The position numbers were made by a program, and so were the translations under genes. DNA of 64,000 bases from Planctomycetaceae bacterium (GTDB lineage Bacteria > Planctomycetota > Planctomycetia > Pirellulales > Pirellulaceae): assembly GCA_012729315.1 (NCBI GenBank), contig JAAYDI010000128.1, positions 1 to 64,000 of the forward strand, read 5' to 3'. Under the pieces are notes generated by a model, which did not search any database, was not told the DNA's origin, and saw only the letters and a list, made by a program, of their open reading frames with translations. This document shows positions 1 to 64,000 of this stretch, piece by piece (the first letter of the stretch is position 1; the number at the start of each line of letters is the position of its first letter).

Positions 1-940
1 CGGTGAGAGAGCCGCCTTCTTCGAAGGCTCGCGCCGTGGCGAACAGCTTCTTAGGGATGTCCATCGCCTTGATATCCACCCCGCCGCTCATCGTCCGCCC
101 GGTGTTGCCGACCCACTTGTTGAACGCGCGTGCCAGTCGCGTGATGGAGTCCAGGAGCAGGAACACGTCCTGGCCCATTTCGGCCAGTCGGCGGCAGCGT
201 TCCACGATCAGCTGGGAGAGCCGCACGTGGCTCTCGACGTCCTGATCCAGGCTGCTGGCCACCACCTCGCCGTTGACGGTGCGGCGCATGTCGGTGACTT
301 CTTCCGGGCGCTCGTCGATCAGCAGCACGATCAGCTTGATGTTGGGGTGATTGGTGGACACCCCCAGGCTGATATGCTGCAACATGATCGTCTTGCCGGT
401 GCGTGGCGGGGCCACGATCAACGCGCGCTGACCTTTGCCCAGCGGCGTGAGGAGATCCATCACGCGCGTGGTCAGTGGCTGGGGGCCGACCTCCAGCCGC
501 AGCCACTCCTCGGGATTGATCGGCGTGAGTTCGTCGAACATCTTGACGTTGACGTAATCTTCCGGCTTGATGCCGTCGACCTCGGTGATCTCGCGCAGTC
601 GCGGTCCCTGCTGTTTGCGCGCCTGCTGCACCATGCCGTGGATCATCAGGCCGGGGCGGAGCCGGTATTTCTCGATCATCGTGCCCGGGACAAAGGGGTC
701 GGTCCGCTCGCGCGAGTAGTTGTTGTCCGGGCTGCGCAGGAAGCCGTAACCGTTGGGATGCAGTTCGAGCAGGCCGAAACCGGGCTCCAACGGGGCATCC
801 GGATTCTCCGGCGGCTCGACGTCCACCGGTCGCCGGGTCGCGTCGGGGGGGCGGCGCCGTCGCCGTGGTCTGCCATTGCTGTTGGAACGCCCCGGGTTAT
901 TTCCAGGACCCGGTTTCCCGCGTTGCTTTTTTTTCCCCAT
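1..940 (-). CDS. rho: Transcription termination factor Rho, divergent paralog (3' end outside window)
   Basis: Hexameric RNA helicase/ATPase that ends transcription; only the first 313 residues lie in the window. Residues 1-45 are a basic, disordered tail. A cold-shock-like RNA-binding domain follows at about 53-120, then the RecA-like ATPase with Walker A APPRTGKT (177-184), [13 protein letters not shown] (206-218) and [14 protein letters not shown] (261-274). The helical Rho_N domain seen in the second rho gene at 40106 is absent. The Q-loop position usually SGK reads TGR here. The ATG is preceded by AGGTGGAG. This is a Rho family member with high certainty; whether it is the main Rho or a specialised paralog is open. 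Confidence 0.93.
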   Translation of the reverse strand, partial: MGKKKQRGKPGPGNNPGRSNSNGRPRRRRRPPDATRRPVDVEPPENPDAPLEPGFGLLELHPNGYGFLRSPDNNYSRERTDPFVPGTMIEKYRLRPGLMIHGMVQQARKQQGPRLREITEVDGIKPEDYVNVKMFDELTPINPEEWLRLEVGPQPLTTRVMDLLTPLGKGQRALIVAPPRTGKTIMLQHISLGVSTNHPNIKLIVLLIDERPEEVTDMRRTVNGEVVASSLDQDVESHVRLSQLIVERCRRLAEMGQDVFLLLDSITRLARAFNKWVGNTGRTMSGGVDIKAMDIPKKLFATARAFEEGGSLT

Positions 941-1086
941 GCTCCACCTAGACGGTACCTGCTCAAACCGCATTCCTCGAACGGGCCCGAGTAACTGGTA
1001 GCTCCCCAAGAACAAGAACTTCTGAATTGACGCTGGGCGCTCATGCGCCGGTGCGATTTACCTGGCCCCGAAATACTTCCCGCCCG

Positions 1087-1115
1087 CCGATAAAACTCAA
1101 CGCTGTGATTGTCAG
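1087..1115 (-). promoter_or_regulatory. Candidate sigma-70 promoter for the divergent rho gene
   Basis: On the minus strand, CTGACA (-35, 1110-1115), a 17-nt spacer and TATCGG (-10, 1087-1092). It would give a leader of roughly 140 nt before the rho ATG at 940. Match to consensus is moderate. Confidence 0.4.
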
Positions 1116-1182
1116 GACTCAGAAGGGCCCCCGCTCCCGTGCTCAGCCACGCCACGAGGGACCGACCAGAGTAAAGCTGCTA

Positions 1183-1196
1183 TCGCGATATCGCGA
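1183..1196. promoter_or_regulatory. 14-bp perfect palindrome
   Basis: TCGCGATATCGCGA reads the same on both strands. It lies in the rho upstream region, about 70 bp upstream of the candidate promoter. It could be a regulator or methylase site; no function can be assigned. Confidence 0.3.
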
Positions 1197-1768
1197 GATC
1201 ATGACTGCGCCGCTCTGTAGAGCGGCAGGACCTTCACGGTCAAGCCCGTGCCACCTTCTATGCGCTGCGGCTCGATAGCTTCTCGATTCCCTGCGGGCTG
1301 CCCAGTGGCAAGTCACCGCCCAGCGTTCGTCGAATCAGTGGACTCGCACTGCCGTCAGAGGTTCGTCGCACCCACTAACAGAGGACACTTTCGAGAAGCG
1401 CCACCCCCCTGGATAAACTTCACTTAGTCGCAGACAAAGTCGTTCAGCCAAAGGGCGCCCGTTAAACAGTGCATTGGGCGAGCAGCGCCTACAATGCATG
1501 GCAGAAGTCTGCTAACTAACGGCATCATACTCATGTCTTCGTCTGTGTCAAGCGATTGCTCAAGCGAATCACGACAAAATAGCGAGTTTTTTCGGAGTAT
1601 CGGGGCCCCTTCCGGATTCACTGCGGATGACCGCACAAGACGGAAAATCCTCCCATCCAGCATTTTTTCTGCAATCGGCATGATCTGAATACCGATAACG
1701 CTGAGTAAAGGACTGCCCGTGGTGGGTAAGCGTGCCCGTATGTGAGTGTTCAAGAGGAAGGTCGGCTC

Positions 1769-3175
1769 ATGGGTGGGGCAAGACAAACACTACTGACGGC
1801 AATCGTGCTGTTGATCGGTACCAGCAACGCGTGGTCGCAGCAGAGCATTGCCTGGGTCAACAGTTGGGCCGAAGCCCAGATGCTGGCGGAGCGCCACCAG
1901 CGCCTGGTGCTGATCCACTTCTGGAGCCCCGACTGCGCCCCCTGCCAGAAGCTCGAGCGGTCCGTTTTCAACCAACCGGAACTCATCCACGCCCTGACCA
2001 CCAATTATGTGCCCTGGAAGGTGAACGTGGCGGAGTTGCCCAAAGTGGCGCGGGATCTGCGCGTCGATCGATGGCCGACCGACGTGATCATGACGTCCGC
2101 CGGCACCGAAGTCTACCGTGGCCCGAGCCCGATCGACGCCAATCGCTATGTAGCGGTCCTGGACCAGATCGTGGCCCACGCGCGCCTGGGGTTACCGGCC
2201 GGTGTCAACACGGGTCCGGACGTCACGCTGCCGCCGGCCCAGAGCAGCCCGCAAACCGCGTCCGCCTTCCCCTGGGGACCGTCGTCGCCCGCCGCGCTGC
2301 AGACGCCGACCGAGACGCGGCAGTCAGCATCCGCATATCCGTTGCCGACAGGCAATCCACCGGCTACCACGATCTACGGTCCGCCATCGTCGAACCCAGC
2401 CGCGCCGGTCGCCGGCGCGCCGCCTGCGACGTACCAGGCGGCGATGCCGCCCGCTGCCACGCCGCCGGCTGTCCCATCGAGCGCTCAAGGCCCGTTATCG
2501 TCTTCCTATGTCACCAATCAGTGGGTCATCCCGGACACCACTGCCCGCACTGCGCCGGCCGAACAACCGGCGTCCTATGTGGCCACGACGCCTGCGGGCG
2601 GTGAGTTCCCGCTGCCGACCGCCCCGGGGCCGAATGTCCCCCCGGCGACGGCTGCGAGTCAGTTTCCGCTGCCGCCCAGCAGTCCGCCGGCCGCACCGCC
2701 CGCCGCCGCTGCGCCGCCTGCCGCGCCCGGACCGAGCGCCGCGACGCTAGGTCCGCCCGCATCCGTCGCCCAGCTTCCTGCCGCGCCGGCCAAGAGCGAA
2801 CCGGTGGTGGGACTGGATGGCTACTGCCCCGTGACGCTCGTCGAGCAGGAGAAGTGGGTCAAAGGGGACACGAAGTGGGGCGCCAATCACCGGGGCCGTT
2901 TGTACTTCTTCATCAGCCCCGAAGCGCAGCAGAGGTTCCTGGAGAACTTCGACAAATACGCACCAGCGCTCTCCGGCTACGACGCAGTCCGCTACACCGA
3001 ACACGGAACTCTCGTGGACGGCAAACGAGCTCACGGCGTGTTCTACCGAGGGCAGATTTTCCTGTTCGCCGACGAGGCTGCGCTCGAACAGTTCTGGACC
3101 GTTCCCGAACGATACGCCGCGACCGTGCGTGCGGAGCAGCACCGCAGCGCGATGCGATCGAGCATCCAGCGCTGA
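1769..3175 (+). CDS. Exported thioredoxin-fold / YHS-domain fusion protein
   Basis: Unusual two-domain protein of 468 residues. A signal-peptide-like N-terminus (1-24) is followed by a thioredoxin-like domain (about 30-135) with the redox pair in DCAPC (C56, C59). A long Pro/Ala-rich linker (about 140-340) leads to a C-terminal YHS-like domain beginning with GYCPVTL, a fold linked to metal binding. The ATG at 1769 is chosen over an upstream GTG because AGAGGAAGG sits 7 nt before it and a signal peptide follows directly. The role is inferred: periplasmic thiol-disulfide or metal-linked redox work. The YHS family is known from copper proteins; the substrate here is unknown. Confidence 0.8.
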   Translation: MGGARQTLLTAIVLLIGTSNAWSQQSIAWVNSWAEAQMLAERHQRLVLIHFWSPDCAPCQKLERSVFNQPELIHALTTNYVPWKVNVAELPKVARDLRVDRWPTDVIMTSAGTEVYRGPSPIDANRYVAVLDQIVAHARLGLPAGVNTGPDVTLPPAQSSPQTASAFPWGPSSPAALQTPTETRQSASAYPLPTGNPPATTIYGPPSSNPAAPVAGAPPATYQAAMPPAATPPAVPSSAQGPLSSSYVTNQWVIPDTTARTAPAEQPASYVATTPAGGEFPLPTAPGPNVPPATAASQFPLPPSSPPAAPPAAAAPPAAPGPSAATLGPPASVAQLPAAPAKSEPVVGLDGYCPVTLVEQEKWVKGDTKWGANHRGRLYFFISPEAQQRFLENFDKYAPALSGYDAVRYTEHGTLVDGKRAHGVFYRGQIFLFADEAALEQFWTVPERYAATVRAEQHRSAMRSSIQR

Positions 3176-3244
3176 GAATACCACCGCCCGCCGGATCGTA
3201 CCTCGTACTCGTCGCCCGCGCACGCGGAGAGAGCCGAGCTGGGG

Positions 3245-3481
3245 TCAACACCAGACCGGGCAGCGGAAGCCGGCGGCGACGGCCACGCCGAGGGCGATGA
3301 GTGCCAGGCCGATCAGGCAGTGCGCGATGCGCGCGCCGGTGCGCGAGAGCTTCGATTCGAGGAATCGCGCCGAACGCAGCGAGTAGTACCAGGGCCAGTT
3401 CGTGACGGCGGCGGTGACGAGCAGCGATCCGCACAGGATCGCCAACGTGCCGATGAACAGATCTTCATGCCCGTGGATCAT
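3245..3481 (-). CDS. Small membrane protein translationally coupled to glpK
   Basis: 78 residues with two predicted membrane helices (about 9-28 and 52-71) joined by a short basic loop. Its ATG overlaps the glpK stop codon (ATGA), so translation is probably coupled and the two genes form an operon. I do not recognise the family. Glycerol uptake proteins are much larger, so it is not GlpF. A supporting role at the membrane for glycerol use is only a guess from position. Confidence 0.65.
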
Positions 3482-4983
3482 GCCTCGCGTTCCTCCCAGT
3501 CCCGCGCACGCTGTACCGCACGCTGCCAGCGCCGCACCCGGGTCTCACGCTCCGCCGCCGGCATGCGTGGCGTGAACTCCCGGTCCAGCACCCAGTTGCG
3601 GGCGACGTCGGCGGTGCTGTCCCAGTAGCCCACGGCCAGGCCGGCCAGGTACGCGGCGCCCAAGGCGGTTGTCTCGGCCACCACCGGGCGCCGGACCGAG
3701 GCCTGCAGGATGTCGGCCTGGAACTGCATCAGTTCCGAATTGACCGACGCGCCGCCGTCGACATTCAGCACCGTCAGGGGTACGTGGGCATCCTGACGCA
3801 TCGCGTCGAGCAGGTCGCTGGTCTGCATCGCCATGGATTCGATCGCCGCTCGGGCCAGGTGCCCGGCCGTCGTGCCCCGCGTCAGGCCGAACACGGCGCC
3901 GCGGGCATAGGGATCCCAATGCGGCGCGCCTAACCCGACGAACGCCGGCACGAACACCACACCGCCGCTGTCGGGTACCGTCGCGCACAACGCTTCAACC
4001 GCCTGAGAGTTCGGGATCAGCCCCAAGCCGTCGCGCAGCCATTGGACCACAGCGCCGCCGATGAAGATCGAGCCTTCCAGGCAGTAGGTGACCTGCCCGT
4101 CGATCTGCCAGCCGACAGTAGTCAGCAGGTTGTGCTGCGAAGGCACCGGTTGCGAGCCGGTATTGAGCAGCAGGAAGCAGCCGGTGCCGTAGGTGTTCTT
4201 GGCCATGCCCGGCTCGAAGCACGCCTGTCCGAACGTCGCGGCCTGCTGGTCGCCCGCCACGCCGGCGATCGGAATCTCGCGGCCGAAGAACTCCGCGTCA
4301 CAACTGGCAAACAGGTGGCTCGAGGGACGCACGGCCGGCAGCATCGCGCGCGGCACACCGAAAATCTTCAGCAACTCGTCATCCCAATCCAGCGTCGCCA
4401 GGTTGAACAGCAGCGTGCGGCTGGCGTTGCTCACGTCGGTCACGTGGCAGCGCCCGCCGGTCAGGCGCCAGACCAGGAACGAGTCGACCGTGCCGAACAG
4501 AATCTCACCGCGCTCCGCGCGCTGCTGCAGCGCGGGGTACAGGTCGAGCAGATGGCGGATCTTGGTCGCAGAGAAGTACGGATCCAGCACCAGACCGGTC
4601 TTCTGGCGGATCAGCGGCTCGCAGCCGCTGGCCCGCACCCGCTCACAGATCCCCGCACTCACGCGACTCTGCCACACAATCGCGTGGTGGATCGGCCGAC
4701 CTGAATCGCGCTCCCACAGGATCACTGTCTCGCGCTGGTTCGTCACCCCCACCGCCGCGATCTGGGCCGCATTGAGATGTGCCTGCTCCAGCGCCTGCCG
4801 GGCGACGGCCAGTTGCGACTCCCAGATTGCCTCGGGATCGTGTTCCACTTCGCCGGGACGCGGCAGCAGCTGAGGGAACTCCTGTTGCGCCGCTGCCACC
4901 GCTCGCCCGCCATGGTCGAACACGATGGCCCGGCTGGATGTGGTACCCTGATCCAACGCCAGAATGTACTTGTGCTGGTTCAT
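3478..4983 (-). CDS. glpK: Glycerol kinase
   Basis: Phosphorylates glycerol to sn-glycerol 3-phosphate with ATP (FGGY sugar kinase family). The 501-residue length is normal. The N-terminal phosphate-binding motif [15 protein letters not shown], the mid-protein [13 protein letters not shown] and the C-terminal [18 protein letters not shown] are all typical. A small membrane protein gene overlaps its 3' end. Neither glpF nor glpD is adjacent. The product could feed glycerolipid synthesis as well as catabolism. Confidence 0.97.
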
Positions 4984-5228
4984 TCGTCAGCTCCTCCGCG
5001 ACCCTTCACCGCGCGCGGCGCCGGGTCGCGATCCGGGGTGTCACGCGGCAGCGAACGCGGCGCGGAACATCGCGAGACTCTCGGGGATCGCCGTACAAAT
5101 GGTCCTCCTGCCCCGCGTCTGGATGTTTCGCAGGAGCGCTGCCGCCGTGCGACTCAAACCTCAGTGCTTTCCCAGCGCCAGCAGCACATCGCGTTTTTCG
5201 GCCGTCGGCAGACTGCGCTCGCCCCTAC

Positions 5229-6161
5229 TCAGTGCATTTCCACTTCGCACGTGCCCAGGCCGGGCCGGAAGAAGTTGAACTGCACGTTGGGGTGATCAGC
5301 CAGCAGGCTCATCGGCACTGCGGAGTCCGGCAGGCGTTTGGAGATCATGAGGGTCGTCAAACGCATGCCGAACGGGTTGTCATGGCAGCCGGCCTGCCAG
5401 ATGGAGACTTTCTCGGACTTCCAGGTCTCGACCGGTCCGACCGTGGTAGCCTGGGTCGGTACCAGCGAGATATTGCCGCCGCCTGACGTGCGGGCGTTCT
5501 GCATCACGGTCATGGGATGCAGGTCGACGACGCGCGTGCCGAGCTGGCGGTACTGTTCCGGAGAGGGCGGTGCATCCTGATAGGGCCCTGTGCGGCGCAC
5601 TGGATCATTGAAGGCCCAGTGTTTCACATCTCCCTGCCCACCCTGCATCACGACACACCGTATCTTGTCGTAGAGCGCGCTGTGCTCCGCGAGGTCGCCG
5701 CTCGGGTAGTGCATATTCGCCTCCGGCAACTTCAATTCGTCGCGGATCCGGTCGAAACACAGTTCGTTGTTGGTCTTGGCGAAGGACAGCGGATGGTCCA
5801 TCCCCACGGCCTGGCCATCGAGTACCCACTCGTCCATGCCCCAGAAGTGCGCACCGAGCCGGCCCAGATTCAGGTCCATGGCATTGACCAGCTGCGCCAC
5901 CAGCGGCAGTTGCTCGGTCGGGCCAATCGGGCCACAGATGCCGGCCGGATTGTCGGGCGTCGACTGTTTCCACGCCTCGATGTACTCCAGCGCCTCGGCC
6001 AGGTAGAACTCTTCGATCGTGTCGTACATGACCACGCGGAACCCTGGTCGACTCAACTGCTGCAAATCTTGCGGGGTGAGTCGGGCCGCATCGTTGACAA
6101 TGTCCATGTCCAACGTCGTGTAATCCCACCACTCCGGGGCCACACAGCTAAGTTTTCTCAT
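5229..6161 (-). CDS. NagB-family sugar-phosphate isomerase/deaminase-like protein
   Basis: 310 residues with the NagB/6-phosphogluconolactonase fold. The FWGMDEWV block (D110) matches the MDEY motif of glucosamine-6-phosphate deaminase. [13 protein letters not shown] (D178, H181, D186) matches its catalytic loop, but the Glu of the NEP motif is Asp here. The N-terminal 45 residues are extra relative to NagB. The ATG follows AAAGGAGC. Likely substrate is a phosphorylated (amino)sugar; the exact reaction cannot be fixed. It lies upstream of glpK on the same strand with a 245-bp gap that holds no gene. Confidence 0.75.
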
Positions 6162-6480
6162 GATCGGCTCCTTTCTGTGAAGATGTATCAGCGTGAGTCA
6201 TGGTAGCAGAATATGTGGCGGGGATGAATCAGGTACCCGTGGGGCGGTGTGGCGGCGGGGGGGACATGGGGAGGTGAAAGAGCCAGTGAGATTGCCGTTC
6301 TCACAGTTGCGAGATCTGTTTCGCAGGTGCACTGTTTCTGCTGACAGCAGGTAGCGCGTCCCACGACGACCGTGGTACGCCAAGGCCTGGAGGTCTCCGT
6401 CTGGCGCCGCGTGGCGTGGCTTACCCCGGGGCTGTGTCAGGATCGCCGCGTTGCAGTTCAAGGCAACAGTTCGCGCGGCG
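6162..6480. other. Intergenic region with no gene seen
   Basis: About 320 bases upstream of the NagB-like gene and downstream of the TPR gene. I see no coding signal or tRNA. A short perfect dyad, CTGCTGACAGCAG, lies at 6338-6350. The left part carries the ribosome binding site and presumably the promoter of the NagB-like gene. Confidence 0.4.
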
Positions 6481-7143
6481 TTAGCGTCCTTCGAGTGTCC
6501 GCTGCAGGTAGCCCACTTGGGCCCGGACGTTCTCCATGTCCGGGTTGAGTGTCAGCGCCAGGCGGAAGCAGTCGAGGGCAGCGACCGCGTCATACAGCTC
6601 GAGGTAACAGTGTCCCATGCCGACCACCGCCGGGAAGTGATGCGGGTTGCGTTCGACCGCTTCCCGGCAGTCGTTCAGCGATTCGCTGTACCGTTCCATC
6701 TGATACAAAGCGATGGCGCGTTGGTTCCAGGCTTCCGCGAAGCCATCCACTTCCTGGATCAACCGCGTTGCCTCGCGCGCCGCCTGATCGTACCGGAACG
6801 AATTGTTAAAGCGGATGATGGACTGCAGCTGGTGCTGCTGCTGTTCCGAGCCGTCGCGATACCAGAGTTCTCGAATGCCGTTCTCGGCCAGCAGACGCAC
6901 GACGCGATCGTGGTCGTGCAGCGCGCGCCCCAGCAGTTCGTTGCAGCGGAAGTCGCCCAGGAACCCGATCGACAACACGGCGGCGCGGCGCGTGATGCGG
7001 GAGCCACCGGCGGCCAGTCGCGCCAGGGTTCCCAAGGTATAATGGCGTGAAACCTCGGCCACGAACCGCGCCGAAGTCTCGTCGGTCAGGTATCGTTGAT
7101 AGAAGGCATCAAGCAGCGGGGCCTTCGCTGGTGCAGCGGACAC
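6481..7143 (-). CDS. HEAT/TPR-repeat protein
   Basis: 220 residues. The N-terminal half has HEAT-like helices (ITRRAAVLSIGFLGD, then a RALHDHDRVVRLLAENGI repeat). The C-terminal half has tetratricopeptide repeats (AWNQRAIALYQMERYSESLNDC, with NPHHFPAVVGMGHCYLEL following). The GTG at 7143 is favoured because GGGAGGC sits 7 nt upstream; an open frame extends further upstream but without repeat character. It has no signal peptide or membrane segment, so it is probably a cytoplasmic protein-interaction scaffold. Partner unknown. Confidence 0.75.
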   Translation of the reverse strand: MSAAPAKAPLLDAFYQRYLTDETSARFVAEVSRHYTLGTLARLAAGGSRITRRAAVLSIGFLGDFRCNELLGRALHDHDRVVRLLAENGIRELWYRDGSEQQQHQLQSIIRFNNSFRYDQAAREATRLIQEVDGFAEAWNQRAIALYQMERYSESLNDCREAVERNPHHFPAVVGMGHCYLELYDAVAALDCFRLALTLNPDMENVRAQVGYLQRTLEGR

Positions 7144-7342
7144 GCAACACGCCTCCCGTTTCGTCCCTTGCCAGTGACCGATCGTGATGGATCGCGGACA
7201 GAGCGTGAGTCGCGCCGGCCGACACACACGCCACGAATTCGAGTGTAATTGGCGACCGCGCGATGCACAACAGCAGCACTTGGATGATCGGGACTTTCCG
7301 CGTGTGGCCTGTCGGCCGCCGGTGTCAAGATAGAGGGACAAG

Positions 7343-8539
7343 ATGAGATTGGAGGCCCGCGGGGGCCGTGTTATGAGCAGGTTGGGTAAACCCTTACGTT
7401 GGCGCGGGGTGGCGATGGCCGCCTGGTACGGCTGCATTTTCTGTCTGTCTGTGTCGGCCGCGTCTGTGACAGGTGGGGGCGAAGGGCAGGGGGCGCCGCC
7501 CCGCTGGAAGACCGGCGCGGCCTTCCAGCAGGTGCTCAACGCCCGCGTCCGCGACGCGTTCTGGTCGGCCGGCACGCCGCTCCGCCATGCGCTGTCGTCC
7601 CTGGCCCGCGCCCAGCAGATCGCCATCATGCTCGATCGGCGCATCGATCCAGGCTGTGGCATTGAGTTGTCAGTGCATGACGTGGCTGTGCGGGACGTGT
7701 TGGAGCAGCTCGTGGCGCAGTGTGATGCCGCACCGGCCTATCTGGACGGTGTGGTCTATGTCGGGCCGCGGCTGGAAACCTCGCACCTGGCTGAAGTGGC
7801 CAGTGCGCGGCGCGCGGAGGTTCAGCAGTTACCGCGTCCCGTGGCACAGCGACTGGGCGCCGTGCGTGCCTGGCGATGGGATGACCTGGCAGAACCGCGC
7901 GCGCTGCTGGACGAGCTGGCGCGGGAGGCCGGCATCACGTTCGAGGGGAGCGAACGTATACCGCACGACCTGTGGCCCGCGCTCGACCTCCCGGCACTGC
8001 CGTGGACCGATCGCGCGACCCTGGTCCTGGCCGGCTTTGGTCTGACGTTCGCCTGTGCGGACGATGGTCACACAGTGCAGCTGGTACCGCTGCCCGAACA
8101 GACGCTGATCGCCCGCGACTATCCGGCCACCCTGTCGTCATCACAGGTCGCGGCCGTGCAGTCGCAGTTCCCGCAGGCGACGATCGACGCCCGGGGCCAG
8201 CGCGTCGTGCTGGAGGGGACCCGGGAGGAGCACGAGCGGTTCGAGCGTTTGCTGCAGTCGCGCGCCGCGCGCCGGCCGCCGTCGCCGCGCTCGGCGGGCA
8301 AGACCGTCTTCACGCTCAAGGTCACGGGTCAGCCGGTGGAAGCGGTTCTGGAAACACTCGCCAGACAACTGGGCATCACCTTCGCCTACGACGCGGGGGT
8401 GGAGGAGCGGCTTGGCACGCGCGTCTCTTTTGACGTGCACGAAGTCCCGCTGCCGGCACTGCTCGATGCGACCCTGGCGCCGGCCGGCCTGGCGCATCGG
8501 CGACAGGGGGAGGTGATTGTGGTGTCGATCCAGCCGTAA
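7343..8539 (+). CDS. Exported protein with repeated STN (secretin/TonB short N-terminal) domains
   Basis: 398 residues. An N-terminal membrane or signal segment (about 24-40) is followed by three STN-like modules: about 62-130 (ALSSLARAQQIAIMLDRRI), about 190-250 (LLDELAREAGITF) and 325-398 (VLETLARQLGITFAYDAGV). STN domains normally form the periplasmic gate of secretins and TonB receptors, but no secretin or receptor barrel follows here. GAGGG precedes the ATG; another ATG lies at 7373. It is probably periplasmic and envelope-linked. A terminator-like hairpin follows. Confidence 0.75.
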   Translation: MRLEARGGRVMSRLGKPLRWRGVAMAAWYGCIFCLSVSAASVTGGGEGQGAPPRWKTGAAFQQVLNARVRDAFWSAGTPLRHALSSLARAQQIAIMLDRRIDPGCGIELSVHDVAVRDVLEQLVAQCDAAPAYLDGVVYVGPRLETSHLAEVASARRAEVQQLPRPVAQRLGAVRAWRWDDLAEPRALLDELAREAGITFEGSERIPHDLWPALDLPALPWTDRATLVLAGFGLTFACADDGHTVQLVPLPEQTLIARDYPATLSSSQVAAVQSQFPQATIDARGQRVVLEGTREEHERFERLLQSRAARRPPSPRSAGKTVFTLKVTGQPVEAVLETLARQLGITFAYDAGVEERLGTRVSFDVHEVPLPALLDATLAPAGLAHRRQGEVIVVSIQP

Positions 8540-8603
8540 GACTGTGCGGCGCCCCTACAATCCGTGCGATGCGAGAAACCTGGCGCGCGTCGCGGACGCG
8601 TTG

Positions 8604-8636
8604 CCGGGGCACCCTCACAACCCGTCCCCGGTTTTT
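8604..8636 (+). terminator. Candidate intrinsic terminator after the STN gene
   Basis: CCGGGG (8604-8609) pairs with CCCCGG (8626-8631) across a 16-nt loop and is followed at once by five T residues. It lies 65 bp downstream of the stop of the STN-domain gene. Confidence 0.5.
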
Positions 8637-8798
8637 GACTGACGGCTCGCGAGAAGCTAGATATCTACGAAGGGTCTGTCCGGCCATAGCGCGTCCGGTC
8701 CAACATGGCAGAGCGGCAGCACGATGGCGCCGCAGGCCGTTACGGGGCGCGCCAACGGCTGTGCTGCCTGCCGCCGTATCAGCAGAAGGGGGTTCAAC

Positions 8799-9482
8799 AT
8801 GGTTCAGACGCCGTCCGATATGGGCTCGGATGCCGGAATCGCATCGGGCTCAGGACGCTGTGCGGACGCTACCATCGTCGCGGATCCGCCGCTGTGCAAG
8901 TGCCAGTCTGCCGACGCCGTGCCGCCGAGCGAGCTCTGCGAAATAACTGCTGTGCCCCATCCGGACGCGGAAAGGGAGCGGGAAGAGCCATCGATCGAAG
9001 AGTATATGGCGGCGCTGCTGCAGCGGACGCGGCAGTTCTCTACGAGTCCCCGGGGGGAAACGCCGGCCGCCGCGCGACCGGCGGTGAAGTGCGCGAGCCG
9101 GACCGTGACGCCTGCTTCAGCGTCTCCCGCGTCTCCGCCTTCCGCCGTGACTGGCGCCGCCGCGCCCAGCGTGCCCGAGTGCCGCGACGCGTTCTCTGAA
9201 TTGCGGGAGCTGGCCAACATCAGCACGCGATCGTCGTTCAACGCCCATCGCGTGCAGGTTCTCGTGCGGGAGATGCGGGGTACACGAACAGTGACATGCG
9301 TGGCCATGGTCGTCTCCCTCACGCTGCTCAGCCTGTCGTCGTCAGTCGCATCGTCCACGTACATCACGGCGGTGGCCGCAGTGATCACCGCCTGCGCCTA
9401 CGGCATGAAATACCTGAAGCTCGGCCGGGAACTCGCCTGGCTGTATGCCGAGTCCGGGCGGTACATGTGCAGTGACGGGTAG
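8799..9482 (+). CDS. Hypothetical membrane protein with C-terminal hairpin of two helices
   Basis: 227 residues. A Pro/Ala/Ser-rich, probably disordered first half (to about 125) is followed by an amphipathic helix region (FSELRELANISTRSSFNAHR). Two adjacent hydrophobic segments come next (about 168-190 and 193-206), then a charged tail ending GRYMCSDG. The ATG at 8799 follows AGAAGGGGG; an upstream in-frame ATG lacks such a site. I do not recognise a domain. It opens a run of poorly known envelope genes. Confidence 0.6.
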   Translation: MVQTPSDMGSDAGIASGSGRCADATIVADPPLCKCQSADAVPPSELCEITAVPHPDAEREREEPSIEEYMAALLQRTRQFSTSPRGETPAAARPAVKCASRTVTPASASPASPPSAVTGAAAPSVPECRDAFSELRELANISTRSSFNAHRVQVLVREMRGTRTVTCVAMVVSLTLLSLSSSVASSTYITAVAAVITACAYGMKYLKLGRELAWLYAESGRYMCSDG

Positions 9483-9842
9483 GCCGGTCGGTGTTTTGCC
9501 TGTACCGGCTTCGGCGGCTGCTCCACCACCGGCAACCTGTCCGGCCAGGGCAAGCTGTAGCGTTCGGCACGGCCGCGTCTGGGCCGCTCGCAAGAATCAC
9601 GTCGAGCCTGTCAGTTGTAACGTGTTTCGCGCCGGATCGGATCCTGAGCGTCAGACCCGATTTCCAGAACGTAGCGTTTGCATCAGGGTCCAGTACTGCC
9701 TTGAATTCGGGTTGTGCAGGCGGCCGACACCAAGACTGGGAAGTGACAACAAAGTCATTTGCGCCAGGATCCGGACGATCCGCAAATTGCGCTAATGAGT
9801 TTGTCGAATGGAGTCGTTGGTTCCAACATGGAGGGGTTGGCC
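9483..9842. other. Intergenic region with a strong dyad
   Basis: 360 bases between two hypothetical genes on the same strand. No coding signal is convincing. A nested dyad at 9757-9787 (ATTTGCG...GGATC / GATCC...CGCAAAT) lies about 55 bp before the next start and could be an operator or an RNA hairpin in its leader. Confidence 0.4.
9757..9787. promoter_or_regulatory. Nested inverted repeat upstream of the Cys-rich protein gene
   Basis: The outer arms are ATTTGCG and CGCAAAT. The inner arms are GGATC and GATCC around a 5-nt centre, CGGAC. Alignment is near-perfect except for three unpaired bases on the left arm. Confidence 0.4.
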
Positions 9843-10706
9843 ATGGCGATCTGCATGTGCGGCGTGGCAGTGCTCTTGTTGACAGGCTCGATCGCACAGA
9901 CGGCCGGGGCGGTCGGGCAGACGGAGGTGCCGGTTCTGGCCACGGGGGAACCGGCGTACGAGCTGGCCTGCCTCCCGGCACCGTCTCCCGCACGGACGCT
10001 GCCCAGTGACGGTCTGTCGGCCTGTGCACGGTCGGACTGGCAGGCGTTCCGCCATGGCTGCTGGTGGGATGACTACTGCCTGGATAAACAGCTGAGGGCA
10101 GCGGCTTGCCCGACGGTGACGTGCCCTGTGCCGACATGCACGGCGCCCCGGCGGCCGGCGCTGTGGCCATGGCGCTCAGCGCCCGGTTGCTGTTGCCGAA
10201 GTTGTCGCACGCGACCCACTCCCGCACTGGATGGGCTCTGCCGCCTGCTGGGCTGGAATCGATGCAGCAGTTGCCCACGGGGGTGCTGCGTCGAACGTGG
10301 TGAGCGCGTGCCTGGGGATGATGTGCTGCTGGACGATCCGGCTCCGTTGCCGCCGGACCTGCCGCCGTTCGGGGATGAAGCGGTTGAAGAGCCGGACCTG
10401 CCGCCGTTCGGGGATGAAGCGGCTGAGGAGCCGGACCTGCCAATCGCGCCCCCGGTGCCCGACATGACGGACATGGAACCGGCGCCCGTGCCGCAACAGA
10501 CGCTGGAAGGGGACGGCGCTGCGGACGGGATGGAACTGGCTCCTGCGCCGCCCGACGATCCGGCACCCGTACCGGAACTGGAGATTCCCCGCAATCAGTT
10601 GCCTAAGTCGAAGCCGGCCGCGCCGGCCGTGCTCGATACGACCCGGGCGACGAGCGGCCGGGCAGTGAAGGTGCATCTGAGCGACTTCATCCGCACACGC
10701 GAGTGA
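9843..10706 (+). CDS. Hypothetical exported protein with Cys-rich core and acidic Pro-rich repeats
   Basis: 287 residues. The ATG at 9843 is chosen because GAGGGG lies 7 nt upstream and the product then begins with a clean signal peptide (MAICMCGVAVLLLTGSIAQ). A Cys/Trp-rich stretch (about residues 65-150, including GCCCRSC and CSSCPRGCC) is followed by acidic proline-rich sequence. A 13-residue unit PDLPPFGDEAVEE is repeated in tandem there. The C-terminus is more ordered (VKVHLSDFIRTRE). No known family recognised. The many cysteines suggest disulfides or metal binding outside the cytoplasm. Confidence 0.55.
   Translation: MAICMCGVAVLLLTGSIAQTAGAVGQTEVPVLATGEPAYELACLPAPSPARTLPSDGLSACARSDWQAFRHGCWWDDYCLDKQLRAAACPTVTCPVPTCTAPRRPALWPWRSAPGCCCRSCRTRPTPALDGLCRLLGWNRCSSCPRGCCVERGERVPGDDVLLDDPAPLPPDLPPFGDEAVEEPDLPPFGDEAAEEPDLPIAPPVPDMTDMEPAPVPQQTLEGDGAADGMELAPAPPDDPAPVPELEIPRNQLPKSKPAAPAVLDTTRATSGRAVKVHLSDFIRTRE
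10353..10441 (+). repeat. 39-bp tandem repeat inside the Cys-rich protein gene
   Basis: Two full 39-bp copies (10353-10391, 10392-10430), differing at two positions, plus a partial third copy to 10441. They encode the 13-residue acidic unit twice. The unit length is a multiple of three, so copy-number change would keep the frame. Confidence 0.85.
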
Positions 10707-10733
10707 GCCGCGGCCGGCGGCCACGCGCCGCGT

Positions 10734-11345
10734 CTACGGAGCGTCACTCTGCAGGTCCCAGCCCTGTTCTGTTATGACGAACGAATAGACGCCACACGCG
10801 AGCTGGCGTCGCGCATCGCCGAACGATTCGCCACGATGGAATTGCACGTCCCAGGAAGATCCGGTGGTGAACTCGCGCGATTCGCCGGGCATTAGCTCAT
10901 ACACTTGGCCATTGACCACGAACCGCACCGGCCCGCCACTCTGTGGGACGTTGTGCAGGACCAGTGTCTGCGGCACTGGCGGCACGGCAGGCTCTGGAGC
11001 GGGCGAGGCAATGGGCGCTGGGGCAGGTGGCGGGGACGGCGGGTCGGCGACCGGCGGGCCGGCCGGTGGGTCTGGCGAAGCAGGTTCGGGCGTTTCGGCT
11101 GCAATCAGTTGAACGGTCCGGTGCCTGGCGGGCGGCAACGGGGGCGCTGTTAGCCGCCCGTGGCCGGCATCTGCGGTGACGATCATGCTGGCCGCTGCCG
11201 ACGGGCCGTCCGCCCTCATCTGCAGGAGCGGGACGCGGGCCAGCAGGGCGGCGTTAATCAGCACGGCCAGTGCCAGAGGCAGGCGGTAGCGCAGCATCCG
11301 CCTCGCCTCGATTTCCAGGTTGCTTGTTTCAACGTGCTTGTTCAT
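10734..11345 (-). CDS. Hypothetical membrane-anchored protein with Pro/Ala-rich linker
   Basis: 203 residues from the ATG at 11345 (a further in-frame ATG lies at 11393; neither has a strong ribosome binding site). One hydrophobic helix (about residues 19-37, LPLALAVLINAALLA) anchors a long Pro/Ala linker (about 60-125). A compact C-terminal domain of about 75 residues follows, with VRFVVNGQVYELMPGESREF and a Trp-rich end. The layout suggests an inner-membrane protein displaying a small domain outside the cytoplasm. Function unknown. It is convergent with the Cys-rich protein gene. Confidence 0.55.
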   Translation of the reverse strand: MNKHVETSNLEIEARRMLRYRLPLALAVLINAALLARVPLLQMRADGPSAAASMIVTADAGHGRLTAPPLPPARHRTVQLIAAETPEPASPDPPAGPPVADPPSPPPAPAPIASPAPEPAVPPVPQTLVLHNVPQSGGPVRFVVNGQVYELMPGESREFTTGSSWDVQFHRGESFGDARRQLACGVYSFVITEQGWDLQSDAP

Positions 11346-11566
11346 CGCTACGTACACATGCCCGGGAACAGACACGGGATATCCGCTAACCACTCCAGTT
11401 TATATACGTCACGTCGAGTCCGCGGAGGGTCAGCGCGGGGGCGTCTATTCCACGCGCCGGGGGGCACGCTGGCGCGGCTGGGTACTACAGGCGATCCAAT
11501 CTGCACAAACGGATGCGCGCGACCTGCCGGCTCCAGGGCGACGACTTTCCCAGCCGTCTGGGGCGT

Positions 11567-11869
11567 TCACGTCAGTTCTCGGCGCAGTTCAGCCGCGATC
11601 GACTGTTCGATCTTGCCGCGAAACGGAACGGCGGCAAACGGCATGTTGCCGGCCACGCGTGCCGTGGTCTCGCCGACGGTCAGCGTCCCATCGATTTTGA
11701 ATCCGTACGACTTGAACGAGAATGTCAGCAGGTTGTCACTCCAGCTTCCTTGCACGTCGCTGACGACGTCCCGGTACTGTTCCCGCGCCTGGTCGATGAA
11801 TTGCCTGAGCCGCTGGGTGGCCTGTTCGCTTCCCAGCTGATGCGGGACTTCCGCGCTGAACGTGGGCAT
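11567..11869 (-). CDS. Polyhydroxyalkanoic acid system family protein
   Basis: 100 residues. It opens with MPTFSAEVPHQLGSEQATQRL and continues as a small alpha/beta protein with SWSDNLLTFSFKSYGFKIDG, which resembles the PHA_gran_rgn family found near polyhydroxyalkanoate genes and elsewhere. No PHA synthase is nearby, so the family name says little about its job here. It is the first of two small minus-strand genes in tandem. Confidence 0.7.
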   Translation of the reverse strand: MPTFSAEVPHQLGSEQATQRLRQFIDQAREQYRDVVSDVQGSWSDNLLTFSFKSYGFKIDGTLTVGETTARVAGNMPFAAVPFRGKIEQSIAAELRRELT

Positions 11870-11928
11870 AGTTCGATCCTCAGTTACTCCCGCGAGCTGC
11901 GTTCGCGGAGGTTGCAGTACCAGGTGCG

Positions 11929-12132
11929 TCAGTCACGCGCGTTCTCGTCGTAAGACCGGCGATCCAGCGGGTGCCAGAGCGGCAATCCGCGGCTGACGCG
12001 TTCGGACAGAACCGCCAGCTTCTCATCCGTGCCTGGCAGCGCCTGCGTGGAGGCGTAATCAGAGCTGTCGTGCTCTTCGGGCTCGTAATTCCACAGGCCT
12101 AACTTGATTGCATCAAGAACGGATTGAGGCAC
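11929..12132 (-). CDS. Small conserved hypothetical protein
   Basis: 67 residues, very acidic N-terminal half (LWNYEPEEHDSSDY) followed by LPGTDEKLAVLSERVSRGLP and LWHPLDRRSYDE. I recall similar short proteins from planctomycetes, unverified. Composition and spacing argue for a real gene rather than a chance frame. No domain recognised; probably cytoplasmic. Confidence 0.6.
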   Translation of the reverse strand: MPQSVLDAIKLGLWNYEPEEHDSSDYASTQALPGTDEKLAVLSERVSRGLPLWHPLDRRSYDENARD

Positions 12133-12626
12133 TGTAATGCTCCCTATGATCCATCAGCGATGAGAATGACATGCGCGGGAAGACGGTTCCACCTGTTGCC
12201 GAAAGAATCCCGTGTATAGCGGGCGTCGGCCGAGCGTGTTCGTGTTTTCGTGATTTCGCGATTGGGTGTGGTCGTGTTTGTGTCAGCTTGTTAAGAGGTC
12301 AAGTATCAGACCGCGCAGTGCAAAAGTCAAGCAAGCTGGCCGGGGTCACACCCGCGTCTGCGCCGCGGTATCCGCTCCTCCCTCCGGCCGGACGCTCGGC
12401 GCACCTGTCGGCTTCAAACTGTCAGAAGAGCGTGTGCCGGACCCGGCTGACTGGTCCTGGCAAGGCGAGGGGGTGTGGATTATCATGCCCGGACATCCCC
12501 GCTGCTGTGTGGACCTCCGCGACGGGCCGGCGAGCCGGTCGGAGGGTGGCGGGCCAGTGTGCGCGAAAGCGCGTGAACAGCATGATGCTCCATCCTGCCG
12601 TGAAGCAACACTACAGTACCTGACGC
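12133..12626. other. Intergenic region with no gene seen
   Basis: About 490 bases between divergent small-protein and RNase D genes. Open frames here look like chance GC-rich frames. No tRNA or terminator recognised. It must hold the promoters of both flanking genes, but no clear -35/-10 pair stood out. Confidence 0.4.
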
Positions 12627-13808
12627 GTGAAGTACGAATACCTCTCCACTGACCAGGCGGTTCGTGAATTCTGCCAGGAGATTGCGGGCGCTCCGTTCAT
12701 TGCCTTCGACACGGAGTTCGTTTCGGAGGATCGTTACTATCCCGAACTGTGCCTGGTGCAGGTGGCCGCGCGGGAGCAGCTGGCCGTACTGGACCCGCTG
12801 GCGGCGCCGGACCTCACGCCGTTCTGGCAGTTGCTGGCGTCGCCCGGTCACACAACGATCGTGCACGCGGGGCGGGAGGAGTTTCGATTCTGTCGCCGCG
12901 CGATTGGAGCGCGGCCGGCCGAGTTGTTTGACACGCAGGTGGCCTCGGGCTTCGTGGGCCTGGACTATCCGGCGGCCTACGGGACGCTCCTGCAGCGGGT
13001 ATTGGGCCAGTCGCTTAAAAAAGGGGAGACGCGTACGAACTGGCGGCACCGTCCGCTGAGCAAACGGCAGCTGGAGTACGCGGTACAGGACGTCGTCTAT
13101 CTGGAGCCGCTATACCAGCGTCTGATAGACCGGCTGGACCAGCTGGGGCGCCGGCACTGGCTGCGCGACGAGCTGGCCGTCTGGCAGGACCATCTGGAAC
13201 GGGAAGAGACGACGGAGCGGTGGCGCCGGGTCTCGGGCATCTCGGGGCTGTCGCGACGTCAGCTGGCGATTCTCCGCGAGCTGTGGCGCTGGCGGGACGC
13301 GCAGGCGCGCAGCCGGGACGTCCCGCCACGCCGTGTGCTGCGCGATGACCTCATGTTGGAAGTGGCCCGCCGCGCATCGGATGATGAGCGTCTGATCCGG
13401 GCGGTGCGCGGTATGGACTGGCGGAAACTCCAGCGGTCGATCCCGGACCTGGCCGCGTGCGTGTCCCGGGGGCTGGCGCTGCCGGACGAACAGATGCCGC
13501 ACTCCGGACCGAAGGTGGCCCGCCCACAGTACACGCTGCTCGGCCAGTTCCTGGCCACCGCCGTCCACAACATGGCCCGCGCCGCGAACATGGCGCCGGG
13601 GCTGGTGGGATCGGTTGAGGACGTGCGCGACCTGATCGCATACCATCTGGGGCACGGCGGTCAGGAGGTGCCGATCCTGGCGCAGGGCTGGCGCTCCGAG
13701 GTCGTCGGCCAGGTTGTCAGCCGGCTGCTGGATGGCGAACTGGCCGTCCGCATCCGGGATCCCAATTCCCAGGAGCCGTTGTCGTTCGAGCCGGCGGGCA
13801 GGGTGTGA
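12627..13808 (+). CDS. rnd: Ribonuclease D
   Basis: 393 residues. 3'-5' exoribonuclease of the DEDDy group, acting on tRNA precursors and other small RNAs. The exonuclease domain (1-190) shows FDTEF (D28, E30) and YAVQD (Y151, D155). The second acidic site, usually HAG-x-E-D, reads HAGREE, so a Glu (E85) stands where Asp is expected. HRDC-type helices follow (about 205-290 and again near 310-375). The start is a GTG; the upstream ribosome binding site is weak, so the exact start is less certain. Confidence 0.92.
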   Translation: MKYEYLSTDQAVREFCQEIAGAPFIAFDTEFVSEDRYYPELCLVQVAAREQLAVLDPLAAPDLTPFWQLLASPGHTTIVHAGREEFRFCRRAIGARPAELFDTQVASGFVGLDYPAAYGTLLQRVLGQSLKKGETRTNWRHRPLSKRQLEYAVQDVVYLEPLYQRLIDRLDQLGRRHWLRDELAVWQDHLEREETTERWRRVSGISGLSRRQLAILRELWRWRDAQARSRDVPPRRVLRDDLMLEVARRASDDERLIRAVRGMDWRKLQRSIPDLAACVSRGLALPDEQMPHSGPKVARPQYTLLGQFLATAVHNMARAANMAPGLVGSVEDVRDLIAYHLGHGGQEVPILAQGWRSEVVGQVVSRLLDGELAVRIRDPNSQEPLSFEPAGRV

Positions 13809-13884
13809 GCGGGTGAGTGCCTGGAGGGAGGTCGTTCGCGCGGCCACCCCTCCAGGGCCTGTTCCGCCGCATGCGGGTTGCCGA

Positions 13885-15882
13885 TCAGCGCCGTGCCGGG
13901 GTCGGTCCGATATCCGGTCGCTCGGCCGCTTGCGGCGCTGGACTGGGCGCGGCCACTCCGTAGAAGCGTGTGGTATCCTCGGCCACCAGCCTCGTGTCAG
14001 GATCGCCGCAGGATAGCTCCGCGCGGAACCGCATGTCGCCCGCTTTCTGGGCGGCTGCCATGATCTTGACCGTGAGCTGGCCACCGGCAGGCAGCGCTGC
14101 GACCGGCTTGAAGATCACCTGTCCGGGCACGATGTCAGCGGCGTGTCCCGCGGCCGACGAAGGCTCGATGCCTTCTGAAAACTGGGCTACCAGCTGTATG
14201 TGCGTGGCTTCCTTCAGGCCGCGATTGAGCACCTGGATCTCGAACTCGACGTCCTGACCTACCGGTATCGGTCCCGTGGGATCGTTGACGATGAGCTTCA
14301 GGTCGGCCAGCGCTTCGACGGTCGTCACCGCCGTGTCGGCCGCGACGAGGTTGTCCGCCCCCTGCACCTTGGCCGAGAACTGGTTCGGTCCATCGGTGAC
14401 CAGTTCGCACTGCATCGCATAGACCCGGTCGCTCCCCGCAGGCAGGTCGCCCAGACGCCAGCGGAACGGGCCCTTGTCGATCGGTTTCTTGTCGACGCCC
14501 ACGCCGTTTTTGAATCCGGCCGGGAGTTCGAGATCGAGTGTCACGCCTTCGGCCGGCGCGTCACCCGTATTGGCCACACGGATCTCGTAGGTCGCCATGG
14601 CCCCTGCGTACAACATGGCCGGAGCTGTGACCTTCACGGCGAGCTCTGCACGCCGTACCTGGACCCCGTGCGATGCGTCCGCATGCAGACTGCCGTCGGC
14701 CTGCGCGGCTGCCTCGATCTTCATCGCGCCCGCCTGTTGAGCCGACAACTCGACTTCCAGCGTGCGGCTTTCACCCGCTCCCAAAGTACCCACCGTGTTC
14801 GGCTGGTTGGCGATGCCACTGGCACCGACCGATACGACGACGTTCTCCGCCGGCCCCGTGCCCGGATTGCTCACCCGGATCGTGAACACCGCTGTGGTAC
14901 CGTATTTCATCTCGGTCGGCCCGTCGACCGCCATCTCCAGCTGAGGTTGTTGCACCTCGATACTCGTCTGCGCCGGAGCGCCGCGGAGGACCCAGTCGAC
15001 GGTCAGATCGACAGGGCGATTCTCAGTCGGTACGAGCGACAAAGACAACTCGTGCTGCGAACGGCCCGCTACACGCTCCATCGCCCAGATCAGCCGGCGA
15101 CCGGCGTCCGGATCGTCGTCTGCACTGACCGAACCGGAACGCGCCTCGGTCGCTGCGATCTGTGCCCAGGCGGGCACCGTGACCGTCACAATCATCTGGT
15201 CCGCTTCGGCGTTCCCCTGGTTCGCCAGGCGGACACGGTAGTTGGCCGGCTTCCCCACCAGGATCGCGCGCGGGCCGTCCGTCTCGATCAGAATCATTGG
15301 GCCCTGACTCGTCATGCCCAGAGTATTCGCCGTACTCGCCGCCGCCGACCGGCTCGACGTGTTCGCGGTCGCCGTTGGAGCCCGAAACGTCGGGGTCTCG
15401 CTGCGCTGGCGGCGCGCGGTTCGACGCATGGAATCCGTCGACTCGATGTCCACCTCCGCGGCACTATCCGCTATGACCGGTTCACCTGCCGACGACCCGC
15501 TCGGCGTCAACTCAACCGGTGCCTCCGCCGGAGTACTGCTGCGCCGTACAAGCACCGAAGGAAGCTGGGAGGCCGTGGTGTTGGTCGGCAACATTGCCGG
15601 CGCACCCGCACTGTCGGCGGGCGCCGGGCTGCTGCCGTGCGGTATCGCGTCGCTCTCGGCAGCTCCACCCCCACGAATTGCGCGGAGGCGGTCGGCCAGG
15701 CTGGGCGTGCCCGTCTGAGCCGCCTCGAGTGCCACCATCGTGGATTCCCCCGGTCGGTACACCGACTCGCGCAGTTGATCGGCCGGCATCCAGTTCGATG
15801 CAGGAGTCTCAGGCTCTGCGGCTGCGACCAGACCTATGGCTGCCACCACCAAACAAGCAAACACGACAACATTCCGCAGCAT
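13885..15882 (-). CDS. Exported protein with CARDB/DUF11-type repeats
   Basis: 665 residues from the ATG at 15882 (AGGA 8 nt upstream; another ATG at 15891). A signal peptide (MLRNVVVFACLVVAAIG) is followed by about 170 low-complexity residues. At least four Ig-like CARDB/DUF11 repeats come next, each with a Y/F-x-I/V-x-V-x-N-x-G core (YRVRLANQG, FTIRVSNPG, YEIRVANTG, FEIQVLNRG). Such repeats form beta-sandwich modules in secreted or surface proteins, often for adhesion or wall structure. The C-terminus is Pro-rich with no membrane anchor. It is probably a secreted envelope protein. Confidence 0.78.
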   Translation of the reverse strand: MLRNVVVFACLVVAAIGLVAAAEPETPASNWMPADQLRESVYRPGESTMVALEAAQTGTPSLADRLRAIRGGGAAESDAIPHGSSPAPADSAGAPAMLPTNTTASQLPSVLVRRSSTPAEAPVELTPSGSSAGEPVIADSAAEVDIESTDSMRRTARRQRSETPTFRAPTATANTSSRSAAASTANTLGMTSQGPMILIETDGPRAILVGKPANYRVRLANQGNAEADQMIVTVTVPAWAQIAATEARSGSVSADDDPDAGRRLIWAMERVAGRSQHELSLSLVPTENRPVDLTVDWVLRGAPAQTSIEVQQPQLEMAVDGPTEMKYGTTAVFTIRVSNPGTGPAENVVVSVGASGIANQPNTVGTLGAGESRTLEVELSAQQAGAMKIEAAAQADGSLHADASHGVQVRRAELAVKVTAPAMLYAGAMATYEIRVANTGDAPAEGVTLDLELPAGFKNGVGVDKKPIDKGPFRWRLGDLPAGSDRVYAMQCELVTDGPNQFSAKVQGADNLVAADTAVTTVEALADLKLIVNDPTGPIPVGQDVEFEIQVLNRGLKEATHIQLVAQFSEGIEPSSAAGHAADIVPGQVIFKPVAALPAGGQLTVKIMAAAQKAGDMRFRAELSCGDPDTRLVAEDTTRFYGVAAPSPAPQAAERPDIGPTPARR

Positions 15883-16331
15883 GGCAATCATCCTGATGTG
15901 TATAGGTCTTCGTGGAGCGGCCGCACGACGCACTCCCCAGCCACCACGACCGGTCTATGCCGACTCCGGCCAGGAAGCTGGCACAGCCCAGGCGCGCAGT
16001 CTGTATCGGTTCAGGCGACCATGCCGGTTTAAAGAATTATTCCGGAAAAGAAGCTGGGGGTGTTTAGGGTGTCTGGGGTGGCTTGCTGCGGCCGTCCGGC
16101 GGCCGATCGCCGTTCAATGGGCTGCCGGCAGTGGTTGCCGTTGGCTGTGGGGGGGAACGGGGGTGGGAGGTGGTCCGGGGGTGCGGAGAGGTCCGGGGGC
16201 TGCTGCCGGCGGTCGGATTTCGTCCGCTTTGTCGTGCGCCGGTAATGTATTACGCTGGGTACTTTCCGGCCTGTGTCAGCAGGTGGATGGCGTTGGCGGC
16301 TCATTGGCAAGCGTGCGACGGTGGTGGCGGC
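15883..16331. other. Intergenic region between divergent CARDB and HAD genes
   Basis: About 450 bases. No gene is convincing. The 16120-16200 part is very G-rich on the plus strand. A short dyad, GTAATGTATTAC, at 16242-16253 lies 78 bp before the HAD start and may be part of its control region. Confidence 0.4.
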
Positions 16332-16964
16332 ATGACGACTGGCTTGGCTCCCGAATTCATCTATTTCGATCTGGGCAATGTATTGCTGACGTTCGACACG
16401 CAGATTGCGTGTCGGCAACTGGCGGAGCTTACGGGACTGGGTGTGGAGCGCATCCGGGAGATTGTCTTCAGCAGCCGGTTGCAGTGGCGTTACGAGTGTG
16501 GGGAGGTGAGCAGTCGCGAGTTTTACGATGCGTTCTGTGCTGCGGCGGGCGTGCGGCCAGACTACGACGCGCTGCACCATGCCCACAGCGCCATGTTTTC
16601 GCTCAATGTGCCGGTGGTGCCGATTGCCAGTCATCTCTGGGGGGCGGGCTATCGGTTGGGGATCCTGTCCAACACGTGTGAAGCGCATTGGAACTACGTG
16701 GCAGGCGGCCGATATGCAGTGATTGGCGAGCTGTTTTCCGTGCAGGTTTTGAGTTATCGCGAGCGATGCTGCAAGCCGGACAGGGAGATCTACCAGCGGG
16801 CGGTGGAGCGTGCTGGAGTGCCGCCCCAGCGGATCTTCTTTGTAGACGATCGGCCGGAGAACGTGGCGGGCGCTGTCGCGGCAGGACTGGACGCGGTGCT
16901 GTTTGAGGGGGCGTCAGCGCTTGCCGAGTCCTTGCGCGCCCGGGGGCTGGTTTTCAACTACTGA
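16332..16964 (+). CDS. HAD-superfamily hydrolase (YihX-like phosphatase)
   Basis: 210 residues. Motif I is FDLGNVL near residue 13, typical of the YihX/haloacid-dehalogenase subgroup where the usual DxD is DxG. Motif II ILSNTCEAH, motif III Lys in CKPDREIYQ, and motif IV FFVDDRPENV are all present. The family dephosphorylates small sugar phosphates or nucleotides. The ATG at 16332 puts motif I at the normal distance from the N-terminus. It is convergent with fabF, with only 4 bp between stop codons. Confidence 0.88.
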   Translation: MTTGLAPEFIYFDLGNVLLTFDTQIACRQLAELTGLGVERIREIVFSSRLQWRYECGEVSSREFYDAFCAAAGVRPDYDALHHAHSAMFSLNVPVVPIASHLWGAGYRLGILSNTCEAHWNYVAGGRYAVIGELFSVQVLSYRERCCKPDREIYQRAVERAGVPPQRIFFVDDRPENVAGAVAAGLDAVLFEGASALAESLRARGLVFNY

Positions 16965-16968
16965 CGGC

Positions 16969-18222
16969 TCACTGCACCGTCCCATTGCGCAGGTGGCCGA
17001 CGACGATACAGGCGTTGTGGCCGCCGAAGCCGAAGCTGTTGCTCATCGCCACTTTGATGTCGCGTTCACGGGGCTGCAGCGGGGTGTAGTCGAGATCGCA
17101 CAGGGGATCTGGAGTCTCGAGGTTGATCGTGGGGGGGACCACACGTTCCTGGAGGGCTTTGATGGTGATAACCAGTTCAATGCCGCCGCTGGCACCGAGT
17201 GTATGGCCGAGTTGGCTCTTGGTGCTGGAAATGCTCACCTTCTTCGCATGGTCACCGAACACCTGCTTGATGGCCATGGTCTCCGCCCGGTCGTTCAGTT
17301 CGGTGCCGGTTCCGTGGGCATTGATGTAATCGATGTCGGACAATTCGATCTGCGAGTCGAGCACGGCATTGGAGATCGCGCGTGCGGCACCGGCCCCATT
17401 CTCATCGGGCTGCGTGATGTGTCCGGCGTCGGTGCTGACACCGGCGCCGAACACTTCGCAGTAGATATTGGCGTCGCGGGCCCGGGCGTGTTCCAGTTCT
17501 TCGAAGATCAGCAGGCCGGCACCTTCGCTGAACACGAACCCGTCACGATCGGCGTCGAACGGCCGACTGGCGCCCGCCGGATCGTCGTTGCGCATGGACA
17601 GCGCCTTGATGTTCTGAAAGGCGCTGATGCCCATCCTGGTGATGGCGGCTTCGGTGCCGCCGGTGACGATCACGTCCGCCCGGCCATCCTGGATCAACTT
17701 CAGGGCGTCAGCCATGGCATTGGTGGCGCTAGCGCAGGCCGTGGCCACGGCGTAATTCGGGCCGCGGATGCCGTGCACGATCGACAGCATGCTGCCGGCC
17801 GCGTTGAGCATCATTTTGGGCACGGTGAAGGCGGACACCCGATCGGGGCCTTTGGTCATCAGCCGGCTCATCTGCGACTCGATCTCGCACAGTCCGCCGA
17901 TGCCCGATCCGAGCACCACGCCGCACCGATAGGTATCTTCCTGAGCGAGGTCGAGGCCCGAATCCCGCAGCGCGTCGGCGCCGGCAACCAGTGCGAACTG
18001 TGTGAAGCGATCGATCCGTTTGGCTTCCTTGGCGTCGATGTACGCGCTCGGATTCCAATCGTAGATATCCCCTCCGATCTTGACCTTCAGATCGGATGTG
18101 TCACACAGACGCACCAGGTGCACACCGCTCTCGCCCGCCAGGATCCGCTGCCAGAGGTCATTCACCTGGCAGCTGACCGCGGTCACGACACCCAGACCCG
18201 TGACGACCACACGTCGTTTCAT
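16969..18222 (-). CDS. fabF: 3-oxoacyl-ACP synthase II
   Basis: 417 residues. Condenses malonyl-ACP with acyl-ACP in fatty acid elongation. Active-site Cys lies in TACASATNAM; the two His residues lie in NAHGTGTELND and QLGHTLGASG. Start chosen at MKRRVVVTGLG (ATG 18222), the usual family N-terminus; an upstream GTG at 18234 is possible. It follows acpP by 18 bp, so the two are surely co-transcribed, as in many bacteria. Confidence 0.97.
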   Translation of the reverse strand: MKRRVVVTGLGVVTAVSCQVNDLWQRILAGESGVHLVRLCDTSDLKVKIGGDIYDWNPSAYIDAKEAKRIDRFTQFALVAGADALRDSGLDLAQEDTYRCGVVLGSGIGGLCEIESQMSRLMTKGPDRVSAFTVPKMMLNAAGSMLSIVHGIRGPNYAVATACASATNAMADALKLIQDGRADVIVTGGTEAAITRMGISAFQNIKALSMRNDDPAGASRPFDADRDGFVFSEGAGLLIFEELEHARARDANIYCEVFGAGVSTDAGHITQPDENGAGAARAISNAVLDSQIELSDIDYINAHGTGTELNDRAETMAIKQVFGDHAKKVSISSTKSQLGHTLGASGGIELVITIKALQERVVPPTINLETPDPLCDLDYTPLQPRERDIKVAMSNSFGFGGHNACIVVGHLRNGTVQ

Positions 18223-18240
18223 ACCTGTGACCACGTCCCG

Positions 18241-18483
18241 CTAGGAGGAGGATTGCGCCTTGGCAATGAAGTCAATTGCCTCGCCGACCTTCTGGATCTT
18301 CTCCGCGGCGTCGTCCGGAATGTTGATATCGAACTCTTCCTCGAGTTCCATGACGAGTTCCACCGTGTCCAGCGAGTCGGCGCCCAGATCGTTGACGAAG
18401 TGGGTGTCTCTGGTGATCTTCTCCTTCTCGACCCCGAGTTGCTCGGCCACGATTTCGATTACGCGTTCTTCAACAGATGCCAC
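18241..18483 (-). CDS. acpP: Acyl carrier protein
   Basis: 80 residues, the normal ACP size. Carries growing acyl chains on phosphopantetheine attached to the Ser of [10 protein letters not shown]. It is highly acidic. The GTG at 18483 is chosen because AGGAGG lies 9 nt upstream and the product then begins MASVEERV as in other ACPs. A promoter candidate lies about 110 bp upstream. Confidence 0.97.
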
Positions 18484-18590
18484 GTGCACCAACCTCCTAT
18501 GATTAGGACCCGACGACCCGACATGGGGCCAGCCACTTTGCCAAGTAATGCGGGTTCTGCGGCCCTCACGCTCACACAAGCAGACCCACG

Positions 18591-18620
18591 AAGATAGAGG
18601 ATTTCCATAAGCACGGTCAA
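18591..18620 (-). promoter_or_regulatory. Candidate promoter of acpP-fabF
   Basis: On the minus strand TTGACC (-35, 18615-18620), an 18-nt spacer and TATCTT (-10, 18591-18596). It lies between fabG and acpP, so acpP-fabF can be transcribed apart from the upstream fab genes, which fits the high demand for ACP. Confidence 0.55.
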
Positions 18621-18703
18621 GACGCGGTCCGCCTTGCCGGTCTCTTTTTTGCCCAGACTATTCTTTTCCCAGGCTATACTCTACCGCCCCTCCGGTGGTT
18701 GAC

Positions 18704-19483
18704 TCAACCCGTCATCCCCCCGTCAACGGTAAGTACGCATCCCGTAATATACGCGGCGGCCGGGCTGGCCAGGAACAGCACGGCCGCGGCCACTTCGGCC
18801 GGTTTTCCGAGGCGTCGTGCCGGAATTTGTTTCCGGGCTTCTTCGAGCAGCACGGGGCCGAGCGTCTCGGTCATGTCGCTTTCAATATATCCGGGGGCCA
18901 CGGCATTGACGGTCACCCGGCGTTTGGCCAGTTCGCGGCTGAGGCTGCGAGTCAGGCCGAACAGGCCGGCCTTGGACGCCGAGTAGTTCGTCTGGCCGGC
19001 GTTGCCGATCAGTCCGGCCACGCTGCTGACGTTGATGATCCGCCCGTATTTGGCGCGCATCATGACCCGTGACGCGCCCCGCGCGAACAGGAAAGCACCC
19101 CGCAGGTTGGTGTCCAGCACCTCGTCCCAGTCGGTGTCATGCATCCCGGCCAGCAGAGCATCGCGCGTGATCCCGGCATTATTGACCAGGATGTCGAGCC
19201 GGTCCCATTTCGCGACGAGAGCATCGACCAGGCGGTCGACCTGGCTCCCGTCTTTCACGTCGCAGCTGAAGGCCTCGGCCTGCCCTCCCGCTGCGGCGGC
19301 CGCCGCGACCGTCTCGGCCAGTTTCTCCGCGTTGCGCGCCACGCACGCGACGACGGCCCCGTTCGCCGCCAGTTCCACGGCGATCGCACGCCCCAGGCCG
19401 CGTGACGCGCCGGTCACGAGCGCCACCTGTCCGCTCAGCTCCACCTGCAACCGGGCCTCTGGTATTTCCCTCATTTCGTCCAT
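18704..19483 (-). CDS. fabG: 3-oxoacyl-ACP reductase
   Basis: 259 residues. Short-chain dehydrogenase that reduces 3-oxoacyl-ACP with NADPH. Cofactor motif TGASRGLG, the NNAG motif (VNNAGITRDALL) and the catalytic Ser-Tyr-Lys set (NVSSVAG and NYSASKAG) are all present. The ATG at 19483 leaves about 15 extra residues before the Rossmann core; an ATG at 19474 is the alternative. It lies 71 bp downstream of fabD in the fatty-acid block. Confidence 0.95.
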   Translation of the reverse strand: MDEMREIPEARLQVELSGQVALVTGASRGLGRAIAVELAANGAVVACVARNAEKLAETVAAAAAAGGQAEAFSCDVKDGSQVDRLVDALVAKWDRLDILVNNAGITRDALLAGMHDTDWDEVLDTNLRGAFLFARGASRVMMRAKYGRIINVSSVAGLIGNAGQTNYSASKAGLFGLTRSLSRELAKRRVTVNAVAPGYIESDMTETLGPVLLEEARKQIPARRLGKPAEVAAAVLFLASPAAAYITGCVLTVDGGMTG

Positions 19484-19554
19484 TGCCTGTACCGGGGGTC
19501 CTGGTCGCAGCGCATGGCGCCGGACCGGGGTGATCGACCAGCATGCTGCCGCGT

Positions 19555-20469
19555 TCAGGTCGCCACGTTGTCACACAAGGCCTTGCGATCGATCCGTTTG
19601 AGCAGGCCACGCAGGACGCGGCCGGGACCGATCTCGTAAAAATGATTTACCTGTTCGGCCGCGAGCAGATAGCGGATGGAGTCTTCCCAACGCACAGGGG
19701 AGATGACCTGCCGGATGAGCAGTTGGCGAATCTCGTCCGGGTCGTCGTGTGCCTGAGCGTCCACGTTCGAAACCACGGGGATGCGTGGGGGCCGCATCGG
19801 CACCGTTTCCAGTGCTGCGGCCAGCTTGTCCACGGCGGAAGCCATCAGCCCGGTATGGAACGCACCGGCGACAGCCAGAGGCACCGCCTTCATGGCGCCC
19901 GCGGACTCGGCCTGATCGGCCGCCCGTTCGCAGGCCGCCGCGTCGCCGGAAATGACCACGTTTCCCGGGCACAGATGATTGGCGATCTGCAGCGTTTCCC
20001 CCTCGCCCCGGACCTGCTCGCACAGTTGCTCGACCGCCGCCAGTTCCAACCCGAGGATGCTCACCATCCCGCTGGGCGTGGCATCGGACGCCGCCTGCAT
20101 AGCCGCACCGCGAATCTGCACGACCGTCAGGGCTGCCTCGAAGTCGAGCACGCCCGCGAAGACCAGCGCCGTGTATTCTCCCAGACTCAGGCCAGCCGCA
20201 GCAACACAGGCGGCCACCACGCCCGGCGACTCATGCTTGAGTGACTCCAGCGCGGCCAGGCTCGTGACAAACAGCGCCGGCTGGCTCACGACGGTCGAGT
20301 CGAGTTCCTCTTCCGGACCCTCGAAACAGACGCGGGACAAGTCGAATCCCAGCAAGGCGTTGGCCCGGTCATACAATTCACGGGCCACCGGCAGCGTGTT
20401 ATACAACTGCTGCCCCATACCGACCGACTGGGCGCCCTGACCCGGAAACAGAAACGCAAACTTCTTCAC
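19555..20469 (-). CDS. fabD: Malonyl-CoA:ACP transacylase
   Basis: 304 residues. Moves malonyl groups from CoA to ACP. It opens with KKFAFLFPGQGAQSVGMG, has the nucleophile Ser in GLSLGEYTAL and a His in AGAFHTGLM. The GTG at 20469 is chosen because homologs begin just there and GAAGG lies upstream; the open frame continues upstream without homology. It follows rpmF by 34 bp. Confidence 0.96.
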   Translation of the reverse strand: MKKFAFLFPGQGAQSVGMGQQLYNTLPVARELYDRANALLGFDLSRVCFEGPEEELDSTVVSQPALFVTSLAALESLKHESPGVVAACVAAAGLSLGEYTALVFAGVLDFEAALTVVQIRGAAMQAASDATPSGMVSILGLELAAVEQLCEQVRGEGETLQIANHLCPGNVVISGDAAACERAADQAESAGAMKAVPLAVAGAFHTGLMASAVDKLAAALETVPMRPPRIPVVSNVDAQAHDDPDEIRQLLIRQVISPVRWEDSIRYLLAAEQVNHFYEIGPGRVLRGLLKRIDRKALCDNVAT

Positions 20470-20503
20470 GCGTAAGAGCCTTCCAGGTATGCGCCGCGAC
20501 GAC

Positions 20504-20686
20504 TTACGACTCCAACACCTCCACGACCTGACGACCCATGTAGTATCCGCATTTCGGACACACCATGTGGGTCGGTACCCCCGCACTGCATTTCGGGCAG
20601 AACGTCAGTTGACGCGGCTTTTTGGCGTGATGCGAACGACGCGCACCGGTCCGCGCGTTGGAATGTTTGCGTTTCGGAACGGCCAT
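20504..20686 (-). CDS. rpmF: 50S ribosomal protein L32
   Basis: 60 residues, normal for L32. It begins MAVPKRKHSNARTGARRSHH and carries two zinc-type CPKC pairs (FCPKCSAG and VCPKCGYY). rpmF next to fatty-acid genes is a common bacterial arrangement, but plsX and fabH, often found between rpmF and fabD, are missing. A good promoter lies about 80 bp upstream. Confidence 0.97.
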   Translation of the reverse strand: MAVPKRKHSNARTGARRSHHAKKPRQLTFCPKCSAGVPTHMVCPKCGYYMGRQVVEVLES

Positions 20687-20767
20687 CTCACTACCTCGGC
20701 ACAGGACGCGACGCCTGACGCCAAACTGTTGCGTGCCAAACGATTTCGTATCAACGACAAGCCGCTC

Positions 20768-20796
20768 ATGGTAGAAGGCGCCTGCGGGGCTGTCAA
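20768..20796 (-). promoter_or_regulatory. Promoter of the rpmF-fabD-fabG operon
   Basis: On the minus strand a perfect TTGACA (-35, 20791-20796), a 17-nt spacer and TACCAT (-10, 20768-20773). It lies between the ruvB stop and the rpmF start, separating the two operons. Confidence 0.65.
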
Positions 20797-20809
20797 GCGG
20801 AGCCCGCGG

Positions 20810-21817
20810 CTAGAAGAGCCGCTTTTCGGGGGCGGCAAACTGCAGGTGCTGGTAGGCCTTCGACGTGGCCGTCCGGCCTCGCGGCGTGCGCACGACGAAC
20901 TCGGTCCGCAGCAGGAAGGGCTCGACTTCATCCTCCAGCGTGTCGGCCGACGTGTTCATCGTGTGGGCGATCGCCTCCACGCCGGCCGGCCCCCCGTCAA
21001 ACACCCGGATCAGCGTTTCCAGGTAGCGGCGGTCCTGCGAATCGAGCCCCGCCGTGTCAATGCCCGCCATCTCCAACGCCTCGTGGGCGATGCGGAGCGT
21101 CACGTGCCCGTCCGAACGGCTCGTAGCGTAGTCGCGTACCCACCGCAGCCGGTTATTGGCCACCCGGGGGGTCGAGCGGCTGCGCGTCGCGATCTCCTGC
21201 GCTGCGTCTGTGTCGATCGGAACCGACAGCTTGCGGGCGTTGCGCATGACGAGCGCGGTCAGCTCGTCCACCGTGTAAAATCCCAGGTGCTCCCGGAGCT
21301 GGAACCGGTCGCGGAGCGGACCCGACAGCATGCCGGCACGCGTGGTTGCGCCGATCATCGTGAACGGTTTGAGCCACAGATTGTGGGTGCGGGCATTGAC
21401 CCCTTCGCCGAGCACAATGTCGATCCGGAAATCCTCCATCGCCGTGTACAGATATTCCTCGACCGCGCGCGGCAACCGGTGGATCTCGTCGATGAACAGG
21501 ACCGACCGTTCCTCCGCATTGGTCAGATAAGGCACCAGATCTTTGGGCGCTTTCAGCACGGCGCCGCTGGCCAGCTGCACCGAGACCCCCAACTCGTTGG
21601 GAATGCAGGTGGCGAAGGTGGTCTTCCCCAGTCCTGGGGGGCCATCGAACAGGACGTGCCCCAGTGCCTCGCCCCGCTTGAGCGCCGCATCCATGGCGAT
21701 CCGCAGCCGTGCACACACGTCCTGCTGGCCAATCATGTCGTGCATCCGCTGCGGACGCAGATTCTGATCGAAGTCATCGTCCGAGAGTGCAGCGCCGACG
21801 ATTTTCTCGCGCACCAT
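20810..21817 (-). CDS. ruvB: Holliday junction ATP-dependent DNA helicase RuvB
   Basis: 335 residues. AAA+ motor that drives branch migration with RuvA. Walker A GPPGLGKTTFA, Walker B VLFIDEIHRLP, sensor GATTRAGMLSGPLRDRF (arginine finger region) and a C-terminal winged-helix with QRTPRGR-type sequence (VVRTPRGRTAT) are present. It lies downstream of ruvA on the same strand with a 132-bp gap that contains a hairpin. Confidence 0.98.
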   Translation of the reverse strand: MVREKIVGAALSDDDFDQNLRPQRMHDMIGQQDVCARLRIAMDAALKRGEALGHVLFDGPPGLGKTTFATCIPNELGVSVQLASGAVLKAPKDLVPYLTNAEERSVLFIDEIHRLPRAVEEYLYTAMEDFRIDIVLGEGVNARTHNLWLKPFTMIGATTRAGMLSGPLRDRFQLREHLGFYTVDELTALVMRNARKLSVPIDTDAAQEIATRSRSTPRVANNRLRWVRDYATSRSDGHVTLRIAHEALEMAGIDTAGLDSQDRRYLETLIRVFDGGPAGVEAIAHTMNTSADTLEDEVEPFLLRTEFVVRTPRGRTATSKAYQHLQFAAPEKRLF

Positions 21818-21908
21818 GAACCGGGCTCGCCACTGAACACCTGTTGACTACCAGCAGCAGGTGAGTGTAACAAATCCGGACGGCGGCAGGAAGGTTAGGC
21901 CGGCGTTC

Positions 21909-21932
21909 GGCAGGCCGGCAGGCTGGCCTGCC
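21909..21932 (-). repeat. Perfect 8-bp stem-loop between ruvA and ruvB
   Basis: GGCAGGCC (21909-21916) pairs with GGCCTGCC (21925-21932) around an 8-nt loop. It has no T-run on either side. It could act as a partial terminator, RNA-processing site or transcript stabiliser within the ruv operon. Confidence 0.5.
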
Positions 21933-21949
21933 ACCCGGCAGGCATCCGA

Positions 21950-22579
21950 CTACCTCGCCCCGCCGCTGTGTTCGTACACGGCATGCAGCAGTTCATCCAC
22001 GCTCTTGAACCGTTTTTCGGTGGCCAGGGTTTCATCGAGGATACGGCGGGCTTCAGGCTCGCTGTGTCCGAGCTGGGTGAGCAGCAGGAAGGTATCCTGC
22101 ACGACGTCGTGTTCGACCAGGTCGGAACGGACTTCGTCGCGGGCGGCGATGAGGGCGAACTTGCACATCTTGCGGCGGAGTTTAGCGATGATGCGTTCAG
22201 CGATGGCCGGGCCAATGCCGGGTAGCGTCGCGAGTCCCTTGGCGTCCTGGTCGGCGATCAGAGCGGCCACTTCACGCACCGGGCGCACCATGGCGCGCAG
22301 CGCTTTGCGGACGCCCACTCCGTCGACGCTGCAGAACATCTCGAAGAACTCCCGTTCGATTTCTGTCAGGAAGCCGACCAGACGCGGTGTCATCCGGCCG
22401 TGAGCCGGGTTCCCTTCCAAGTAGTGCACCGTGTGGAGGCTCACTTCGTTCTGCAGTTGATGTTGCAGCTGCCGGCGCACGAACTCCGGGATGAGCACCT
22501 GGTAGTCGAACGCGCCGGCGACGATGGTGGCCGCGTCGTCCTGGACGCGGGTCAGAAGCCCTTGAATGCGTGTGATCAC
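21950..22579 (-). CDS. ruvA: Holliday junction branch migration protein RuvA
   Basis: 209 residues. Binds Holliday junctions and loads RuvB. N-terminal OB-fold (1-65), then helix-hairpin-helix motifs (FCSVDGVGVRKALRA and LATLPGIGPAIAERII), and a C-terminal RuvB-binding domain (about 160-205). The GTG start overlaps the ruvC stop (GTGA), so translation is coupled. Confidence 0.96.
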   Translation of the reverse strand: MITRIQGLLTRVQDDAATIVAGAFDYQVLIPEFVRRQLQHQLQNEVSLHTVHYLEGNPAHGRMTPRLVGFLTEIEREFFEMFCSVDGVGVRKALRAMVRPVREVAALIADQDAKGLATLPGIGPAIAERIIAKLRRKMCKFALIAARDEVRSDLVEHDVVQDTFLLLTQLGHSEPEARRILDETLATEKRFKSVDELLHAVYEHSGGAR

Positions 22580-23103
22580 GAGAGCAGGACACTCCGTTTG
22601 GCGAGGTAGTGGTGGCAGAGGGCGATGGCCAGCGCGTCAGCCACGTCGGGTGGTTCCGGCGAGGCGGACAGCGACAGTTCGCGGCAGATGGCCTGCTGCA
22701 TCTGCTGTTTGGTGGCCCGCCCGCTGCCGGTCAACAGGCGTTTGACCTGGGTGGCGGCGTAGTGGTACACGGGGATCCGGGCCTCGGCGGCCGCCAGGCA
22801 GATTACGCCCCGCGCATGCCCCATCAGAATGGCTGTTCGTGGCCGCTCATAATGGCTGTACAGTTCCTCCACCGCCATGGCCTGGGGTGTGAACGCGAGG
22901 AGCACCTCGCGCATCCCCTGGTAGATCTCGTTCAGGCGTGTTTCGAGCGTGGCGGCCGAGCGGCTGCGCACGACACCCGCTTCACACAGCGCCGGTCCTG
23001 CCGGACCTTGCTCCAACACGCCGTAGCCGGTGATGTTGAGTCCCGGGTCGACGCCGAGCACGCGTGGCAGATGGTTCGTCGGTAACGATGCTTCGTCAGG
23101 CAT
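22576..23103 (-). CDS. ruvC: Crossover junction endodeoxyribonuclease RuvC
   Basis: 175 residues. Cuts Holliday junctions. The four acidic residues are in place: Asp in LGVDPGLNITGYG, Glu in VEELYSHYE, and the two C-terminal Asp in PPDVADALAIA. GAGGAAAC precedes the ATG. First of the ruvC-ruvA-ruvB block; it lies 28 bp after cysS on the same strand, so cysS may share its transcript. Confidence 0.97.
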   Translation of the reverse strand: MPDEASLPTNHLPRVLGVDPGLNITGYGVLEQGPAGPALCEAGVVRSRSAATLETRLNEIYQGMREVLLAFTPQAMAVEELYSHYERPRTAILMGHARGVICLAAAEARIPVYHYAATQVKRLLTGSGRATKQQMQQAICRELSLSASPEPPDVADALAIALCHHYLAKRSVLLS

Positions 23104-23131
23104 GATGTTTCCTCAGGCATGGTGTCCGAGG

Positions 23132-24709
23132 TTACAGCTGCCGCCAGATGGTGCCGCCCTTGCGGTCCTCCAGGGTAATCCCCAGGTCGCCCAGCGCGTC
23201 GCGGATGCGGTCGGCGGTGGCGAAGTCCTTGCGCTGGCGGGCCGCGGCGCGCAGCTCGATCAGCAGTTCCATCAGCCGGGCGACCAGCGGACGCTCGGCA
23301 TCCGCCGTGGCGGGGGCTGCCGGCCGGGGGTGGAGGAAGAGTCCCAGCAGCGCTGCCAGCTCGCGCAGCGCACGGGCGCCGGTCCCCAGCGCCGCGACAT
23401 GCGTCGGGTCGGGCTGCGCTGCATCTTCCAACTGGTGCTTGTCGACATGCTTGTTGAGCAGCCGGACCAGCTCGAAGAGATCGCCGATGGCGGCTCCGCT
23501 GTTGAAGTCGTCATCCATCTTCTCGAGGAACCCGGTGCGGTAGCGCTGGACCTCCAGCAGCAACGGGTCGGTCCCCGGGGCGAGTTCTCCTGCGGTGCGG
23601 GTGCGGGGGATCGGCAGGTCGTAGAAGCTTTGGCCGGTAACCCGCTGGTACCGTTCGAAGAACCGGTAGAATGTTTCCAGCGCCGCGCTGGATTCGGTCA
23701 GCGCCTCGTCACTGAACACCACGGTGCTGCGATAGTGCGTGCGGAGCAGGAAGAACCGGATCTGTTCGCCGCCAAACCGCTCGATCATCGCGGCCAGGCC
23801 GCCGGCGCCGGCCGAGCGGCTTTCCTTTTCGGCGGTGGCCTGCTGGATCTGTTCGAGCGTCAGCGACTCACCGTCGGCAGTCTTCTTCTCCCGCTCCGCC
23901 CGGCCCCCCACTTTGCCCGCCGCGGCGCGTTTGAGCAGTCCGTTGTGGAGCCAGTAGCGGGCCATCGGCCGACCGTGGCAGCACTCGCTCTGGGCGATCT
24001 CGTTCTCGTGATGCGGGAACACCAGATCCAGGCCGCCGCCGTGGATATCAAACGTCTCCCCCAGGATGTGGTGGCTCATCGCCGAACACTCGATGTGCCA
24101 GCCCGGTCGACCGGGCCCCCAGGGGCTGTCCCAGGACGGTTCGCCCGGCTTGGCGCTCTTCCACAGGGCGAAGTCGGCCGACGAATGTTTTTTGGAGGCC
24201 GCCTCACCCCCTTCGCCCTGCAGTGCGTCGACGGTGCGGTTGGTCAGTTTGCCGTATTCCGGGGCCTTGCTCACGTCGAAGAAGACATCCCCCTCGACGG
24301 CGTACGCATAGCCCCGGTCGACCAGCGCCTGGGTGAAGCGGATGATCTCCCCCATCGACTCCGTGGCCCTGGGCATCTGATCGATCTGATCGACTCCCAG
24401 CCCTTTCAGGTTCGTCAGGTAGTCCTGCGTGTTCTCCCGCGCGATCTCCTCCATCGAGACGTTCCGCTCCCGCGCTCTCTTGATCAGCTTGTCGTCCACG
24501 TCGGTGATGTTGACGACCCAGGTGACGTCGTATCCGGCGTGTACCAGGAACCGCTTGATGGTGTCGAAGATCACCGGGCCGACCATGTGCCCGATGTGGG
24601 CGCGATCGTAGACGGTCGGGCCGCAGAGGTAGATGCCCACTTTGCCCGGATGCACCGGCTCGAAGACTTCCTTCGTGCGCGACAGCGTGTTGTAAACGCG
24701 AAGAGTCAT
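23132..24709 (-). CDS. cysS: Cysteinyl-tRNA synthetase with degenerate KMSKS
   Basis: 525 residues, longer than the roughly 460 of E. coli. Charges tRNA-Cys. HIGH is present (H38-H41 in RAHIGHM), as are the zinc ligands C29, C208, H233 and E237. After HNGLL (255-259) an insert of nearly 30 residues (about 260-290, many Lys/Arg/Glu) precedes the KMSKS site, which reads KESRS (295-299). The remaining domains are normal (GGEQIRFFLLRTHYRS, C-terminal DALXDLGI-type end). The gene looks intact and single-copy here. The motif drift is probably a lineage trait rather than decay. Confidence 0.95.
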   Translation of the reverse strand: MTLRVYNTLSRTKEVFEPVHPGKVGIYLCGPTVYDRAHIGHMVGPVIFDTIKRFLVHAGYDVTWVVNITDVDDKLIKRARERNVSMEEIARENTQDYLTNLKGLGVDQIDQMPRATESMGEIIRFTQALVDRGYAYAVEGDVFFDVSKAPEYGKLTNRTVDALQGEGGEAASKKHSSADFALWKSAKPGEPSWDSPWGPGRPGWHIECSAMSHHILGETFDIHGGGLDLVFPHHENEIAQSECCHGRPMARYWLHNGLLKRAAAGKVGGRAEREKKTADGESLTLEQIQQATAEKESRSAGAGGLAAMIERFGGEQIRFFLLRTHYRSTVVFSDEALTESSAALETFYRFFERYQRVTGQSFYDLPIPRTRTAGELAPGTDPLLLEVQRYRTGFLEKMDDDFNSGAAIGDLFELVRLLNKHVDKHQLEDAAQPDPTHVAALGTGARALRELAALLGLFLHPRPAAPATADAERPLVARLMELLIELRAAARQRKDFATADRIRDALGDLGITLEDRKGGTIWRQL

Positions 24710-24750
24710 GGCTGGATTACCACCGTGTTGTGCAACGAGTCAATGTCTTG

Positions 24751-24809
24751 GTTTTTGGTTGCGAGGGGGTGTTGGTTATGGAGTGTTGGTTGCGAGGTGT
24801 TGGTTGTGG
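24751..24809. repeat. Short degenerate repeats between cysS and ispF
   Basis: The core GTGTTGGTT occurs three times with small variations, interleaved with GGTTGCGAGG, in the 105-bp gap. It is low-complexity sequence; no function is evident. Confidence 0.5.
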
Positions 24810-24814
24810 GGCCC

Positions 24815-25354
24815 TCAGCGCCCGGTTGCTTTGCGGCTGAGCAGCACGATGCACTCCGCGGCAATCGCCTCCTCGCGCCCGACAGGTCCCATGCCTTCCC
24901 CGGTTTTTGCCTGCAGTCCGACCTGTTCCGGCAGCAGGTGCAGGATCTCAGCCAGCCGCTGGCGGATGCGTTGCTTGTAGGTGCCGAGTCGCGGGCGCTG
25001 GGCAAACACGACACAGTCGAGATTCTCGATACAGTACCCGGCCTGCTGTACCCGCTGGTAGGCCAGCGTCAGCATGTCGGCGGAGTTCCGGCCGCGGTTC
25101 TCGGCCGCCGTATCGGGGAACATGTCGCCGATATCTCCGGCGGCGATGGCCCCGAGCAATGCGTCAGTGACGGCATGCAGCAGGACGTCCGCGTCGCTGT
25201 GCCCGTGCAGGTGTGCTTCGTGCGGGATCTCCACGCCGCCCAGACGCAGGGGCCCTCCGGGAATCAGCCGATGCGTGTCGTGCCCGATGCCAATCCGATT
25301 GGTATTGGTGATCGTAGTTGCTTCCTTCCCCAGCGTATCGGCGGCCGCGTGCAC
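24815..25354 (-). CDS. ispF: 2-C-methyl-D-erythritol 2,4-cyclodiphosphate synthase
   Basis: 179 residues. Makes the cyclic diphosphate intermediate of the MEP isoprenoid pathway. Metal-binding GHDTHR and the [20 protein letters not shown] block are intact, as are GDIGDMFPD and [10 protein letters not shown]. About 20 residues precede the usual N-terminus; the start is a GTG. It is divergent from the ABC-transporter/prenyltransferase block, which would use isoprenoid precursors. Confidence 0.97.
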
Positions 25355-25469
25355 TGTTTCCGCCGTGACCCGGCACCAGCCGCCGACAAATCGGCCCGAT
25401 TATAGCGGAAGGTCGGAGGAGCGACAACGCGACCGGCCGCCGCGTCTGTCCGCTGTGGCCCGGGCTCTT

Positions 25470-25475
25470 TATAAT
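25470..25475 (+). promoter_or_regulatory. -10 box immediately upstream of the ABC ATPase gene
   Basis: A perfect TATAAT ends 9 nt before the ATG at 25485. There is no clear -35 and no Shine-Dalgarno between them, so transcription would start at or next to the ATG (leaderless mRNA). Confidence 0.5.
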
Positions 25476-25484
25476 CCAACCATC

Positions 25485-26504
25485 ATGGCCACGATCGAAA
25501 TCGAGAAGCTGTCCAAGTCGTACTGGGTCTACCAGAAACAGGAGGGACTGCGGGCTTCCCTGCGGGGGTTGTTTCGCCGGGAGTACCGGGAGGTGCGCGC
25601 GGTGCGGGAGGTGGATCTGACGGTGGAGCAGGGGGAGTTCGTGGCCTTTCTGGGGCCCAACGGCGCCGGGAAGACGACCACGCTCAAGCTGCTTTCCGGC
25701 GTCATCAGTCCGTCGTCCGGGACGGCACGCGTCATGGGGCACGTCCCCTGGCAGCGCGAAAACGCCTATCGCCGCCGCTTCGCGCTGGTGATGGGGCAGA
25801 AGAACCAGCTGTGGTGGGACCTGCCGGCCCAGGAGTCGTTCCGGCTGCACCAGCAGATCTACCGGGTGGACGGCCAGCGGTTCCAGCAGACGCTCGATGA
25901 ATTGACCCGGTTGCTGGGGGTCACGAATCTGCTGCACCAGCCGGTGCGCGAACTGTCGCTCGGCGAACGCATGAAAATGGAACTCATTGCCGCGCTGCTG
26001 CATTCGCCCGATGTGCTGTTCCTCGACGAACCGACCATCGGCCTGGACGTCGTGGCGCAGCACGCGATTCAGCAGTTCCTGAAGTACTATCAGCAGAAGC
26101 GGCGGATCACCATACTGCTGACCAGCCACTACATGAAGGACGTCAGCGCGCTGTGCAAACGCGTCGTGATCATCGCGGACGGGCGGCTGCACTACGACGG
26201 TTCGCTCAGCGGCATTGTGGACCGGTTCAGCGGCCACAAGGTGGTGACGCTGCACCTGGCCGAGGGGCAGGCGTTCGAGCAATTGGCACGCTTCGGCACG
26301 CTGCTGGAAATCGAGCCGCCGAAGGCGAAGCTGCGTGTGGCCCGCCGGCAGGTGCCGTCGGTGATGGCGGCGCTGCTGAGCGCCTATACGGTCGATGACG
26401 TCGCGGTGGAAGATCCGCCGCTGGAGGACGTCATCGCCGAGGTGTTCTCGCGCGTCGACGATGTGGCCGTGGATCACGACGTTCGGCAGGCGGTGTTCCC
26501 GTGA
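25485..26504 (+). CDS. ABC exporter ATP-binding protein
   Basis: 339 residues. ATPase of an ABC-2-type exporter. Walker [13 protein letters not shown], signature LSLGERMKM, Walker [13 protein letters not shown] and the switch His in [10 protein letters not shown] are present. A C-terminal extension (about 245-339) is typical of drug/polysaccharide-type ATPases. The ATG follows a TATAAT box by 9 nt with no ribosome binding site. The stop overlaps the start of the first permease gene. Substrate unknown; the following genes suggest a prenyl- or lipid-linked compound. Confidence 0.93.
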
Positions 26505-27343
26505 ATGCTGCTCTCGCCCGTGCTGCCGGCTGGTGGACGATCCTCTGCATCGCGCTCGAGGAGCGGCTGGTGTACCGAGGGGACTTCGCACTGGGGACGC
26601 TCATGCGGTTCCTGCCGATCGTCACCCAGATCTTCCTGTGGTGGGCCATCTTCGACACCATTGGCCATGGCACGCGCGACAGCGCGAACATCGTCGGCTA
26701 CTCGTTCTCCAATATGGTGGCCTACTATCTGCTGACGATGGTCAGCCGAGCGTTCTCGAGCATGCCCGGCCTGGCCTCCGGCATCGCGCTGCAGATCCGC
26801 AGCGGGGAGATCAAGAAGTACCTGATCCAGCCGATCGGCATGCTGGAGTTCCTGCTGCTGAGCCGGCTGGCGCACAAACTGGCGTATTACTCGGTGGCCG
26901 TCCTCCCGTTCCTGCTGGTCTTCTCCATCTGCCGGGGGTATTTCGTCGACGGGTGGCCGGCATGGGACCTGCTGGCCGGCTACGTGGCGGCGCTCCTGAT
27001 GAGCTTCCTGCTGGGCTTCTTCCTGGAGGCTTCGATCGGCCTGATCGGGTTCTGGTTCCTGGAGGTCAGTTCGCTGCTGTTCATCTACATGCTGTTCAAC
27101 TTCTTCCTCTCGGGGCACATGTTCCCGCTGGACATGCTGCCGGCGCCGTGGGACCGGCTCGTGAGCATGCTGCCGCTGAAGTATCTGGCGTACTATCCGG
27201 CGGCGATCTTCCTGGGCAAGGTGCCGCGCGAGGAGCTGATCGGCGAGCTGTGGATCGAAGCGGGGTGGGTGGTGTTCTTCATCGTGACCGCGCGGGTCGC
27301 GTACCGGCTGGGGGTACGCCGCTACAGCGGGTATGGAGGGTGA
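26501..27343 (+). CDS. ABC-2 family permease, first subunit
   Basis: 280 residues with about six membrane helices. The opening ([19 protein letters not shown]) and the [12 protein letters not shown] motif fit the ABC-2 permease family often found as a pair of different subunits (PF06182-like). The GTG start overlaps the ATPase stop (GTGA), so the two are coupled. The second permease follows after 3 bp; the two probably form a heterodimeric channel. Confidence 0.88.
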
Positions 27344-27346
27344 GCC

Positions 27347-28204
27347 ATGGCGCAGCGGCGCCCCTCGTATCTCCGCGTGTTTCTCACCTTTGCCCGCAAC
27401 AGCCTGGTGCGGGACACCATGTTCCGCACGAACTTCCTCCTGCAGTGCATCTCCTCGGCCGGGTGGACGCTGATGAATGTGGGCTTTTACCTGATCGTGT
27501 TTCAGCACACGCCGCTGATCGGCCCTGAGAGCGGCTGGGGGAAGTACGAGTTCTTTGTGTTTCTCGCCACCACCTGGCTGATCAACAGCCTGGTCCAGAC
27601 GTTCTTCATGACCAACGCGGACGATTACAGCGAGTTGATCCGGACGGGCAATCTCGATTTCGTACTGCTCAAGCCAATCGACACACAGTTCCTCGTGTCG
27701 TTCCAGAAGATGGACTGGTCGTCGTTGTCCACGTTCACGGCGGGGGTGATCCTGCTGGTCGTGGCGCTGTGGCAGTTGACCACGCGTCCCGTGCACCCGC
27801 TGTCCATCTCGCCCTGGATGGTCGGGCTGTATCTGTTCTACCTGTGCTGCGGCGTCGCGATCTTCTACAGCCTGATGATTTCGCTGGCGTCGACCAGCAT
27901 CTGGTTGGGACGCAACCAGACGCTCTACGACTTCTGGTTCTACATCACGAACTTCGCCCGCTACCCGATGGAGATCTATAACCGCGGCTGGGGGGTGCCG
28001 CTGTGGGGCTTCTTCACGTTTGTCGTGCCGGTGCTGGTGGTCGTCAACGTGCCGGCGCGCCTGCTGGCTCAGCCACTTCATCCGCAGCGGAGTCTGAGCT
28101 GGCAGCTGGCCTGCTTCGCGTTGCTGGCCACGATCGTCAGCCTGCTGGCCTCGCGATGGGTGTTCCAACGGGCGTTGTTGAGCTATCGCAGCGCCAGCAG
28201 TTGA
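27347..28204 (+). CDS. ABC-2 family permease, second subunit
   Basis: 285 residues with about six membrane helices. It shares the layout of the first permease, including RTGNLDFVLLKPIDTQF, the counterpart of [12 protein letters not shown]. The gene starts 3 bp after the first permease stop. Same-family paired subunits point to a heterodimer. The next gene, a UbiA-type prenyltransferase, begins 32 bp later on the same strand. Confidence 0.88.
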   Translation: MAQRRPSYLRVFLTFARNSLVRDTMFRTNFLLQCISSAGWTLMNVGFYLIVFQHTPLIGPESGWGKYEFFVFLATTWLINSLVQTFFMTNADDYSELIRTGNLDFVLLKPIDTQFLVSFQKMDWSSLSTFTAGVILLVVALWQLTTRPVHPLSISPWMVGLYLFYLCCGVAIFYSLMISLASTSIWLGRNQTLYDFWFYITNFARYPMEIYNRGWGVPLWGFFTFVVPVLVVVNVPARLLAQPLHPQRSLSWQLACFALLATIVSLLASRWVFQRALLSYRSASS

Positions 28205-28236
28205 CGTGCACCGCGGCGGGCGAGAGACTGGATGGC

Positions 28237-29199
28237 GTGAATACCCGATCTGCCCAGCTGTGGGACTATCTTCGTCTGACCCGCCTGCCGAACGTGTTCA
28301 CGGCGTGGGCGGATGTGGCCATGGGGTTTGTGGTGGTGCAGCAGACGCTGCGCCCCTGGGGCACGTTTGCGTCGCTGGCCGCAGCCAGCGCGTTGCTCTA
28401 TAGCGCCGGCATGGTGTTGAACGACGTCTGGGATCTGGAGCAGGATCGGCAGGAGCGGCCCGAGCGGCCGCTGCCGTCGGGGCGGCTGCCGGTGGCGGCA
28501 GCGCGGCGGCTGGGCTGGGCGTTGCTCGTGAGCGGCGTGTTGTGCGGCGCTCTGGCCGGCCTGCTGGGGCAGATCGAGGGCAGCTGGCCGTGGCGCAGCG
28601 GGGCGGTGGCCGCGCTGCTGGCGCTGTGCATCGTGGCGTACGACGGAGGACTCAAGCGGACGGTGCTGGGACCGCCGGCCATGGGTGCCTGCCGGTTGCT
28701 CAACGTCCTGTTGGGGATGAGTGCCGGGGTGCCCAGCGTGGGGCCCGCCGCGGTGGCCGGGTACGCGCCCCACCAGCTGCTGGCCGCCGGCGGCATCGGG
28801 CTGTATATCGCGGGGGTCACCTGGTTCGCCCGCTCGGAGGCCGGGCGCAGTGGACGCGGGTCGTTAAGCGCGGCGAGCCTGGTCATGGTCGGCGGCATCG
28901 GACTGCTGGCCGCCATCTACCGGCAGCTGCCGCCGGAGTTGCCCGCGTCGTTGGCCAGCGAGAACCTGTGGCTGGCGCTGCTGGGATTGCTGGCCTTCGT
29001 GATCGTGCGCCGCTCGGCGGTGGCGATCGTGGACCCCACGCCGCGGCGCGTGCAGGCCGCGGTCAGGAACTGCCTCTGGTCGCTGATTGTGTTGGATGCG
29101 GCGGTGGCCCTGCTGGTGGGACCGCTGGCCTGGTCGCTCGTCATCCTCGCCTGCCTGGTGCCGACGGTTGTGCTCGGACAATGGATCGCGTCGACGTGA
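28237..29199 (+). CDS. UbiA-family prenyltransferase, EboC-like
   Basis: 320 residues with eight to nine membrane helices. The first Asp-rich motif NDVWDLEQD (62-70) is intact, and the second region reads AYDGGLKRT rather than the classical DxxxD. The UbiA family transfers prenyl chains to acceptor molecules in the membrane. The GTG at 28237 has GAGAG about 9 nt upstream. The next gene, a phosphodiesterase of the alkaline phosphatase superfamily, matches the EboC-EboF pairing of the ebo gene cluster. The acceptor is unknown. Confidence 0.85.
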   Translation: MNTRSAQLWDYLRLTRLPNVFTAWADVAMGFVVVQQTLRPWGTFASLAAASALLYSAGMVLNDVWDLEQDRQERPERPLPSGRLPVAAARRLGWALLVSGVLCGALAGLLGQIEGSWPWRSGAVAALLALCIVAYDGGLKRTVLGPPAMGACRLLNVLLGMSAGVPSVGPAAVAGYAPHQLLAAGGIGLYIAGVTWFARSEAGRSGRGSLSAASLVMVGGIGLLAAIYRQLPPELPASLASENLWLALLGLLAFVIVRRSAVAIVDPTPRRVQAAVRNCLWSLIVLDAAVALLVGPLAWSLVILACLVPTVVLGQWIAST

Positions 29200-29246
29200 C
29201 AGCTGCCCCCTGACCTGCTGCGGAAGCACTTTCGAGGAGACAGGAC

Positions 29247-30575
29247 ATGCAAATGGATCCCAGCGTCGTGCTGTTGTCCATCCCCGGCCTGCGGCCGCAG
29301 GATCTGCCGCGGCTGCCACAGCTGACCCGGACCCTGCCGCACACCGTGCCGCTGACCCCCAGCTTTCCGTGTGTCACCTGGCCGGTCCAGGCCAACATGC
29401 TGACCGGCCGGCTGCCGCGGGAACACGGAGTGATCGCCAACGGGTTCTATTGGCGCGCCAGCCGGCAGGTGGAAATGTGGACGGGAGGCAACCAGCGGAT
29501 TGCCGCGCGTCAGATCTGGGACCGTCTGCACGCGCACGATCCGCGCTGTACGTCCGCCGCCTGGTTCCCGATGCTCAGCAAGGGCTGCGGCGCAGACTAC
29601 GTCTGCATGCCGGCACCGGTTCACAATCCGGACGGGTCCGAGTCGCTGTGGTGTTACACCCAGCCCGCCGCGTTCTACGGCGAATTGCGCGATGCGCTCG
29701 GGCATTTTCCACTGCAGCATTTCTGGGGTCCGCTGGCGAACATCCAATCGACCGCCTGGATCGTGGACTCCGCCGTCTTCACGGCGCACCGGTTCCAGCC
29801 GCGGTTCTTCTACCTGTATGTGCCGCACCTTGAGTACGCGGCGCAGAAACTGGGTCCGGACAGCCCGGCTGCGATCGCCGCGCTGGCCGAACTGGACGAG
29901 GTGCTCGGGCGGCTGATCGACGGGCTGACCGCGGCGTACGCCGGGCGGCAGCTGGTGTGGCTGGCGGCCAGCGAATACGTCATCACGCCGGTGAATCACG
30001 TCAGCTATCCCAATCGGGTGCTGCGCGAGCAGGGGCATCTGCAGGTGCGCCCGGAGGGAGGGGGCGAGATGCTGGATCTGGAACGCAGCACCGCCTGGGC
30101 GCTGGTCGACCACCAGTTCTCTCATGTGTTTGTGCAGCGCCAGGATCCGCAAGTGATCGACGCGATCGCCCAGCGGTTTGCCGGCGAAAGCGGGATCAGC
30201 GAAGTGCTGGTGGGTGACCAACGGGGCAAGTACGCGGTGAATCATCCGCGTAGCGGGGACATTGTGCTGATCTCCACGCCGTCGAGCTGGCAGGCTTACT
30301 ACTGGTGGTTCGACGACGCGCGGGCGCCCGACTTCGCGCGGACTGTCGATATTCACCGCAAGCCGGGCTACGATCCCGTGGAGTTGCACTGGGACCCGCA
30401 GACGCGGACGATTCCGCTGGATGCCACCCTCGTACGCGGCTCGCACGGGGCGCCCGTTACCGACACCTCGCAGCGCGGCGTGCTGCTGAGTTCCCAGGCC
30501 GACGCGGTTCCCGCGCCGGCCGTGCGTGATGTCGATATCGGGCCCCTCGTACTGCGGCAATTCGGGCTGTCGTAG
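29247..30575 (+). CDS. Alkaline-phosphatase-superfamily nucleotide pyrophosphatase/phosphodiesterase, EboF-like
   Basis: 442 residues. The nucleophile region is TPSFPCVTWPVQANMLTGRLP followed by EHGVIANGFY, characteristic of nucleotide pyrophosphatase/phosphodiesterases. Later metal-site candidates lie in YVPHLEYAAQ, WLAASEYVI and DHQFSHVFV. The first metal Asp of the family (VDGLR-type) is not obvious: the protein reads LLSIPGLRP. No signal peptide, so it is probably cytoplasmic. GGAGAC precedes the ATG. It sits 47 bp after the EboC-like gene and probably ends the five-gene plus-strand block. Confidence 0.82.
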   Translation: MQMDPSVVLLSIPGLRPQDLPRLPQLTRTLPHTVPLTPSFPCVTWPVQANMLTGRLPREHGVIANGFYWRASRQVEMWTGGNQRIAARQIWDRLHAHDPRCTSAAWFPMLSKGCGADYVCMPAPVHNPDGSESLWCYTQPAAFYGELRDALGHFPLQHFWGPLANIQSTAWIVDSAVFTAHRFQPRFFYLYVPHLEYAAQKLGPDSPAAIAALAELDEVLGRLIDGLTAAYAGRQLVWLAASEYVITPVNHVSYPNRVLREQGHLQVRPEGGGEMLDLERSTAWALVDHQFSHVFVQRQDPQVIDAIAQRFAGESGISEVLVGDQRGKYAVNHPRSGDIVLISTPSSWQAYYWWFDDARAPDFARTVDIHRKPGYDPVELHWDPQTRTIPLDATLVRGSHGAPVTDTSQRGVLLSSQADAVPAPAVRDVDIGPLVLRQFGLS

Positions 30576-30614
30576 CCCCGCCCTGGAGCCTTCGCGCCTG
30601 GCGGCGCGCGACGA

Positions 30615-31979
30615 CTAGGCGTGCATCGCCAGGTAGACCTTGCGGATGGCCTTGACGATGTCGTTGCAGTCGTCCTCCGAGAAGTTGGGGTCCATGATGA
30701 CGCCGCCCGTCCGGTCGATGATATCGATGGTGCGGGGGCAGCACTCGGCCCCGTACTGGATCGCCTTGCCCTGCGGCGTATTGAAGGTCGGCCAGTCGGG
30801 GTGCACGGTCATCTTCTTCTCGATCCGCTCGTCGACCGGCAGGATCACCGAGCCGCCGGGGCCGGATGCTGCGATGCCTTCGGCCCGCAAGGCCCGCAGG
30901 AACTTGTCGCGGTGCTCCCGATCGCCGTGGTCCAGGAACACGGTCACGCCCAGGTCCCCTTCGGGGTCTGACATCTTGCGCATCTTGAGCCCCGGGAGGT
31001 CGGCGATACCGTCGCGGACCCGTTTCGCGTTGGCGCGCAGCCGCTGGCAGATCATGTCCAGCTTCTGGACCTGCCCCTTGAGCACGGCCCCGGTGAATTC
31101 GTTCATGCGGAAGTTGCAGGCGGCGAACGACGCCAGCACGCCCCCGTTGAACTGCTCGGTGTACGGCGACCGGATGGCGCCGACATCGTGGAAACGCAGC
31201 GCCCGCTCAAAGAGCTCCGGATCGTTCGTGACCACGGCACCCCCTTCACCTGCGGTGATGGTCTTGCCGAGCTGGAAGCTGTTGATGGCGATGTGGCCGA
31301 TCGAGCCGAGGAACTGGCCGTGGTAACGCCCTCCGACGCACTGGGAGAGGTCTTCCAGGACGCGCACCTTGTGCTTGCGGGCGATCTCCATGATCGGGTC
31401 CATGTCGGCCACGCCCCCCTGCAGGCTGCAGGGGACAATCGCCTTGGTGCGCGGGGTAATACGGTGCTCGATGTCTTCCGGATCGATCGAGAGCGACCCG
31501 TCGATCTCCGCGAACACCGGCAAGCCGCCACACAGGACGACCGCGTCGTAGTCGGCGTACCAGGTCCAGGCGGGCAGGATGACTTCGTCGCCCGGCCCGA
31601 TTTCCAACGCGGCCATGGCCGTGTACAGGGCCGTCGTGCCGGAAGTCACGCCGAGGGCATGTTTGACCCCCAACTGCTGGGCGTAAAGCTGTTCGAACTG
31701 GAGCACCTTGGAGTCATCTTTCCACCAGCGGAACGGATTGCGCGACTCGAGCACGTCGAGCACACCCTGTCTCTCGACGTCGTCGTAAAACTGCGGCCCG
31801 TACGGTTGGGAGTAGAGTGTGTCCTGTCGCACTGGGGTGCCGCCGTCGATGGCCAGCTTCTCTTTGGCTGCAGAGGCCGACGCGGCAGAGGCACCCGGGG
31901 AGGACATCAGAATCGACGCCCCGCCCAGGGCGCCTACGGTGGCCAGGAATTTACGACGATTGGGCATCGGCTCGCTCAT
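30615..31979 (-). CDS. Tat-exported DegT/DnrJ/EryC1/StrS-family aminotransferase
   Basis: 454 residues. PLP enzyme of the sugar-aminotransferase family, with the PLP Lys in SFQLGKTITAGEGG (K239), the Asp in EDLSQCVGG (D210) and the TSGTTAL phosphate loop. The N-terminus is a twin-arginine signal: NRRKFLATVGALGG, then a hydrophobic stretch to about residue 32. The ATG at 31979 has AAAGGATC upstream; the frame extends further but not usefully. The family normally works in the cytoplasm on nucleotide sugars, so export is unexpected. Substrate unknown. Confidence 0.88.
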   Translation of the reverse strand: MSEPMPNRRKFLATVGALGGASILMSSPGASAASASAAKEKLAIDGGTPVRQDTLYSQPYGPQFYDDVERQGVLDVLESRNPFRWWKDDSKVLQFEQLYAQQLGVKHALGVTSGTTALYTAMAALEIGPGDEVILPAWTWYADYDAVVLCGGLPVFAEIDGSLSIDPEDIEHRITPRTKAIVPCSLQGGVADMDPIMEIARKHKVRVLEDLSQCVGGRYHGQFLGSIGHIAINSFQLGKTITAGEGGAVVTNDPELFERALRFHDVGAIRSPYTEQFNGGVLASFAACNFRMNEFTGAVLKGQVQKLDMICQRLRANAKRVRDGIADLPGLKMRKMSDPEGDLGVTVFLDHGDREHRDKFLRALRAEGIAASGPGGSVILPVDERIEKKMTVHPDWPTFNTPQGKAIQYGAECCPRTIDIIDRTGGVIMDPNFSEDDCNDIVKAIRKVYLAMHA

Positions 31980-32290
31980 GACATTAGATCCTTTCAAAAT
32001 AGAACAGCTGACCAATTAAAGATTGTAGACCCGGAGCATGGCGGGCCGCAATCGTCTGGCTTCCCGCGTCCGGGCCGCGTCGTCGTCGTCCGCCGACGCG
32101 GCCGGATCGGACGCACCGGATGCGCGCTGCCCGTCTGCCGGCTGCGTACGAAAGGGCCTGTTGGGAGGGATATGCCGACGGGACACGCTGTCGGAGGCAG
32201 AAAACAGGGGGGAGACGCTTGCTTTTCACTCGCCGGGCGCACGCAGCGGCAATCGGCGGGATCTAGACTTACGACGGAGGAGACTAGCAC
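31980..32290. other. Intergenic region between divergent DegT and HEAT-repeat genes
   Basis: About 310 bases with no gene seen. The left end is AT-rich (31985-32020) and probably holds the DegT promoter. A strong ribosome binding site, GGAGGAGAC, near the right end belongs to the HEAT gene. Confidence 0.4.
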
Positions 32291-33976
32291 GTGGTGACGA
32301 ACGGTCTGGAACGCACCTTCCGATTGCTGTTGGAGACGGCCAACGAGGCGGCCGTGCCGGTGCTGCTCCCTGCGCTGGACGCGCCCGATCCGGCCATCCA
32401 GGAGGAGGCGTTCCAGACGATGCTGGAGCGGCACCAGGGTGCGAGCCAGCAGGTGCTGATCGAGCGTTGGCACCGGCTGACCGAGCGGTGGCGGCTGCAG
32501 GTGGCCCAGCATCCGGGCTGGGTGGCACGTGCGGTGCGGTCGGCCATCTTCCATCCAGATCCGGCCGTCTGTGCCAACGGCTGCGATGCGTTGCTGTATA
32601 TCCGCGAGTTCGAGCTGATTCCGACGCTGGTCGCCGGGATTGAGGAAGTGAACAATCCGCACGCGCCGCTGCTGGCCCAGACCTTGCTGAGTCTGAGCGA
32701 GTTGCTGCAGGAGGAGATTGCCGGGCCGCGCGACAAGCCGCGGCTGCAGGACCCGGTGCGGATCTGTGACCAGGTGCTGCCGAGCATCGAGCGGGCGGTG
32801 GAGCGGTACGCGCGCCACCGCTGCCGCGAAGCGGTGGAAGCGTTTCTGGTGCTGGCCGGCAGCGAGAATCCGGTCCTGAAACAGGTGCTGGCCGAGCCGC
32901 GGCATCCGGCGTATCTGGTGCTGGTGGACATCCTGCGCACGAGCCCGCGGATGGCGATCATACGCCTGGTCCTCAATCTGCTGGAAAGCCGCTTGGCGCC
33001 GCCGGTGGCCATGCACGTCGTGGCGCACCGCACCGATATGCCGTTTGTACGCAAACTGTTGAGCCGCATCGGGGACGCCATGCCGGATGCGCTCCGGGCG
33101 AATCTGCGGCGCGTGGACGCGGTCGACTGGCTGCAGGATTCGCTGCACCTGCTCGATACGCTGACTGAGAAGGAGCAGGCGGCGGCCGTCGCGCTGGCCG
33201 TCTCCAGCAACATGAACCGGCTGTGCGCCTTCGAGGTGTTGAAGCATGTGCTGACCAGCGGCCGGACCGCCGCGCGGCGCGTGGCCGCCGCTGCGCTGGC
33301 GGACTTCGGCGGTGCCGAGGCGAACCAGTTGGCCGTCCAGGGGGTCCAGGACCCTGACCCGCAGGTGCAGGCCAGCATGGTGGTGCAGCTGCGCGACCGC
33401 GGGATCCCGGGGGCGATTTCGCAGCTGATCCACCTGCTCGACAGCCGCCACGCGGTCGTGCGGGAGGCGGCGCAGAGCTGTCTGACGGAATTCAACTTCG
33501 GCCGGTACATCACAGCCTTCGACCTGATGGACGAGAAGATCCGGTCCAGCACGGGCATGCTGGTGATGCGGATCGACCCGCACGCGACCGGTGCGCTGGC
33601 GGACGAACTGAAGTCCCGCACGCGGACCCGCCGCCTGCGTGGCCTGGAGGCGGCGGTGGCGATGGACGCCGTGCCGCTCGTCGAGCCGCTGATCATTGCG
33701 CTCCTGGGCGACCCCGATCACTTCGTGCGGTCCGAGGCCGCCCGCGCGCTGGCGTACTGCAATACCCCGCTGGCCCTGCAGTCGCTGCAGGAGGCGCGGC
33801 ACGACCGCAGCGCGGCGGTCCGCGACGCGGCCGAGCAATCGTTGCGCAAGCTTTCGGCCGACGGGACCATGACCACCGCCGGCTCGTGGATCACGGCGCT
33901 GCAGGAACTGGAGGACAGCCCGCTGATCGATCCGCTGGCGACCGACGCTGGCCCGGGAAAGGAAGGTGTGTGGTGA
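32291..33976 (+). CDS. HEAT-repeat protein
   Basis: 561 residues, almost wholly alpha-helical. HEAT/armadillo-like repeats are clearest at the C-terminal half (ARRVAAAALADFGG, DPDPQVQASMVVQLRDRG, SRHAVVREAAQSCL, DPDHFVRSEAARALAY, DRSAAVRDAAEQSL). There is no signal peptide or membrane helix. The GTG start has GGAGGAGAC upstream. The stop overlaps the start of a membrane-protein gene, so the two products may work together, the HEAT scaffold docking to the membrane partner. No specific function known. Confidence 0.82.
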   Translation: MVTNGLERTFRLLLETANEAAVPVLLPALDAPDPAIQEEAFQTMLERHQGASQQVLIERWHRLTERWRLQVAQHPGWVARAVRSAIFHPDPAVCANGCDALLYIREFELIPTLVAGIEEVNNPHAPLLAQTLLSLSELLQEEIAGPRDKPRLQDPVRICDQVLPSIERAVERYARHRCREAVEAFLVLAGSENPVLKQVLAEPRHPAYLVLVDILRTSPRMAIIRLVLNLLESRLAPPVAMHVVAHRTDMPFVRKLLSRIGDAMPDALRANLRRVDAVDWLQDSLHLLDTLTEKEQAAAVALAVSSNMNRLCAFEVLKHVLTSGRTAARRVAAAALADFGGAEANQLAVQGVQDPDPQVQASMVVQLRDRGIPGAISQLIHLLDSRHAVVREAAQSCLTEFNFGRYITAFDLMDEKIRSSTGMLVMRIDPHATGALADELKSRTRTRRLRGLEAAVAMDAVPLVEPLIIALLGDPDHFVRSEAARALAYCNTPLALQSLQEARHDRSAAVRDAAEQSLRKLSADGTMTTAGSWITALQELEDSPLIDPLATDAGPGKEGVW

Positions 33977-34392
33977 GTGCCGCCCTGTTGGTGCCGGTCG
34001 CCAGCCAGCTGCTGCTGGCGCAGGCCGCCGCAGTCGATGACACCCCCTGGAAGCCGCTGACGCAGTGGTCCGATATTCCGCTGGGGCTGCTGACCAAGAT
34101 CGCCGCTGCCCTACTGATCGCCGCCGTCGTAGCCTGGATCGTGACACGCATTCGAAGGCATCGCGAGCGGGTCAACTACAACAGTCCCCGGGGGCTGTTC
34201 AACGACCTGTGCGCGCTGCACGATCTGGACTGGCCCACCCGCAAGCTCCTGCGGCAGCTTGCGCGGCTGCAGCACCACGATCATCCGGCGCGGATCTTCC
34301 TGGACCCCGCTGCGTTCGAGCCGGCGAACATCCCGCCGCCGCTGCAGCCGTTTCAGGCCGAGCTGCGGCGGCTCAAAACGCGGCTCTTCTGA
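33973..34392 (+). CDS. Membrane protein coupled to the HEAT-repeat gene
   Basis: 139 residues. An N-terminal hydrophobic segment (about 2-18) is followed by a clear membrane helix (about 42-62, KIAAALLIAAVVAWIVTRI). A basic cytoplasmic tail comes next with RGLFNDLCALHDLDWPTRKLLRQLARL. The GTG start overlaps the upstream stop (GTGA); GGAAGG is the likely ribosome binding site. Family not recognised. Confidence 0.7.
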   Translation: MSAALLVPVASQLLLAQAAAVDDTPWKPLTQWSDIPLGLLTKIAAALLIAAVVAWIVTRIRRHRERVNYNSPRGLFNDLCALHDLDWPTRKLLRQLARLQHHDHPARIFLDPAAFEPANIPPPLQPFQAELRRLKTRLF

Positions 34393-34407
34393 CCGCCCGC
34401 CGGCGGC

Positions 34408-35877
34408 TCAGAACGCCCCGTCTTCACCCCGCGCCGGCGGCGTCCGCTTGCGGAACTCCGCCCCCGCACTCGCGGCGTCGGTGGTCGGCGCCTGCCCCGG
34501 TTGTTCGGCCGTCGCGTCCGCCACCGTGCCGCTGCCGAGCACCACCGACTTGACGTCCGCCTTCCAGCCCATCAATGACAACAGCTTGTCGGTGCTCATC
34601 CGATCGACGCCGATCTCGGTGGCCGCCGTGATCATGGCGTTGAAGGCGCTCCGCTCAGCGTCCGAGAAGGTGCCGTCCGGCCCGGAGCCCTTGTCGGTGC
34701 CCTGGATCAGGTACCGCGTCTGCACCGTCACCTCATCGTCCACCACCCCGCCATTGACCTTGATCAGGTTCTTGAGCAGCTCGAGATCGTTCTTGCCGTC
34801 GTTGGTCAGATCGATGAACCCGGCAATGGCGAAATGGATCTGCTGGCCCGGCGACCAGGCCGGCGTGAACGCCAGATCGCCCGGCACAATAATGTTGGCC
34901 ACCTGATCCTCCAGGATCCGGCAGACCGATACGTGGTCGCTGACCACCTGCGCCACTTCAATGCGCGCCTTGGGGGTCGCCTGCATCACGGCCGTCGTCC
35001 CCTTGTTGAAGATGCTGAACGTCTGCTGTGGCTTCAGATTGTCGGCCGACCCGACGTTCAGATAGACCACGCCCGCCTTCTGATTGACACTCGTCACGAT
35101 CGCGTCCGGCATCTCGAACGAAGGCTTCTCCTCCTGCTGACGCTGAACCTTGATGTCCAGAATCACTTTCTCCATGTCGGCGATTTTCTTGCTCGCGGCC
35201 TCCTGCTGCTGCGTCATCTGCTCGGTCAGCTCCACAATCCGGTTGTCCTTCTCGGCCACCTGCGCAGCGATGCCCTCCATCTGCTTCCGCACCTCCCCCA
35301 GGTCCGACTGGAACTTCTGCCGTTCGGCGTCCAGGTCGGCCCGCGCCTGGTTGGCCGCGTCCTCGAACTTCTGCGACCGTTCGGCCGCCGTCTGCTCGAG
35401 CTGCGCCTTCTGAGTGTTGAGCGCGTTCTCGTTACGCCGCAGGTCGGCCAGCTGCTGGTTCAGATCCCGTACCCGCGCGAGCAGGAACGAGGGGAGTGAC
35501 TCGTAGTTCCGCGCCACTTCGCTCTCCTGGTCCGGTGCGCCATAGAGCAGCATGTTGTCCTTGAAGTTCTTGACGATCTGCAGCGTCACCGGATCGTCCG
35601 CACTGCCGCCGGCACTGGTGATGTTCGCCAGGTCCGCTTCAATCTGCGCCATCGTCTTGCTGCCGCCGTTGACCATGTACGTCAACGTCTGCACCTTGAA
35701 GTTGGCGGTCGCCAGGTCCTTCTGCGCCTGCGTCAACTGATTCCGCGCGTCCTCAGCCTCGCCCCGCCGACGCTCCGACGCGCTGTAGAAGACGTACGAT
35801 ATCACGCACAACACCACGGTGAGCATGATGAGCAGTATGAGTGCGATGTGGAGACCCTGGTTCTCTCGCGACGCCAT
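34408..35877 (-). CDS. Membrane-anchored coiled-coil protein
   Basis: 489 residues. One N-terminal helix (about 10-31, LHIALILLIMLTVVLCVISYV) anchors a long coiled coil (about 35-230, dense in Q, E, K, A). A globular C-terminal region (about 235-440) follows and includes NQKAGVVYLNVGSADNLKPQQTFSIF and VVSDHVSVCRILE. That region resembles beta domains seen in envelope proteins. The ATG at 35877 has AGGAG about 9 nt upstream. It is convergent with the HEAT/membrane pair, with 15 bp between stops. Function unknown; an envelope spacer or scaffold is plausible. Confidence 0.75.
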   Translation of the reverse strand: MASRENQGLHIALILLIMLTVVLCVISYVFYSASERRRGEAEDARNQLTQAQKDLATANFKVQTLTYMVNGGSKTMAQIEADLANITSAGGSADDPVTLQIVKNFKDNMLLYGAPDQESEVARNYESLPSFLLARVRDLNQQLADLRRNENALNTQKAQLEQTAAERSQKFEDAANQARADLDAERQKFQSDLGEVRKQMEGIAAQVAEKDNRIVELTEQMTQQQEAASKKIADMEKVILDIKVQRQQEEKPSFEMPDAIVTSVNQKAGVVYLNVGSADNLKPQQTFSIFNKGTTAVMQATPKARIEVAQVVSDHVSVCRILEDQVANIIVPGDLAFTPAWSPGQQIHFAIAGFIDLTNDGKNDLELLKNLIKVNGGVVDDEVTVQTRYLIQGTDKGSGPDGTFSDAERSAFNAMITAATEIGVDRMSTDKLLSLMGWKADVKSVVLGSGTVADATAEQPGQAPTTDAASAGAEFRKRTPPARGEDGAF

Positions 35878-36385
35878 TGTGATCACTCCTGGTAGCGCAT
35901 AAGTCCGCGTGCTGCGGTCGACAGCTTCAGTGGTTCTCGGCGGCCCAAATCACGATCAACTGCCCCGAATGCTCGACGTGCCGGACGCCCCGGCCTCGTA
36001 CGCGTCCATCCAACCCACATACGGGACCCCGTAGGGGCATGCAACCAGACTCTGCTAAACTGCTACGGGGCTAAACTGATATGGGGCAAGAACCTAGGTC
36101 GAGTGTAAACACGACCCCCAGGACTGTCAATAAATTCCGCAATCCGCGGGAACTGGAAAAGCTGGGAAAACCGTGCGCCAGGTGCGATCGTGTCGGTCAA
36201 GACGGAATCGACCACCAGTGGCGGGGTCCGTCATGGCCGCCGACACGCCGGGCGGTTATCAAATCAGGAGGTCCGGGCTTGCGGCGCGGACCGGACGGCG
36301 GCACGTGTTTTTCCGGTTGTTTTTGTGTCGGGGTTTCCGGCGGCGACGTTTGAGCGGGCGGTAAGGGAAGCGGGCGAGGCGAACC
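35878..36385. other. Intergenic region between divergent coiled-coil and polA genes
   Basis: About 510 bases. Small frames here lack a good start or recognisable product. It contains a candidate promoter for the coiled-coil gene at 36102-36130. The polA-proximal part has T-runs (36305-36330) but no paired stem that would make a terminator. Confidence 0.4.
36102..36130 (-). promoter_or_regulatory. Candidate promoter of the coiled-coil gene
   Basis: On the minus strand TTGACA (-35, 36125-36130), a 17-nt spacer and TACACT (-10, 36102-36107). The implied leader is about 220 nt. Confidence 0.5.
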
Positions 36386-39241
36386 ATGCAGGGAAAACGG
36401 AGGCAACAGCGGCTGGCCGGTTTCGAAGACGACACGCAGGTTCCGTCCACGGAAGGGGGGCAAGCGGCGGCCGGCGGGCCAAACGCCGGGTCGCCGTTGC
36501 GGTCTGCCACGTCGCTCGAGGGGGCACTTGAAGGGGCGCTCGAGGGCAAGAGTGTCTACGCGCTCGATGCCCACTCGTTGATCTACCAAGTGTTCCATGC
36601 GTTGCCGGAGATGAGTGGCCCGGCGGGGCAGCCGGTGGGAGCGATTTACGGCTTCCTGCGCGACGTGCTGGAGATTCTCGAACGGAGGAAGCCTGACTAC
36701 CTGCTGTGTGCTTTCGACGCCCCGGGGCCCACGTTTCGGCACGCGTTGTATGAGCCGTACAAGGCGCAGCGGTCGGAGATGCCGCAGGACCTGCAGTTGC
36801 AGATTCCCAACATCATGCGGTTTCTGGCGGCCATGGCCATTCCGGTGCTGTCGGTCGCCGGGTACGAAGCGGATGACGTGTTGGCGACGGTGGCCCGGCG
36901 GACCGAGCGGTTGGGGGGCGACTGTTACCTGGTCACGAACGACAAGGACTGCCGGCAGCTGATCAACGACCGCATCAAGCTCTACAACATCCGCAAGGGG
37001 CAGGTGATCGACGCGGCGGCGGTTGAGACGCAGTGGGGGATTCGCCCGGACCAGGTCGTCGATTTCCAGGCGATGTGGGGGGACGCCACCGACAACGTGC
37101 CGGGCATACCTGGGATTGGCCAGAAGACCGCCGCTCAGTTGCTGGCCCAGTATGACACGCTCGAAGGGATCCTGGCCCACGTGCGGGAGCTTCCGCGCCC
37201 GAAGCAGCGCGAGAGCATCGAGGGGGCGCGGGAGCTGGTGTTGGTCAGCCGGCAGCTGGTGCGTCTGGACGACGATGTGCCGCTGGACATCGACTGGTCG
37301 GCGGCGCATGTGGGGGGGATGGACGTGCAGGCGGTGTGGGACCTTTGCGCGGAATTCGGGTTCCAGACGTTGCCCCAGCGGTTGACGGGGCTGACGGTGT
37401 CCGGGGCACCGGCGCGTTGGACCACGCAGTACGAGACGGTTGCCACGCCGGAGCAGTTGGCCGCGCTGGTGTCGACGCTCAGCCAGCAGACGCGGATCGC
37501 CATCGACACGGAGACGACGTCGACCCATGCGCGCGCGGCGCGGCTGGTGGGTTGTTCTTTTGCGTGGCAGCCGGGTCGTGCGGTGTACGTGCCGATGCGC
37601 GCGCCGGCGGGCGAGCCCCGGTTGGACGCGGCGCAGGCGCTCACGGCGCTGCGCCCGATCCTGGAGGATCCGCAGATTGCCAAGGTCGGCCAGAACCTGA
37701 AATACGACCTGATCGTGCTGCGCAACGCGGGCCTCCAGCTGCGGGGCGTGGCGTTCGATACAATGGTCGCCGACTACCTGCTGGCGCCGGGCGAGCGCAG
37801 CCACACCATGGACGACCTGGCGAAACGCTACTTGAATCACGACACGATCAAGATCCGGGACCTGATCGGGACGGGGAAGAGTCAGCGGCAGATGGACGAA
37901 GTGCCGGTGGCGCTGGTGACCGACTATGCCGCGCAGGACGCGGATGTGCCCTGGCGGCTGGCACAGATTCTGGAGGAGCGTCTGAGTCAGGAAGGGCTCG
38001 ACCAGCTGTTTTACACGTTGGAGATGCCCCTGGTCGAGGTGCTGGCGGAAATGGAGTACCACGGCATCCGGATCGACGTGCCACTGCTCGCGCGCTTGAG
38101 CCAGCAGGCGGCCCAGCGGCTGGCGATGCTGGAGGAAGAGATCCATGCGGCGGCCGGCACGCGTTTCAACATCGATTCCCCCAGGCAGCTGGCACGGATC
38201 CTGTTCGACGATCTGGGACTGCGGGTGGTCAAACGCACCCGGACCGGTCCGAGCACGGACGCGGATGTGCTGAGTCAGCTGGCGTCCGAGCACCCGTTGC
38301 CGGCCAAGATCATTGAGTACCGGCAGCAGGCGAAGCTCAAGAGCACCTACATCGACGCGCTGCCCCAGCTGGTGCATCCGGAGACGGGGCGCGTGCACAC
38401 GTCGTTCAAGCAGGATGTGGCGGCCACCGGGCGTCTGAGTTCCACGGACCCCAACCTGCAGAACATCCCCGTGCGGACGCGCGAAGGACGCGAGATTCGC
38501 GCGGCGTTCGTGCCTGGGGAACCGGGCTGGAAGCTGCTCTGCGCCGACTACTCGCAGATTGAACTGCGCGTCCTGGCCCACTTCTCCCAGGACGCCGCGC
38601 TGCTGCGCGCTTTCGCCGAAGATCGTGACATCCACGCCCAGGTCGCCAGCCAGGTGAACAATGTGCCCCTGTCCCAGGTCACACCGGACCAGCGGCGGGC
38701 GGCCAAGGCCATCAACTTCGGCATCATCTACGGCCAGAGCGCGTTCGGATTGGCCGCGGCCCTCGCGATCGAGAAAGACGAGGCGGCTGTGTTCATCGAC
38801 CGATACTTCAACGAGTATCCCGGAGTGGAAGTCTTCCTGAACCAGGTCCTCGCGGACTGCTGGAAGAACGGGTACGTCACGACGGCGCTCGGCCGGCGGC
38901 GCGCGATCCAGGGGGTGCGCGATCCGGCGAAACGCGCCGGTACCCGCCAACGGACCATGCCGGAGCGGATCGCCATCAACACGGTCATCCAGGGCACGGC
39001 CGCCGACCTGATCAAACAGGCGATGACGCAGGTCTATCACCGGCTGCGCCGCGATCAGCTGCGTGCGCGGATGCTGCTGCAGATTCACGACGAGTTGGTG
39101 TTCGAAGTGCCGGCAGACGAATTGGACCAGTTGTCGCAGCTGGTGGTGCAGGAGATGACTGGTGTGGGCCGGCTGAGCGTGCCGCTGCGGGTCGACATCA
39201 AGGCCGGGGCGAACTGGGCCGATTGCGAGCCTCTTGGGTAG
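36386..39241 (+). CDS. polA: DNA polymerase I
   Basis: 951 residues. Repair and Okazaki-fragment polymerase. After a roughly 50-residue non-conserved extension come the 5'-3' exonuclease domain (about 55-340; YLVTNDKDCRQL, MWGDATDNVPGIPGIG), the 3'-5' proofreading domain with IAIDTETTS (near 371), NLKYD and YAAQDAD, and the polymerase domain. Motif A is DYSQIELRVLAH (near 721), motif B RRAAKAINFGIIYGQS, motif C IHDELVFEVP (near 901). All catalytic acids are present, so all three activities are expected. coaE follows after 25 bp. Confidence 0.98.
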   Translation: MQGKRRQQRLAGFEDDTQVPSTEGGQAAAGGPNAGSPLRSATSLEGALEGALEGKSVYALDAHSLIYQVFHALPEMSGPAGQPVGAIYGFLRDVLEILERRKPDYLLCAFDAPGPTFRHALYEPYKAQRSEMPQDLQLQIPNIMRFLAAMAIPVLSVAGYEADDVLATVARRTERLGGDCYLVTNDKDCRQLINDRIKLYNIRKGQVIDAAAVETQWGIRPDQVVDFQAMWGDATDNVPGIPGIGQKTAAQLLAQYDTLEGILAHVRELPRPKQRESIEGARELVLVSRQLVRLDDDVPLDIDWSAAHVGGMDVQAVWDLCAEFGFQTLPQRLTGLTVSGAPARWTTQYETVATPEQLAALVSTLSQQTRIAIDTETTSTHARAARLVGCSFAWQPGRAVYVPMRAPAGEPRLDAAQALTALRPILEDPQIAKVGQNLKYDLIVLRNAGLQLRGVAFDTMVADYLLAPGERSHTMDDLAKRYLNHDTIKIRDLIGTGKSQRQMDEVPVALVTDYAAQDADVPWRLAQILEERLSQEGLDQLFYTLEMPLVEVLAEMEYHGIRIDVPLLARLSQQAAQRLAMLEEEIHAAAGTRFNIDSPRQLARILFDDLGLRVVKRTRTGPSTDADVLSQLASEHPLPAKIIEYRQQAKLKSTYIDALPQLVHPETGRVHTSFKQDVAATGRLSSTDPNLQNIPVRTREGREIRAAFVPGEPGWKLLCADYSQIELRVLAHFSQDAALLRAFAEDRDIHAQVASQVNNVPLSQVTPDQRRAAKAINFGIIYGQSAFGLAAALAIEKDEAAVFIDRYFNEYPGVEVFLNQVLADCWKNGYVTTALGRRRAIQGVRDPAKRAGTRQRTMPERIAINTVIQGTAADLIKQAMTQVYHRLRRDQLRARMLLQIHDELVFEVPADELDQLSQLVVQEMTGVGRLSVPLRVDIKAGANWADCEPLG

Positions 39242-39266
39242 TGCGGCACAGGCGGAGGCCAGGATT

Positions 39267-39926
39267 ATGATCGTGATCGGGCTCACGGGCGGAATTGCCA
39301 GTGGCAAATCGCTGGTTGCCCAGCTGCTCGGGCAGCTCGGCGCCGTGGTGCTGGAGGCCGACCGGATCGGCCACGAGGTGTTGCGGGACCCCTCCGTCCG
39401 CAGGGCGCTGACCGCACACTGGGGTCGGGAGATTCTCGACGCGGAGGGGGAGATTCAGCGGAGTGTGCTGGCTGAGAAGGTGTTTGCGCCGCCGCCTGCC
39501 GGCCCGCGGGCGCTCGCGTTTCTGGAGCGGTGGACGCATCCGCGGATTGCCGCGCGTCTGCGGGACCGCCTGGAGACGCTGGCCCGGCAGGGTGACGTGC
39601 CGGTCGTCGTCCTGGAAGCCGCCGTGCTGTACAAAGCGGGCTGGGATGCGCTGTGCGACATCTTGGTCTTTGTCGACGCGGATTCTGACCTCCGCGCGGC
39701 ACGGGTGCAAACGCGGGGGTGGAGCCTGGAACAGCTGCGGGCGCGCGAAGCGGCGCAGCCACCACTCGACTGGCAGCGTGCGCGGGCCCAGTTCGTGCTG
39801 GATAACTCCGGGACCCACGCGCAGCTCGCCGCGCAAGTGCTACAGCTCTGGCATTCGTTGCCGCTTGCCAGCCGGTCGACGAATTTTCCAGAACGCCCTT
39901 TCACGAACGGGTCTGACGACCCATAA
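39267..39926 (+). CDS. coaE: Dephospho-CoA kinase
   Basis: 219 residues. Last step of coenzyme A synthesis. P-loop GLTGGIASGKS at the N-terminus, LEADRIGHEVL and VLEAAVLYKAGW are typical. The ATG at 39267 is chosen over an upstream frame start because AGGATT precedes it and the P-loop then lies at the usual place. polA-coaE neighbourhood is common in bacteria. coaD is also in this window (56.6 kb). Confidence 0.95.
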   Translation: MIVIGLTGGIASGKSLVAQLLGQLGAVVLEADRIGHEVLRDPSVRRALTAHWGREILDAEGEIQRSVLAEKVFAPPPAGPRALAFLERWTHPRIAARLRDRLETLARQGDVPVVVLEAAVLYKAGWDALCDILVFVDADSDLRAARVQTRGWSLEQLRAREAAQPPLDWQRARAQFVLDNSGTHAQLAAQVLQLWHSLPLASRSTNFPERPFTNGSDDP

Positions 39927-39952
39927 TGGAGTGCAGAGTCATACCATTCTCC

Positions 39953-39991
39953 CCCTTGATTCGCGCCCTTGATTCGCGCCCTTGATTCGCG
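39953..39991. repeat. Three perfect 13-bp tandem repeats between coaE and rho
   Basis: CCCTTGATTCGCG occurs three times without change (39953-39965, 39966-39978, 39979-39991). The array lies in the 179-bp gap before the second rho gene, inside its probable leader. Confidence 0.9.
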
Positions 39992-40105
39992 CTGGTCGGA
40001 ACAGGCTCCCATCTCCGCCAGCTGTTCCTGCATTTCAGAACTGGTTCCCACCACGGGGCACCCTCTGTGTGTCCAGCCCAATTGCTCATCAGGAGCATCC
40101 ACCTC

Positions 40106-41641
40106 ATGACGAACTCGAATCCCAAGCCTTCGGAGCCGCGCGGGACGCGCCGCAAGGGCGTGTCGCGTCGCAAGTCTGAGGTCGTTTCGGAAGCGGCACC
40201 GCACGACGCCGTGGCGGACGAGCAGCCGCGTGAGGAGCGGCCGGCGGATCCGGATCCGGCGTCCTATGCCGGGGAAGACGAGAATCCCTTGTCGCTGGCC
40301 GAAGAGCTGGCGGACGAGGCCGAACGCGGGATTCGCGACGACACCAACGATCGCTACGAGAAGATCAAGCAGGGCGAAATCCACATCGCCGAGCTGCAGA
40401 AGCTGAGCATGGCCGAGCTGATTGACGCGGCGCGCAAGGACAACGTGACCGACGTCGCCGGCATGAAGAAGCAGGACCTGATCTTTCGCATCCTGAAAGA
40501 ACGGGTCAAGATGAACGGGCTGATGTACGGCGAAGGCACGCTGGAAATCCTCCCGGACGGGTTCGGGTTCCTGCGCAGTCCCGACTACCACTACCTGTCG
40601 TGCCCGGACGACATCTACGTGTCGCCCAGCCAGATCCGCCGGTTCGGCCTGCAGACCGGCTGCACCGTCTCGGGCCAGATCCGCCCGCCGAAAGAGAACG
40701 AACGCTACTTCGCGCTGCTGCGGGTGGAGGCGATCAACTATCAGGATCCCAACCTGATGGCCGAGAAGGTCTCCTTTGACGACCTCACGCCGCTGCATCC
40801 CGATACCCGCATCGTGGTGGAAACGGAATCCCGGGAAGTCTCCACGCGGGTCGTCGATCTGGTCACCCCGATCGGTTTCGGCCAGCGCGGGCTGATCGTC
40901 AGTCCGCCGCGGGCCGGGAAAACCATCCTGCTGCAGAAGATGGCCCGCGCGGTGATCAAGAACTATCCGGACGCCTACGTGATCATGCTGCTGATCGACG
41001 AGCGGCCGGAGGAAGTGACCGACATGGAACGGGAGGTGAAAGGGCACAGCTGCGAAGTGATCAGCTCGACGTTCGACGAACCTTCCTCGCGGCACGTGCA
41101 GGTGTCCGAGATGGTGATCGAGAAAGCCAAGCGGATGGTGGAGTACGGCACGGACGTCGTGATCTTCCTCGACTCCATCACCCGGCTGGCACGGGCGTGG
41201 AATGCCGAGTGCCCGCAGTCGGGCAAGATCCTCTCGGGCGGTCTGGACGCCAACGCCCTGCAGAATCCCAAACGCTTCTTCGGCTCGGCCCGCAAGGTGG
41301 AGGAGGGGGGGTCGCTGACCATCCTCGCCACCGCGCTGGTCGACACCGGCAGCAAGATGGACGAGGTGATCTTCGAGGAATTCAAGGGGACCGGCAACCT
41401 GGAAATCGTCCTCGATCGGAAACTCGTCGACCGGCGGGTGTGGCCGGCCATTGACATCAACCGCAGCGGCACCCGGCGGGAAGAAATGCTGATGGACCCC
41501 GAAGAACACCGCCGCGTGTGCGTGATGCGGCGCGTGCTGAGCGACATGAATGCGCCCGACGCCATGGAACTGCTCGTCACCCGCCTGCAGAAGACCAAGA
41601 CCAATGCCGAGTTCCTGATGAGCATGAACATGAATGGATAG
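40106..41641 (+). CDS. rho: Transcription termination factor Rho, canonical
   Basis: 511 residues. Full-length Rho: an acidic N-terminal extension (about 1-85), the Rho_N helical domain (about 90-135, [18 protein letters not shown]), cold-shock RNA-binding domain ([19 protein letters not shown]) and ATPase domain. Walker A is SPPRAGKT, the Q-loop is SGKILSGG, and the R-loop region [15 protein letters not shown] matches E. coli Rho. The ATG at 40106 has AGGAG upstream. This is the more standard of the two rho genes in the window. Repeats lie on both sides of it. Confidence 0.96.
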
Positions 41642-41644
41642 CGA

Positions 41645-41808
41645 GGGGAAATGACGAATGACGAGATACCCAAGGACGAAGGAATGACGAATGACGAGAT
41701 ACCCAAGGACGAAGGAATGACGAATGGCGAGATACCCAAGGACGAATTCGTGCTTCCGTCATTCATGATTCCTTCGTCCTTGGGTATCTCGTCATCCGTC
41801 ATTTCCCC
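41645..41808. repeat. Direct and inverted repeat element between rho and ribH
   Basis: Three copies of a 33-bp unit starting ATGACGAATGACGAGATACC lie in tandem (41651-41683, 41684-41716, 41717-41746, the last shortened). A fourth copy follows in reverse orientation (about 41758-41808). The outer arms, about 50 bp, pair with only a few mismatches around a roughly 60-bp centre. The result is a long hairpin just after the rho stop and just before ribH. It could terminate or process the transcript, or be a small repetitive element. Confidence 0.85.
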
Positions 41809-41822
41809 CAGGGTTCGCAGTG

Positions 41823-42293
41823 ATGCCTAACATTTTCGAAGGTACCGTCACCTGTCCCGCGGGCGGCCGGTTTGCGGTGGTCGTGGCCCGCTACAATCGG
41901 GCGATCACCGACAAGCTGCTCGACGGCGCTCTGGTGACGCTCCGGGAGCACGGAGTGCCCGACGAGTCGATCGACGTGGCCCGCGTGCCGGGCGCGTGGG
42001 AGATTCCTGTCGTGGCGCAGCGGATGGCGCGCAGCGGCGCGTATTGTGCCGTGCTCTGCCTGGGGGCGGTGATCCGGGGCGAGACCACGCATGACCAGTA
42101 CATCAACCGGCAGGTGAGCGATTCGCTGGGGCAGATCGCCCGGGAGTTTGATGTGCCGGTCTTGTTCGGCATTCTGACCTGCAATACCGTGGAGCAGGCG
42201 ATCCATCGCGCCGGCGGGAATGTGGGGAACAAGGGGAGCGAATGTGCAGAGGCGGCGCTGGAGATGGCGCAGCTGCTGGGCAGGCTGCCCTGA
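41823..42293 (+). CDS. ribH: 6,7-dimethyl-8-ribityllumazine synthase
   Basis: 156 residues. Makes the direct precursor of riboflavin. [18 protein letters not shown] and the catalytic His in [14 protein letters not shown] are all present. ATG at 41823 gives MPNIFEG as in homologs; a GTG directly before it is the alternative. nusB follows after 44 bp, a very common ribH-nusB pairing. Confidence 0.97.
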
Positions 42294-42337
42294 GCGGCCG
42301 CCAACTGTCGTACCACAACTTTTTCACGCGGGCTACA

Positions 42338-42823
42338 ATGACGCGACGCAGTCGAGCTCGAGAGGTCGTCCTGCAGGTCCTCTTCGAAGATGATATGAAC
42401 CCGGGGCACAGCCTGACCCGTTCGGAACGGTTTGTGCGACAACGCCTGAACCACGACCCAGCGCTGGTGGAGTTCGCCCTGACGCTGCTGGCCGGCGTGC
42501 GGCACCACCGCCCGGAGCTGGATCGGATGCTGGCCGAACGTGCGCAGAACTGGAGCCTGCGGCGGATGGCGGTCACCGACCGCAACGTGCTGCGGCTGGG
42601 CGCCTACGAGATCCTGTGCACCGAGATGCCGGGGCGCGTGGCGATCAACGAAGCGGTCGAGCTTGCCCGGCGATATGGCGCGGGGCAGTCGGCCCACTTC
42701 GTCAACGGCGTGCTGGACCGGTTCCTGAAGGAGACGCGGCAGCGGCACGAGTCGTCGGCACAGCAGCAGGCAGGTGCCGCCGTGGGGGATGAACAAGAGG
42801 GGGCGGGCTCGGACCCGTCCTGA
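42338..42823 (+). CDS. nusB: Transcription antitermination factor NusB
   Basis: 161 residues. Binds boxA RNA with S10 for rRNA antitermination. Opening RRSRAREVVLQVLFEDD, ILCTEMPGRVAINEAVELAR and HFVNGVLDRFLKE are typical. It ends with a Gln/Glu-rich tail of about 25 residues. The ATG at 42338 is chosen by alignment; the ribosome binding site is weak, which fits coupling to ribH. Confidence 0.95.
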   Translation: MTRRSRAREVVLQVLFEDDMNPGHSLTRSERFVRQRLNHDPALVEFALTLLAGVRHHRPELDRMLAERAQNWSLRRMAVTDRNVLRLGAYEILCTEMPGRVAINEAVELARRYGAGQSAHFVNGVLDRFLKETRQRHESSAQQQAGAAVGDEQEGAGSDPS

Positions 42824-42852
42824 GTTGCCACGCTACGGACTGGTGCAGAACC

Positions 42853-43908
42853 ATGGCGCTATTCGATCGATTTAGACGGAAAGAGAATCCGGTTTCGGCG
42901 GCCGAGCCGCATGCGGAGCCGAAAGTGGCGGCTCCGCCAGAGGGGGAGCCCTCCGGCGGGTTGCTGTCGCGTTTCGGGCAGGCACTCAAGAAGTCGCGTG
43001 TCCTGTTCCAGAAGGACATCCGTGACCTGTTCAAAACGGACGGGGAACTGGTCGATGACGCGCTGCTCGACAAGCTCTTTGCCCGGCTCATCAAGACCGA
43101 CATGGGGACTGGCCCCGCCCAGGCCATCCGCGACCGCGTCCAGCAGGACAACCGCGGCCGGGTGGTCCGGTTGGAGGATGTGCTCAACAGCGTGCGGGAG
43201 TCGCTGCGCCAGTTGATGGCGCAGGATACGGCGCCGATCGATCTGGCGGCCAGCGGCCCGACGGTGATCATGGTTGTGGGGGTCAACGGCTCGGGCAAAA
43301 CCACGTCGATTGCCAAGCTGGCTCACCTGTTCGTCAGTCAGGGCAAGCGCGTCGTGCTGGGAGCGGGGGATACGTTCCGCGCGGCTGCGGTCGAACAGTT
43401 GGTGGTCTGGGCGCAGCGGATCGGTGCCGAAGTTGTGACGGGCAAGTCCGGCGGGGATCCGGCGAGCGTGGCGCATCGCGCTGTCGCCCAGACGCTCGAA
43501 ACGCAGGCCGATGTGTGCATCATCGATACGGCCGGACGCCTGCAGACGCAGGTGAATCTGATGCAGCAGTTGGAGAAGATCCGACGCGTCATCGGCAAAC
43601 TCATTCCGGAGGCGCCCCATGAGGTGCTGCTGGTGCTCGACGCCACGGCCGGCCAGAACGGCATCAGCCAGGCGCGGGGATTCTCGGAGGCGGCCGGGTG
43701 TACGGGCATTGTGCTGGCCAAGCTCGACGGCACTGCCAAGGGGGGCGTGGTGATTCCGATCCGGCAGCAGTTCCAGCTGCCGGTCAAGTACATCGGGCTG
43801 GGCGAGCAGGCCGACGACCTGGTGTTGTTTGACGTCGACCGGTTTATCGACGCGCTGCTGTCCGACCACGACTCGGAGGGCGGGGGTGGTTCAGAGGGGG
43901 CTGGTTGA
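42853..43908 (+). CDS. ftsY: Signal recognition particle receptor FtsY
   Basis: 351 residues. Docks ribosome-SRP complexes to the membrane. A short acidic/variable N-terminal region (1-45) leads to the NG domain: GVNGSGKTTS (G1), DTFRAAAVEQL, IIDTAGRLQT, LVLDATAGQNG, AKLDGTAKGG and a C-terminal YIGLGEQADDL. The N-terminal A domain is short compared with E. coli. It lies 29 bp after nusB. Confidence 0.97.
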   Translation: MALFDRFRRKENPVSAAEPHAEPKVAAPPEGEPSGGLLSRFGQALKKSRVLFQKDIRDLFKTDGELVDDALLDKLFARLIKTDMGTGPAQAIRDRVQQDNRGRVVRLEDVLNSVRESLRQLMAQDTAPIDLAASGPTVIMVVGVNGSGKTTSIAKLAHLFVSQGKRVVLGAGDTFRAAAVEQLVVWAQRIGAEVVTGKSGGDPASVAHRAVAQTLETQADVCIIDTAGRLQTQVNLMQQLEKIRRVIGKLIPEAPHEVLLVLDATAGQNGISQARGFSEAAGCTGIVLAKLDGTAKGGVVIPIRQQFQLPVKYIGLGEQADDLVLFDVDRFIDALLSDHDSEGGGGSEGAG

Positions 43909-44239
43909 CCGGTTCCCGGGCCGCCGCATTGCACAACCGAGGATTGCACAACCGAGGATTGCACAGCCGAGGATTGCACAGCCGTCGGGATTGCGCAGCC
44001 GTCAGAGTCTCTCAGCGCGGGCCGAGCGCTGCAGCGGCATTTATCCCACCCCCCTGTTTTGCGCTAATTCCGTGCGCCCGTGTGGTCGAATATCTGCAAT
44101 GGGATTTGAAATGCGGGGGCCCGGCCGCATTGCGCGTGCGCCGCGGCACCTCCCCACCCACGCCACGTAGTCTGTGTACGCCGTGTCTGGCACACGCGTT
44201 CCCGCCTGTACTACGCCTGCATCCCCAAGTGGAGTATCG
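43909..44239. other. Intergenic region upstream of the porin
   Basis: 331 bases. The first third is a tandem repeat array (43928-44005). The rest is non-coding, with a T-run and AT-rich patches at 44050-44100 that may carry the porin promoter, though no clear -35/-10 pair is seen. Confidence 0.5.
43928..44005. repeat. Tandem array of a 15-bp repeat downstream of ftsY
   Basis: ATTGCACAACCGAGG is repeated: two exact copies (43928-43942, 43943-43957), one with a single change (43958-43972), then two more degenerate copies to 44005. The gradient of decay suggests local slippage rather than recent insertion. Confidence 0.85.
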
Positions 44240-45628
44240 ATGATGAGAGTCACTTCCTATGTGCTCGTGGCCCTGTGCGGTTGGGCCCTGGCGGCCGGCC
44301 AACTCGGGGCACAGACCCTCCGGCAGCCCGCCTCGCTGCGCCCTGCTGCGCTGGCGCACGTCCCGGCGCATGCCGGTTACGGGTATTACAACAAGAATAA
44401 GCTGCAGGAAGAGCCTTCGCCCAGCGATGCACCAGCCGCCCCGCCGGAGACCGAGCCGGTCGTGGACGACGAGCTGGCCGTGGACGACGAGCCGGTCGTG
44501 GAAACCGCGAACTCGTGCGAAGCCTGCTACGTTCCCGCGTATGGCTGCGATACCTGTTATCTCTTCGGATCGTCAGCGCCGTTCAAGGTGTTCCGTGGTG
44601 ACAACCGCTGGGGTATTAATGCGGGATTCTGGACACAGGTTGGATATCACACGGAAGGCACCAACGGGGAAGGGGATGGTCTGATGAACGACTATCCCAA
44701 CCATGTGCAGCTGCACCAGCAGTGGTTCTTTCTGGAGAAAGCGGTCGATACCGGGGGGGCCGGCTTCGACTGGGGGTTCCGCGCCGACTACGTCTATGGC
44801 ACGGACGGTCCGGACACGCAGGCGTTCGGCAATCGCCCGGACAGTTGGGACTACGGCTGGACCAACGGCGGCGCATACGGCAGCGCGATTCCGCAGCTGT
44901 ATGCCGAGCTGGGCTATAACAACCTGACGGCCAAGATCGGCCACTTCTACACCATCATGGGTTACGAAGTGGTGCCGGCCACCGGCAACTTCTTCTATTC
45001 GCACGCGTTCGAGTTCTACATGTGCGAGCCATTCACGCACACCGGCGTGCTGCTCGAACAGAAGGTTACCGATGACGTCAGCGTCCTGGGGGGCTGGACC
45101 GCGGGCTGGGACACCGGTTTCGAACGCAACGGGGGCAGCACCTTCATCGGTGGTGTGAAGCTGCAGCTCACCGACCGGGCCGCCTTCTCGTATATGACAT
45201 CCTGGGGCGACGCGGGCTACGACACAGCGCTGGCCGCCGGCAGCGACACCAACGGCTACTTGCACACACTCCTGTTCACCTGGAATTTCACCGATCGCTG
45301 GACGTACGTGTTGCAGAGCAACCTGGTGGACAACGACCAGCTGTGCGGGACGACTGAAGACACATTGAGCCTGAACAACTACCTGTTCTACAAGTGGAAC
45401 GAATGCTGGGCCGCCGGGGCACGCCTCGAGTGGCTCAAGGACGGTCGCCTCAATGACGGGCCGGCGCAGGGCAGTGCCGGGGAAGTGGTCGACCTGACGG
45501 TGGGCCTGAACTATCGCCCCGCTGCCAATGTGGTGATCCGGCCGGAACTGCGGTGGGATGACTACGAAGCAGCCAGCCTGCTGCAGGATACCTTCCTGTT
45601 CGGGATCGATACCGTGATCACGTACTGA
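44240..45628 (+). CDS. Outer-membrane beta-barrel porin, BBP2/OmpL-like
   Basis: 462 residues. Signal peptide (about 1-25), then an acidic linker and a Cys-containing stretch (CEACYVPAYGCDTCYLFG), then a barrel rich in alternating aromatic residues. The strands include GYHTEGTNGEGDGLMNDYP and AELGYNNLTAKIGHFYTIMGYE. This matches planctomycete putative beta-barrel porin-2 family proteins. The ATG at 44240 has GTGGAG 7 nt upstream. A strong hairpin follows the gene. Barrel proteins like this form diffusion channels; the substrate is unknown. Confidence 0.85.
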   Translation: MMRVTSYVLVALCGWALAAGQLGAQTLRQPASLRPAALAHVPAHAGYGYYNKNKLQEEPSPSDAPAAPPETEPVVDDELAVDDEPVVETANSCEACYVPAYGCDTCYLFGSSAPFKVFRGDNRWGINAGFWTQVGYHTEGTNGEGDGLMNDYPNHVQLHQQWFFLEKAVDTGGAGFDWGFRADYVYGTDGPDTQAFGNRPDSWDYGWTNGGAYGSAIPQLYAELGYNNLTAKIGHFYTIMGYEVVPATGNFFYSHAFEFYMCEPFTHTGVLLEQKVTDDVSVLGGWTAGWDTGFERNGGSTFIGGVKLQLTDRAAFSYMTSWGDAGYDTALAAGSDTNGYLHTLLFTWNFTDRWTYVLQSNLVDNDQLCGTTEDTLSLNNYLFYKWNECWAAGARLEWLKDGRLNDGPAQGSAGEVVDLTVGLNYRPAANVVIRPELRWDDYEAASLLQDTFLFGIDTVITY

Positions 45629-45678
45629 GTGCTCTGCCAGGGCCCCCACGCGGGGACTGATCGAGTGACGCCTTGTGC

Positions 45679-45712
45679 CAACGCCGTCCTGGCCACCGCC
45701 GGGACGGCGTTG
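45679..45712 (+). terminator. Strong hairpin after the porin gene
   Basis: CAACGCCGTCC (45679-45689) pairs perfectly with GGACGGCGTTG (45702-45712) around a 12-nt loop, 50 bp after the porin stop. No T-run follows, so it may stop transcription with Rho or protect the 3' end. Confidence 0.55.
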
Positions 45713-45920
45713 CACGTCTCGGCCGACTGGCTTGCGGCCCGCTGGCGTTGCGGCTAGATTCATGGTGCCCGGTGCCACGTTGGCCCACCGATGTGCGGCA
45801 TCGCCGGCCGCAGCGCGCGGAGAGGGCTCCGCCGAAATGCCTCTCACCCGCGCTGACGCGGCGGACCGCCCCCGATTCTGAAGCCATCAGCCTGGAGAAC
45901 CTGCGGGAGCCCGGCCGACC

Positions 45921-46268
45921 ATGAAGCTCATCATCGCCATCATTCAGCCGAGCCGACTCGAGGACGTCAAAGCAGCGCTCACCGAGGTGGAGGTGTTTCG
46001 GTTGACCGTCATGGATTGCCAGGGGTTTGGACGCCAGAAGGGCCAGACCGAGATCTACCGCGGGCACGAGTTCACCATCAACCTGCTGCGCAAGGTCCAG
46101 CTGCAGATCGCCGTGAATGAGGAGTTCGTCGAGCCCACGATTCAAGCCATTCTCAAAGGGGCCCGCACGGGGGAGAAGGGCGAAATCGGTGACGGCAAGA
46201 TCTTCGTGCTGCCACTGGAAGACTGCCTGCGCATCCGCACCGGGGAACGCGGACCGGAAGCGATCTGA
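45921..46268 (+). CDS. glnB: Nitrogen regulatory protein P-II with Phe at the uridylylation site
   Basis: 115 residues. P-II signalling protein that senses 2-oxoglutarate and ATP/ADP. The fold is complete ([21 protein letters not shown]-terminal [20 protein letters not shown]). In the T-loop, residue 51, the Tyr that GlnD uridylylates in E. coli, is Phe ([11 protein letters not shown]). Regulation must therefore rely on ligand binding or another modification. No amtB, glnA or glnD is adjacent. It is convergent with tatC, 6 bp between stops. Confidence 0.95.
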
Positions 46269-46274
46269 CGGCGG

Positions 46275-47306
46275 CTACGGTTCGTAGATCTCCGTGAACG
46301 GGTTGCGCCCCCGCGGCATCCAGTACGCCATCGCCACGCCCAGGAAATACAGTCCCGAGAGCGGGGCCGCCATGAGCATCATGCTGACCGGATCCGCCGG
46401 CGTCAGAATCATCGACACGACGAAGATGATCAGAATGGCGATCCGCCATTTCTCCATGTAGGCCGCGACCGAGATCAGGCCAATGCGGTTGAGAAAGAAC
46501 ATGACGAGCGGCAGCTGGAACGCGATGCCAAACCCCAGCGGCAGGAACAGCACGAACCCGACCCACTCGCTGATCCGTGGCTCAGCCTGGATGTCCAGCA
46601 GGCGGTTGAAGCCGAAGAGGAACCGGAGCACGTATTCAAACGCGAAGAAGAACGCCAGCAGCGCACCGGCCCAGAACAGCGCCAAGCTGACGGGCAGGAA
46701 GATGTGCACATACCGCTTCTCGTGCCGGTAGAGACCGGCCGCGACAAACGACCATAGCTGGTAGAAGATATAGGGGCTGGAAATCAGCAGGCCCGAGAAG
46801 AACGCCGCCTTGATCCAGATCATGAACGGTTCCTGCGTGCTCAGCGCCTGCACGTCGTTGCTGGATCGGCGCCAGAGACGCGTCTTGACCATTTTGTGGC
46901 TCGGCGGCGGCAGCGTGACCTCCGCCAGGTCGGTGTCCTCGGTCGCCAACCCCGCGAACCCGGCCGGCGCGTCGCCGGCCAACCGCTGCAGCTCTTCCTG
47001 CTCGATGTAGACCTCGTCAAATACCAGCCGTTCCTTCTGCATGAACGCCAACATGTTCACCGGGACCTCCTCGCCGTAGAGCCGGTCCAGACGCTCCTCC
47101 GACACTTTCTCGTAGTGTTCGTTGAGCGACCGTTCCAGGGGGGCCGTGATCCAGTGCACCACGGACTTGGCGATCAGCAGACCCAGCAGAAAGCCGATGA
47201 CCAGACCGATCAACGACCGGAACAGCGCGACGCGCAGTTCGTCAAGGTGTTCGCCGAAGGTCATCGTCGACCCTCCGAACAGGTCTTCTTCGCGGTTGCT
47301 GGACAT
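46275..47306 (-). CDS. tatC: Twin-arginine translocase subunit TatC with long insert
   Basis: 343 residues against about 258 in E. coli. Receptor of the Tat pathway, which exports folded proteins. Six helices and the N-terminal TFGEHLDELR signature are present. The extra length is a roughly 100-residue, charged segment (about 60-155) between helices 1 and 2, predicted outside the cytoplasm. The ATG at 47306 has GGGAA upstream. At least two Tat-signal proteins are coded in this window (30615, 53572). tatA/B are not nearby. Confidence 0.95.
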   Translation of the reverse strand: MSSNREEDLFGGSTMTFGEHLDELRVALFRSLIGLVIGFLLGLLIAKSVVHWITAPLERSLNEHYEKVSEERLDRLYGEEVPVNMLAFMQKERLVFDEVYIEQEELQRLAGDAPAGFAGLATEDTDLAEVTLPPPSHKMVKTRLWRRSSNDVQALSTQEPFMIWIKAAFFSGLLISSPYIFYQLWSFVAAGLYRHEKRYVHIFLPVSLALFWAGALLAFFFAFEYVLRFLFGFNRLLDIQAEPRISEWVGFVLFLPLGFGIAFQLPLVMFFLNRIGLISVAAYMEKWRIAILIIFVVSMILTPADPVSMMLMAAPLSGLYFLGVAMAYWMPRGRNPFTEIYEP

Positions 47307-47516
47307 AGGTGCAGTTCCCCTTAGCTGGAGGCACACGCCGGCTCGACCCGGCCGGCCCCAAACCCGCCTACCCGCGCGGGCAGAGACCGAGGCCGCTGGC
47401 GAACTTGATACTCCGCGCCGCAGCGCAGAATCCGCAGAATCGTACGGGGGGAAGCTGCCGTACCAGGTGAGTGGACCGCGCGCCTCGCCCGCCCCGGAGG
47501 CCCGCCATCCGAGCCT

Positions 47517-47545
47517 ATCATAGCAGCCGCTCCAGCGCGCGACAA
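47517..47545 (-). promoter_or_regulatory. Candidate promoter of tatC
   Basis: On the minus strand TTGTCG (-35, 47540-47545), 17-nt spacer, TATGAT (-10, 47517-47522). Leader of about 200 nt. Confidence 0.5.
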
Positions 47546-47715
47546 GCGACCGGCAGGCGGGGCGGGATGCGTGGATACGTAGATTCGCAGCGTCCGACGG
47601 CCCCGCGCCGCGTGCACGGCGATGTGGCGGGCCGGGACGCCGCGCAGCAAGCCCTGCGCGTTCTATGCCCCGATTGCTGCCGGCGGCCGGTCTACTCCCG
47701 GAGAGCTACGACGAT

Positions 47716-47743
47716 TTGTGCGCCCGCGCGTTCGAGCTATAAT
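47716..47743 (+). promoter_or_regulatory. Candidate promoter of manA
   Basis: TTGTGC (-35, 47716-47721), 16-nt spacer, perfect TATAAT (-10, 47738-47743). Leader of about 35 nt carrying GGAAGG before the manA ATG. Confidence 0.55.
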
Positions 47744-47785
47744 CAGCGGGCCGCCGTCAATCGTGCTGGGAGCGGGAAGGCCGAC

Positions 47786-48760
47786 ATGAAGGCAGACCAT
47801 CCACTGCGTTTCGAACCCATCTTCCGCCGTGCCCTCTGGGGCGGACGGCGCCTGGAGACGGTGCTCGGCAAGTCGCTGCCGCCCGGCAACGACTTTGCTG
47901 AAAGCTGGGAGATCGTGGACCATGGAACCGACCAGAGCCGGGTGACGGCCGGGCCTCTGCAGGGCCTGACCCTCAGCACACTGATGCGCGAACTGGGCAG
48001 CGACCTGATGGGGCGGCATCCTCCTCCAGCCTGCTTTCCACTGCTCCTGAAGTTCCTCGACGTGCGGGCGAACCTGTCCGTGCAGGTTCATCCAAACGAC
48101 CAGCAGGCTGCCCAGTTGGATCCGCCGGACAGCGGCAAATCGGAAGCCTGGTATGTGTTGTCTGCCGAACCGGGCAGCCGGATCTACGCCGGGCTGCGAG
48201 ATGGCGTCGATCGCGCCGCGCTGGACGCGGCGGTGACGCACGGGCGGACGGAGGAGTGCCTGGATGCCTTCGAACCGGTCGCCGGCGACTGCATCCTGAT
48301 CCCGGCCGGCACCGTGCACGCGCTCGGGGCCGGACTGCTGGTGGCCGAGATCCAGCAATCCAGCGATACCACGTTCCGGCTGTTCGACTGGAATCGCGTC
48401 GGATCCGATGGCCGGCCGCGACCGCTGCATGTGAGCCAGGCGGTGGCGGTGGTCGATTACCGGGCGGGGCCCGTCCGGCCGGTTGCGCCCCGGCCCACCG
48501 TGCTGTCCCATGTGAGCCGCCTGATTGCCGGCGACAAGTTCGTGATGGACGCCTGGAACTTCGCCACGCCCAAGCGGATTGGCGGCGATGACCGATGCCA
48601 TATCGTCGTGCCGGTGGCGGGCCGGGTCCGACTCGACCCGGATGTGGTGGACGCGCCCATTGGCGTCGGAGAGACGGTGTTGATCCCATCGGCGGCCGGC
48701 GATGTGGAGCTGGAGCCGGAGGGCGCTGCGGAATTGCTGGACATCTATCTGCCGGGCTGA
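47786..48760 (+). CDS. manA: Mannose-6-phosphate isomerase, class I type
   Basis: 324 residues, the short bacterial form. Interconverts mannose 6-phosphate and fructose 6-phosphate. FRRALWGGRRLE, the metal-site QVHPNDQQA, KSEAWYVL and AGTVHALGAGLLVAEIQQSSD blocks are present. The ATG has GGAAGG 6 nt upstream. It supplies mannose units for glycans; no other sugar-nucleotide genes are adjacent. Confidence 0.94.
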   Translation: MKADHPLRFEPIFRRALWGGRRLETVLGKSLPPGNDFAESWEIVDHGTDQSRVTAGPLQGLTLSTLMRELGSDLMGRHPPPACFPLLLKFLDVRANLSVQVHPNDQQAAQLDPPDSGKSEAWYVLSAEPGSRIYAGLRDGVDRAALDAAVTHGRTEECLDAFEPVAGDCILIPAGTVHALGAGLLVAEIQQSSDTTFRLFDWNRVGSDGRPRPLHVSQAVAVVDYRAGPVRPVAPRPTVLSHVSRLIAGDKFVMDAWNFATPKRIGGDDRCHIVVPVAGRVRLDPDVVDAPIGVGETVLIPSAAGDVELEPEGAAELLDIYLPG

Positions 48761-49141
48761 CACATCTTGCCTGACCAGATCGGCTGGCCACGCTGGGTTC
48801 TCCACCTTGGCTAAAGCAGACAACTTGCCCCGAACCGACTGGAAGGTGTTCAAGTTCGCTCGCCCGGGCCGTCGATGCTCACGATGATAGCACCGCAGGG
48901 TCGGGCGGAATCTGGGTGGATTTCGCCTTCTGCTGACTGCTCGACGGCCGTATAATCCGCCGCCCGCACCGAGCCGAGGCGCGCCGGATCGAGCAACAGA
49001 CGGCCGGGGAACGAGAGCCCAGGTACTGAAGACCCAGCTACCAAGACCGCGGCACCAACACCGCGGTACAGGGACCGCAGCACAGGAACTCAGCTACAGG
49101 AATCCGGTCTGGTTGCTCACCACGGGACAAGGACGTTGGCT
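48761..49141. other. Intergenic region upstream of the small lipoprotein
   Basis: 380 bases without a gene. A TATAAT box lies at 48951-48956. Between it and the lipoprotein start, 49015-49100 is low-complexity sequence with repeated ACC/CAG-type words (CCGCGG and ACAGG recur), giving a leader of about 180 nt. Confidence 0.45.
48951..48956 (+). promoter_or_regulatory. Candidate -10 box for the small lipoprotein gene
   Basis: Perfect TATAAT. The -35 region (48928-48933, TTCTGC) is weak. Confidence 0.35.
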
Positions 49142-49393
49142 ATGCGAACAGGCTGGAAATGGACGGTACTTGCCCTGGTGTGCGCAGGTCTCTTCGGTTG
49201 TCGTTCGGACGGGCGTCTGTTTCCGCCGGCCGGGACAGCGCAGAAGCAGCGTTTCAGTGCCACGGTGTTTGACCCCTACGCGGACAGTGAGCTGGGTCCG
49301 GAGGTGGTCGGTGCTCGGCCGAAGGACTATCAGAAGCCGCTGTCGGACTCGGACAAGAGTCGGCTGTTCCGCAAGGCGTATTCGCCCTACTGA
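49142..49393 (+). CDS. Small lipoprotein
   Basis: 83 residues. A basic start and hydrophobic helix end in the lipobox LFGC, so the Cys (about residue 20) is probably lipid-modified. The mature part is short and polar, with the motif FDPYADSELGPEVVGARP. I associate that motif with small planctomycete proteins, unverified. GGACG precedes the ATG. Probably membrane-tethered in the periplasm; function unknown. Confidence 0.7.
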   Translation: MRTGWKWTVLALVCAGLFGCRSDGRLFPPAGTAQKQRFSATVFDPYADSELGPEVVGARPKDYQKPLSDSDKSRLFRKAYSPY

Positions 49394-49578
49394 TCGTCAG
49401 TGCCCTGGGGCGGGTCGAGGGTGCTCCCGGGTCGGCGTGGTTTGCGTGCCTGGGCTGCTGGCCACCGAGCAGTTATCATGGGAGCAATGTAGGCTTCCGT
49501 TCTGTCCAGGCAGCGGTTGCCGGGTCGCAGGGCGACCTGGCCGCCCGCTTCCACCCGCTCTCCCAGTAGGCGCTCCGA

Positions 49579-50673
49579 ATGTCTCCCAAGCCGCGGCCCC
49601 GTGCATCGAGCTCGAAGTCCCCCCGTTCGCCCGCGCCGGTTGGCGGCGGGCAGCGTCTGCAGAAGGTCCTGGCAGCTGCGGGGATCGCGAGCCGGCGCGA
49701 ATGTGAAGTGTTGATTGCCGAGGGGCGTGTGGAGGTGGACCGCTGCACGGTGACCGAGCTGGGGACCCGGGTAGATCCTGCGCGGCAGGAGATCCGTGTG
49801 GACGGCACGCCGTTGCCGCGATCGCAACACGTCTACTACCTGGTCAACAAGCCGCCGGGTGTGGTGTCCACCAACCGGGATCCCGAGCGGCGGATGCGGG
49901 TGATTGATCTGGTGCCTGGTGAGGCACGGTTGTTCACCATCGGCCGGCTGGACCGCTCGAGTGAAGGGCTGATCATCGTGACCAACGACGGTGAACTGGC
50001 CCACCTGCTGACGCACCCGCGTTACGGCATCGCGAAGACGTACCGCGCCAGTGTCCTGGGATTTCCTACGCCGGAGACGCTCGAGAAGCTGCGCGCGGGC
50101 GTGCATCTGGCCGAAGGGGTGGCCCACGTCGCACAACTCCGCGGGAAAGGTCGGCATGCGCGTGGGGCGGAGCTCGAGATCGTGCTGACGGAAGGGCGGA
50201 ACCGGGAGATCCGGCGGATCCTGGCGCGGGTCGGGCACAAGGTTCTCCACCTGCGCCGCGTGGCCATCGGCCCGCTGAAGCTGGGCAACCTGGCCGCCGG
50301 TGAAGCGCGCCGCTTGACCAGCGCGGAGGTTCAGCAGCTGCGCGCGTGCGGGCGACGGGCGATGAAGCAGGGCCGTGCGGACGGCGCGCTGGCCGACACA
50401 CGCCCCGCAGCCGCGCGGCAAGGGGGCGGCCGGCTGCGCCGTGCGGGCCAGCCTGCCGGGCGCGGCGTGGCCCGCAAGCCGGCGGCCGGACGGGGAGCGA
50501 GCGGTGGTCGGAGTCGGACCGCGCAGGCGGGCAGCGGCGCACCGCCAGCGGTGCCGCGCACCGAGACGCGTCGGCCCAGAGCTGGTGTGGTGCTCGACTA
50601 CGATCGTCCCCGGTCCGCTGCCACGCCGCGCCCGGCCAAGAAACGTGCCTCTGGGAAGAGAAGACGCCCTTGA
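49579..50673 (+). CDS. rluB: 23S rRNA pseudouridine synthase, RluB/RsuA family, with basic tail
   Basis: 364 residues. S4 RNA-binding domain (about 26-75, RLQKVLAAAGIASRRECE), then the catalytic domain with the Asp in IGRLDRSSEGLIIVTNDG and a KTYRASVLG block, ending near residue 250. The last 115 residues are an Arg/Gly/Ala-rich basic tail without structure, longer than the usual family tails. RluB is favoured over RsuA by this tail, but the target base is not certain. Its stop codon overlaps the pyrK start (TGATG). Confidence 0.88.
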   Translation: MSPKPRPRASSSKSPRSPAPVGGGQRLQKVLAAAGIASRRECEVLIAEGRVEVDRCTVTELGTRVDPARQEIRVDGTPLPRSQHVYYLVNKPPGVVSTNRDPERRMRVIDLVPGEARLFTIGRLDRSSEGLIIVTNDGELAHLLTHPRYGIAKTYRASVLGFPTPETLEKLRAGVHLAEGVAHVAQLRGKGRHARGAELEIVLTEGRNREIRRILARVGHKVLHLRRVAIGPLKLGNLAAGEARRLTSAEVQQLRACGRRAMKQGRADGALADTRPAAARQGGGRLRRAGQPAGRGVARKPAAGRGASGGRSRTAQAGSGAPPAVPRTETRRPRAGVVLDYDRPRSAATPRPAKKRASGKRRRP

Positions 50674-51551
50674 TGTCCAATCCGCTGCATGCCGCACACT
50701 ATGCCGATTCTGCCCGGCAGTGCCGGGTGGCGATTGCCGAGAACGTCCAGGTTGCGCGGGACACGTATCGTGTCCGGCTGCACTGCGAGGAAATTGCCGG
50801 CCGGATCCTGCCGGGCCAGTTCGTGATGGTCCGGCTCAGCGGCTGCAATGACCCGCTCCTCGGCCGGCCACTGGCTGTCTACGACGTCGTACCGGATGCG
50901 GCCGGACACGCGCTGGACCTGATCTACCACGTCAAAGGGCGGTTCACGACACGCCTGGCACGCTGCGAACGCGGACAGCCACTGGATCTGTGGGGACCGC
51001 TGGGCAACGGCTTCCCCGTTCTGCCCTGCACTCATCTGGTGATGGTGGCCGGCGGCGTCGGACAGACGCCGTTCCTGACACTGGCCAAAGAACACCTGGG
51101 ACGTCAGCAGTTCGGAGCGCCTCCGCGAAGCGTCGTACCCGTGCCGCGGGTCACGCTGTGCTTCGGCGCCCAGTCACACGAGTTCATGGCGGGCATCGCC
51201 GATTTTGAAGCGCAGGGCGTCGACGTGCGACTGGCGACCGAAGATGGATCGGCCGGACAGCGGGGGCTGGTGACCGAACTGCTCGAGCAGATCCTGGCAG
51301 CCGCCCCGTCCACGGGCTCCGCCACGGCGCTGCGCGTCGTGTGCTGCGGGCCGGAAGCGATGATGCGCACGGCCGCCCAGATCGCGGCACGATACCAGGT
51401 GCCCTGCCTGGTGTCGTTGGAGACACCGATGGCGTGCGGGATCGGCATCTGCTTCACATGCGTGGCCAAAATCCGCCAGAAATCCGGCTGGGACTACAAA
51501 CGCACCTGTGTCGAGGGGCCCGTTTTCGACGCCCGCGATGTATGCTGGTAG
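50673..51551 (+). CDS. pyrK: Dihydroorotate dehydrogenase electron transfer subunit
   Basis: 292 residues. Iron-sulfur flavoprotein that passes electrons from class 1B dihydroorotate dehydrogenase to NAD. FAD site RPLAVYDV, NAD site AGGVGQTPF, and four Cys for the [2Fe-2S] cluster (C255, C260, C263, C279) are in place. The ATG overlaps the upstream stop, so translation is coupled to a pseudouridine synthase gene. pyrD is not adjacent. Confidence 0.9.
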   Translation: MSNPLHAAHYADSARQCRVAIAENVQVARDTYRVRLHCEEIAGRILPGQFVMVRLSGCNDPLLGRPLAVYDVVPDAAGHALDLIYHVKGRFTTRLARCERGQPLDLWGPLGNGFPVLPCTHLVMVAGGVGQTPFLTLAKEHLGRQQFGAPPRSVVPVPRVTLCFGAQSHEFMAGIADFEAQGVDVRLATEDGSAGQRGLVTELLEQILAAAPSTGSATALRVVCCGPEAMMRTAAQIAARYQVPCLVSLETPMACGIGICFTCVAKIRQKSGWDYKRTCVEGPVFDARDVCW

Positions 51552-51559
51552 CGCGTATG

Positions 51560-51850
51560 CTAAGATGCTGCCGCGTCCGGCTTGGCGCTCTTGGAATTCT
51601 TGATGAGTTTCGACAGGCGGGACTTGAGCCGGGCAGCCTTGTTCGGATGGATCAGTCGCTTGGCACCCGCTTGATCCAGCCGCCGGGCCGCCACTCGCAG
51701 CGCGTCCTGGGCCGTATCGATCGATCCGGCCGCCACCGACTCGCGGACCTTCCGCACTTGAGATCGCAGACTGGTCTTGGCCGACCGGTTGCGCGATCGG
51801 CGCTCTTCACTCTGCCGCAGTCGCTTGTGAGCACTCTTCGTATTGGGCAT
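51560..51850 (-). CDS. rpsT: 30S ribosomal protein S20
   Basis: 96 residues, highly basic, helical. MPNTKSAHKRLRQSEERRSRN and HPNKAARLKSRLSKL are typical of S20. GGTAGCTG upstream of the ATG is a weak ribosome binding site. A promoter candidate lies about 50 bp upstream. It is convergent with pyrK. Confidence 0.97.
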   Translation of the reverse strand: MPNTKSAHKRLRQSEERRSRNRSAKTSLRSQVRKVRESVAAGSIDTAQDALRVAARRLDQAGAKRLIHPNKAARLKSRLSKLIKNSKSAKPDAAAS

Positions 51851-51896
51851 ATCTGGCAGCTACCTCTGTCGTGGGGTGCAGGATTCGGAATCAATC

Positions 51897-51925
51897 TTTA
51901 TGGCGAATGAACGCGAGTTTGTCTA
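51897..51925 (-). promoter_or_regulatory. Candidate promoter of rpsT
   Basis: On the minus strand TAGACA (-35, 51920-51925), 17-nt spacer, CATAAA (-10, 51897-51902). Confidence 0.4.
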
Positions 51926-52061
51926 GTCGTCGTTACACATCTTCGTGACTGCGGGGCGATTATGCAAGGCTGGAGAGGTCGGGGAGGGGGGCTATGGGGG
52001 CTGGCGGGCCAGCCGGTGCCGCACCTTGCACGACGCGGGTCGGATCACTTCAATGGTGGCG

Positions 52062-53567
52062 ATGAGCAAACAGCAGCCTGTAGCAACTGGCAAGGTATAC
52101 CTGGTGGGTGCGGGCCCCGGCGCCCCGGGGTTGATCACGTTGCGGGGTGTCGAGTGTCTGGCGCGGGCGGATGTGGTGCTGTACGACTATCTGGTGAATC
52201 CTCGCATTCTCCAGCATGCGCCGGCGGGGGCCGAGCGCATCTGCCTGGGTCAGCACGGCCGTACGCGTCTGTGGTCGCAGGCCGAGATTAACGCGGCGCT
52301 TGTGCGGTACGCGGGGGAGGGGAAGACCGTCGTGCGGCTCAAGGGGGGCGATCCGGCGATCTTTGCGCGTGGCGCGGAGGAAACGGAGACGCTGTGCCGG
52401 CACGGGATCGACTATGAGATTGTGCCGGGGATCACGGCCGCGCTGGCCGCCGGCAGCTACGCGGGGGTCCCGATAACGCACCGGGATCATGCCTCCGCGG
52501 TCGCCATCGTGACCGGGCAGGAGGCGGACGACAAGGCCGGCCTGGCGCTGGATTACGGCTATCTGGCCCAATTCCCTGGGACTCTGGTCGTGTACATGGG
52601 GGTGACGACGGCGCCCGAGTGGACGAGGGCCCTGATCGAGGCCGGCAAGTCGTCGGACACCCCGGCGATGGTTGTGCGCCGCTGTAGTTTTCCCGATCAG
52701 ACGACGTGGCGCTGCACGTTGGATGAGGTGGCCGGCCGGTTGGAGTCGCTGCGCCCGCCGGTGATCGTGATTGTCGGCCCGGTGGCAGCTGTGTCGGCGA
52801 GCGGGTCATGGTTTGAGCAACGGCCGCTGTTTGGCCAGACGGTGCTGGTGACGCGTCCGGCGCATCAGGCGGGTGAGCTGGTGGAGCAGCTGGAGGAGCG
52901 GGGCGCGAGCGTGTTGCTGCAGCCGGCGATTGCAGTGCGCGAGCCACGCAGTTGGGAGCAGGTGGACAGCGTGTTGGCGCGCCTTCACATGTTTGACTGG
53001 CTGGTCTTCTCGAGCGTCAACGGCGTGCACGCGTTGCTGGGACGGCTGGCGGCCATGGGACGCGACCTGCGTGCGCTGGCCGGCGTGCGGCTGGCGGGCA
53101 TTGGGCCGGCGACGGTCGCGGCGCTGGCCGAGTATCACCTGCGGGCCGATCTGCAGCCGGAGCGGTATCAGGCCGAGGACCTGGCCGATGCGCTGGCACC
53201 GGACGCGGCCGGCCGGCGTTTCCTCCTGGCGCGTGCCAGCCGGGGCCGGGAGGTGCTGGGCGAACGCCTGCGGGAGGCAGGCGGGACGGTCGAGCAGATT
53301 GTGGTGTATGAGAGTATTGACGTGACGCAGCCCGATCCCGACGTGGCGCTGCAGCTGCGGGAAGGGCGCATCGACTGGACGACCGTCACCAGTTCCGCCA
53401 TCGCCCGCTCGCTGTGGGCGCTTTTCGGCGATGCACTCCAGCAGACGCGGCTGGTCAGCATCAGCCCGGTGACGACCGCTACCTTGCGCGAGCTGGGTCT
53501 GGAACCGGCGGCGGAAGCGGCCGAGGCGACCCTTCCCGGCGTCGTCGACGCCCTGTGTCACCGCTGA
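52062..53567 (+). CDS. cobA-hemD: Fused uroporphyrinogen-III C-methyltransferase / uroporphyrinogen-III synthase
   Basis: 501 residues. The N-terminal half (about 10-245) is the SAM-dependent methylase that makes precorrin-2: VYLVGAGPGAPGLITLRG, RLKGGDPAIFARG, PGITAALAAGSYAGVPITHR. The C-terminal half (about 260-500) is a HemD-like synthase with VLVTRPAHQAGEL, FSSVNGVHAL and the TVTSSAIARSL block. The fusion links tetrapyrrole ring closure to siroheme or cobalamin branches. ATG at 52062 chosen; ATG at 52053 is an equal alternative. No other heme gene is adjacent. Confidence 0.93.
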   Translation: MSKQQPVATGKVYLVGAGPGAPGLITLRGVECLARADVVLYDYLVNPRILQHAPAGAERICLGQHGRTRLWSQAEINAALVRYAGEGKTVVRLKGGDPAIFARGAEETETLCRHGIDYEIVPGITAALAAGSYAGVPITHRDHASAVAIVTGQEADDKAGLALDYGYLAQFPGTLVVYMGVTTAPEWTRALIEAGKSSDTPAMVVRRCSFPDQTTWRCTLDEVAGRLESLRPPVIVIVGPVAAVSASGSWFEQRPLFGQTVLVTRPAHQAGELVEQLEERGASVLLQPAIAVREPRSWEQVDSVLARLHMFDWLVFSSVNGVHALLGRLAAMGRDLRALAGVRLAGIGPATVAALAEYHLRADLQPERYQAEDLADALAPDAAGRRFLLARASRGREVLGERLREAGGTVEQIVVYESIDVTQPDPDVALQLREGRIDWTTVTSSAIARSLWALFGDALQQTRLVSISPVTTATLRELGLEPAAEAAEATLPGVVDALCHR

Positions 53568-53571
53568 TAAG

Positions 53572-54624
53572 TCACCGCTGATAGATGGGCAGGTAAGCCC
53601 GATCGAGTTGCAGCATGATCAGGTTGCACGACGTCACGTAGATCGGCTCAATCGTGCCTTCCCAGCTGCCATCGCTCTTCTGCTCGCTGACGATGCGGTC
53701 GTAGAGCCGGTCCCGGAACGGCTCCCATTCCTCGGGTCCCTGCCGGTAGACGACCTGCGAGTAGTACAGGTAGGTGTAGTGCCAGTGGCCGAACGAACGC
53801 ACGCTGTCCCCCAGGCGGTACAGGTTCTTCTTGCAGTACTCGAGCATCATCGGCACATGTTCGCTGTCGTAGGCTCCGGCATTGTAGAGCGCGGCCAGCG
53901 CGGCGGCCGTAATGGCCGGCCGGGAGCTGCCGCGGTTGGTGGAGCTGTAGGAGATCCCCCCGTCGGCGTTCTTGCAGCCGTAGATGTACTGTTTGGCGCG
54001 CTCGATCACGTCGCCCGGCACCGGGATGCCGGCGTTCCGGCAGCCGCGCAGGCCCTGCACCTGGGTGATCGTCGTCGACCCTTCGTCGAAGTTGTTGCCG
54101 TCCTTTGCGCTCACGTAGCCCCAGCCGCCCGACTTCGTCTGGGCCTGGCCGCTGAACTCCACGGCCTTGGTCAGCGTGCGCAGCAGCTCGTCGCGGCGCT
54201 CCGCGTCCTCTTCCTCGCCCAGCACCTGGGACAGGAACAACATCGAGAAGCCGTGGCCGTACGTGTATCGGTTGTCGAGCGTGGGGTCACCGATCAGGCC
54301 GTTGGCCCGGCTCTTGGACATCAGGTAATCGACGGCCCGTCGAATGTGGCGCGCGTAGGGGCCCTGGGTGGCGGTGGAGCCGGCGCAGATCAGCGCGGTG
54401 CCGGCCAACGCCGCCATGGCGGTGGGATATGTGTTGCCACCCCAGTGGCCCAGCGACGATTGGCTGCGCGCTACCCATTGCAGACCCTCGGCCATCGACT
54501 TCTCCCACCGCGGGTTGCGCCGGGCTGCCCACACCGGACGGGGCGCCGCTGCGGACACTGCCAGGCTGCCGGCCAGCGTGCCCATCATCTTCAGCGCTGT
54601 GCGACGCGACATCCGCTTGTTCAT
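53572..54624 (-). CDS. Tat-exported prenyltransferase/squalene-oxidase-repeat protein
   Basis: 350 residues. A twin-arginine signal (MSRRTALKMMGTLAGS, ending near residue 33) precedes an alpha/alpha toroid of QW-like repeats (QSSLGHWGGNTYPTAMAAL, TKSGGWGYVSAKDG, ADGGISYSSTNRGSSRPA, SDGSWEGTIEPIYVTSC). The fold is shared with terpene cyclases and protein prenyltransferases, but no DCTAE or DxDD catalytic motif is seen. It is likely a periplasmic binding or structural protein rather than a cyclase. GGAG lies 6 nt upstream of the ATG. Confidence 0.82.
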   Translation of the reverse strand: MNKRMSRRTALKMMGTLAGSLAVSAAAPRPVWAARRNPRWEKSMAEGLQWVARSQSSLGHWGGNTYPTAMAALAGTALICAGSTATQGPYARHIRRAVDYLMSKSRANGLIGDPTLDNRYTYGHGFSMLFLSQVLGEEEDAERRDELLRTLTKAVEFSGQAQTKSGGWGYVSAKDGNNFDEGSTTITQVQGLRGCRNAGIPVPGDVIERAKQYIYGCKNADGGISYSSTNRGSSRPAITAAALAALYNAGAYDSEHVPMMLEYCKKNLYRLGDSVRSFGHWHYTYLYYSQVVYRQGPEEWEPFRDRLYDRIVSEQKSDGSWEGTIEPIYVTSCNLIMLQLDRAYLPIYQR

Positions 54625-54784
54625 GATCCACTCCGTATTCTCCCTCCTTCAACCGTACGGCAGAGTCGGACTCGGGGAAAGCCGAATTCTGCAGAGCGGA
54701 CGTGCTGCGCCGAGTGGCACAGGGTAGAGCCGCCGGCCGCCGTGCCGCGAGGGAGGGTCCCATCAGTATGCTGCCCGCGCCGCG

Positions 54785-54967
54785 TCAGTCCTGTTCCCGC
54801 AGTGTTGACCAGCTGACATAGCCCAACGCCACGGCGCAGAGCACAAACGTGATGTCCATGACTGCGTTAATGCGGTTGAAAGGAAACTTGACCGCCAAGT
54901 CCAGCAGGAAAAGCACCAGAATGAGAATGGCGATTACCATCCCCGCCAAACATAAAACCTTGGGCAT
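54785..54967 (-). CDS. Small two-helix membrane protein
   Basis: 60 residues. Two hydrophobic helices (about 4-25 and 36-53) with a short loop containing KFPFNRINAVMDI, ending SWSTLREQD. Start at ATG 54967 is chosen because GAGG lies 8-9 nt upstream; the frame also opens at 55018. I recall similar small proteins in planctomycetes, unverified. Function unknown. Confidence 0.6.
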   Translation of the reverse strand: MPKVLCLAGMVIAILILVLFLLDLAVKFPFNRINAVMDITFVLCAVALGYVSWSTLREQD

Positions 54968-55296
54968 GCGGAGCGTCCTCAAGGGGTAGACAGCTTGACC
55001 CACGACCTTTTCCTGCAATGCATACTTCAGCTAGTATAATTCATCGATTCCAGCTGTCACCCGCCCATAACCCGGCACGGTAGCGAAGTCCTGACGCCTC
55101 CCATCGCCTCGCCAGATGTAACGAATGCGACGGTCTTGCGGGTGCAGGCCGGAGACGACCGCCCACGGTGCTGGCAGCACCGTGAACCGGTGGACGCTCC
55201 GGGCGCGGCCGGGCTGGGACCTGCCGCCTTGGGTGAGAAGGCGGGGAATCTGAAACGGATGCAGTGTAAACCATTTTCAACCCAGGTAAATCACCA
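54968..55296. other. Intergenic region with no gene seen
   Basis: About 330 bases between a divergent small membrane protein gene and the class-V aminotransferase gene. No clear promoter pair or RNA gene recognised. Confidence 0.4.
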
Positions 55297-56460
55297 ATGC
55301 CCCAAAACCAGCCGGCCGACGGACGCTGGGCCGAGTTTCGCAGCCAGATGCCCATTGCTCGGACCTGGGCCTATTTCGACCATGCGGCGGTTGCCCCGTT
55401 GTCGTCCCCGGCCCAGGATGTCGTCCTGGAATGGTGCCAGCAGGCGTGCTGGCAAGGGGGTGCCGCCTGGCCGCAGTGGGCCGACCGGGTCGAGGCGATC
55501 CGCGGCCTGGTGGCCCGGCTGATCAACGCCAGTGCCGAGGAGATCGCGTTTGTCCACAACACGACGGCGGGGATCAGCCTGGTGGCGGAGGGGCTTGCCT
55601 GGCAGCCGGGTGACAACCTGGTGACGTTGGACAACGAGTTCCCCTCGAATGTCTATCCCTGGATGAATCTGCGCGATCGCGGCGTGGAGACGCGGCGTGT
55701 GCCGGTTGCGGACGGCCGGGTGGACCCGGACGCGATCCTGGCCCGCTGTGACGATCGCACCCGGCTGATCGCGGTCAGCTGGGTGGGGTTTGCGAGCGGT
55801 TGGCGGCTGAACGTGGCCGACCTGGTCGCGCGGGCGCATGAGCGGGGCGTGCTCGTGCTGCTGGACGCCATTCAGGGTCTGGGGGTCTTTCCGCTGGACG
55901 TGGCGCAGACGCAGGTGGACTTCCTGGCGGCGGACGGCCACAAGTGGATGCTGGGACCGGAGGGCGCTGGCGTGTTCTACGTGCGGCGGGCGCATCTGGA
56001 CCGACTGCGACCGCTGGGTGTCGGCTGGAACAGTGTTGTGCACGCGCACGATTTCCACCGCATTGCGCTCGACCTGCGCCCGACGGCGGAACGTTATGAA
56101 GGAGGGTCGCGGAACATGGTGGGGATCCTGGCCCTGGGTGCCAGCCTGGAACTGCTGACTCGGATGGGTCTGTCGCACGACAAGTCGCCCGTGGCCCAGC
56201 GCGTGCTGGAGGTGACCGATCTGGCCTGTCAGCGACTGGAGGAAGTCGGCGCGCGGGTAGTCACGCACCGCGAGGGCGACCATCGCTCGGGCATCGTGGT
56301 GTTTGACGTACCTGGTCGCGATCCGGCTGAACTGCGGCGCGCGTGTCAGGCCGAGCAGGTGATGCTGAGTTGCCGGGCGGGGCGGCTGCGTATCAGTCCG
56401 CACGCGTACACCAACGATGAGGACGTAGCGCGGCTGATCGACGTGATCCAGCGGCGCTGA
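55297..56460 (+). CDS. Class-V aminotransferase (cysteine-desulfurase-like fold)
   Basis: 387 residues. PLP enzyme of the NifS/SufS/selenocysteine-lyase superfamily. YFDHAAVAPL at the N-terminus, the PLP-ring Asp in VLLDAIQGLG (D190) and the Schiff-base Lys in DGHKWMLGPEG (K216) are intact. The C-terminal part lacks the usual SufS active-site Cys loop, so it need not be a desulfurase; it may act on another amino acid. No suf or isc genes nearby. coaD lies about 110 bp downstream. Confidence 0.85.
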   Translation: MPQNQPADGRWAEFRSQMPIARTWAYFDHAAVAPLSSPAQDVVLEWCQQACWQGGAAWPQWADRVEAIRGLVARLINASAEEIAFVHNTTAGISLVAEGLAWQPGDNLVTLDNEFPSNVYPWMNLRDRGVETRRVPVADGRVDPDAILARCDDRTRLIAVSWVGFASGWRLNVADLVARAHERGVLVLLDAIQGLGVFPLDVAQTQVDFLAADGHKWMLGPEGAGVFYVRRAHLDRLRPLGVGWNSVVHAHDFHRIALDLRPTAERYEGGSRNMVGILALGASLELLTRMGLSHDKSPVAQRVLEVTDLACQRLEEVGARVVTHREGDHRSGIVVFDVPGRDPAELRRACQAEQVMLSCRAGRLRISPHAYTNDEDVARLIDVIQRR

Positions 56461-56568
56461 CCGCCGTATGTACACGCCTGGAACCGTGTGAGACACTCTG
56501 TAAGTGGTCCGGTTTCGACGAGGGTACGTTTCCTGGGAGGCTGTGACAGCCACGGGAGAGTTCTGCTG

Positions 56569-57090
56569 ATGGAGACGAATCAACTGCGTCTCGGGGTGTA
56601 CACCGGTTCGTTTGACCCGATCACGCTGGGGCATCTGAACGTGATCCAGCGCGCCAGCCGGCTGGTCGGCCGGCTGATTGTGGGCGTGGGCATTAACATT
56701 GACAAGCAGCCGCTGTTCACGGCCGCCGAGCGTGTGGCGATGATCGAGCGAGTCACGGCGGGCTACGACAACGTGCAGGTGCGCACCTTTACCGGCCTGG
56801 CGGTGGAGTTCGTGCGGAAGTGCGGGGCGAAGGTGATGATCCGGGGCATCCGCCCTTTGACCGACGTCTCGGCCGAATTCACCATGCTGCTGGCCAACCG
56901 CCAGCTGGCGGACGACGTCGAGACGGTCTTCCTGATGGCCGACGATGAGCTGACGCACGTGTCGAGCAGTCTGATCAAGCAGATCACGCCGGTGACGGCC
57001 GACGCCATGCTGGCGCGCTTCGTGCCCTGGGAAATCATCGCCGACATTCGCGCCAAGATTCCCGGGCCGGAGCAGGCCGAAGGGAACTGA
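56569..57090 (+). CDS. coaD: Phosphopantetheine adenylyltransferase
   Basis: 173 residues. Fourth step of coenzyme A synthesis. Nucleotide-binding GVYTGSFDPITLGHLNVI, the RGIRPLTDVSAEF block and the C-terminal VSSSLIKQI are present. The ATG at 56569 has GGGAGAG 8 nt upstream. It is convergent with mcsB. Confidence 0.96.
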   Translation: METNQLRLGVYTGSFDPITLGHLNVIQRASRLVGRLIVGVGINIDKQPLFTAAERVAMIERVTAGYDNVQVRTFTGLAVEFVRKCGAKVMIRGIRPLTDVSAEFTMLLANRQLADDVETVFLMADDELTHVSSSLIKQITPVTADAMLARFVPWEIIADIRAKIPGPEQAEGN

Positions 57091-57136
57091 GGCGCTGAGG
57101 GGGAACCGAGGGGGGCGAGGCAGGCCGGGGGGGTGA

Positions 57137-57152
57137 GCCGGCGCGTGCCGGC
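57137..57152. repeat. Short hairpin between convergent coaD and mcsB
   Basis: GCCGGC on both sides of a 4-nt GCGT loop. It may serve as a bidirectional 3'-end structure. No T-run. Confidence 0.4.
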
Positions 57153-57167
57153 CGGACCGCGGCGCGT

Positions 57168-58247
57168 TCAGTTCTTCTCCGGGTCTGTCCCCGCGTCCCG
57201 CTTGCGCAGATGCCGCTGCAGGTAGTTGGCACGCTCGATGTTGCGGTTGGCGGTATCGAGTTCCACGCCGCGCAGTTTCTGGAGGTGGGCGGGTTGGGTG
57301 TGGATGAACAGCTTGTTCAGTGTGGGAATCTCGAGATCGCGGATCAGTCCCAGGTTGATGCCCATCCGCACGCTGGACAGCAGGTGCATCGTCTCTTCAC
57401 TGCTGATCGTCTGGGCGGTACAGAGTATGCCGTAGGCGCGGCTGACCCGGTCGTGGAGATCCTTCTGGCTCTCGCGCACCAGGAATTCCCGCGCCCGGCG
57501 TTCGTAGTCGATCAGCACCGGGACGACGTCGCTGATCTGGGCGATCAGCTGCTGTTCGCTCCGCCCGAGCGTGATCTGGTTGCTGATCTGGTAGAAATCG
57601 CCCATGGCCTGGGAACCTTCTCCGTAGAGCCCGCGCACGGCCAGGCCGATTTTATGCAGGCTCCGGAAGACCTTCTCGATCTGGCGGGTGATTACCAGTG
57701 CCGGCAGGTGCAGCATCACGCTCACACGCATGCCGGTGCCGACGTTGGTGGGGCAGGCGGTGAGGTAACCCCAGCGTTCGTGGAACGCGTACGTCACCTG
57801 TTCTTCGATCAGGTTGTCGATGTGGTCGATCTGGGCCCAGGCGGATTGCAGGTCCAGCCCGCTCTGCATCACCTGGATGCGGAGGTGGTCTTCTTCGTTG
57901 ACCATCAGGCTGAACTTCTCATGCGGGTCGATGGCCACGGACCGCGCGCCTTCCGCTTCGGAGTGCTCGCGGCTGATCAGCTGGCGTTCGACCAGGAACT
58001 GGCGGTCGACATCCTCGAGCGTCGCCACGTCGACGTAGCTGAGGTTCTTCCACTCGTCCACCCGCTGGATATGTTCGTGCAGCACTCGTTCGATCTGCGC
58101 GCGGTCCTGGTCGGTGCACTTGCGGATGAACGGGAACTCCGCCAGGTTCCGGGCCAGCCGAATCCGGCTGCTGATCACGATGTCCGACTCCGGGCCGGAC
58201 CCGCGCAGCCACTCACCACATTGTCCCGCCAGATCTTCGAGCTTCAC
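57168..58247 (-). CDS. mcsB: Protein arginine kinase McsB
   Basis: 359 residues. Phosphorylates arginine residues and marks proteins for Clp-protease degradation in Firmicutes. ATP-guanido phosphotransferase domain: SSRIRLARNLAEFPF, the catalytic Cys in LTACPTNVGTGMR (C165), and LHKIGLAVRGLYGEG. The allosteric pArg-binding motif RDxxRA reads RNIERA here (335-340). Start GTG 58247 is chosen from the N-terminal alignment (MKLEDLAGQCGEWL). It lies 19 bp after mcsA. Confidence 0.93.
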   Translation of the reverse strand: MKLEDLAGQCGEWLRGSGPESDIVISSRIRLARNLAEFPFIRKCTDQDRAQIERVLHEHIQRVDEWKNLSYVDVATLEDVDRQFLVERQLISREHSEAEGARSVAIDPHEKFSLMVNEEDHLRIQVMQSGLDLQSAWAQIDHIDNLIEEQVTYAFHERWGYLTACPTNVGTGMRVSVMLHLPALVITRQIEKVFRSLHKIGLAVRGLYGEGSQAMGDFYQISNQITLGRSEQQLIAQISDVVPVLIDYERRAREFLVRESQKDLHDRVSRAYGILCTAQTISSEETMHLLSSVRMGINLGLIRDLEIPTLNKLFIHTQPAHLQKLRGVELDTANRNIERANYLQRHLRKRDAGTDPEKN

Positions 58248-58266
58248 GTGCTGGTTCCACAATAGG

Positions 58267-58785
58267 TCACGTCTGTTTCCCCCGCTGCTTCTCCAGCCGG
58301 CGGATCTCATCCCGCAGTTTGGACGCCTGTTCGTAGTCCTCCTGCTCGACGGCCTCTTTCATCTCCCGCCGCAACTGAATCAGTCGCGTCTGGTCGCCGG
58401 CCTCGCGCGCGCCGTGCCGGGGACGCTTGCCCACGTGTTCGTTGGCGCCGTGGATGTTCACGATCAGCGGCATCAGTTCGTCGTGGAAGCAGACATAGTC
58501 GTGCGGGCATCCGAGCCGGCCCGCGTGCCGGAACTCGTAGAACGTCACGCCGCACACTGGACACGCCCGTTGATCGAGCTGTGCCAGGTCCTCGGCGGTC
58601 TGCCCCACCTTCAGATGCTGCGCCAGCACTCCGGCCAGGCTGCTGGCTGGCTCCTGCTGCTCGTGGGATGACTGCGTCAGGTAGATCCGCGCATGTTCCT
58701 CGCAGAAATGCAATTCCGACGGCTTGTCACCGGTGAGCTCCGTGATGTGAAACGTGGCCGGTTTTTCGCAGTACTGGCATTTCAT
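58267..58785 (-). CDS. mcsA: McsB activator protein McsA (UvrB/C-motif, zinc-binding)
   Basis: 172 residues. Partner that activates McsB. Two zinc-type Cys clusters (MKCQYCEKPATFH ... FCEEHA, and ACPVCG ... GCPHDYVCF) and a C-terminal UVR motif (about 130-165, LIQLRREMKEAVEQEDYEQA) match the family. The ATG at 58785 is chosen because the first zinc motif begins there in homologs. Promoter about 110 bp upstream. clpC and ctsR, its neighbours in Bacillus, are not here. Confidence 0.92.
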   Translation of the reverse strand: MKCQYCEKPATFHITELTGDKPSELHFCEEHARIYLTQSSHEQQEPASSLAGVLAQHLKVGQTAEDLAQLDQRACPVCGVTFYEFRHAGRLGCPHDYVCFHDELMPLIVNIHGANEHVGKRPRHGAREAGDQTRLIQLRREMKEAVEQEDYEQASKLRDEIRRLEKQRGKQT

Positions 58786-58893
58786 GATGGAACGTCCGTT
58801 CGTCGACGCCAGAACATCCATCCGGGTGGGCAGTCCGGGCAGAGTCGATGCGGCGGGGCAGTTTGGGGCTGCAAGAACTGAAAGACCGCTAGG

Positions 58894-58921
58894 ATTTTAT
58901 CAGTCGTCCGAGGCATGTCAA
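58894..58921 (-). promoter_or_regulatory. Candidate promoter of mcsA-mcsB
   Basis: On the minus strand a perfect TTGACA (-35, 58916-58921), 16-nt spacer, TAAAAT (-10, 58894-58899). No CtsR-type direct repeats are visible near it. Confidence 0.6.
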
Positions 58922-59065
58922 GATTGGTAGGTCTCGCCGCCGCGGCGCGCAAGTTCTTGTCGAGCCATAAGATATCGCATCCTGCCGACTGCCCGTTGTC
59001 GTGCGTCACAGCCGCTGTTAAGCTGACTTCTCAACGTTGGGCTCTCAACACGGGGACGGCTCACG

Positions 59066-60562
59066 ATGACACACTATCCCGATCTGCCCACGTTCACCGC
59101 GCTGAGCGAACGGTTCGATCTGATTCCCGTCTATCGGCGACTGTACAGCGACACGCTCACGCCGGTCACCGCTTTCCATCGGCTGGATGACGGCGCCAGC
59201 GCTTGTCTGTTTGAGAGTGTGGTCGGCGGCGAGAAAGTTGGCCGATACAGCTTCCTGGCCGCCGGGCCGTACCTGGAACTGATGGCGCGCGGGCCGCATG
59301 TGACCGAGAAACGCGGCGACACGACGTGGGCCTGCACGGCAGCGGACCCGCTCGAACTGCTGCGCAGCCGGCTGCGGGAAGTGCGGGCGGCGCACCTGCC
59401 GGAACTGCCGCCGTTTGCCGGCGGCGCCGTCGGGTACGCCGGCTATGACGTGGTCCGCTATGTGGAACACCTCCCCCAAGCGCCCCCCGACGATCGCCAG
59501 CTGCCGGACATGGCCTTCGGACTCTACGACCGGATGGTGGTGTTTGACCACGTCCAGAAGACCATGTTCGTGATCGCCACGGCGCAGGTGCAGCGTCATC
59601 ACGGCAACGCGGCAGCGGCGTATGCCGAGGCGCAGCAGCGCGTGGATGCCATGGTGGAACGGCTGACGACGCCCCGGTCGGGGCTGGCGTGCTGCGATGC
59701 GTCGCTGCCGACGGCCGGTGAGCTGCAGATCGCCTGCCGCGCGAACTTCGCGCCGGAGGAATTCGCGGCCGCAGTCAGGAAGTGCGTCGAGTATATCCGC
59801 GCGGGAGACATCTTCCAGGTCGTGCTCAGCCAGCGGCTGCAGCTGACCATCCACTGCCATCCGTTCGAGATCTACCGGACGCTGCGGATCGTCAACCCCA
59901 GCCCGTTCATGTTCTTCCTGCGCACCCCCGATGTGACGCTGGTGGGCAGCTCACCAGAGATCATGTGTCGGGTTGTGGACGGCCGGATTACCGTGCGCCC
60001 CCTGGCCGGCACGCGCCCCCGCGGGACGAACGACCAGGAGGACCGGCAGCTCGCCGAAGAACTGCTGACCGACCCGAAGGAGCGGGCCGAGCATGTGATG
60101 CTGGTCGATCTGGGGCGCAACGATGTGGGGCGCGTGGCACGTTACGGGTCGGTGGAACTGTCCGACGTGATGGTGATCGAACGCTACAGCCACGTGATGC
60201 ACATCACGTCGAACGTGACGGGGCTGTTGAGCGACGGGAAGGACGCCTTCGACGCGCTGCGTTCCTGTCTCCCCGCCGGCACCGTCTCGGGAGCGCCGAA
60301 GGTGCGCGCCATGGAGATCATCGACGAGCTGGAGCCGCACCGGCGGGGTCCGTATGCCGGCGCTGTCGGCTACATCGACTACCGCGGCAACATGGACACC
60401 TGCATCGCGCTGCGGACGATTGTGATCCAGGGCCATCAGGCCTACGTGCAGGCGGGGGCCGGAATCGTCGCCGACAGTGTGCCGGAGCACGAGTACCGGG
60501 AAACGCTCAACAAGGCGCGCGGTCTTCTGAAAGCGATCGAGATCACGGAGAATCGGTCATGA
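59066..60562 (+). CDS. trpE: Anthranilate synthase component I
   Basis: 498 residues. Makes anthranilate from chorismate, the first step of tryptophan synthesis. Feedback region [16 protein letters not shown], and the catalytic blocks [55 protein letters not shown] and [15 protein letters not shown] are all present. The amidotransferase trpG and other trp genes are not adjacent, and no leader-peptide attenuator is evident upstream. Confidence 0.96.
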
Positions 60563-60810
60563 TGCGGGTGGGCCGCCGGGACGCCAGCAGCGCGCCGCGG
60601 TGGTTCTGCAACAAGCGGCGGGCTGTCTCCGGGCCCACCCCGGAGGCCTGGGCGGCCAGCCGGGTGGAACGGACCATCCCGGTCGTGCGGTCCGCCGGCC
60701 AGCCGTCGGCCGAGACGGTCGTGACGTGTGAGGTTCTGCTTCTGGGATCTTCTTCTTCTGCTGCTGTTGGGGACCTGGTAACCTCGTTCGATCCCGCGAA
60801 GGACTGATGT

Positions 60811-63228
60811 ATGTCCCAGGGCCGACAATCCGTGATGTCCGCGTTGATGCTGTGGTGCATGGTCGCTGTGTGCGCACTGGGGGTGCCTGGCTGCAGCGGC
60901 TGCCGGCGAGACGACTCGGCTGGGAAGGACACGTCGGCCAGCGGCCGGAAGGAGAAGGTGAAGCCGTTCAAGTTCAGCCGGCTGGAAGTGATACCGTCCG
61001 ACGATGTGCTGCTGCGCAATTTCACCAAGCCAGGACACGCCTTCACGGCGTCGTTGTCAGCGGTCGCACAGTTGGCGGACACGCGGGGTGAACTCACCTC
61101 GGAAGTGACGACCGTCGAAGGCACGCCCGTGGCCATGGGCGACACCCGCTATCACCTGGTCATGGCGCGCCCCGTCGTGCTGCCCAAAGGGCAGCGCAAG
61201 ACGCTGGAGTTCACCTGCTTCATGCCCCATGAAGTGTCCGATACCAGCGGACTGTTCCTGCATTACGCGCTGCGGCTGGCGCGCGGCGGCAGCGTGGTGC
61301 ACGACGAGTCGGAGGCCACCCGTCTCCTGCCGCCCCACCAGTATCTGTTCGTGGTTCTGGCCGACAATCCGAACACCTACGGCTATCTCAAGCAACTCGA
61401 ATCAGTGCGTCCGGCGTTCAATGAGCTGCAGGACGCCGGCACCGAACTGGTGTACTACCGCGTGGTCCTGCCGGCCGCGGCCGAACGCGTACCGGTGCCG
61501 GCTCATCCGTTTGCTTGGACCATGATTGCCTACGTGCTCTGGGACGGCGCCGCAGCCGACCGTATGACGCCCGACCAGCAGCAGGCCATGTTGAGCTGGT
61601 TGCACTGGGGCGGCCAACTGATCATCAGTGGTCCGGGTTCCCTGGACCAGCTTGCCGGGACGTTCCTCGCGCCGTACCTGCCGGCGAAGAGTGACGGTAC
61701 GGTGGAGCTGGGGGCCGCTGAGTTCCAGCCACTCAATGCGTACTGGTCGTTGACGCCGCGCCGGCAGGACTCGCATCTGGCACGCGATGTCGTGACCACG
61801 TCGCCGCTCGTGGGAGTGCGTCTGCAGCGGCAGGCTGCCGGGGTCGCGCTGGAGGGCACGGGAACGCTGGTGCTGGAGCGCCGCGTCGGGCGGGGCCGCA
61901 TCGTGGTGACTGCGTTCAGCCTGAACGCGCGCGAGGTGGTGAACTGGAGCAGTTATGACAGCTTCTTCAACAACGCGCTGCTGCGCCGTCCTCGGCGGCT
62001 GTTCACGGCCCTCGGCTCCGCGTCGGTACAGACGAGCTGGGCCGACCTCCCGCAGCGGGAACGGGATCCTCGGCTGGTCACAGCCACCCGGTACTTCACA
62101 CGGGATGCGGGCCGCGTGGTGGCCACGGCGCCGGCGACGGAGGAGGAAGCCGACTGGCATCTGGACGGGAGCATGTCCGATCGCCCGGGGGGAGTGGCGA
62201 GCTGGAATGACGAGAGCGGCGTGGGGGTCGCGGCGCACCGCGCGCTGCAGGATGCGGCCGGCATCTCCATTCCCCAAGCCGACTTTGTGTTGCGCGTGCT
62301 GCTGGTCTATCTGACGCTGCTGGTCCCGGTCAACTGGTGCGTATTTCGCCTGTGGGGCCGGGTCGAATGGGCCTGGGCCGCAGCGCCGCTCATTGCGATT
62401 GTGGGAGCGGCGGTGGTCATCCGGCTGGCCCAGCTGGATATCGGCTTTGTGCGGAGCCGGACGGAGCTGGGGGTGCTCGAAATGCACGCCGGCCACCCGG
62501 CCGCGCACCTGACGCGCTACACCGCGCTTTACTCGTCCCTGTCCACGTCGTATGAACTGCAGTTCGATGATCCGACCGGTATCGCCCGCCCGTTTCCCCC
62601 GACGCCTTCGCCCGATCGCGCGCGGGCGGTGATCTGGCGGCGCGACGAGGGCATCGAGGTGCGCGGTTTCCAGGTCGACTCGAACACGACTACGTTTCTC
62701 CACAGCGAGCAGATGTACCAGGTCGGCGGGACCGTGCAGCTGACCGGTGACGGGCATGCGCAGTGGTCGGTCGAAAACGGCACACCGCTGAATCTGCGGG
62801 ACGTCCAGCTGTTCTACCGGACACCGGCGGGCGTGCGGGTGTGCGCCCTGCCGGTCTTGCCTGCCGGCGCGGCCGCGCGCGTCGAGTTCACGCGGCTGGC
62901 TGAGCCACCGGCCCGGGACGTGTCGGAGGACGCCGTCCAGTCCGGGACGCGTCCACATGGCGACGACATGGGGATCCAGGAACTGATGGAGTTGGCGGCG
63001 TGGGGGACGGCGCTGCGCCCCGGCGACGTGCGACTGGTTGCCTGGACCGACGACACGCTGACCGGTTTGTCGATCGTCCCGCAGGCATCTCAGTCGCGCA
63101 TCCGGACGGTGGTTCTGATACACTTGCGGTACGGTCCGCTTCCGCCCGCGACGCCGGACGCCAATTTGCGCGTGGACATCCAGGCGTCGCCAGAGACAGC
63201 GGACGAAGACGGGCTCGACCCGTTGTGA
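60811..63228 (+). CDS. Large membrane protein upstream of an ABC ATPase
   Basis: 805 residues. A signal-like N-terminus with nearby Cys (GVPGCSGC) may be a lipobox variant. A large domain (about 40-480) outside the cytoplasm follows, with a short region LSWLHWGGQLIISGPGSLDQ like the GATase1-fold domains of some ABC-associated proteins. Two adjacent membrane helices come next (about 497-515 and 520-545), then a C-terminal domain of about 240 residues. AAGGA precedes the ATG. An ABC ATPase starts 39 bp downstream. The pair probably forms part of an exporter or lipoprotein-handling complex; exact role unknown. Confidence 0.75.
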   Translation: MSQGRQSVMSALMLWCMVAVCALGVPGCSGCRRDDSAGKDTSASGRKEKVKPFKFSRLEVIPSDDVLLRNFTKPGHAFTASLSAVAQLADTRGELTSEVTTVEGTPVAMGDTRYHLVMARPVVLPKGQRKTLEFTCFMPHEVSDTSGLFLHYALRLARGGSVVHDESEATRLLPPHQYLFVVLADNPNTYGYLKQLESVRPAFNELQDAGTELVYYRVVLPAAAERVPVPAHPFAWTMIAYVLWDGAAADRMTPDQQQAMLSWLHWGGQLIISGPGSLDQLAGTFLAPYLPAKSDGTVELGAAEFQPLNAYWSLTPRRQDSHLARDVVTTSPLVGVRLQRQAAGVALEGTGTLVLERRVGRGRIVVTAFSLNAREVVNWSSYDSFFNNALLRRPRRLFTALGSASVQTSWADLPQRERDPRLVTATRYFTRDAGRVVATAPATEEEADWHLDGSMSDRPGGVASWNDESGVGVAAHRALQDAAGISIPQADFVLRVLLVYLTLLVPVNWCVFRLWGRVEWAWAAAPLIAIVGAAVVIRLAQLDIGFVRSRTELGVLEMHAGHPAAHLTRYTALYSSLSTSYELQFDDPTGIARPFPPTPSPDRARAVIWRRDEGIEVRGFQVDSNTTTFLHSEQMYQVGGTVQLTGDGHAQWSVENGTPLNLRDVQLFYRTPAGVRVCALPVLPAGAAARVEFTRLAEPPARDVSEDAVQSGTRPHGDDMGIQELMELAAWGTALRPGDVRLVAWTDDTLTGLSIVPQASQSRIRTVVLIHLRYGPLPPATPDANLRVDIQASPETADEDGLDPL

Positions 63229-63267
63229 CCGGTCCCGCCTGCTGCGGCGGACAACCAGGAAATACCA

Positions 63268-64000
63268 TGATTGAGTTGATCGAATTCGGCAAGGATTACG
63301 GCCAATTCACCGCCGTGGGGAAGCTGAGTCTGAAGATCGATGCGGGCGAGGTCTTTGGCTTCATCGGGCCCAACGGGGCGGGCAAGAGCACGACGATCCG
63401 GTTCCTGGCCACGTTGCTGCGCGCCTCGCGCGGGGATGGCATCGTCAATGGGCACAGCGTCACGAAGGACCCGCTGGGGGTGCGGCAGAGTGTCGGCTAT
63501 ATGCCGGACAACTTCGGCGTCTACGACGGCATGAAGGTCTGGGAGTTCCTGGACTTCTTTGCCGTGGCCTATCGGATCCCGCGCACGCGGCGCAAGCAGG
63601 TCATTGCGGACGTGCTGGAGCTGCTGGACCTGGCACACAAACGCGACGATTTCGTCAACGGTCTGTCGCGCGGCATGAAGCAGCGTCTCTGTCTGGCCAA
63701 GACGCTGGTCCACGACCCGCCGGTGCTGATCCTGGACGAGCCGGCCAGCGGGCTTGATCCGCGGGCCCGTGTGGAGGTGAAGGCGTTGCTGAAAGAGCTG
63801 CGACGGATGGGCAAGACGATCCTCATCTCCAGCCACATCCTGACGGAGCTGGCCGACTGCTGCACGTCGATCGGGATCATTGAGCGGGGCCAGCTCCTGA
63901 TGCACGGCCCGATCGCCGACGTGTACCGGCGGATTCGCGGCAACCGGACGATCGTCGTGCGTTTTGTCAGCAATATGGACGCCGGGCTGTCGATCATCCG
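63268..64000 (+). CDS. ABC transporter ATP-binding protein (3' end outside window)
   Basis: 244 residues seen; cut by the right edge. Walker A FIGPNGAGKSTTIRF, a signature that reads LSRGMKQRL instead of LSGGQ, Walker B VLILDEPASGLD and the switch His in LISSHILTEL. This signature variant is common in ABC-2 exporters for drugs or sodium. CAGG precedes the ATG. The upstream large membrane protein and, presumably, a permease beyond the window would complete the system. Confidence 0.92.

Follow-up and report, generated by a model that had tools for sequence, protein, structure and literature searches.

The closest relative of the element described here is the intervening sequence (IVS) of 23S rRNA genes, and its closest working analogy is the RAYT-REP system. 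According to the available passages of Warrier et al. (2016, PMC4990558), the Coxiella 23S rRNA IVS has a terminal stem, with two to three tandem GACAGAT heptamers and a degenerate one just before its S23p open reading frame (ORF); the same passages cite Ralph and McClelland's idea that the IVS is a mobile element whose ORF served mobility. The protein family PF05635 is described as related to Avd and to rRNA insertions in excerpts of two papers (PMC10053308, PMC11270868), and the 23S rRNA intervening-sequence protein (IVP) is named in a figure legend on CRISPR-linked proteins in an excerpt of a third (PMC10910872). Heptameric repeats have also been reported. Excerpts of Rehm et al. (2015, PMC4692102) describe GGGAATC arrays in Xanthomonas that are dispersed and mostly non-coding, form 70 and 75 convergent pairs in two genomes, and often lie within 50 bp of stop codons. 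In the portion available, MacGregor (2015, PMC4679880) describes direct repeats of the heptamer TAACTGA in distant phyla, suspected of horizontal spread although 'no mechanism is evident'. In the excerpted open-licence PMC literature, we found no paper joining the four-helix protein to heptad arms or to the repeat described below.

The window is a stretch of 64,000 nucleotides (positions 1 to 64,000 of contig JAAYDI010000128.1, assembly GCA_012729315.1) from a Planctomycetaceae bacterium, whose genome (G000) comprises 5.47 Mb in 213 contigs. Its element of interest and the flanking genes are as follows.

40067-41641, plus strand: rho (TIGR00767), whose stop codon lies 3 nt before the element
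41645-41808, no strand assigned: whole element, a gene-less palindromic heptad-array element filling the rho-ribH gap (inverted repeat and hairpin)
41645-41649, no strand assigned: outer palindromic extension GGGGA, pairing with TCCCC at 41804-41808 (extension 5)
41650-41682, plus strand: left arm, unit 1, 33 nt; heptad parse 7+7+8+7+4, by eye
41683-41715, plus strand: left arm, unit 2, identical to unit 1 (100%)
41716-41748, plus strand: left arm, unit 3 (91%)
41747-41764, minus strand: partial inverted unit of a second variant, GAATGACGGAAGCACGAA, in the loop, by eye
41771-41803, minus strand: right arm, inverted unit, 33-mer AATGACGGATGACGAGATACCCAAGGACGAAGG, from repeat detection
41820-42293, plus strand: ribH (lumazine synthase; TIGR00114), whose start lies 11 nt past the element

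A preliminary description, made from the letters alone, had placed three direct 33-bp copies and one inverted copy at 41645-41808, and its coordinates are right: repeat detection on the window sequence recovers all four, and TRF also detects the direct array. The hairpin with arms of about 50 bp that it foresaw corresponds to inverted arms of 52 nt (41645-41696 and 41757-41808) that are 94% complementary, and both protein models bear out its location between rho and ribH. Folded as single-stranded RNA, the element reaches -97.5 kcal/mol (z -12.4), and as single-stranded DNA -59.8 (z -13.1), values equalled by none of 200 shuffles in either case. Its 33-mer can be parsed by eye as GAATGAC GAATGAC GAGATACC CAAGGAC GAAG (7+7+8+7+4), a layout that resembles that of gene-bearing elements and recurs in locus L147. 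The unit core CGAGATACCCAAGGACGAA occurs four times in the window at up to three mismatches, always within the element, where 0.01 would be expected, and the second-variant unit is found again elsewhere in the genome. These repeat counts and the folding against shuffles rule out a chance palindrome. A CRISPR array was rejected from the anatomy alone, the tandem units being near-identical and devoid of unique spacers, and all six Rfam matches, to microRNA and snoRNA hairpin models (best E 3.5e-8), fell below the gathering score. The element matched neither the phage nor the plasmid sequence collection. Two other repeats lie in the window, about five copies of the 15-mer ATTGCACAGCCGAGG at 43928-44001 and three perfect copies of the 13-mer CCCTTGATTCGCG at 39953-39992, upstream of rho.

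How does this locus compare with the described systems? Like the 23S rRNA IVS, as portrayed in the excerpts, its family consists of small elements whose complementary ends form a long stem-loop, with an ORF of the same protein family. IVSs, however, sit in rRNA genes, whereas the element described here lies between genes, lacks an ORF of PF05635 or TIGR02436, and is one of dozens of copies. The GGGAATC repeats, as far as the excerpts go, share heptamer arrays, dispersal, mostly non-coding placement, convergent pairing and nearness to stop codons, but their heptamer is a different one that forms G-quadruplexes, and their authors, in those excerpts, generally found no association with mobile elements. 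The TAACTGA repeats share the period of seven, the intergenic placement and the distant phyla; unlike ours, those in the available text are direct (one is inverted), most of them just upstream of start codons. REP/BIME sequences with RAYT resemble the family in having many gene-less intergenic hairpins and few gene-bearing loci (excerpts of PMC3733652). They differ in their protein, in that our element has no transposase, and in having one palindrome of 20-40 bp, tagged GTAG (or CGTC), rather than heptad arms; the unit here is not itself palindromic, and CGTC occurs inside the heptads, not as the tag of a single palindrome.

We consider it probable, with considerable room for doubt, that the element in the window belongs, as a gene-less and MITE-like copy, to a family of mobile IVP palindromic elements that spread with the help of the four-helix protein. 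Its identity as a gene-less copy of the family is well supported, while the mechanism of mobility is what we infer. The dispersal of the unit is a first line of evidence. In its own genome, the pattern GAATGACGAATGACGAG has 233 matches at up to two mismatches (overlaps counted) and the reversed pattern none. The unit is thus not confined to this site, as a local duplication would be, and the dispersed family envisaged in the preliminary description exists. We compiled sites from the exact matches and from the listed matches of the mismatch search, so that sites made solely of diverged units may be missing; 52 clustered entries gave at least 51 sites after L054:6323 was dropped as an unrelated tandem repeat. 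Of these listed sites, 26 are two-armed, all 26 of them convergent (plus array left, minus array right; one is interleaved), and 25 are one-armed, several at contig ends. Arm-to-arm spacers range from 12 nt, in the window element, to 432 nt among the listed sites. Both the dispersal without reversed-control matches and the uniform convergence argue for a mobile element. Among 60 related genomes, 23 have matches to GAATGACGAATGACGA at up to one mismatch, 1 to 40 each and sporadically between genera; the reversed control gave two matches in total (in G005 and G017). Loci L038 and L071 have a 156-nt spacer in common (69% identity, E 3e-18), suggesting that at least some copies spread as whole units.

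Heptad arrays probably break assemblies. Contigs end within a few hundred bases of the one-armed arrays at L041, L046, L048, L051, L059, L067 and L072, and flank identity reaches 99% over 128 nt between L051 and L067 and 96% over 198 nt between L059 and L071; such near-identical flanks imply that the arrays either break the assembly or have spacers in common. The 24-kb contig C192 (L070/L071) carries six array sites, including the only gene-bearing family element found in this genome, and its last array lies less than 300 nt from the contig end.

The family here lies mostly in intergenic DNA beside gene ends, in keeping with the placement given in the preliminary description, which had also proposed mapping the copies against gene ends. 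Gene positions came from a crude codon-usage gene finder, with the window entry set by hand to the true rho-ribH orientation and 12 of the 51 entries left out of the count for overlapping a predicted gene. Adjoining 3' ends (n=46) lie at a median distance of -2 nt, 35 of them within 25 nt, and adjoining 5' ends (n=26) at 36 nt, 10 of them within 25 nt. A negative distance means that the stop codon falls inside the first heptads; since a frame running into an array would also end there, part of this signal may be an artefact. Gaps holding an element were convergent rather than divergent in a ratio of 13:3, against 34:37 in the background (p 0.025) and 14:33 among background gaps of at least 100 nt (p 0.0004). 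The flanking target duplications that the preliminary description had suggested looking for were not found in the 26 two-armed elements (direct-duplication sum 27, permuted 30.4 +- 7.3), which sets the family apart from MITEs of DDE insertion sequences. The palindrome itself reaches beyond the heptads more than expected by chance in these 26 elements (sum 64; mean 26 and maximum 50 of 2000).

A hairpin in intergenic DNA, next to 3' ends and without target-site duplication, is also what characterizes IS200/IS605-type elements. It would be tempting to see here a REP- or MITE-like hairpin that a Y1 transposase (HUH, RAYT-like) moves in trans, with the four-helix gene as passenger or regulator, and genes of the Y1 family PF01797 do occur in all six genomes that carry the A1-type gene discussed below (1 to 14 each), in G053 about 0.7 kb from a repeat match (gene C179:11429, match C179:10753). 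However, 46 of the 60 relatives have PF01797 anyway, and the single PF01797 gene found in G000 (C70:16347) lies on a contig without a unit match, exact or among the listed matches at zero and one mismatch, so that by these searches no RAYT gene flanked by repeats was found in this genome. We regard this explanation as unlikely, although a Y1 enzyme acting in trans is possible. On C70, the only PF01797 match and the only RVT_1 match of G000 lie about 14 kb apart, perhaps in a mobile island.

Another explanation would dispense with mobility altogether, the arrays being locally grown heptad minisatellites that are kept as 3'-end hairpins (for termination, mRNA stability or processing) and flank the gene by chance. 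Consistent with it are the 3'-end bias, the numbers of units, which can be unequal in the two arms of one element, and the element-specific units common to both arms: arms within one element are more alike than re-paired arms (0.871 against 0.768 +- 0.015, 0 of 20000 permutations, 23 elements). We think local growth improbable nonetheless, since the same 33-mer stands at many unrelated loci while its reversed control is absent, the 156-nt spacer is common to two loci, presence is sporadic between genera, and no intrinsic terminator was called in 41500-41950. No sigma-70 promoter was called in that interval either. The matching of arms within an element fits the mobile-element reading as well, and so does the rho-ribH gap itself. 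Among the 29 ribH loci of relatives that we examined, 22 have a recognisable rho upstream, and 13 of these, including that of G001 of the same genus, have a short gap (about 6-65 nt by eye) that holds no array. In three other genera, different heptad arrays, judged by eye, occupy the gap directly after the rho stop codon, inverted in L243 and L244 and tandem in L236, an alternation of occupied and empty gaps that argues for mobility. In L236 (from G017), the heptamers CAGTTTT and CAGTACT stand side by side, by eye.

What might move such elements is suggested by the one listed site among the 51 that holds a gene. Locus L070:16566-17225, on contig C192, has 432 nt between its arms and a gene (L070:16671-17075) whose 134-residue product matches TIGR02436, 'four helix bundle protein' (60 bits, cut-off 24), and PF05635, 23S_rRNA_IVP (38.5 bits, cut-off 33.8). 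The right-arm 33-mer of the window element recurs unchanged in both arms of this locus, and also in L031, L061 and L071. The protein's first residues, MTNDEI, are encoded by the arm itself. In a tblastn search of the array sites, the gene was present at this one site; other matches had E 0.003 or worse and fell mostly on the repeat-derived N-terminus. Two more PF05635 matches in G000, on C118 and, weakly, on C183, have no GAATGAC array in the fetched flanks. To our knowledge, the four-helix protein has no known catalytic function. The predicted AlphaFold model (pLDDT 89) resembles 2rld (Z 16.9) and 2gsc, the Xcc0516 protein (Z 15.5), which comes from a Xanthomonas species that also has the GGGAATC repeats. 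It also resembles Avd of diversity-generating retroelements (8ub7, Z 12.8; 4dwl, Z 12.3) and a de novo bundle (Z 13.2), although for helical bundles Z values under about 13 may reflect merely a common arrangement.

The predicted likeness to Avd raises the question of whether hairpin RNA and an Avd-like protein are copied by a reverse transcriptase (RT) in trans, as in diversity-generating retroelements. This fold match, though near the common-arrangement level for bundles, and the one RVT_1 gene of G000 are in its favour. We nevertheless hold this explanation to be very unlikely: G019 (99% complete), G053 and G044 have gene and arms with no RVT_1 match at E<=0.001, which indicates that RT in trans is not required. 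The element itself contains no RT, template or variable repeat.

The association of gene and arms extends well beyond this genome. PF05635 genes were present in 40 of the 60 related genomes and in none of 14 control genomes. From this genome and its relatives, we took 33 returned loci and 40 weaker matches chosen from the list, 67 of these 73 having enough flank; 46 of the 67 show inverted similarity between their flanks at a score of at least 16, against 1 of 391 offset windows, while for direct similarity the counts were 5 of 67 and 9 of 391. A clear excess is seen at lag 7 and at its double, 14, and at no other lag between 3 and 15. Seven proteins (alignment A1) used to scan GTDB genomes yielded at least 531 loci, the best 80 of which belong to Planctomycetota, Verrucomicrobiota, Patescibacteria, WOR-3, Nitrospirota and others; the mention, in the preliminary description, of similar repeats in planctomycetes and verrucomicrobia was therefore right but too narrow. 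Among the 78 testable loci of these best 80, 66 have inverted flanks (4 of 287 offset windows) and 10 direct ones (9 of 287), so that in both sets direct matches are somewhat raised, though to a much smaller extent than the inverted. As further controls, small genes of other kinds in this genome gave 1 of 77 and the ribH loci 0 of 29. These inverted IVP flanks support the mobile-element reading, and their mainly inverted, not direct, arrangement is a further point against locally grown minisatellites.

The family thus has a common anatomy, two convergent arms of period-7 units, here of GAATGAC type in 33-nt blocks, with one small TIGR02436/PF05635 gene of Avd-like fold between the arms of gene-bearing members. 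A GAATGAC-type motif stands on both sides of the gene in L106, L107 and L124 among 70 relatives' loci, and in L074 of the genome itself; the remaining gene-bearing elements use other heptamers. That the gene sits between the arms in L070:16566-17225, L106, L107 and L124 likewise argues for a mobile element. The spacing of AA[TGA] triplets across the matched arms of these 66 loci has peaks at 7, 14 and 21 and at 11, 18 and 25, implying heptads with a 4-nt phase step. The reading frame is open across the match in 71 of the best 80 loci, and stops interrupt it in 9. Arrays translate into peptides, which is a warning for annotation. Among viral contigs, 30 stretches fit a peptide pattern, but none encodes a relative of the four-helix protein. 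In L118 of G001, from the same genus, a PF05635 gene is surrounded by inverted repeats of mixed period that span about 200 nt (score 73.5).

The sequence of the arms tracks that of the protein. In Mantel tests of protein distance against arm 4-mer distance (5000 permutations), the 112 loci at the arm threshold gave r 0.66 (0.68 with GC difference removed), 46 loci within one order 0.57 (GC-partial 0.57), and the 66 loci of the A1 set 0.47 (GC-partial 0.43), none of the permutations reaching any of these values. The A1-type gene (E<1e-50, six genomes) occurs in 4 of 10 genomes with at least five GAATGAC matches, against 2 of 51 others (p 0.005). The heptamer AATTGCA has at least five matches in 4 of 61 genomes (186, 51, 14 and 10) and one match in each of two others (reversed control 1), and all four rich genomes carry the matching protein clade (L127, L132, L126, L133); in G058, the fifth carrier known, the heptamer is a variant, the list of carriers comprising the fetched loci and being possibly incomplete. 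These correlations between sequences show that gene and arms travel together, which supports the mobile-element reading and counts against a Y1 enzyme as the mover of the arms; they do not prove binding, and common descent of gene and arms can produce them without any.

A recurrent genomic neighbourhood deserves mention. Fourteen of the 121 examined loci, or 14 of 25 planctomycete loci with an A1-type gene, adjoin the same xylose-isomerase-like TIM-barrel gene (PF01261) in distant planctomycetes (L106, L107, L110, L124, L146, L147, L150, L152, L160, L162, L180, L202, L208 and L214), although the sampling carries a bias, in that this locus supplied four of the seven queries and only the best 80 hits were kept. 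In 11 of the 14, a GFO/IDH/MocA oxidoreductase gene lies on the element's other side, and in L150 and L162 the element lies on the opposite side of the TIM-barrel gene. Distances of the IVP and of the neighbour gene are uncorrelated across 13 loci (r 0.045, matched or exceeded in 3500 of 10000 permutations) and so lend no support to vertical inheritance of the gene copies linked to the operon, though these copies do group together on a protein tree of low resolution (14 entries, 3 changes against a shuffled mean of 11.1). It is conceivable that a source copy was retained at this locus, that the locus is a hot spot, or that the link is functional.

Taken with the heptamers upstream of the S23p ORF in the Coxiella IVS, as given in the excerpt, which also favour the mobile-element reading, dispersed heptad repeats and the four-helix protein likely have one common explanation. 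This tie to the four-helix-bundle gene is an addition of the present analysis, the preliminary description having offered no hypothesis on the element's nature. We speculate that the four-helix protein would recognise the arms, as hairpin RNA or as single-stranded or cruciform DNA, and recruit a host enzyme, with a HUH transposase and the repair or replication machinery as candidates. The recruited enzyme would then place copies of the hairpin at new sites, with a preference for positions behind stop codons, and gene-less copies would be moved in trans. Arm units may be copied within and between the two arms, by fold-back or template-switch copying, which would keep the hairpin matched. Several points weigh against the mobile-element reading. 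The element has no transposase or RT and its protein no known catalysis; the gene is in only one of the 51 listed sites; G050 and G051 have no A1-type gene at E<1e-50 despite 40 GAATGAC-type matches apiece; 21 of 67 and 12 of 78 IVP loci lie below the arm threshold; and no base-exact, clean orthologous empty site was obtained, the same-genus locus L227 being empty but too diverged for alignment.

More broadly, these observations hint at a widespread class of bacterial mobile elements without transposase or RT, consisting of an IVP protein and cognate inverted heptad arms with a clade-specific heptamer code, whose gene-less hairpins spread behind genes and of which the 23S rRNA IVS and the published heptamer repeats would be special cases. 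We put this generalization forward tentatively, doubting it slightly more than we believe it. Three puzzles meet here, namely the origin of dispersed heptameric repeats, the job of the four-helix-bundle protein and the origin of 23S rRNA IVSs. Should the protein target the arms, the pairs of arm and protein would constitute a natural series of recognition codes, with at least 531 loci in one scan, and the spreading of DNA by a new, enzyme-poor route would become accessible to study.
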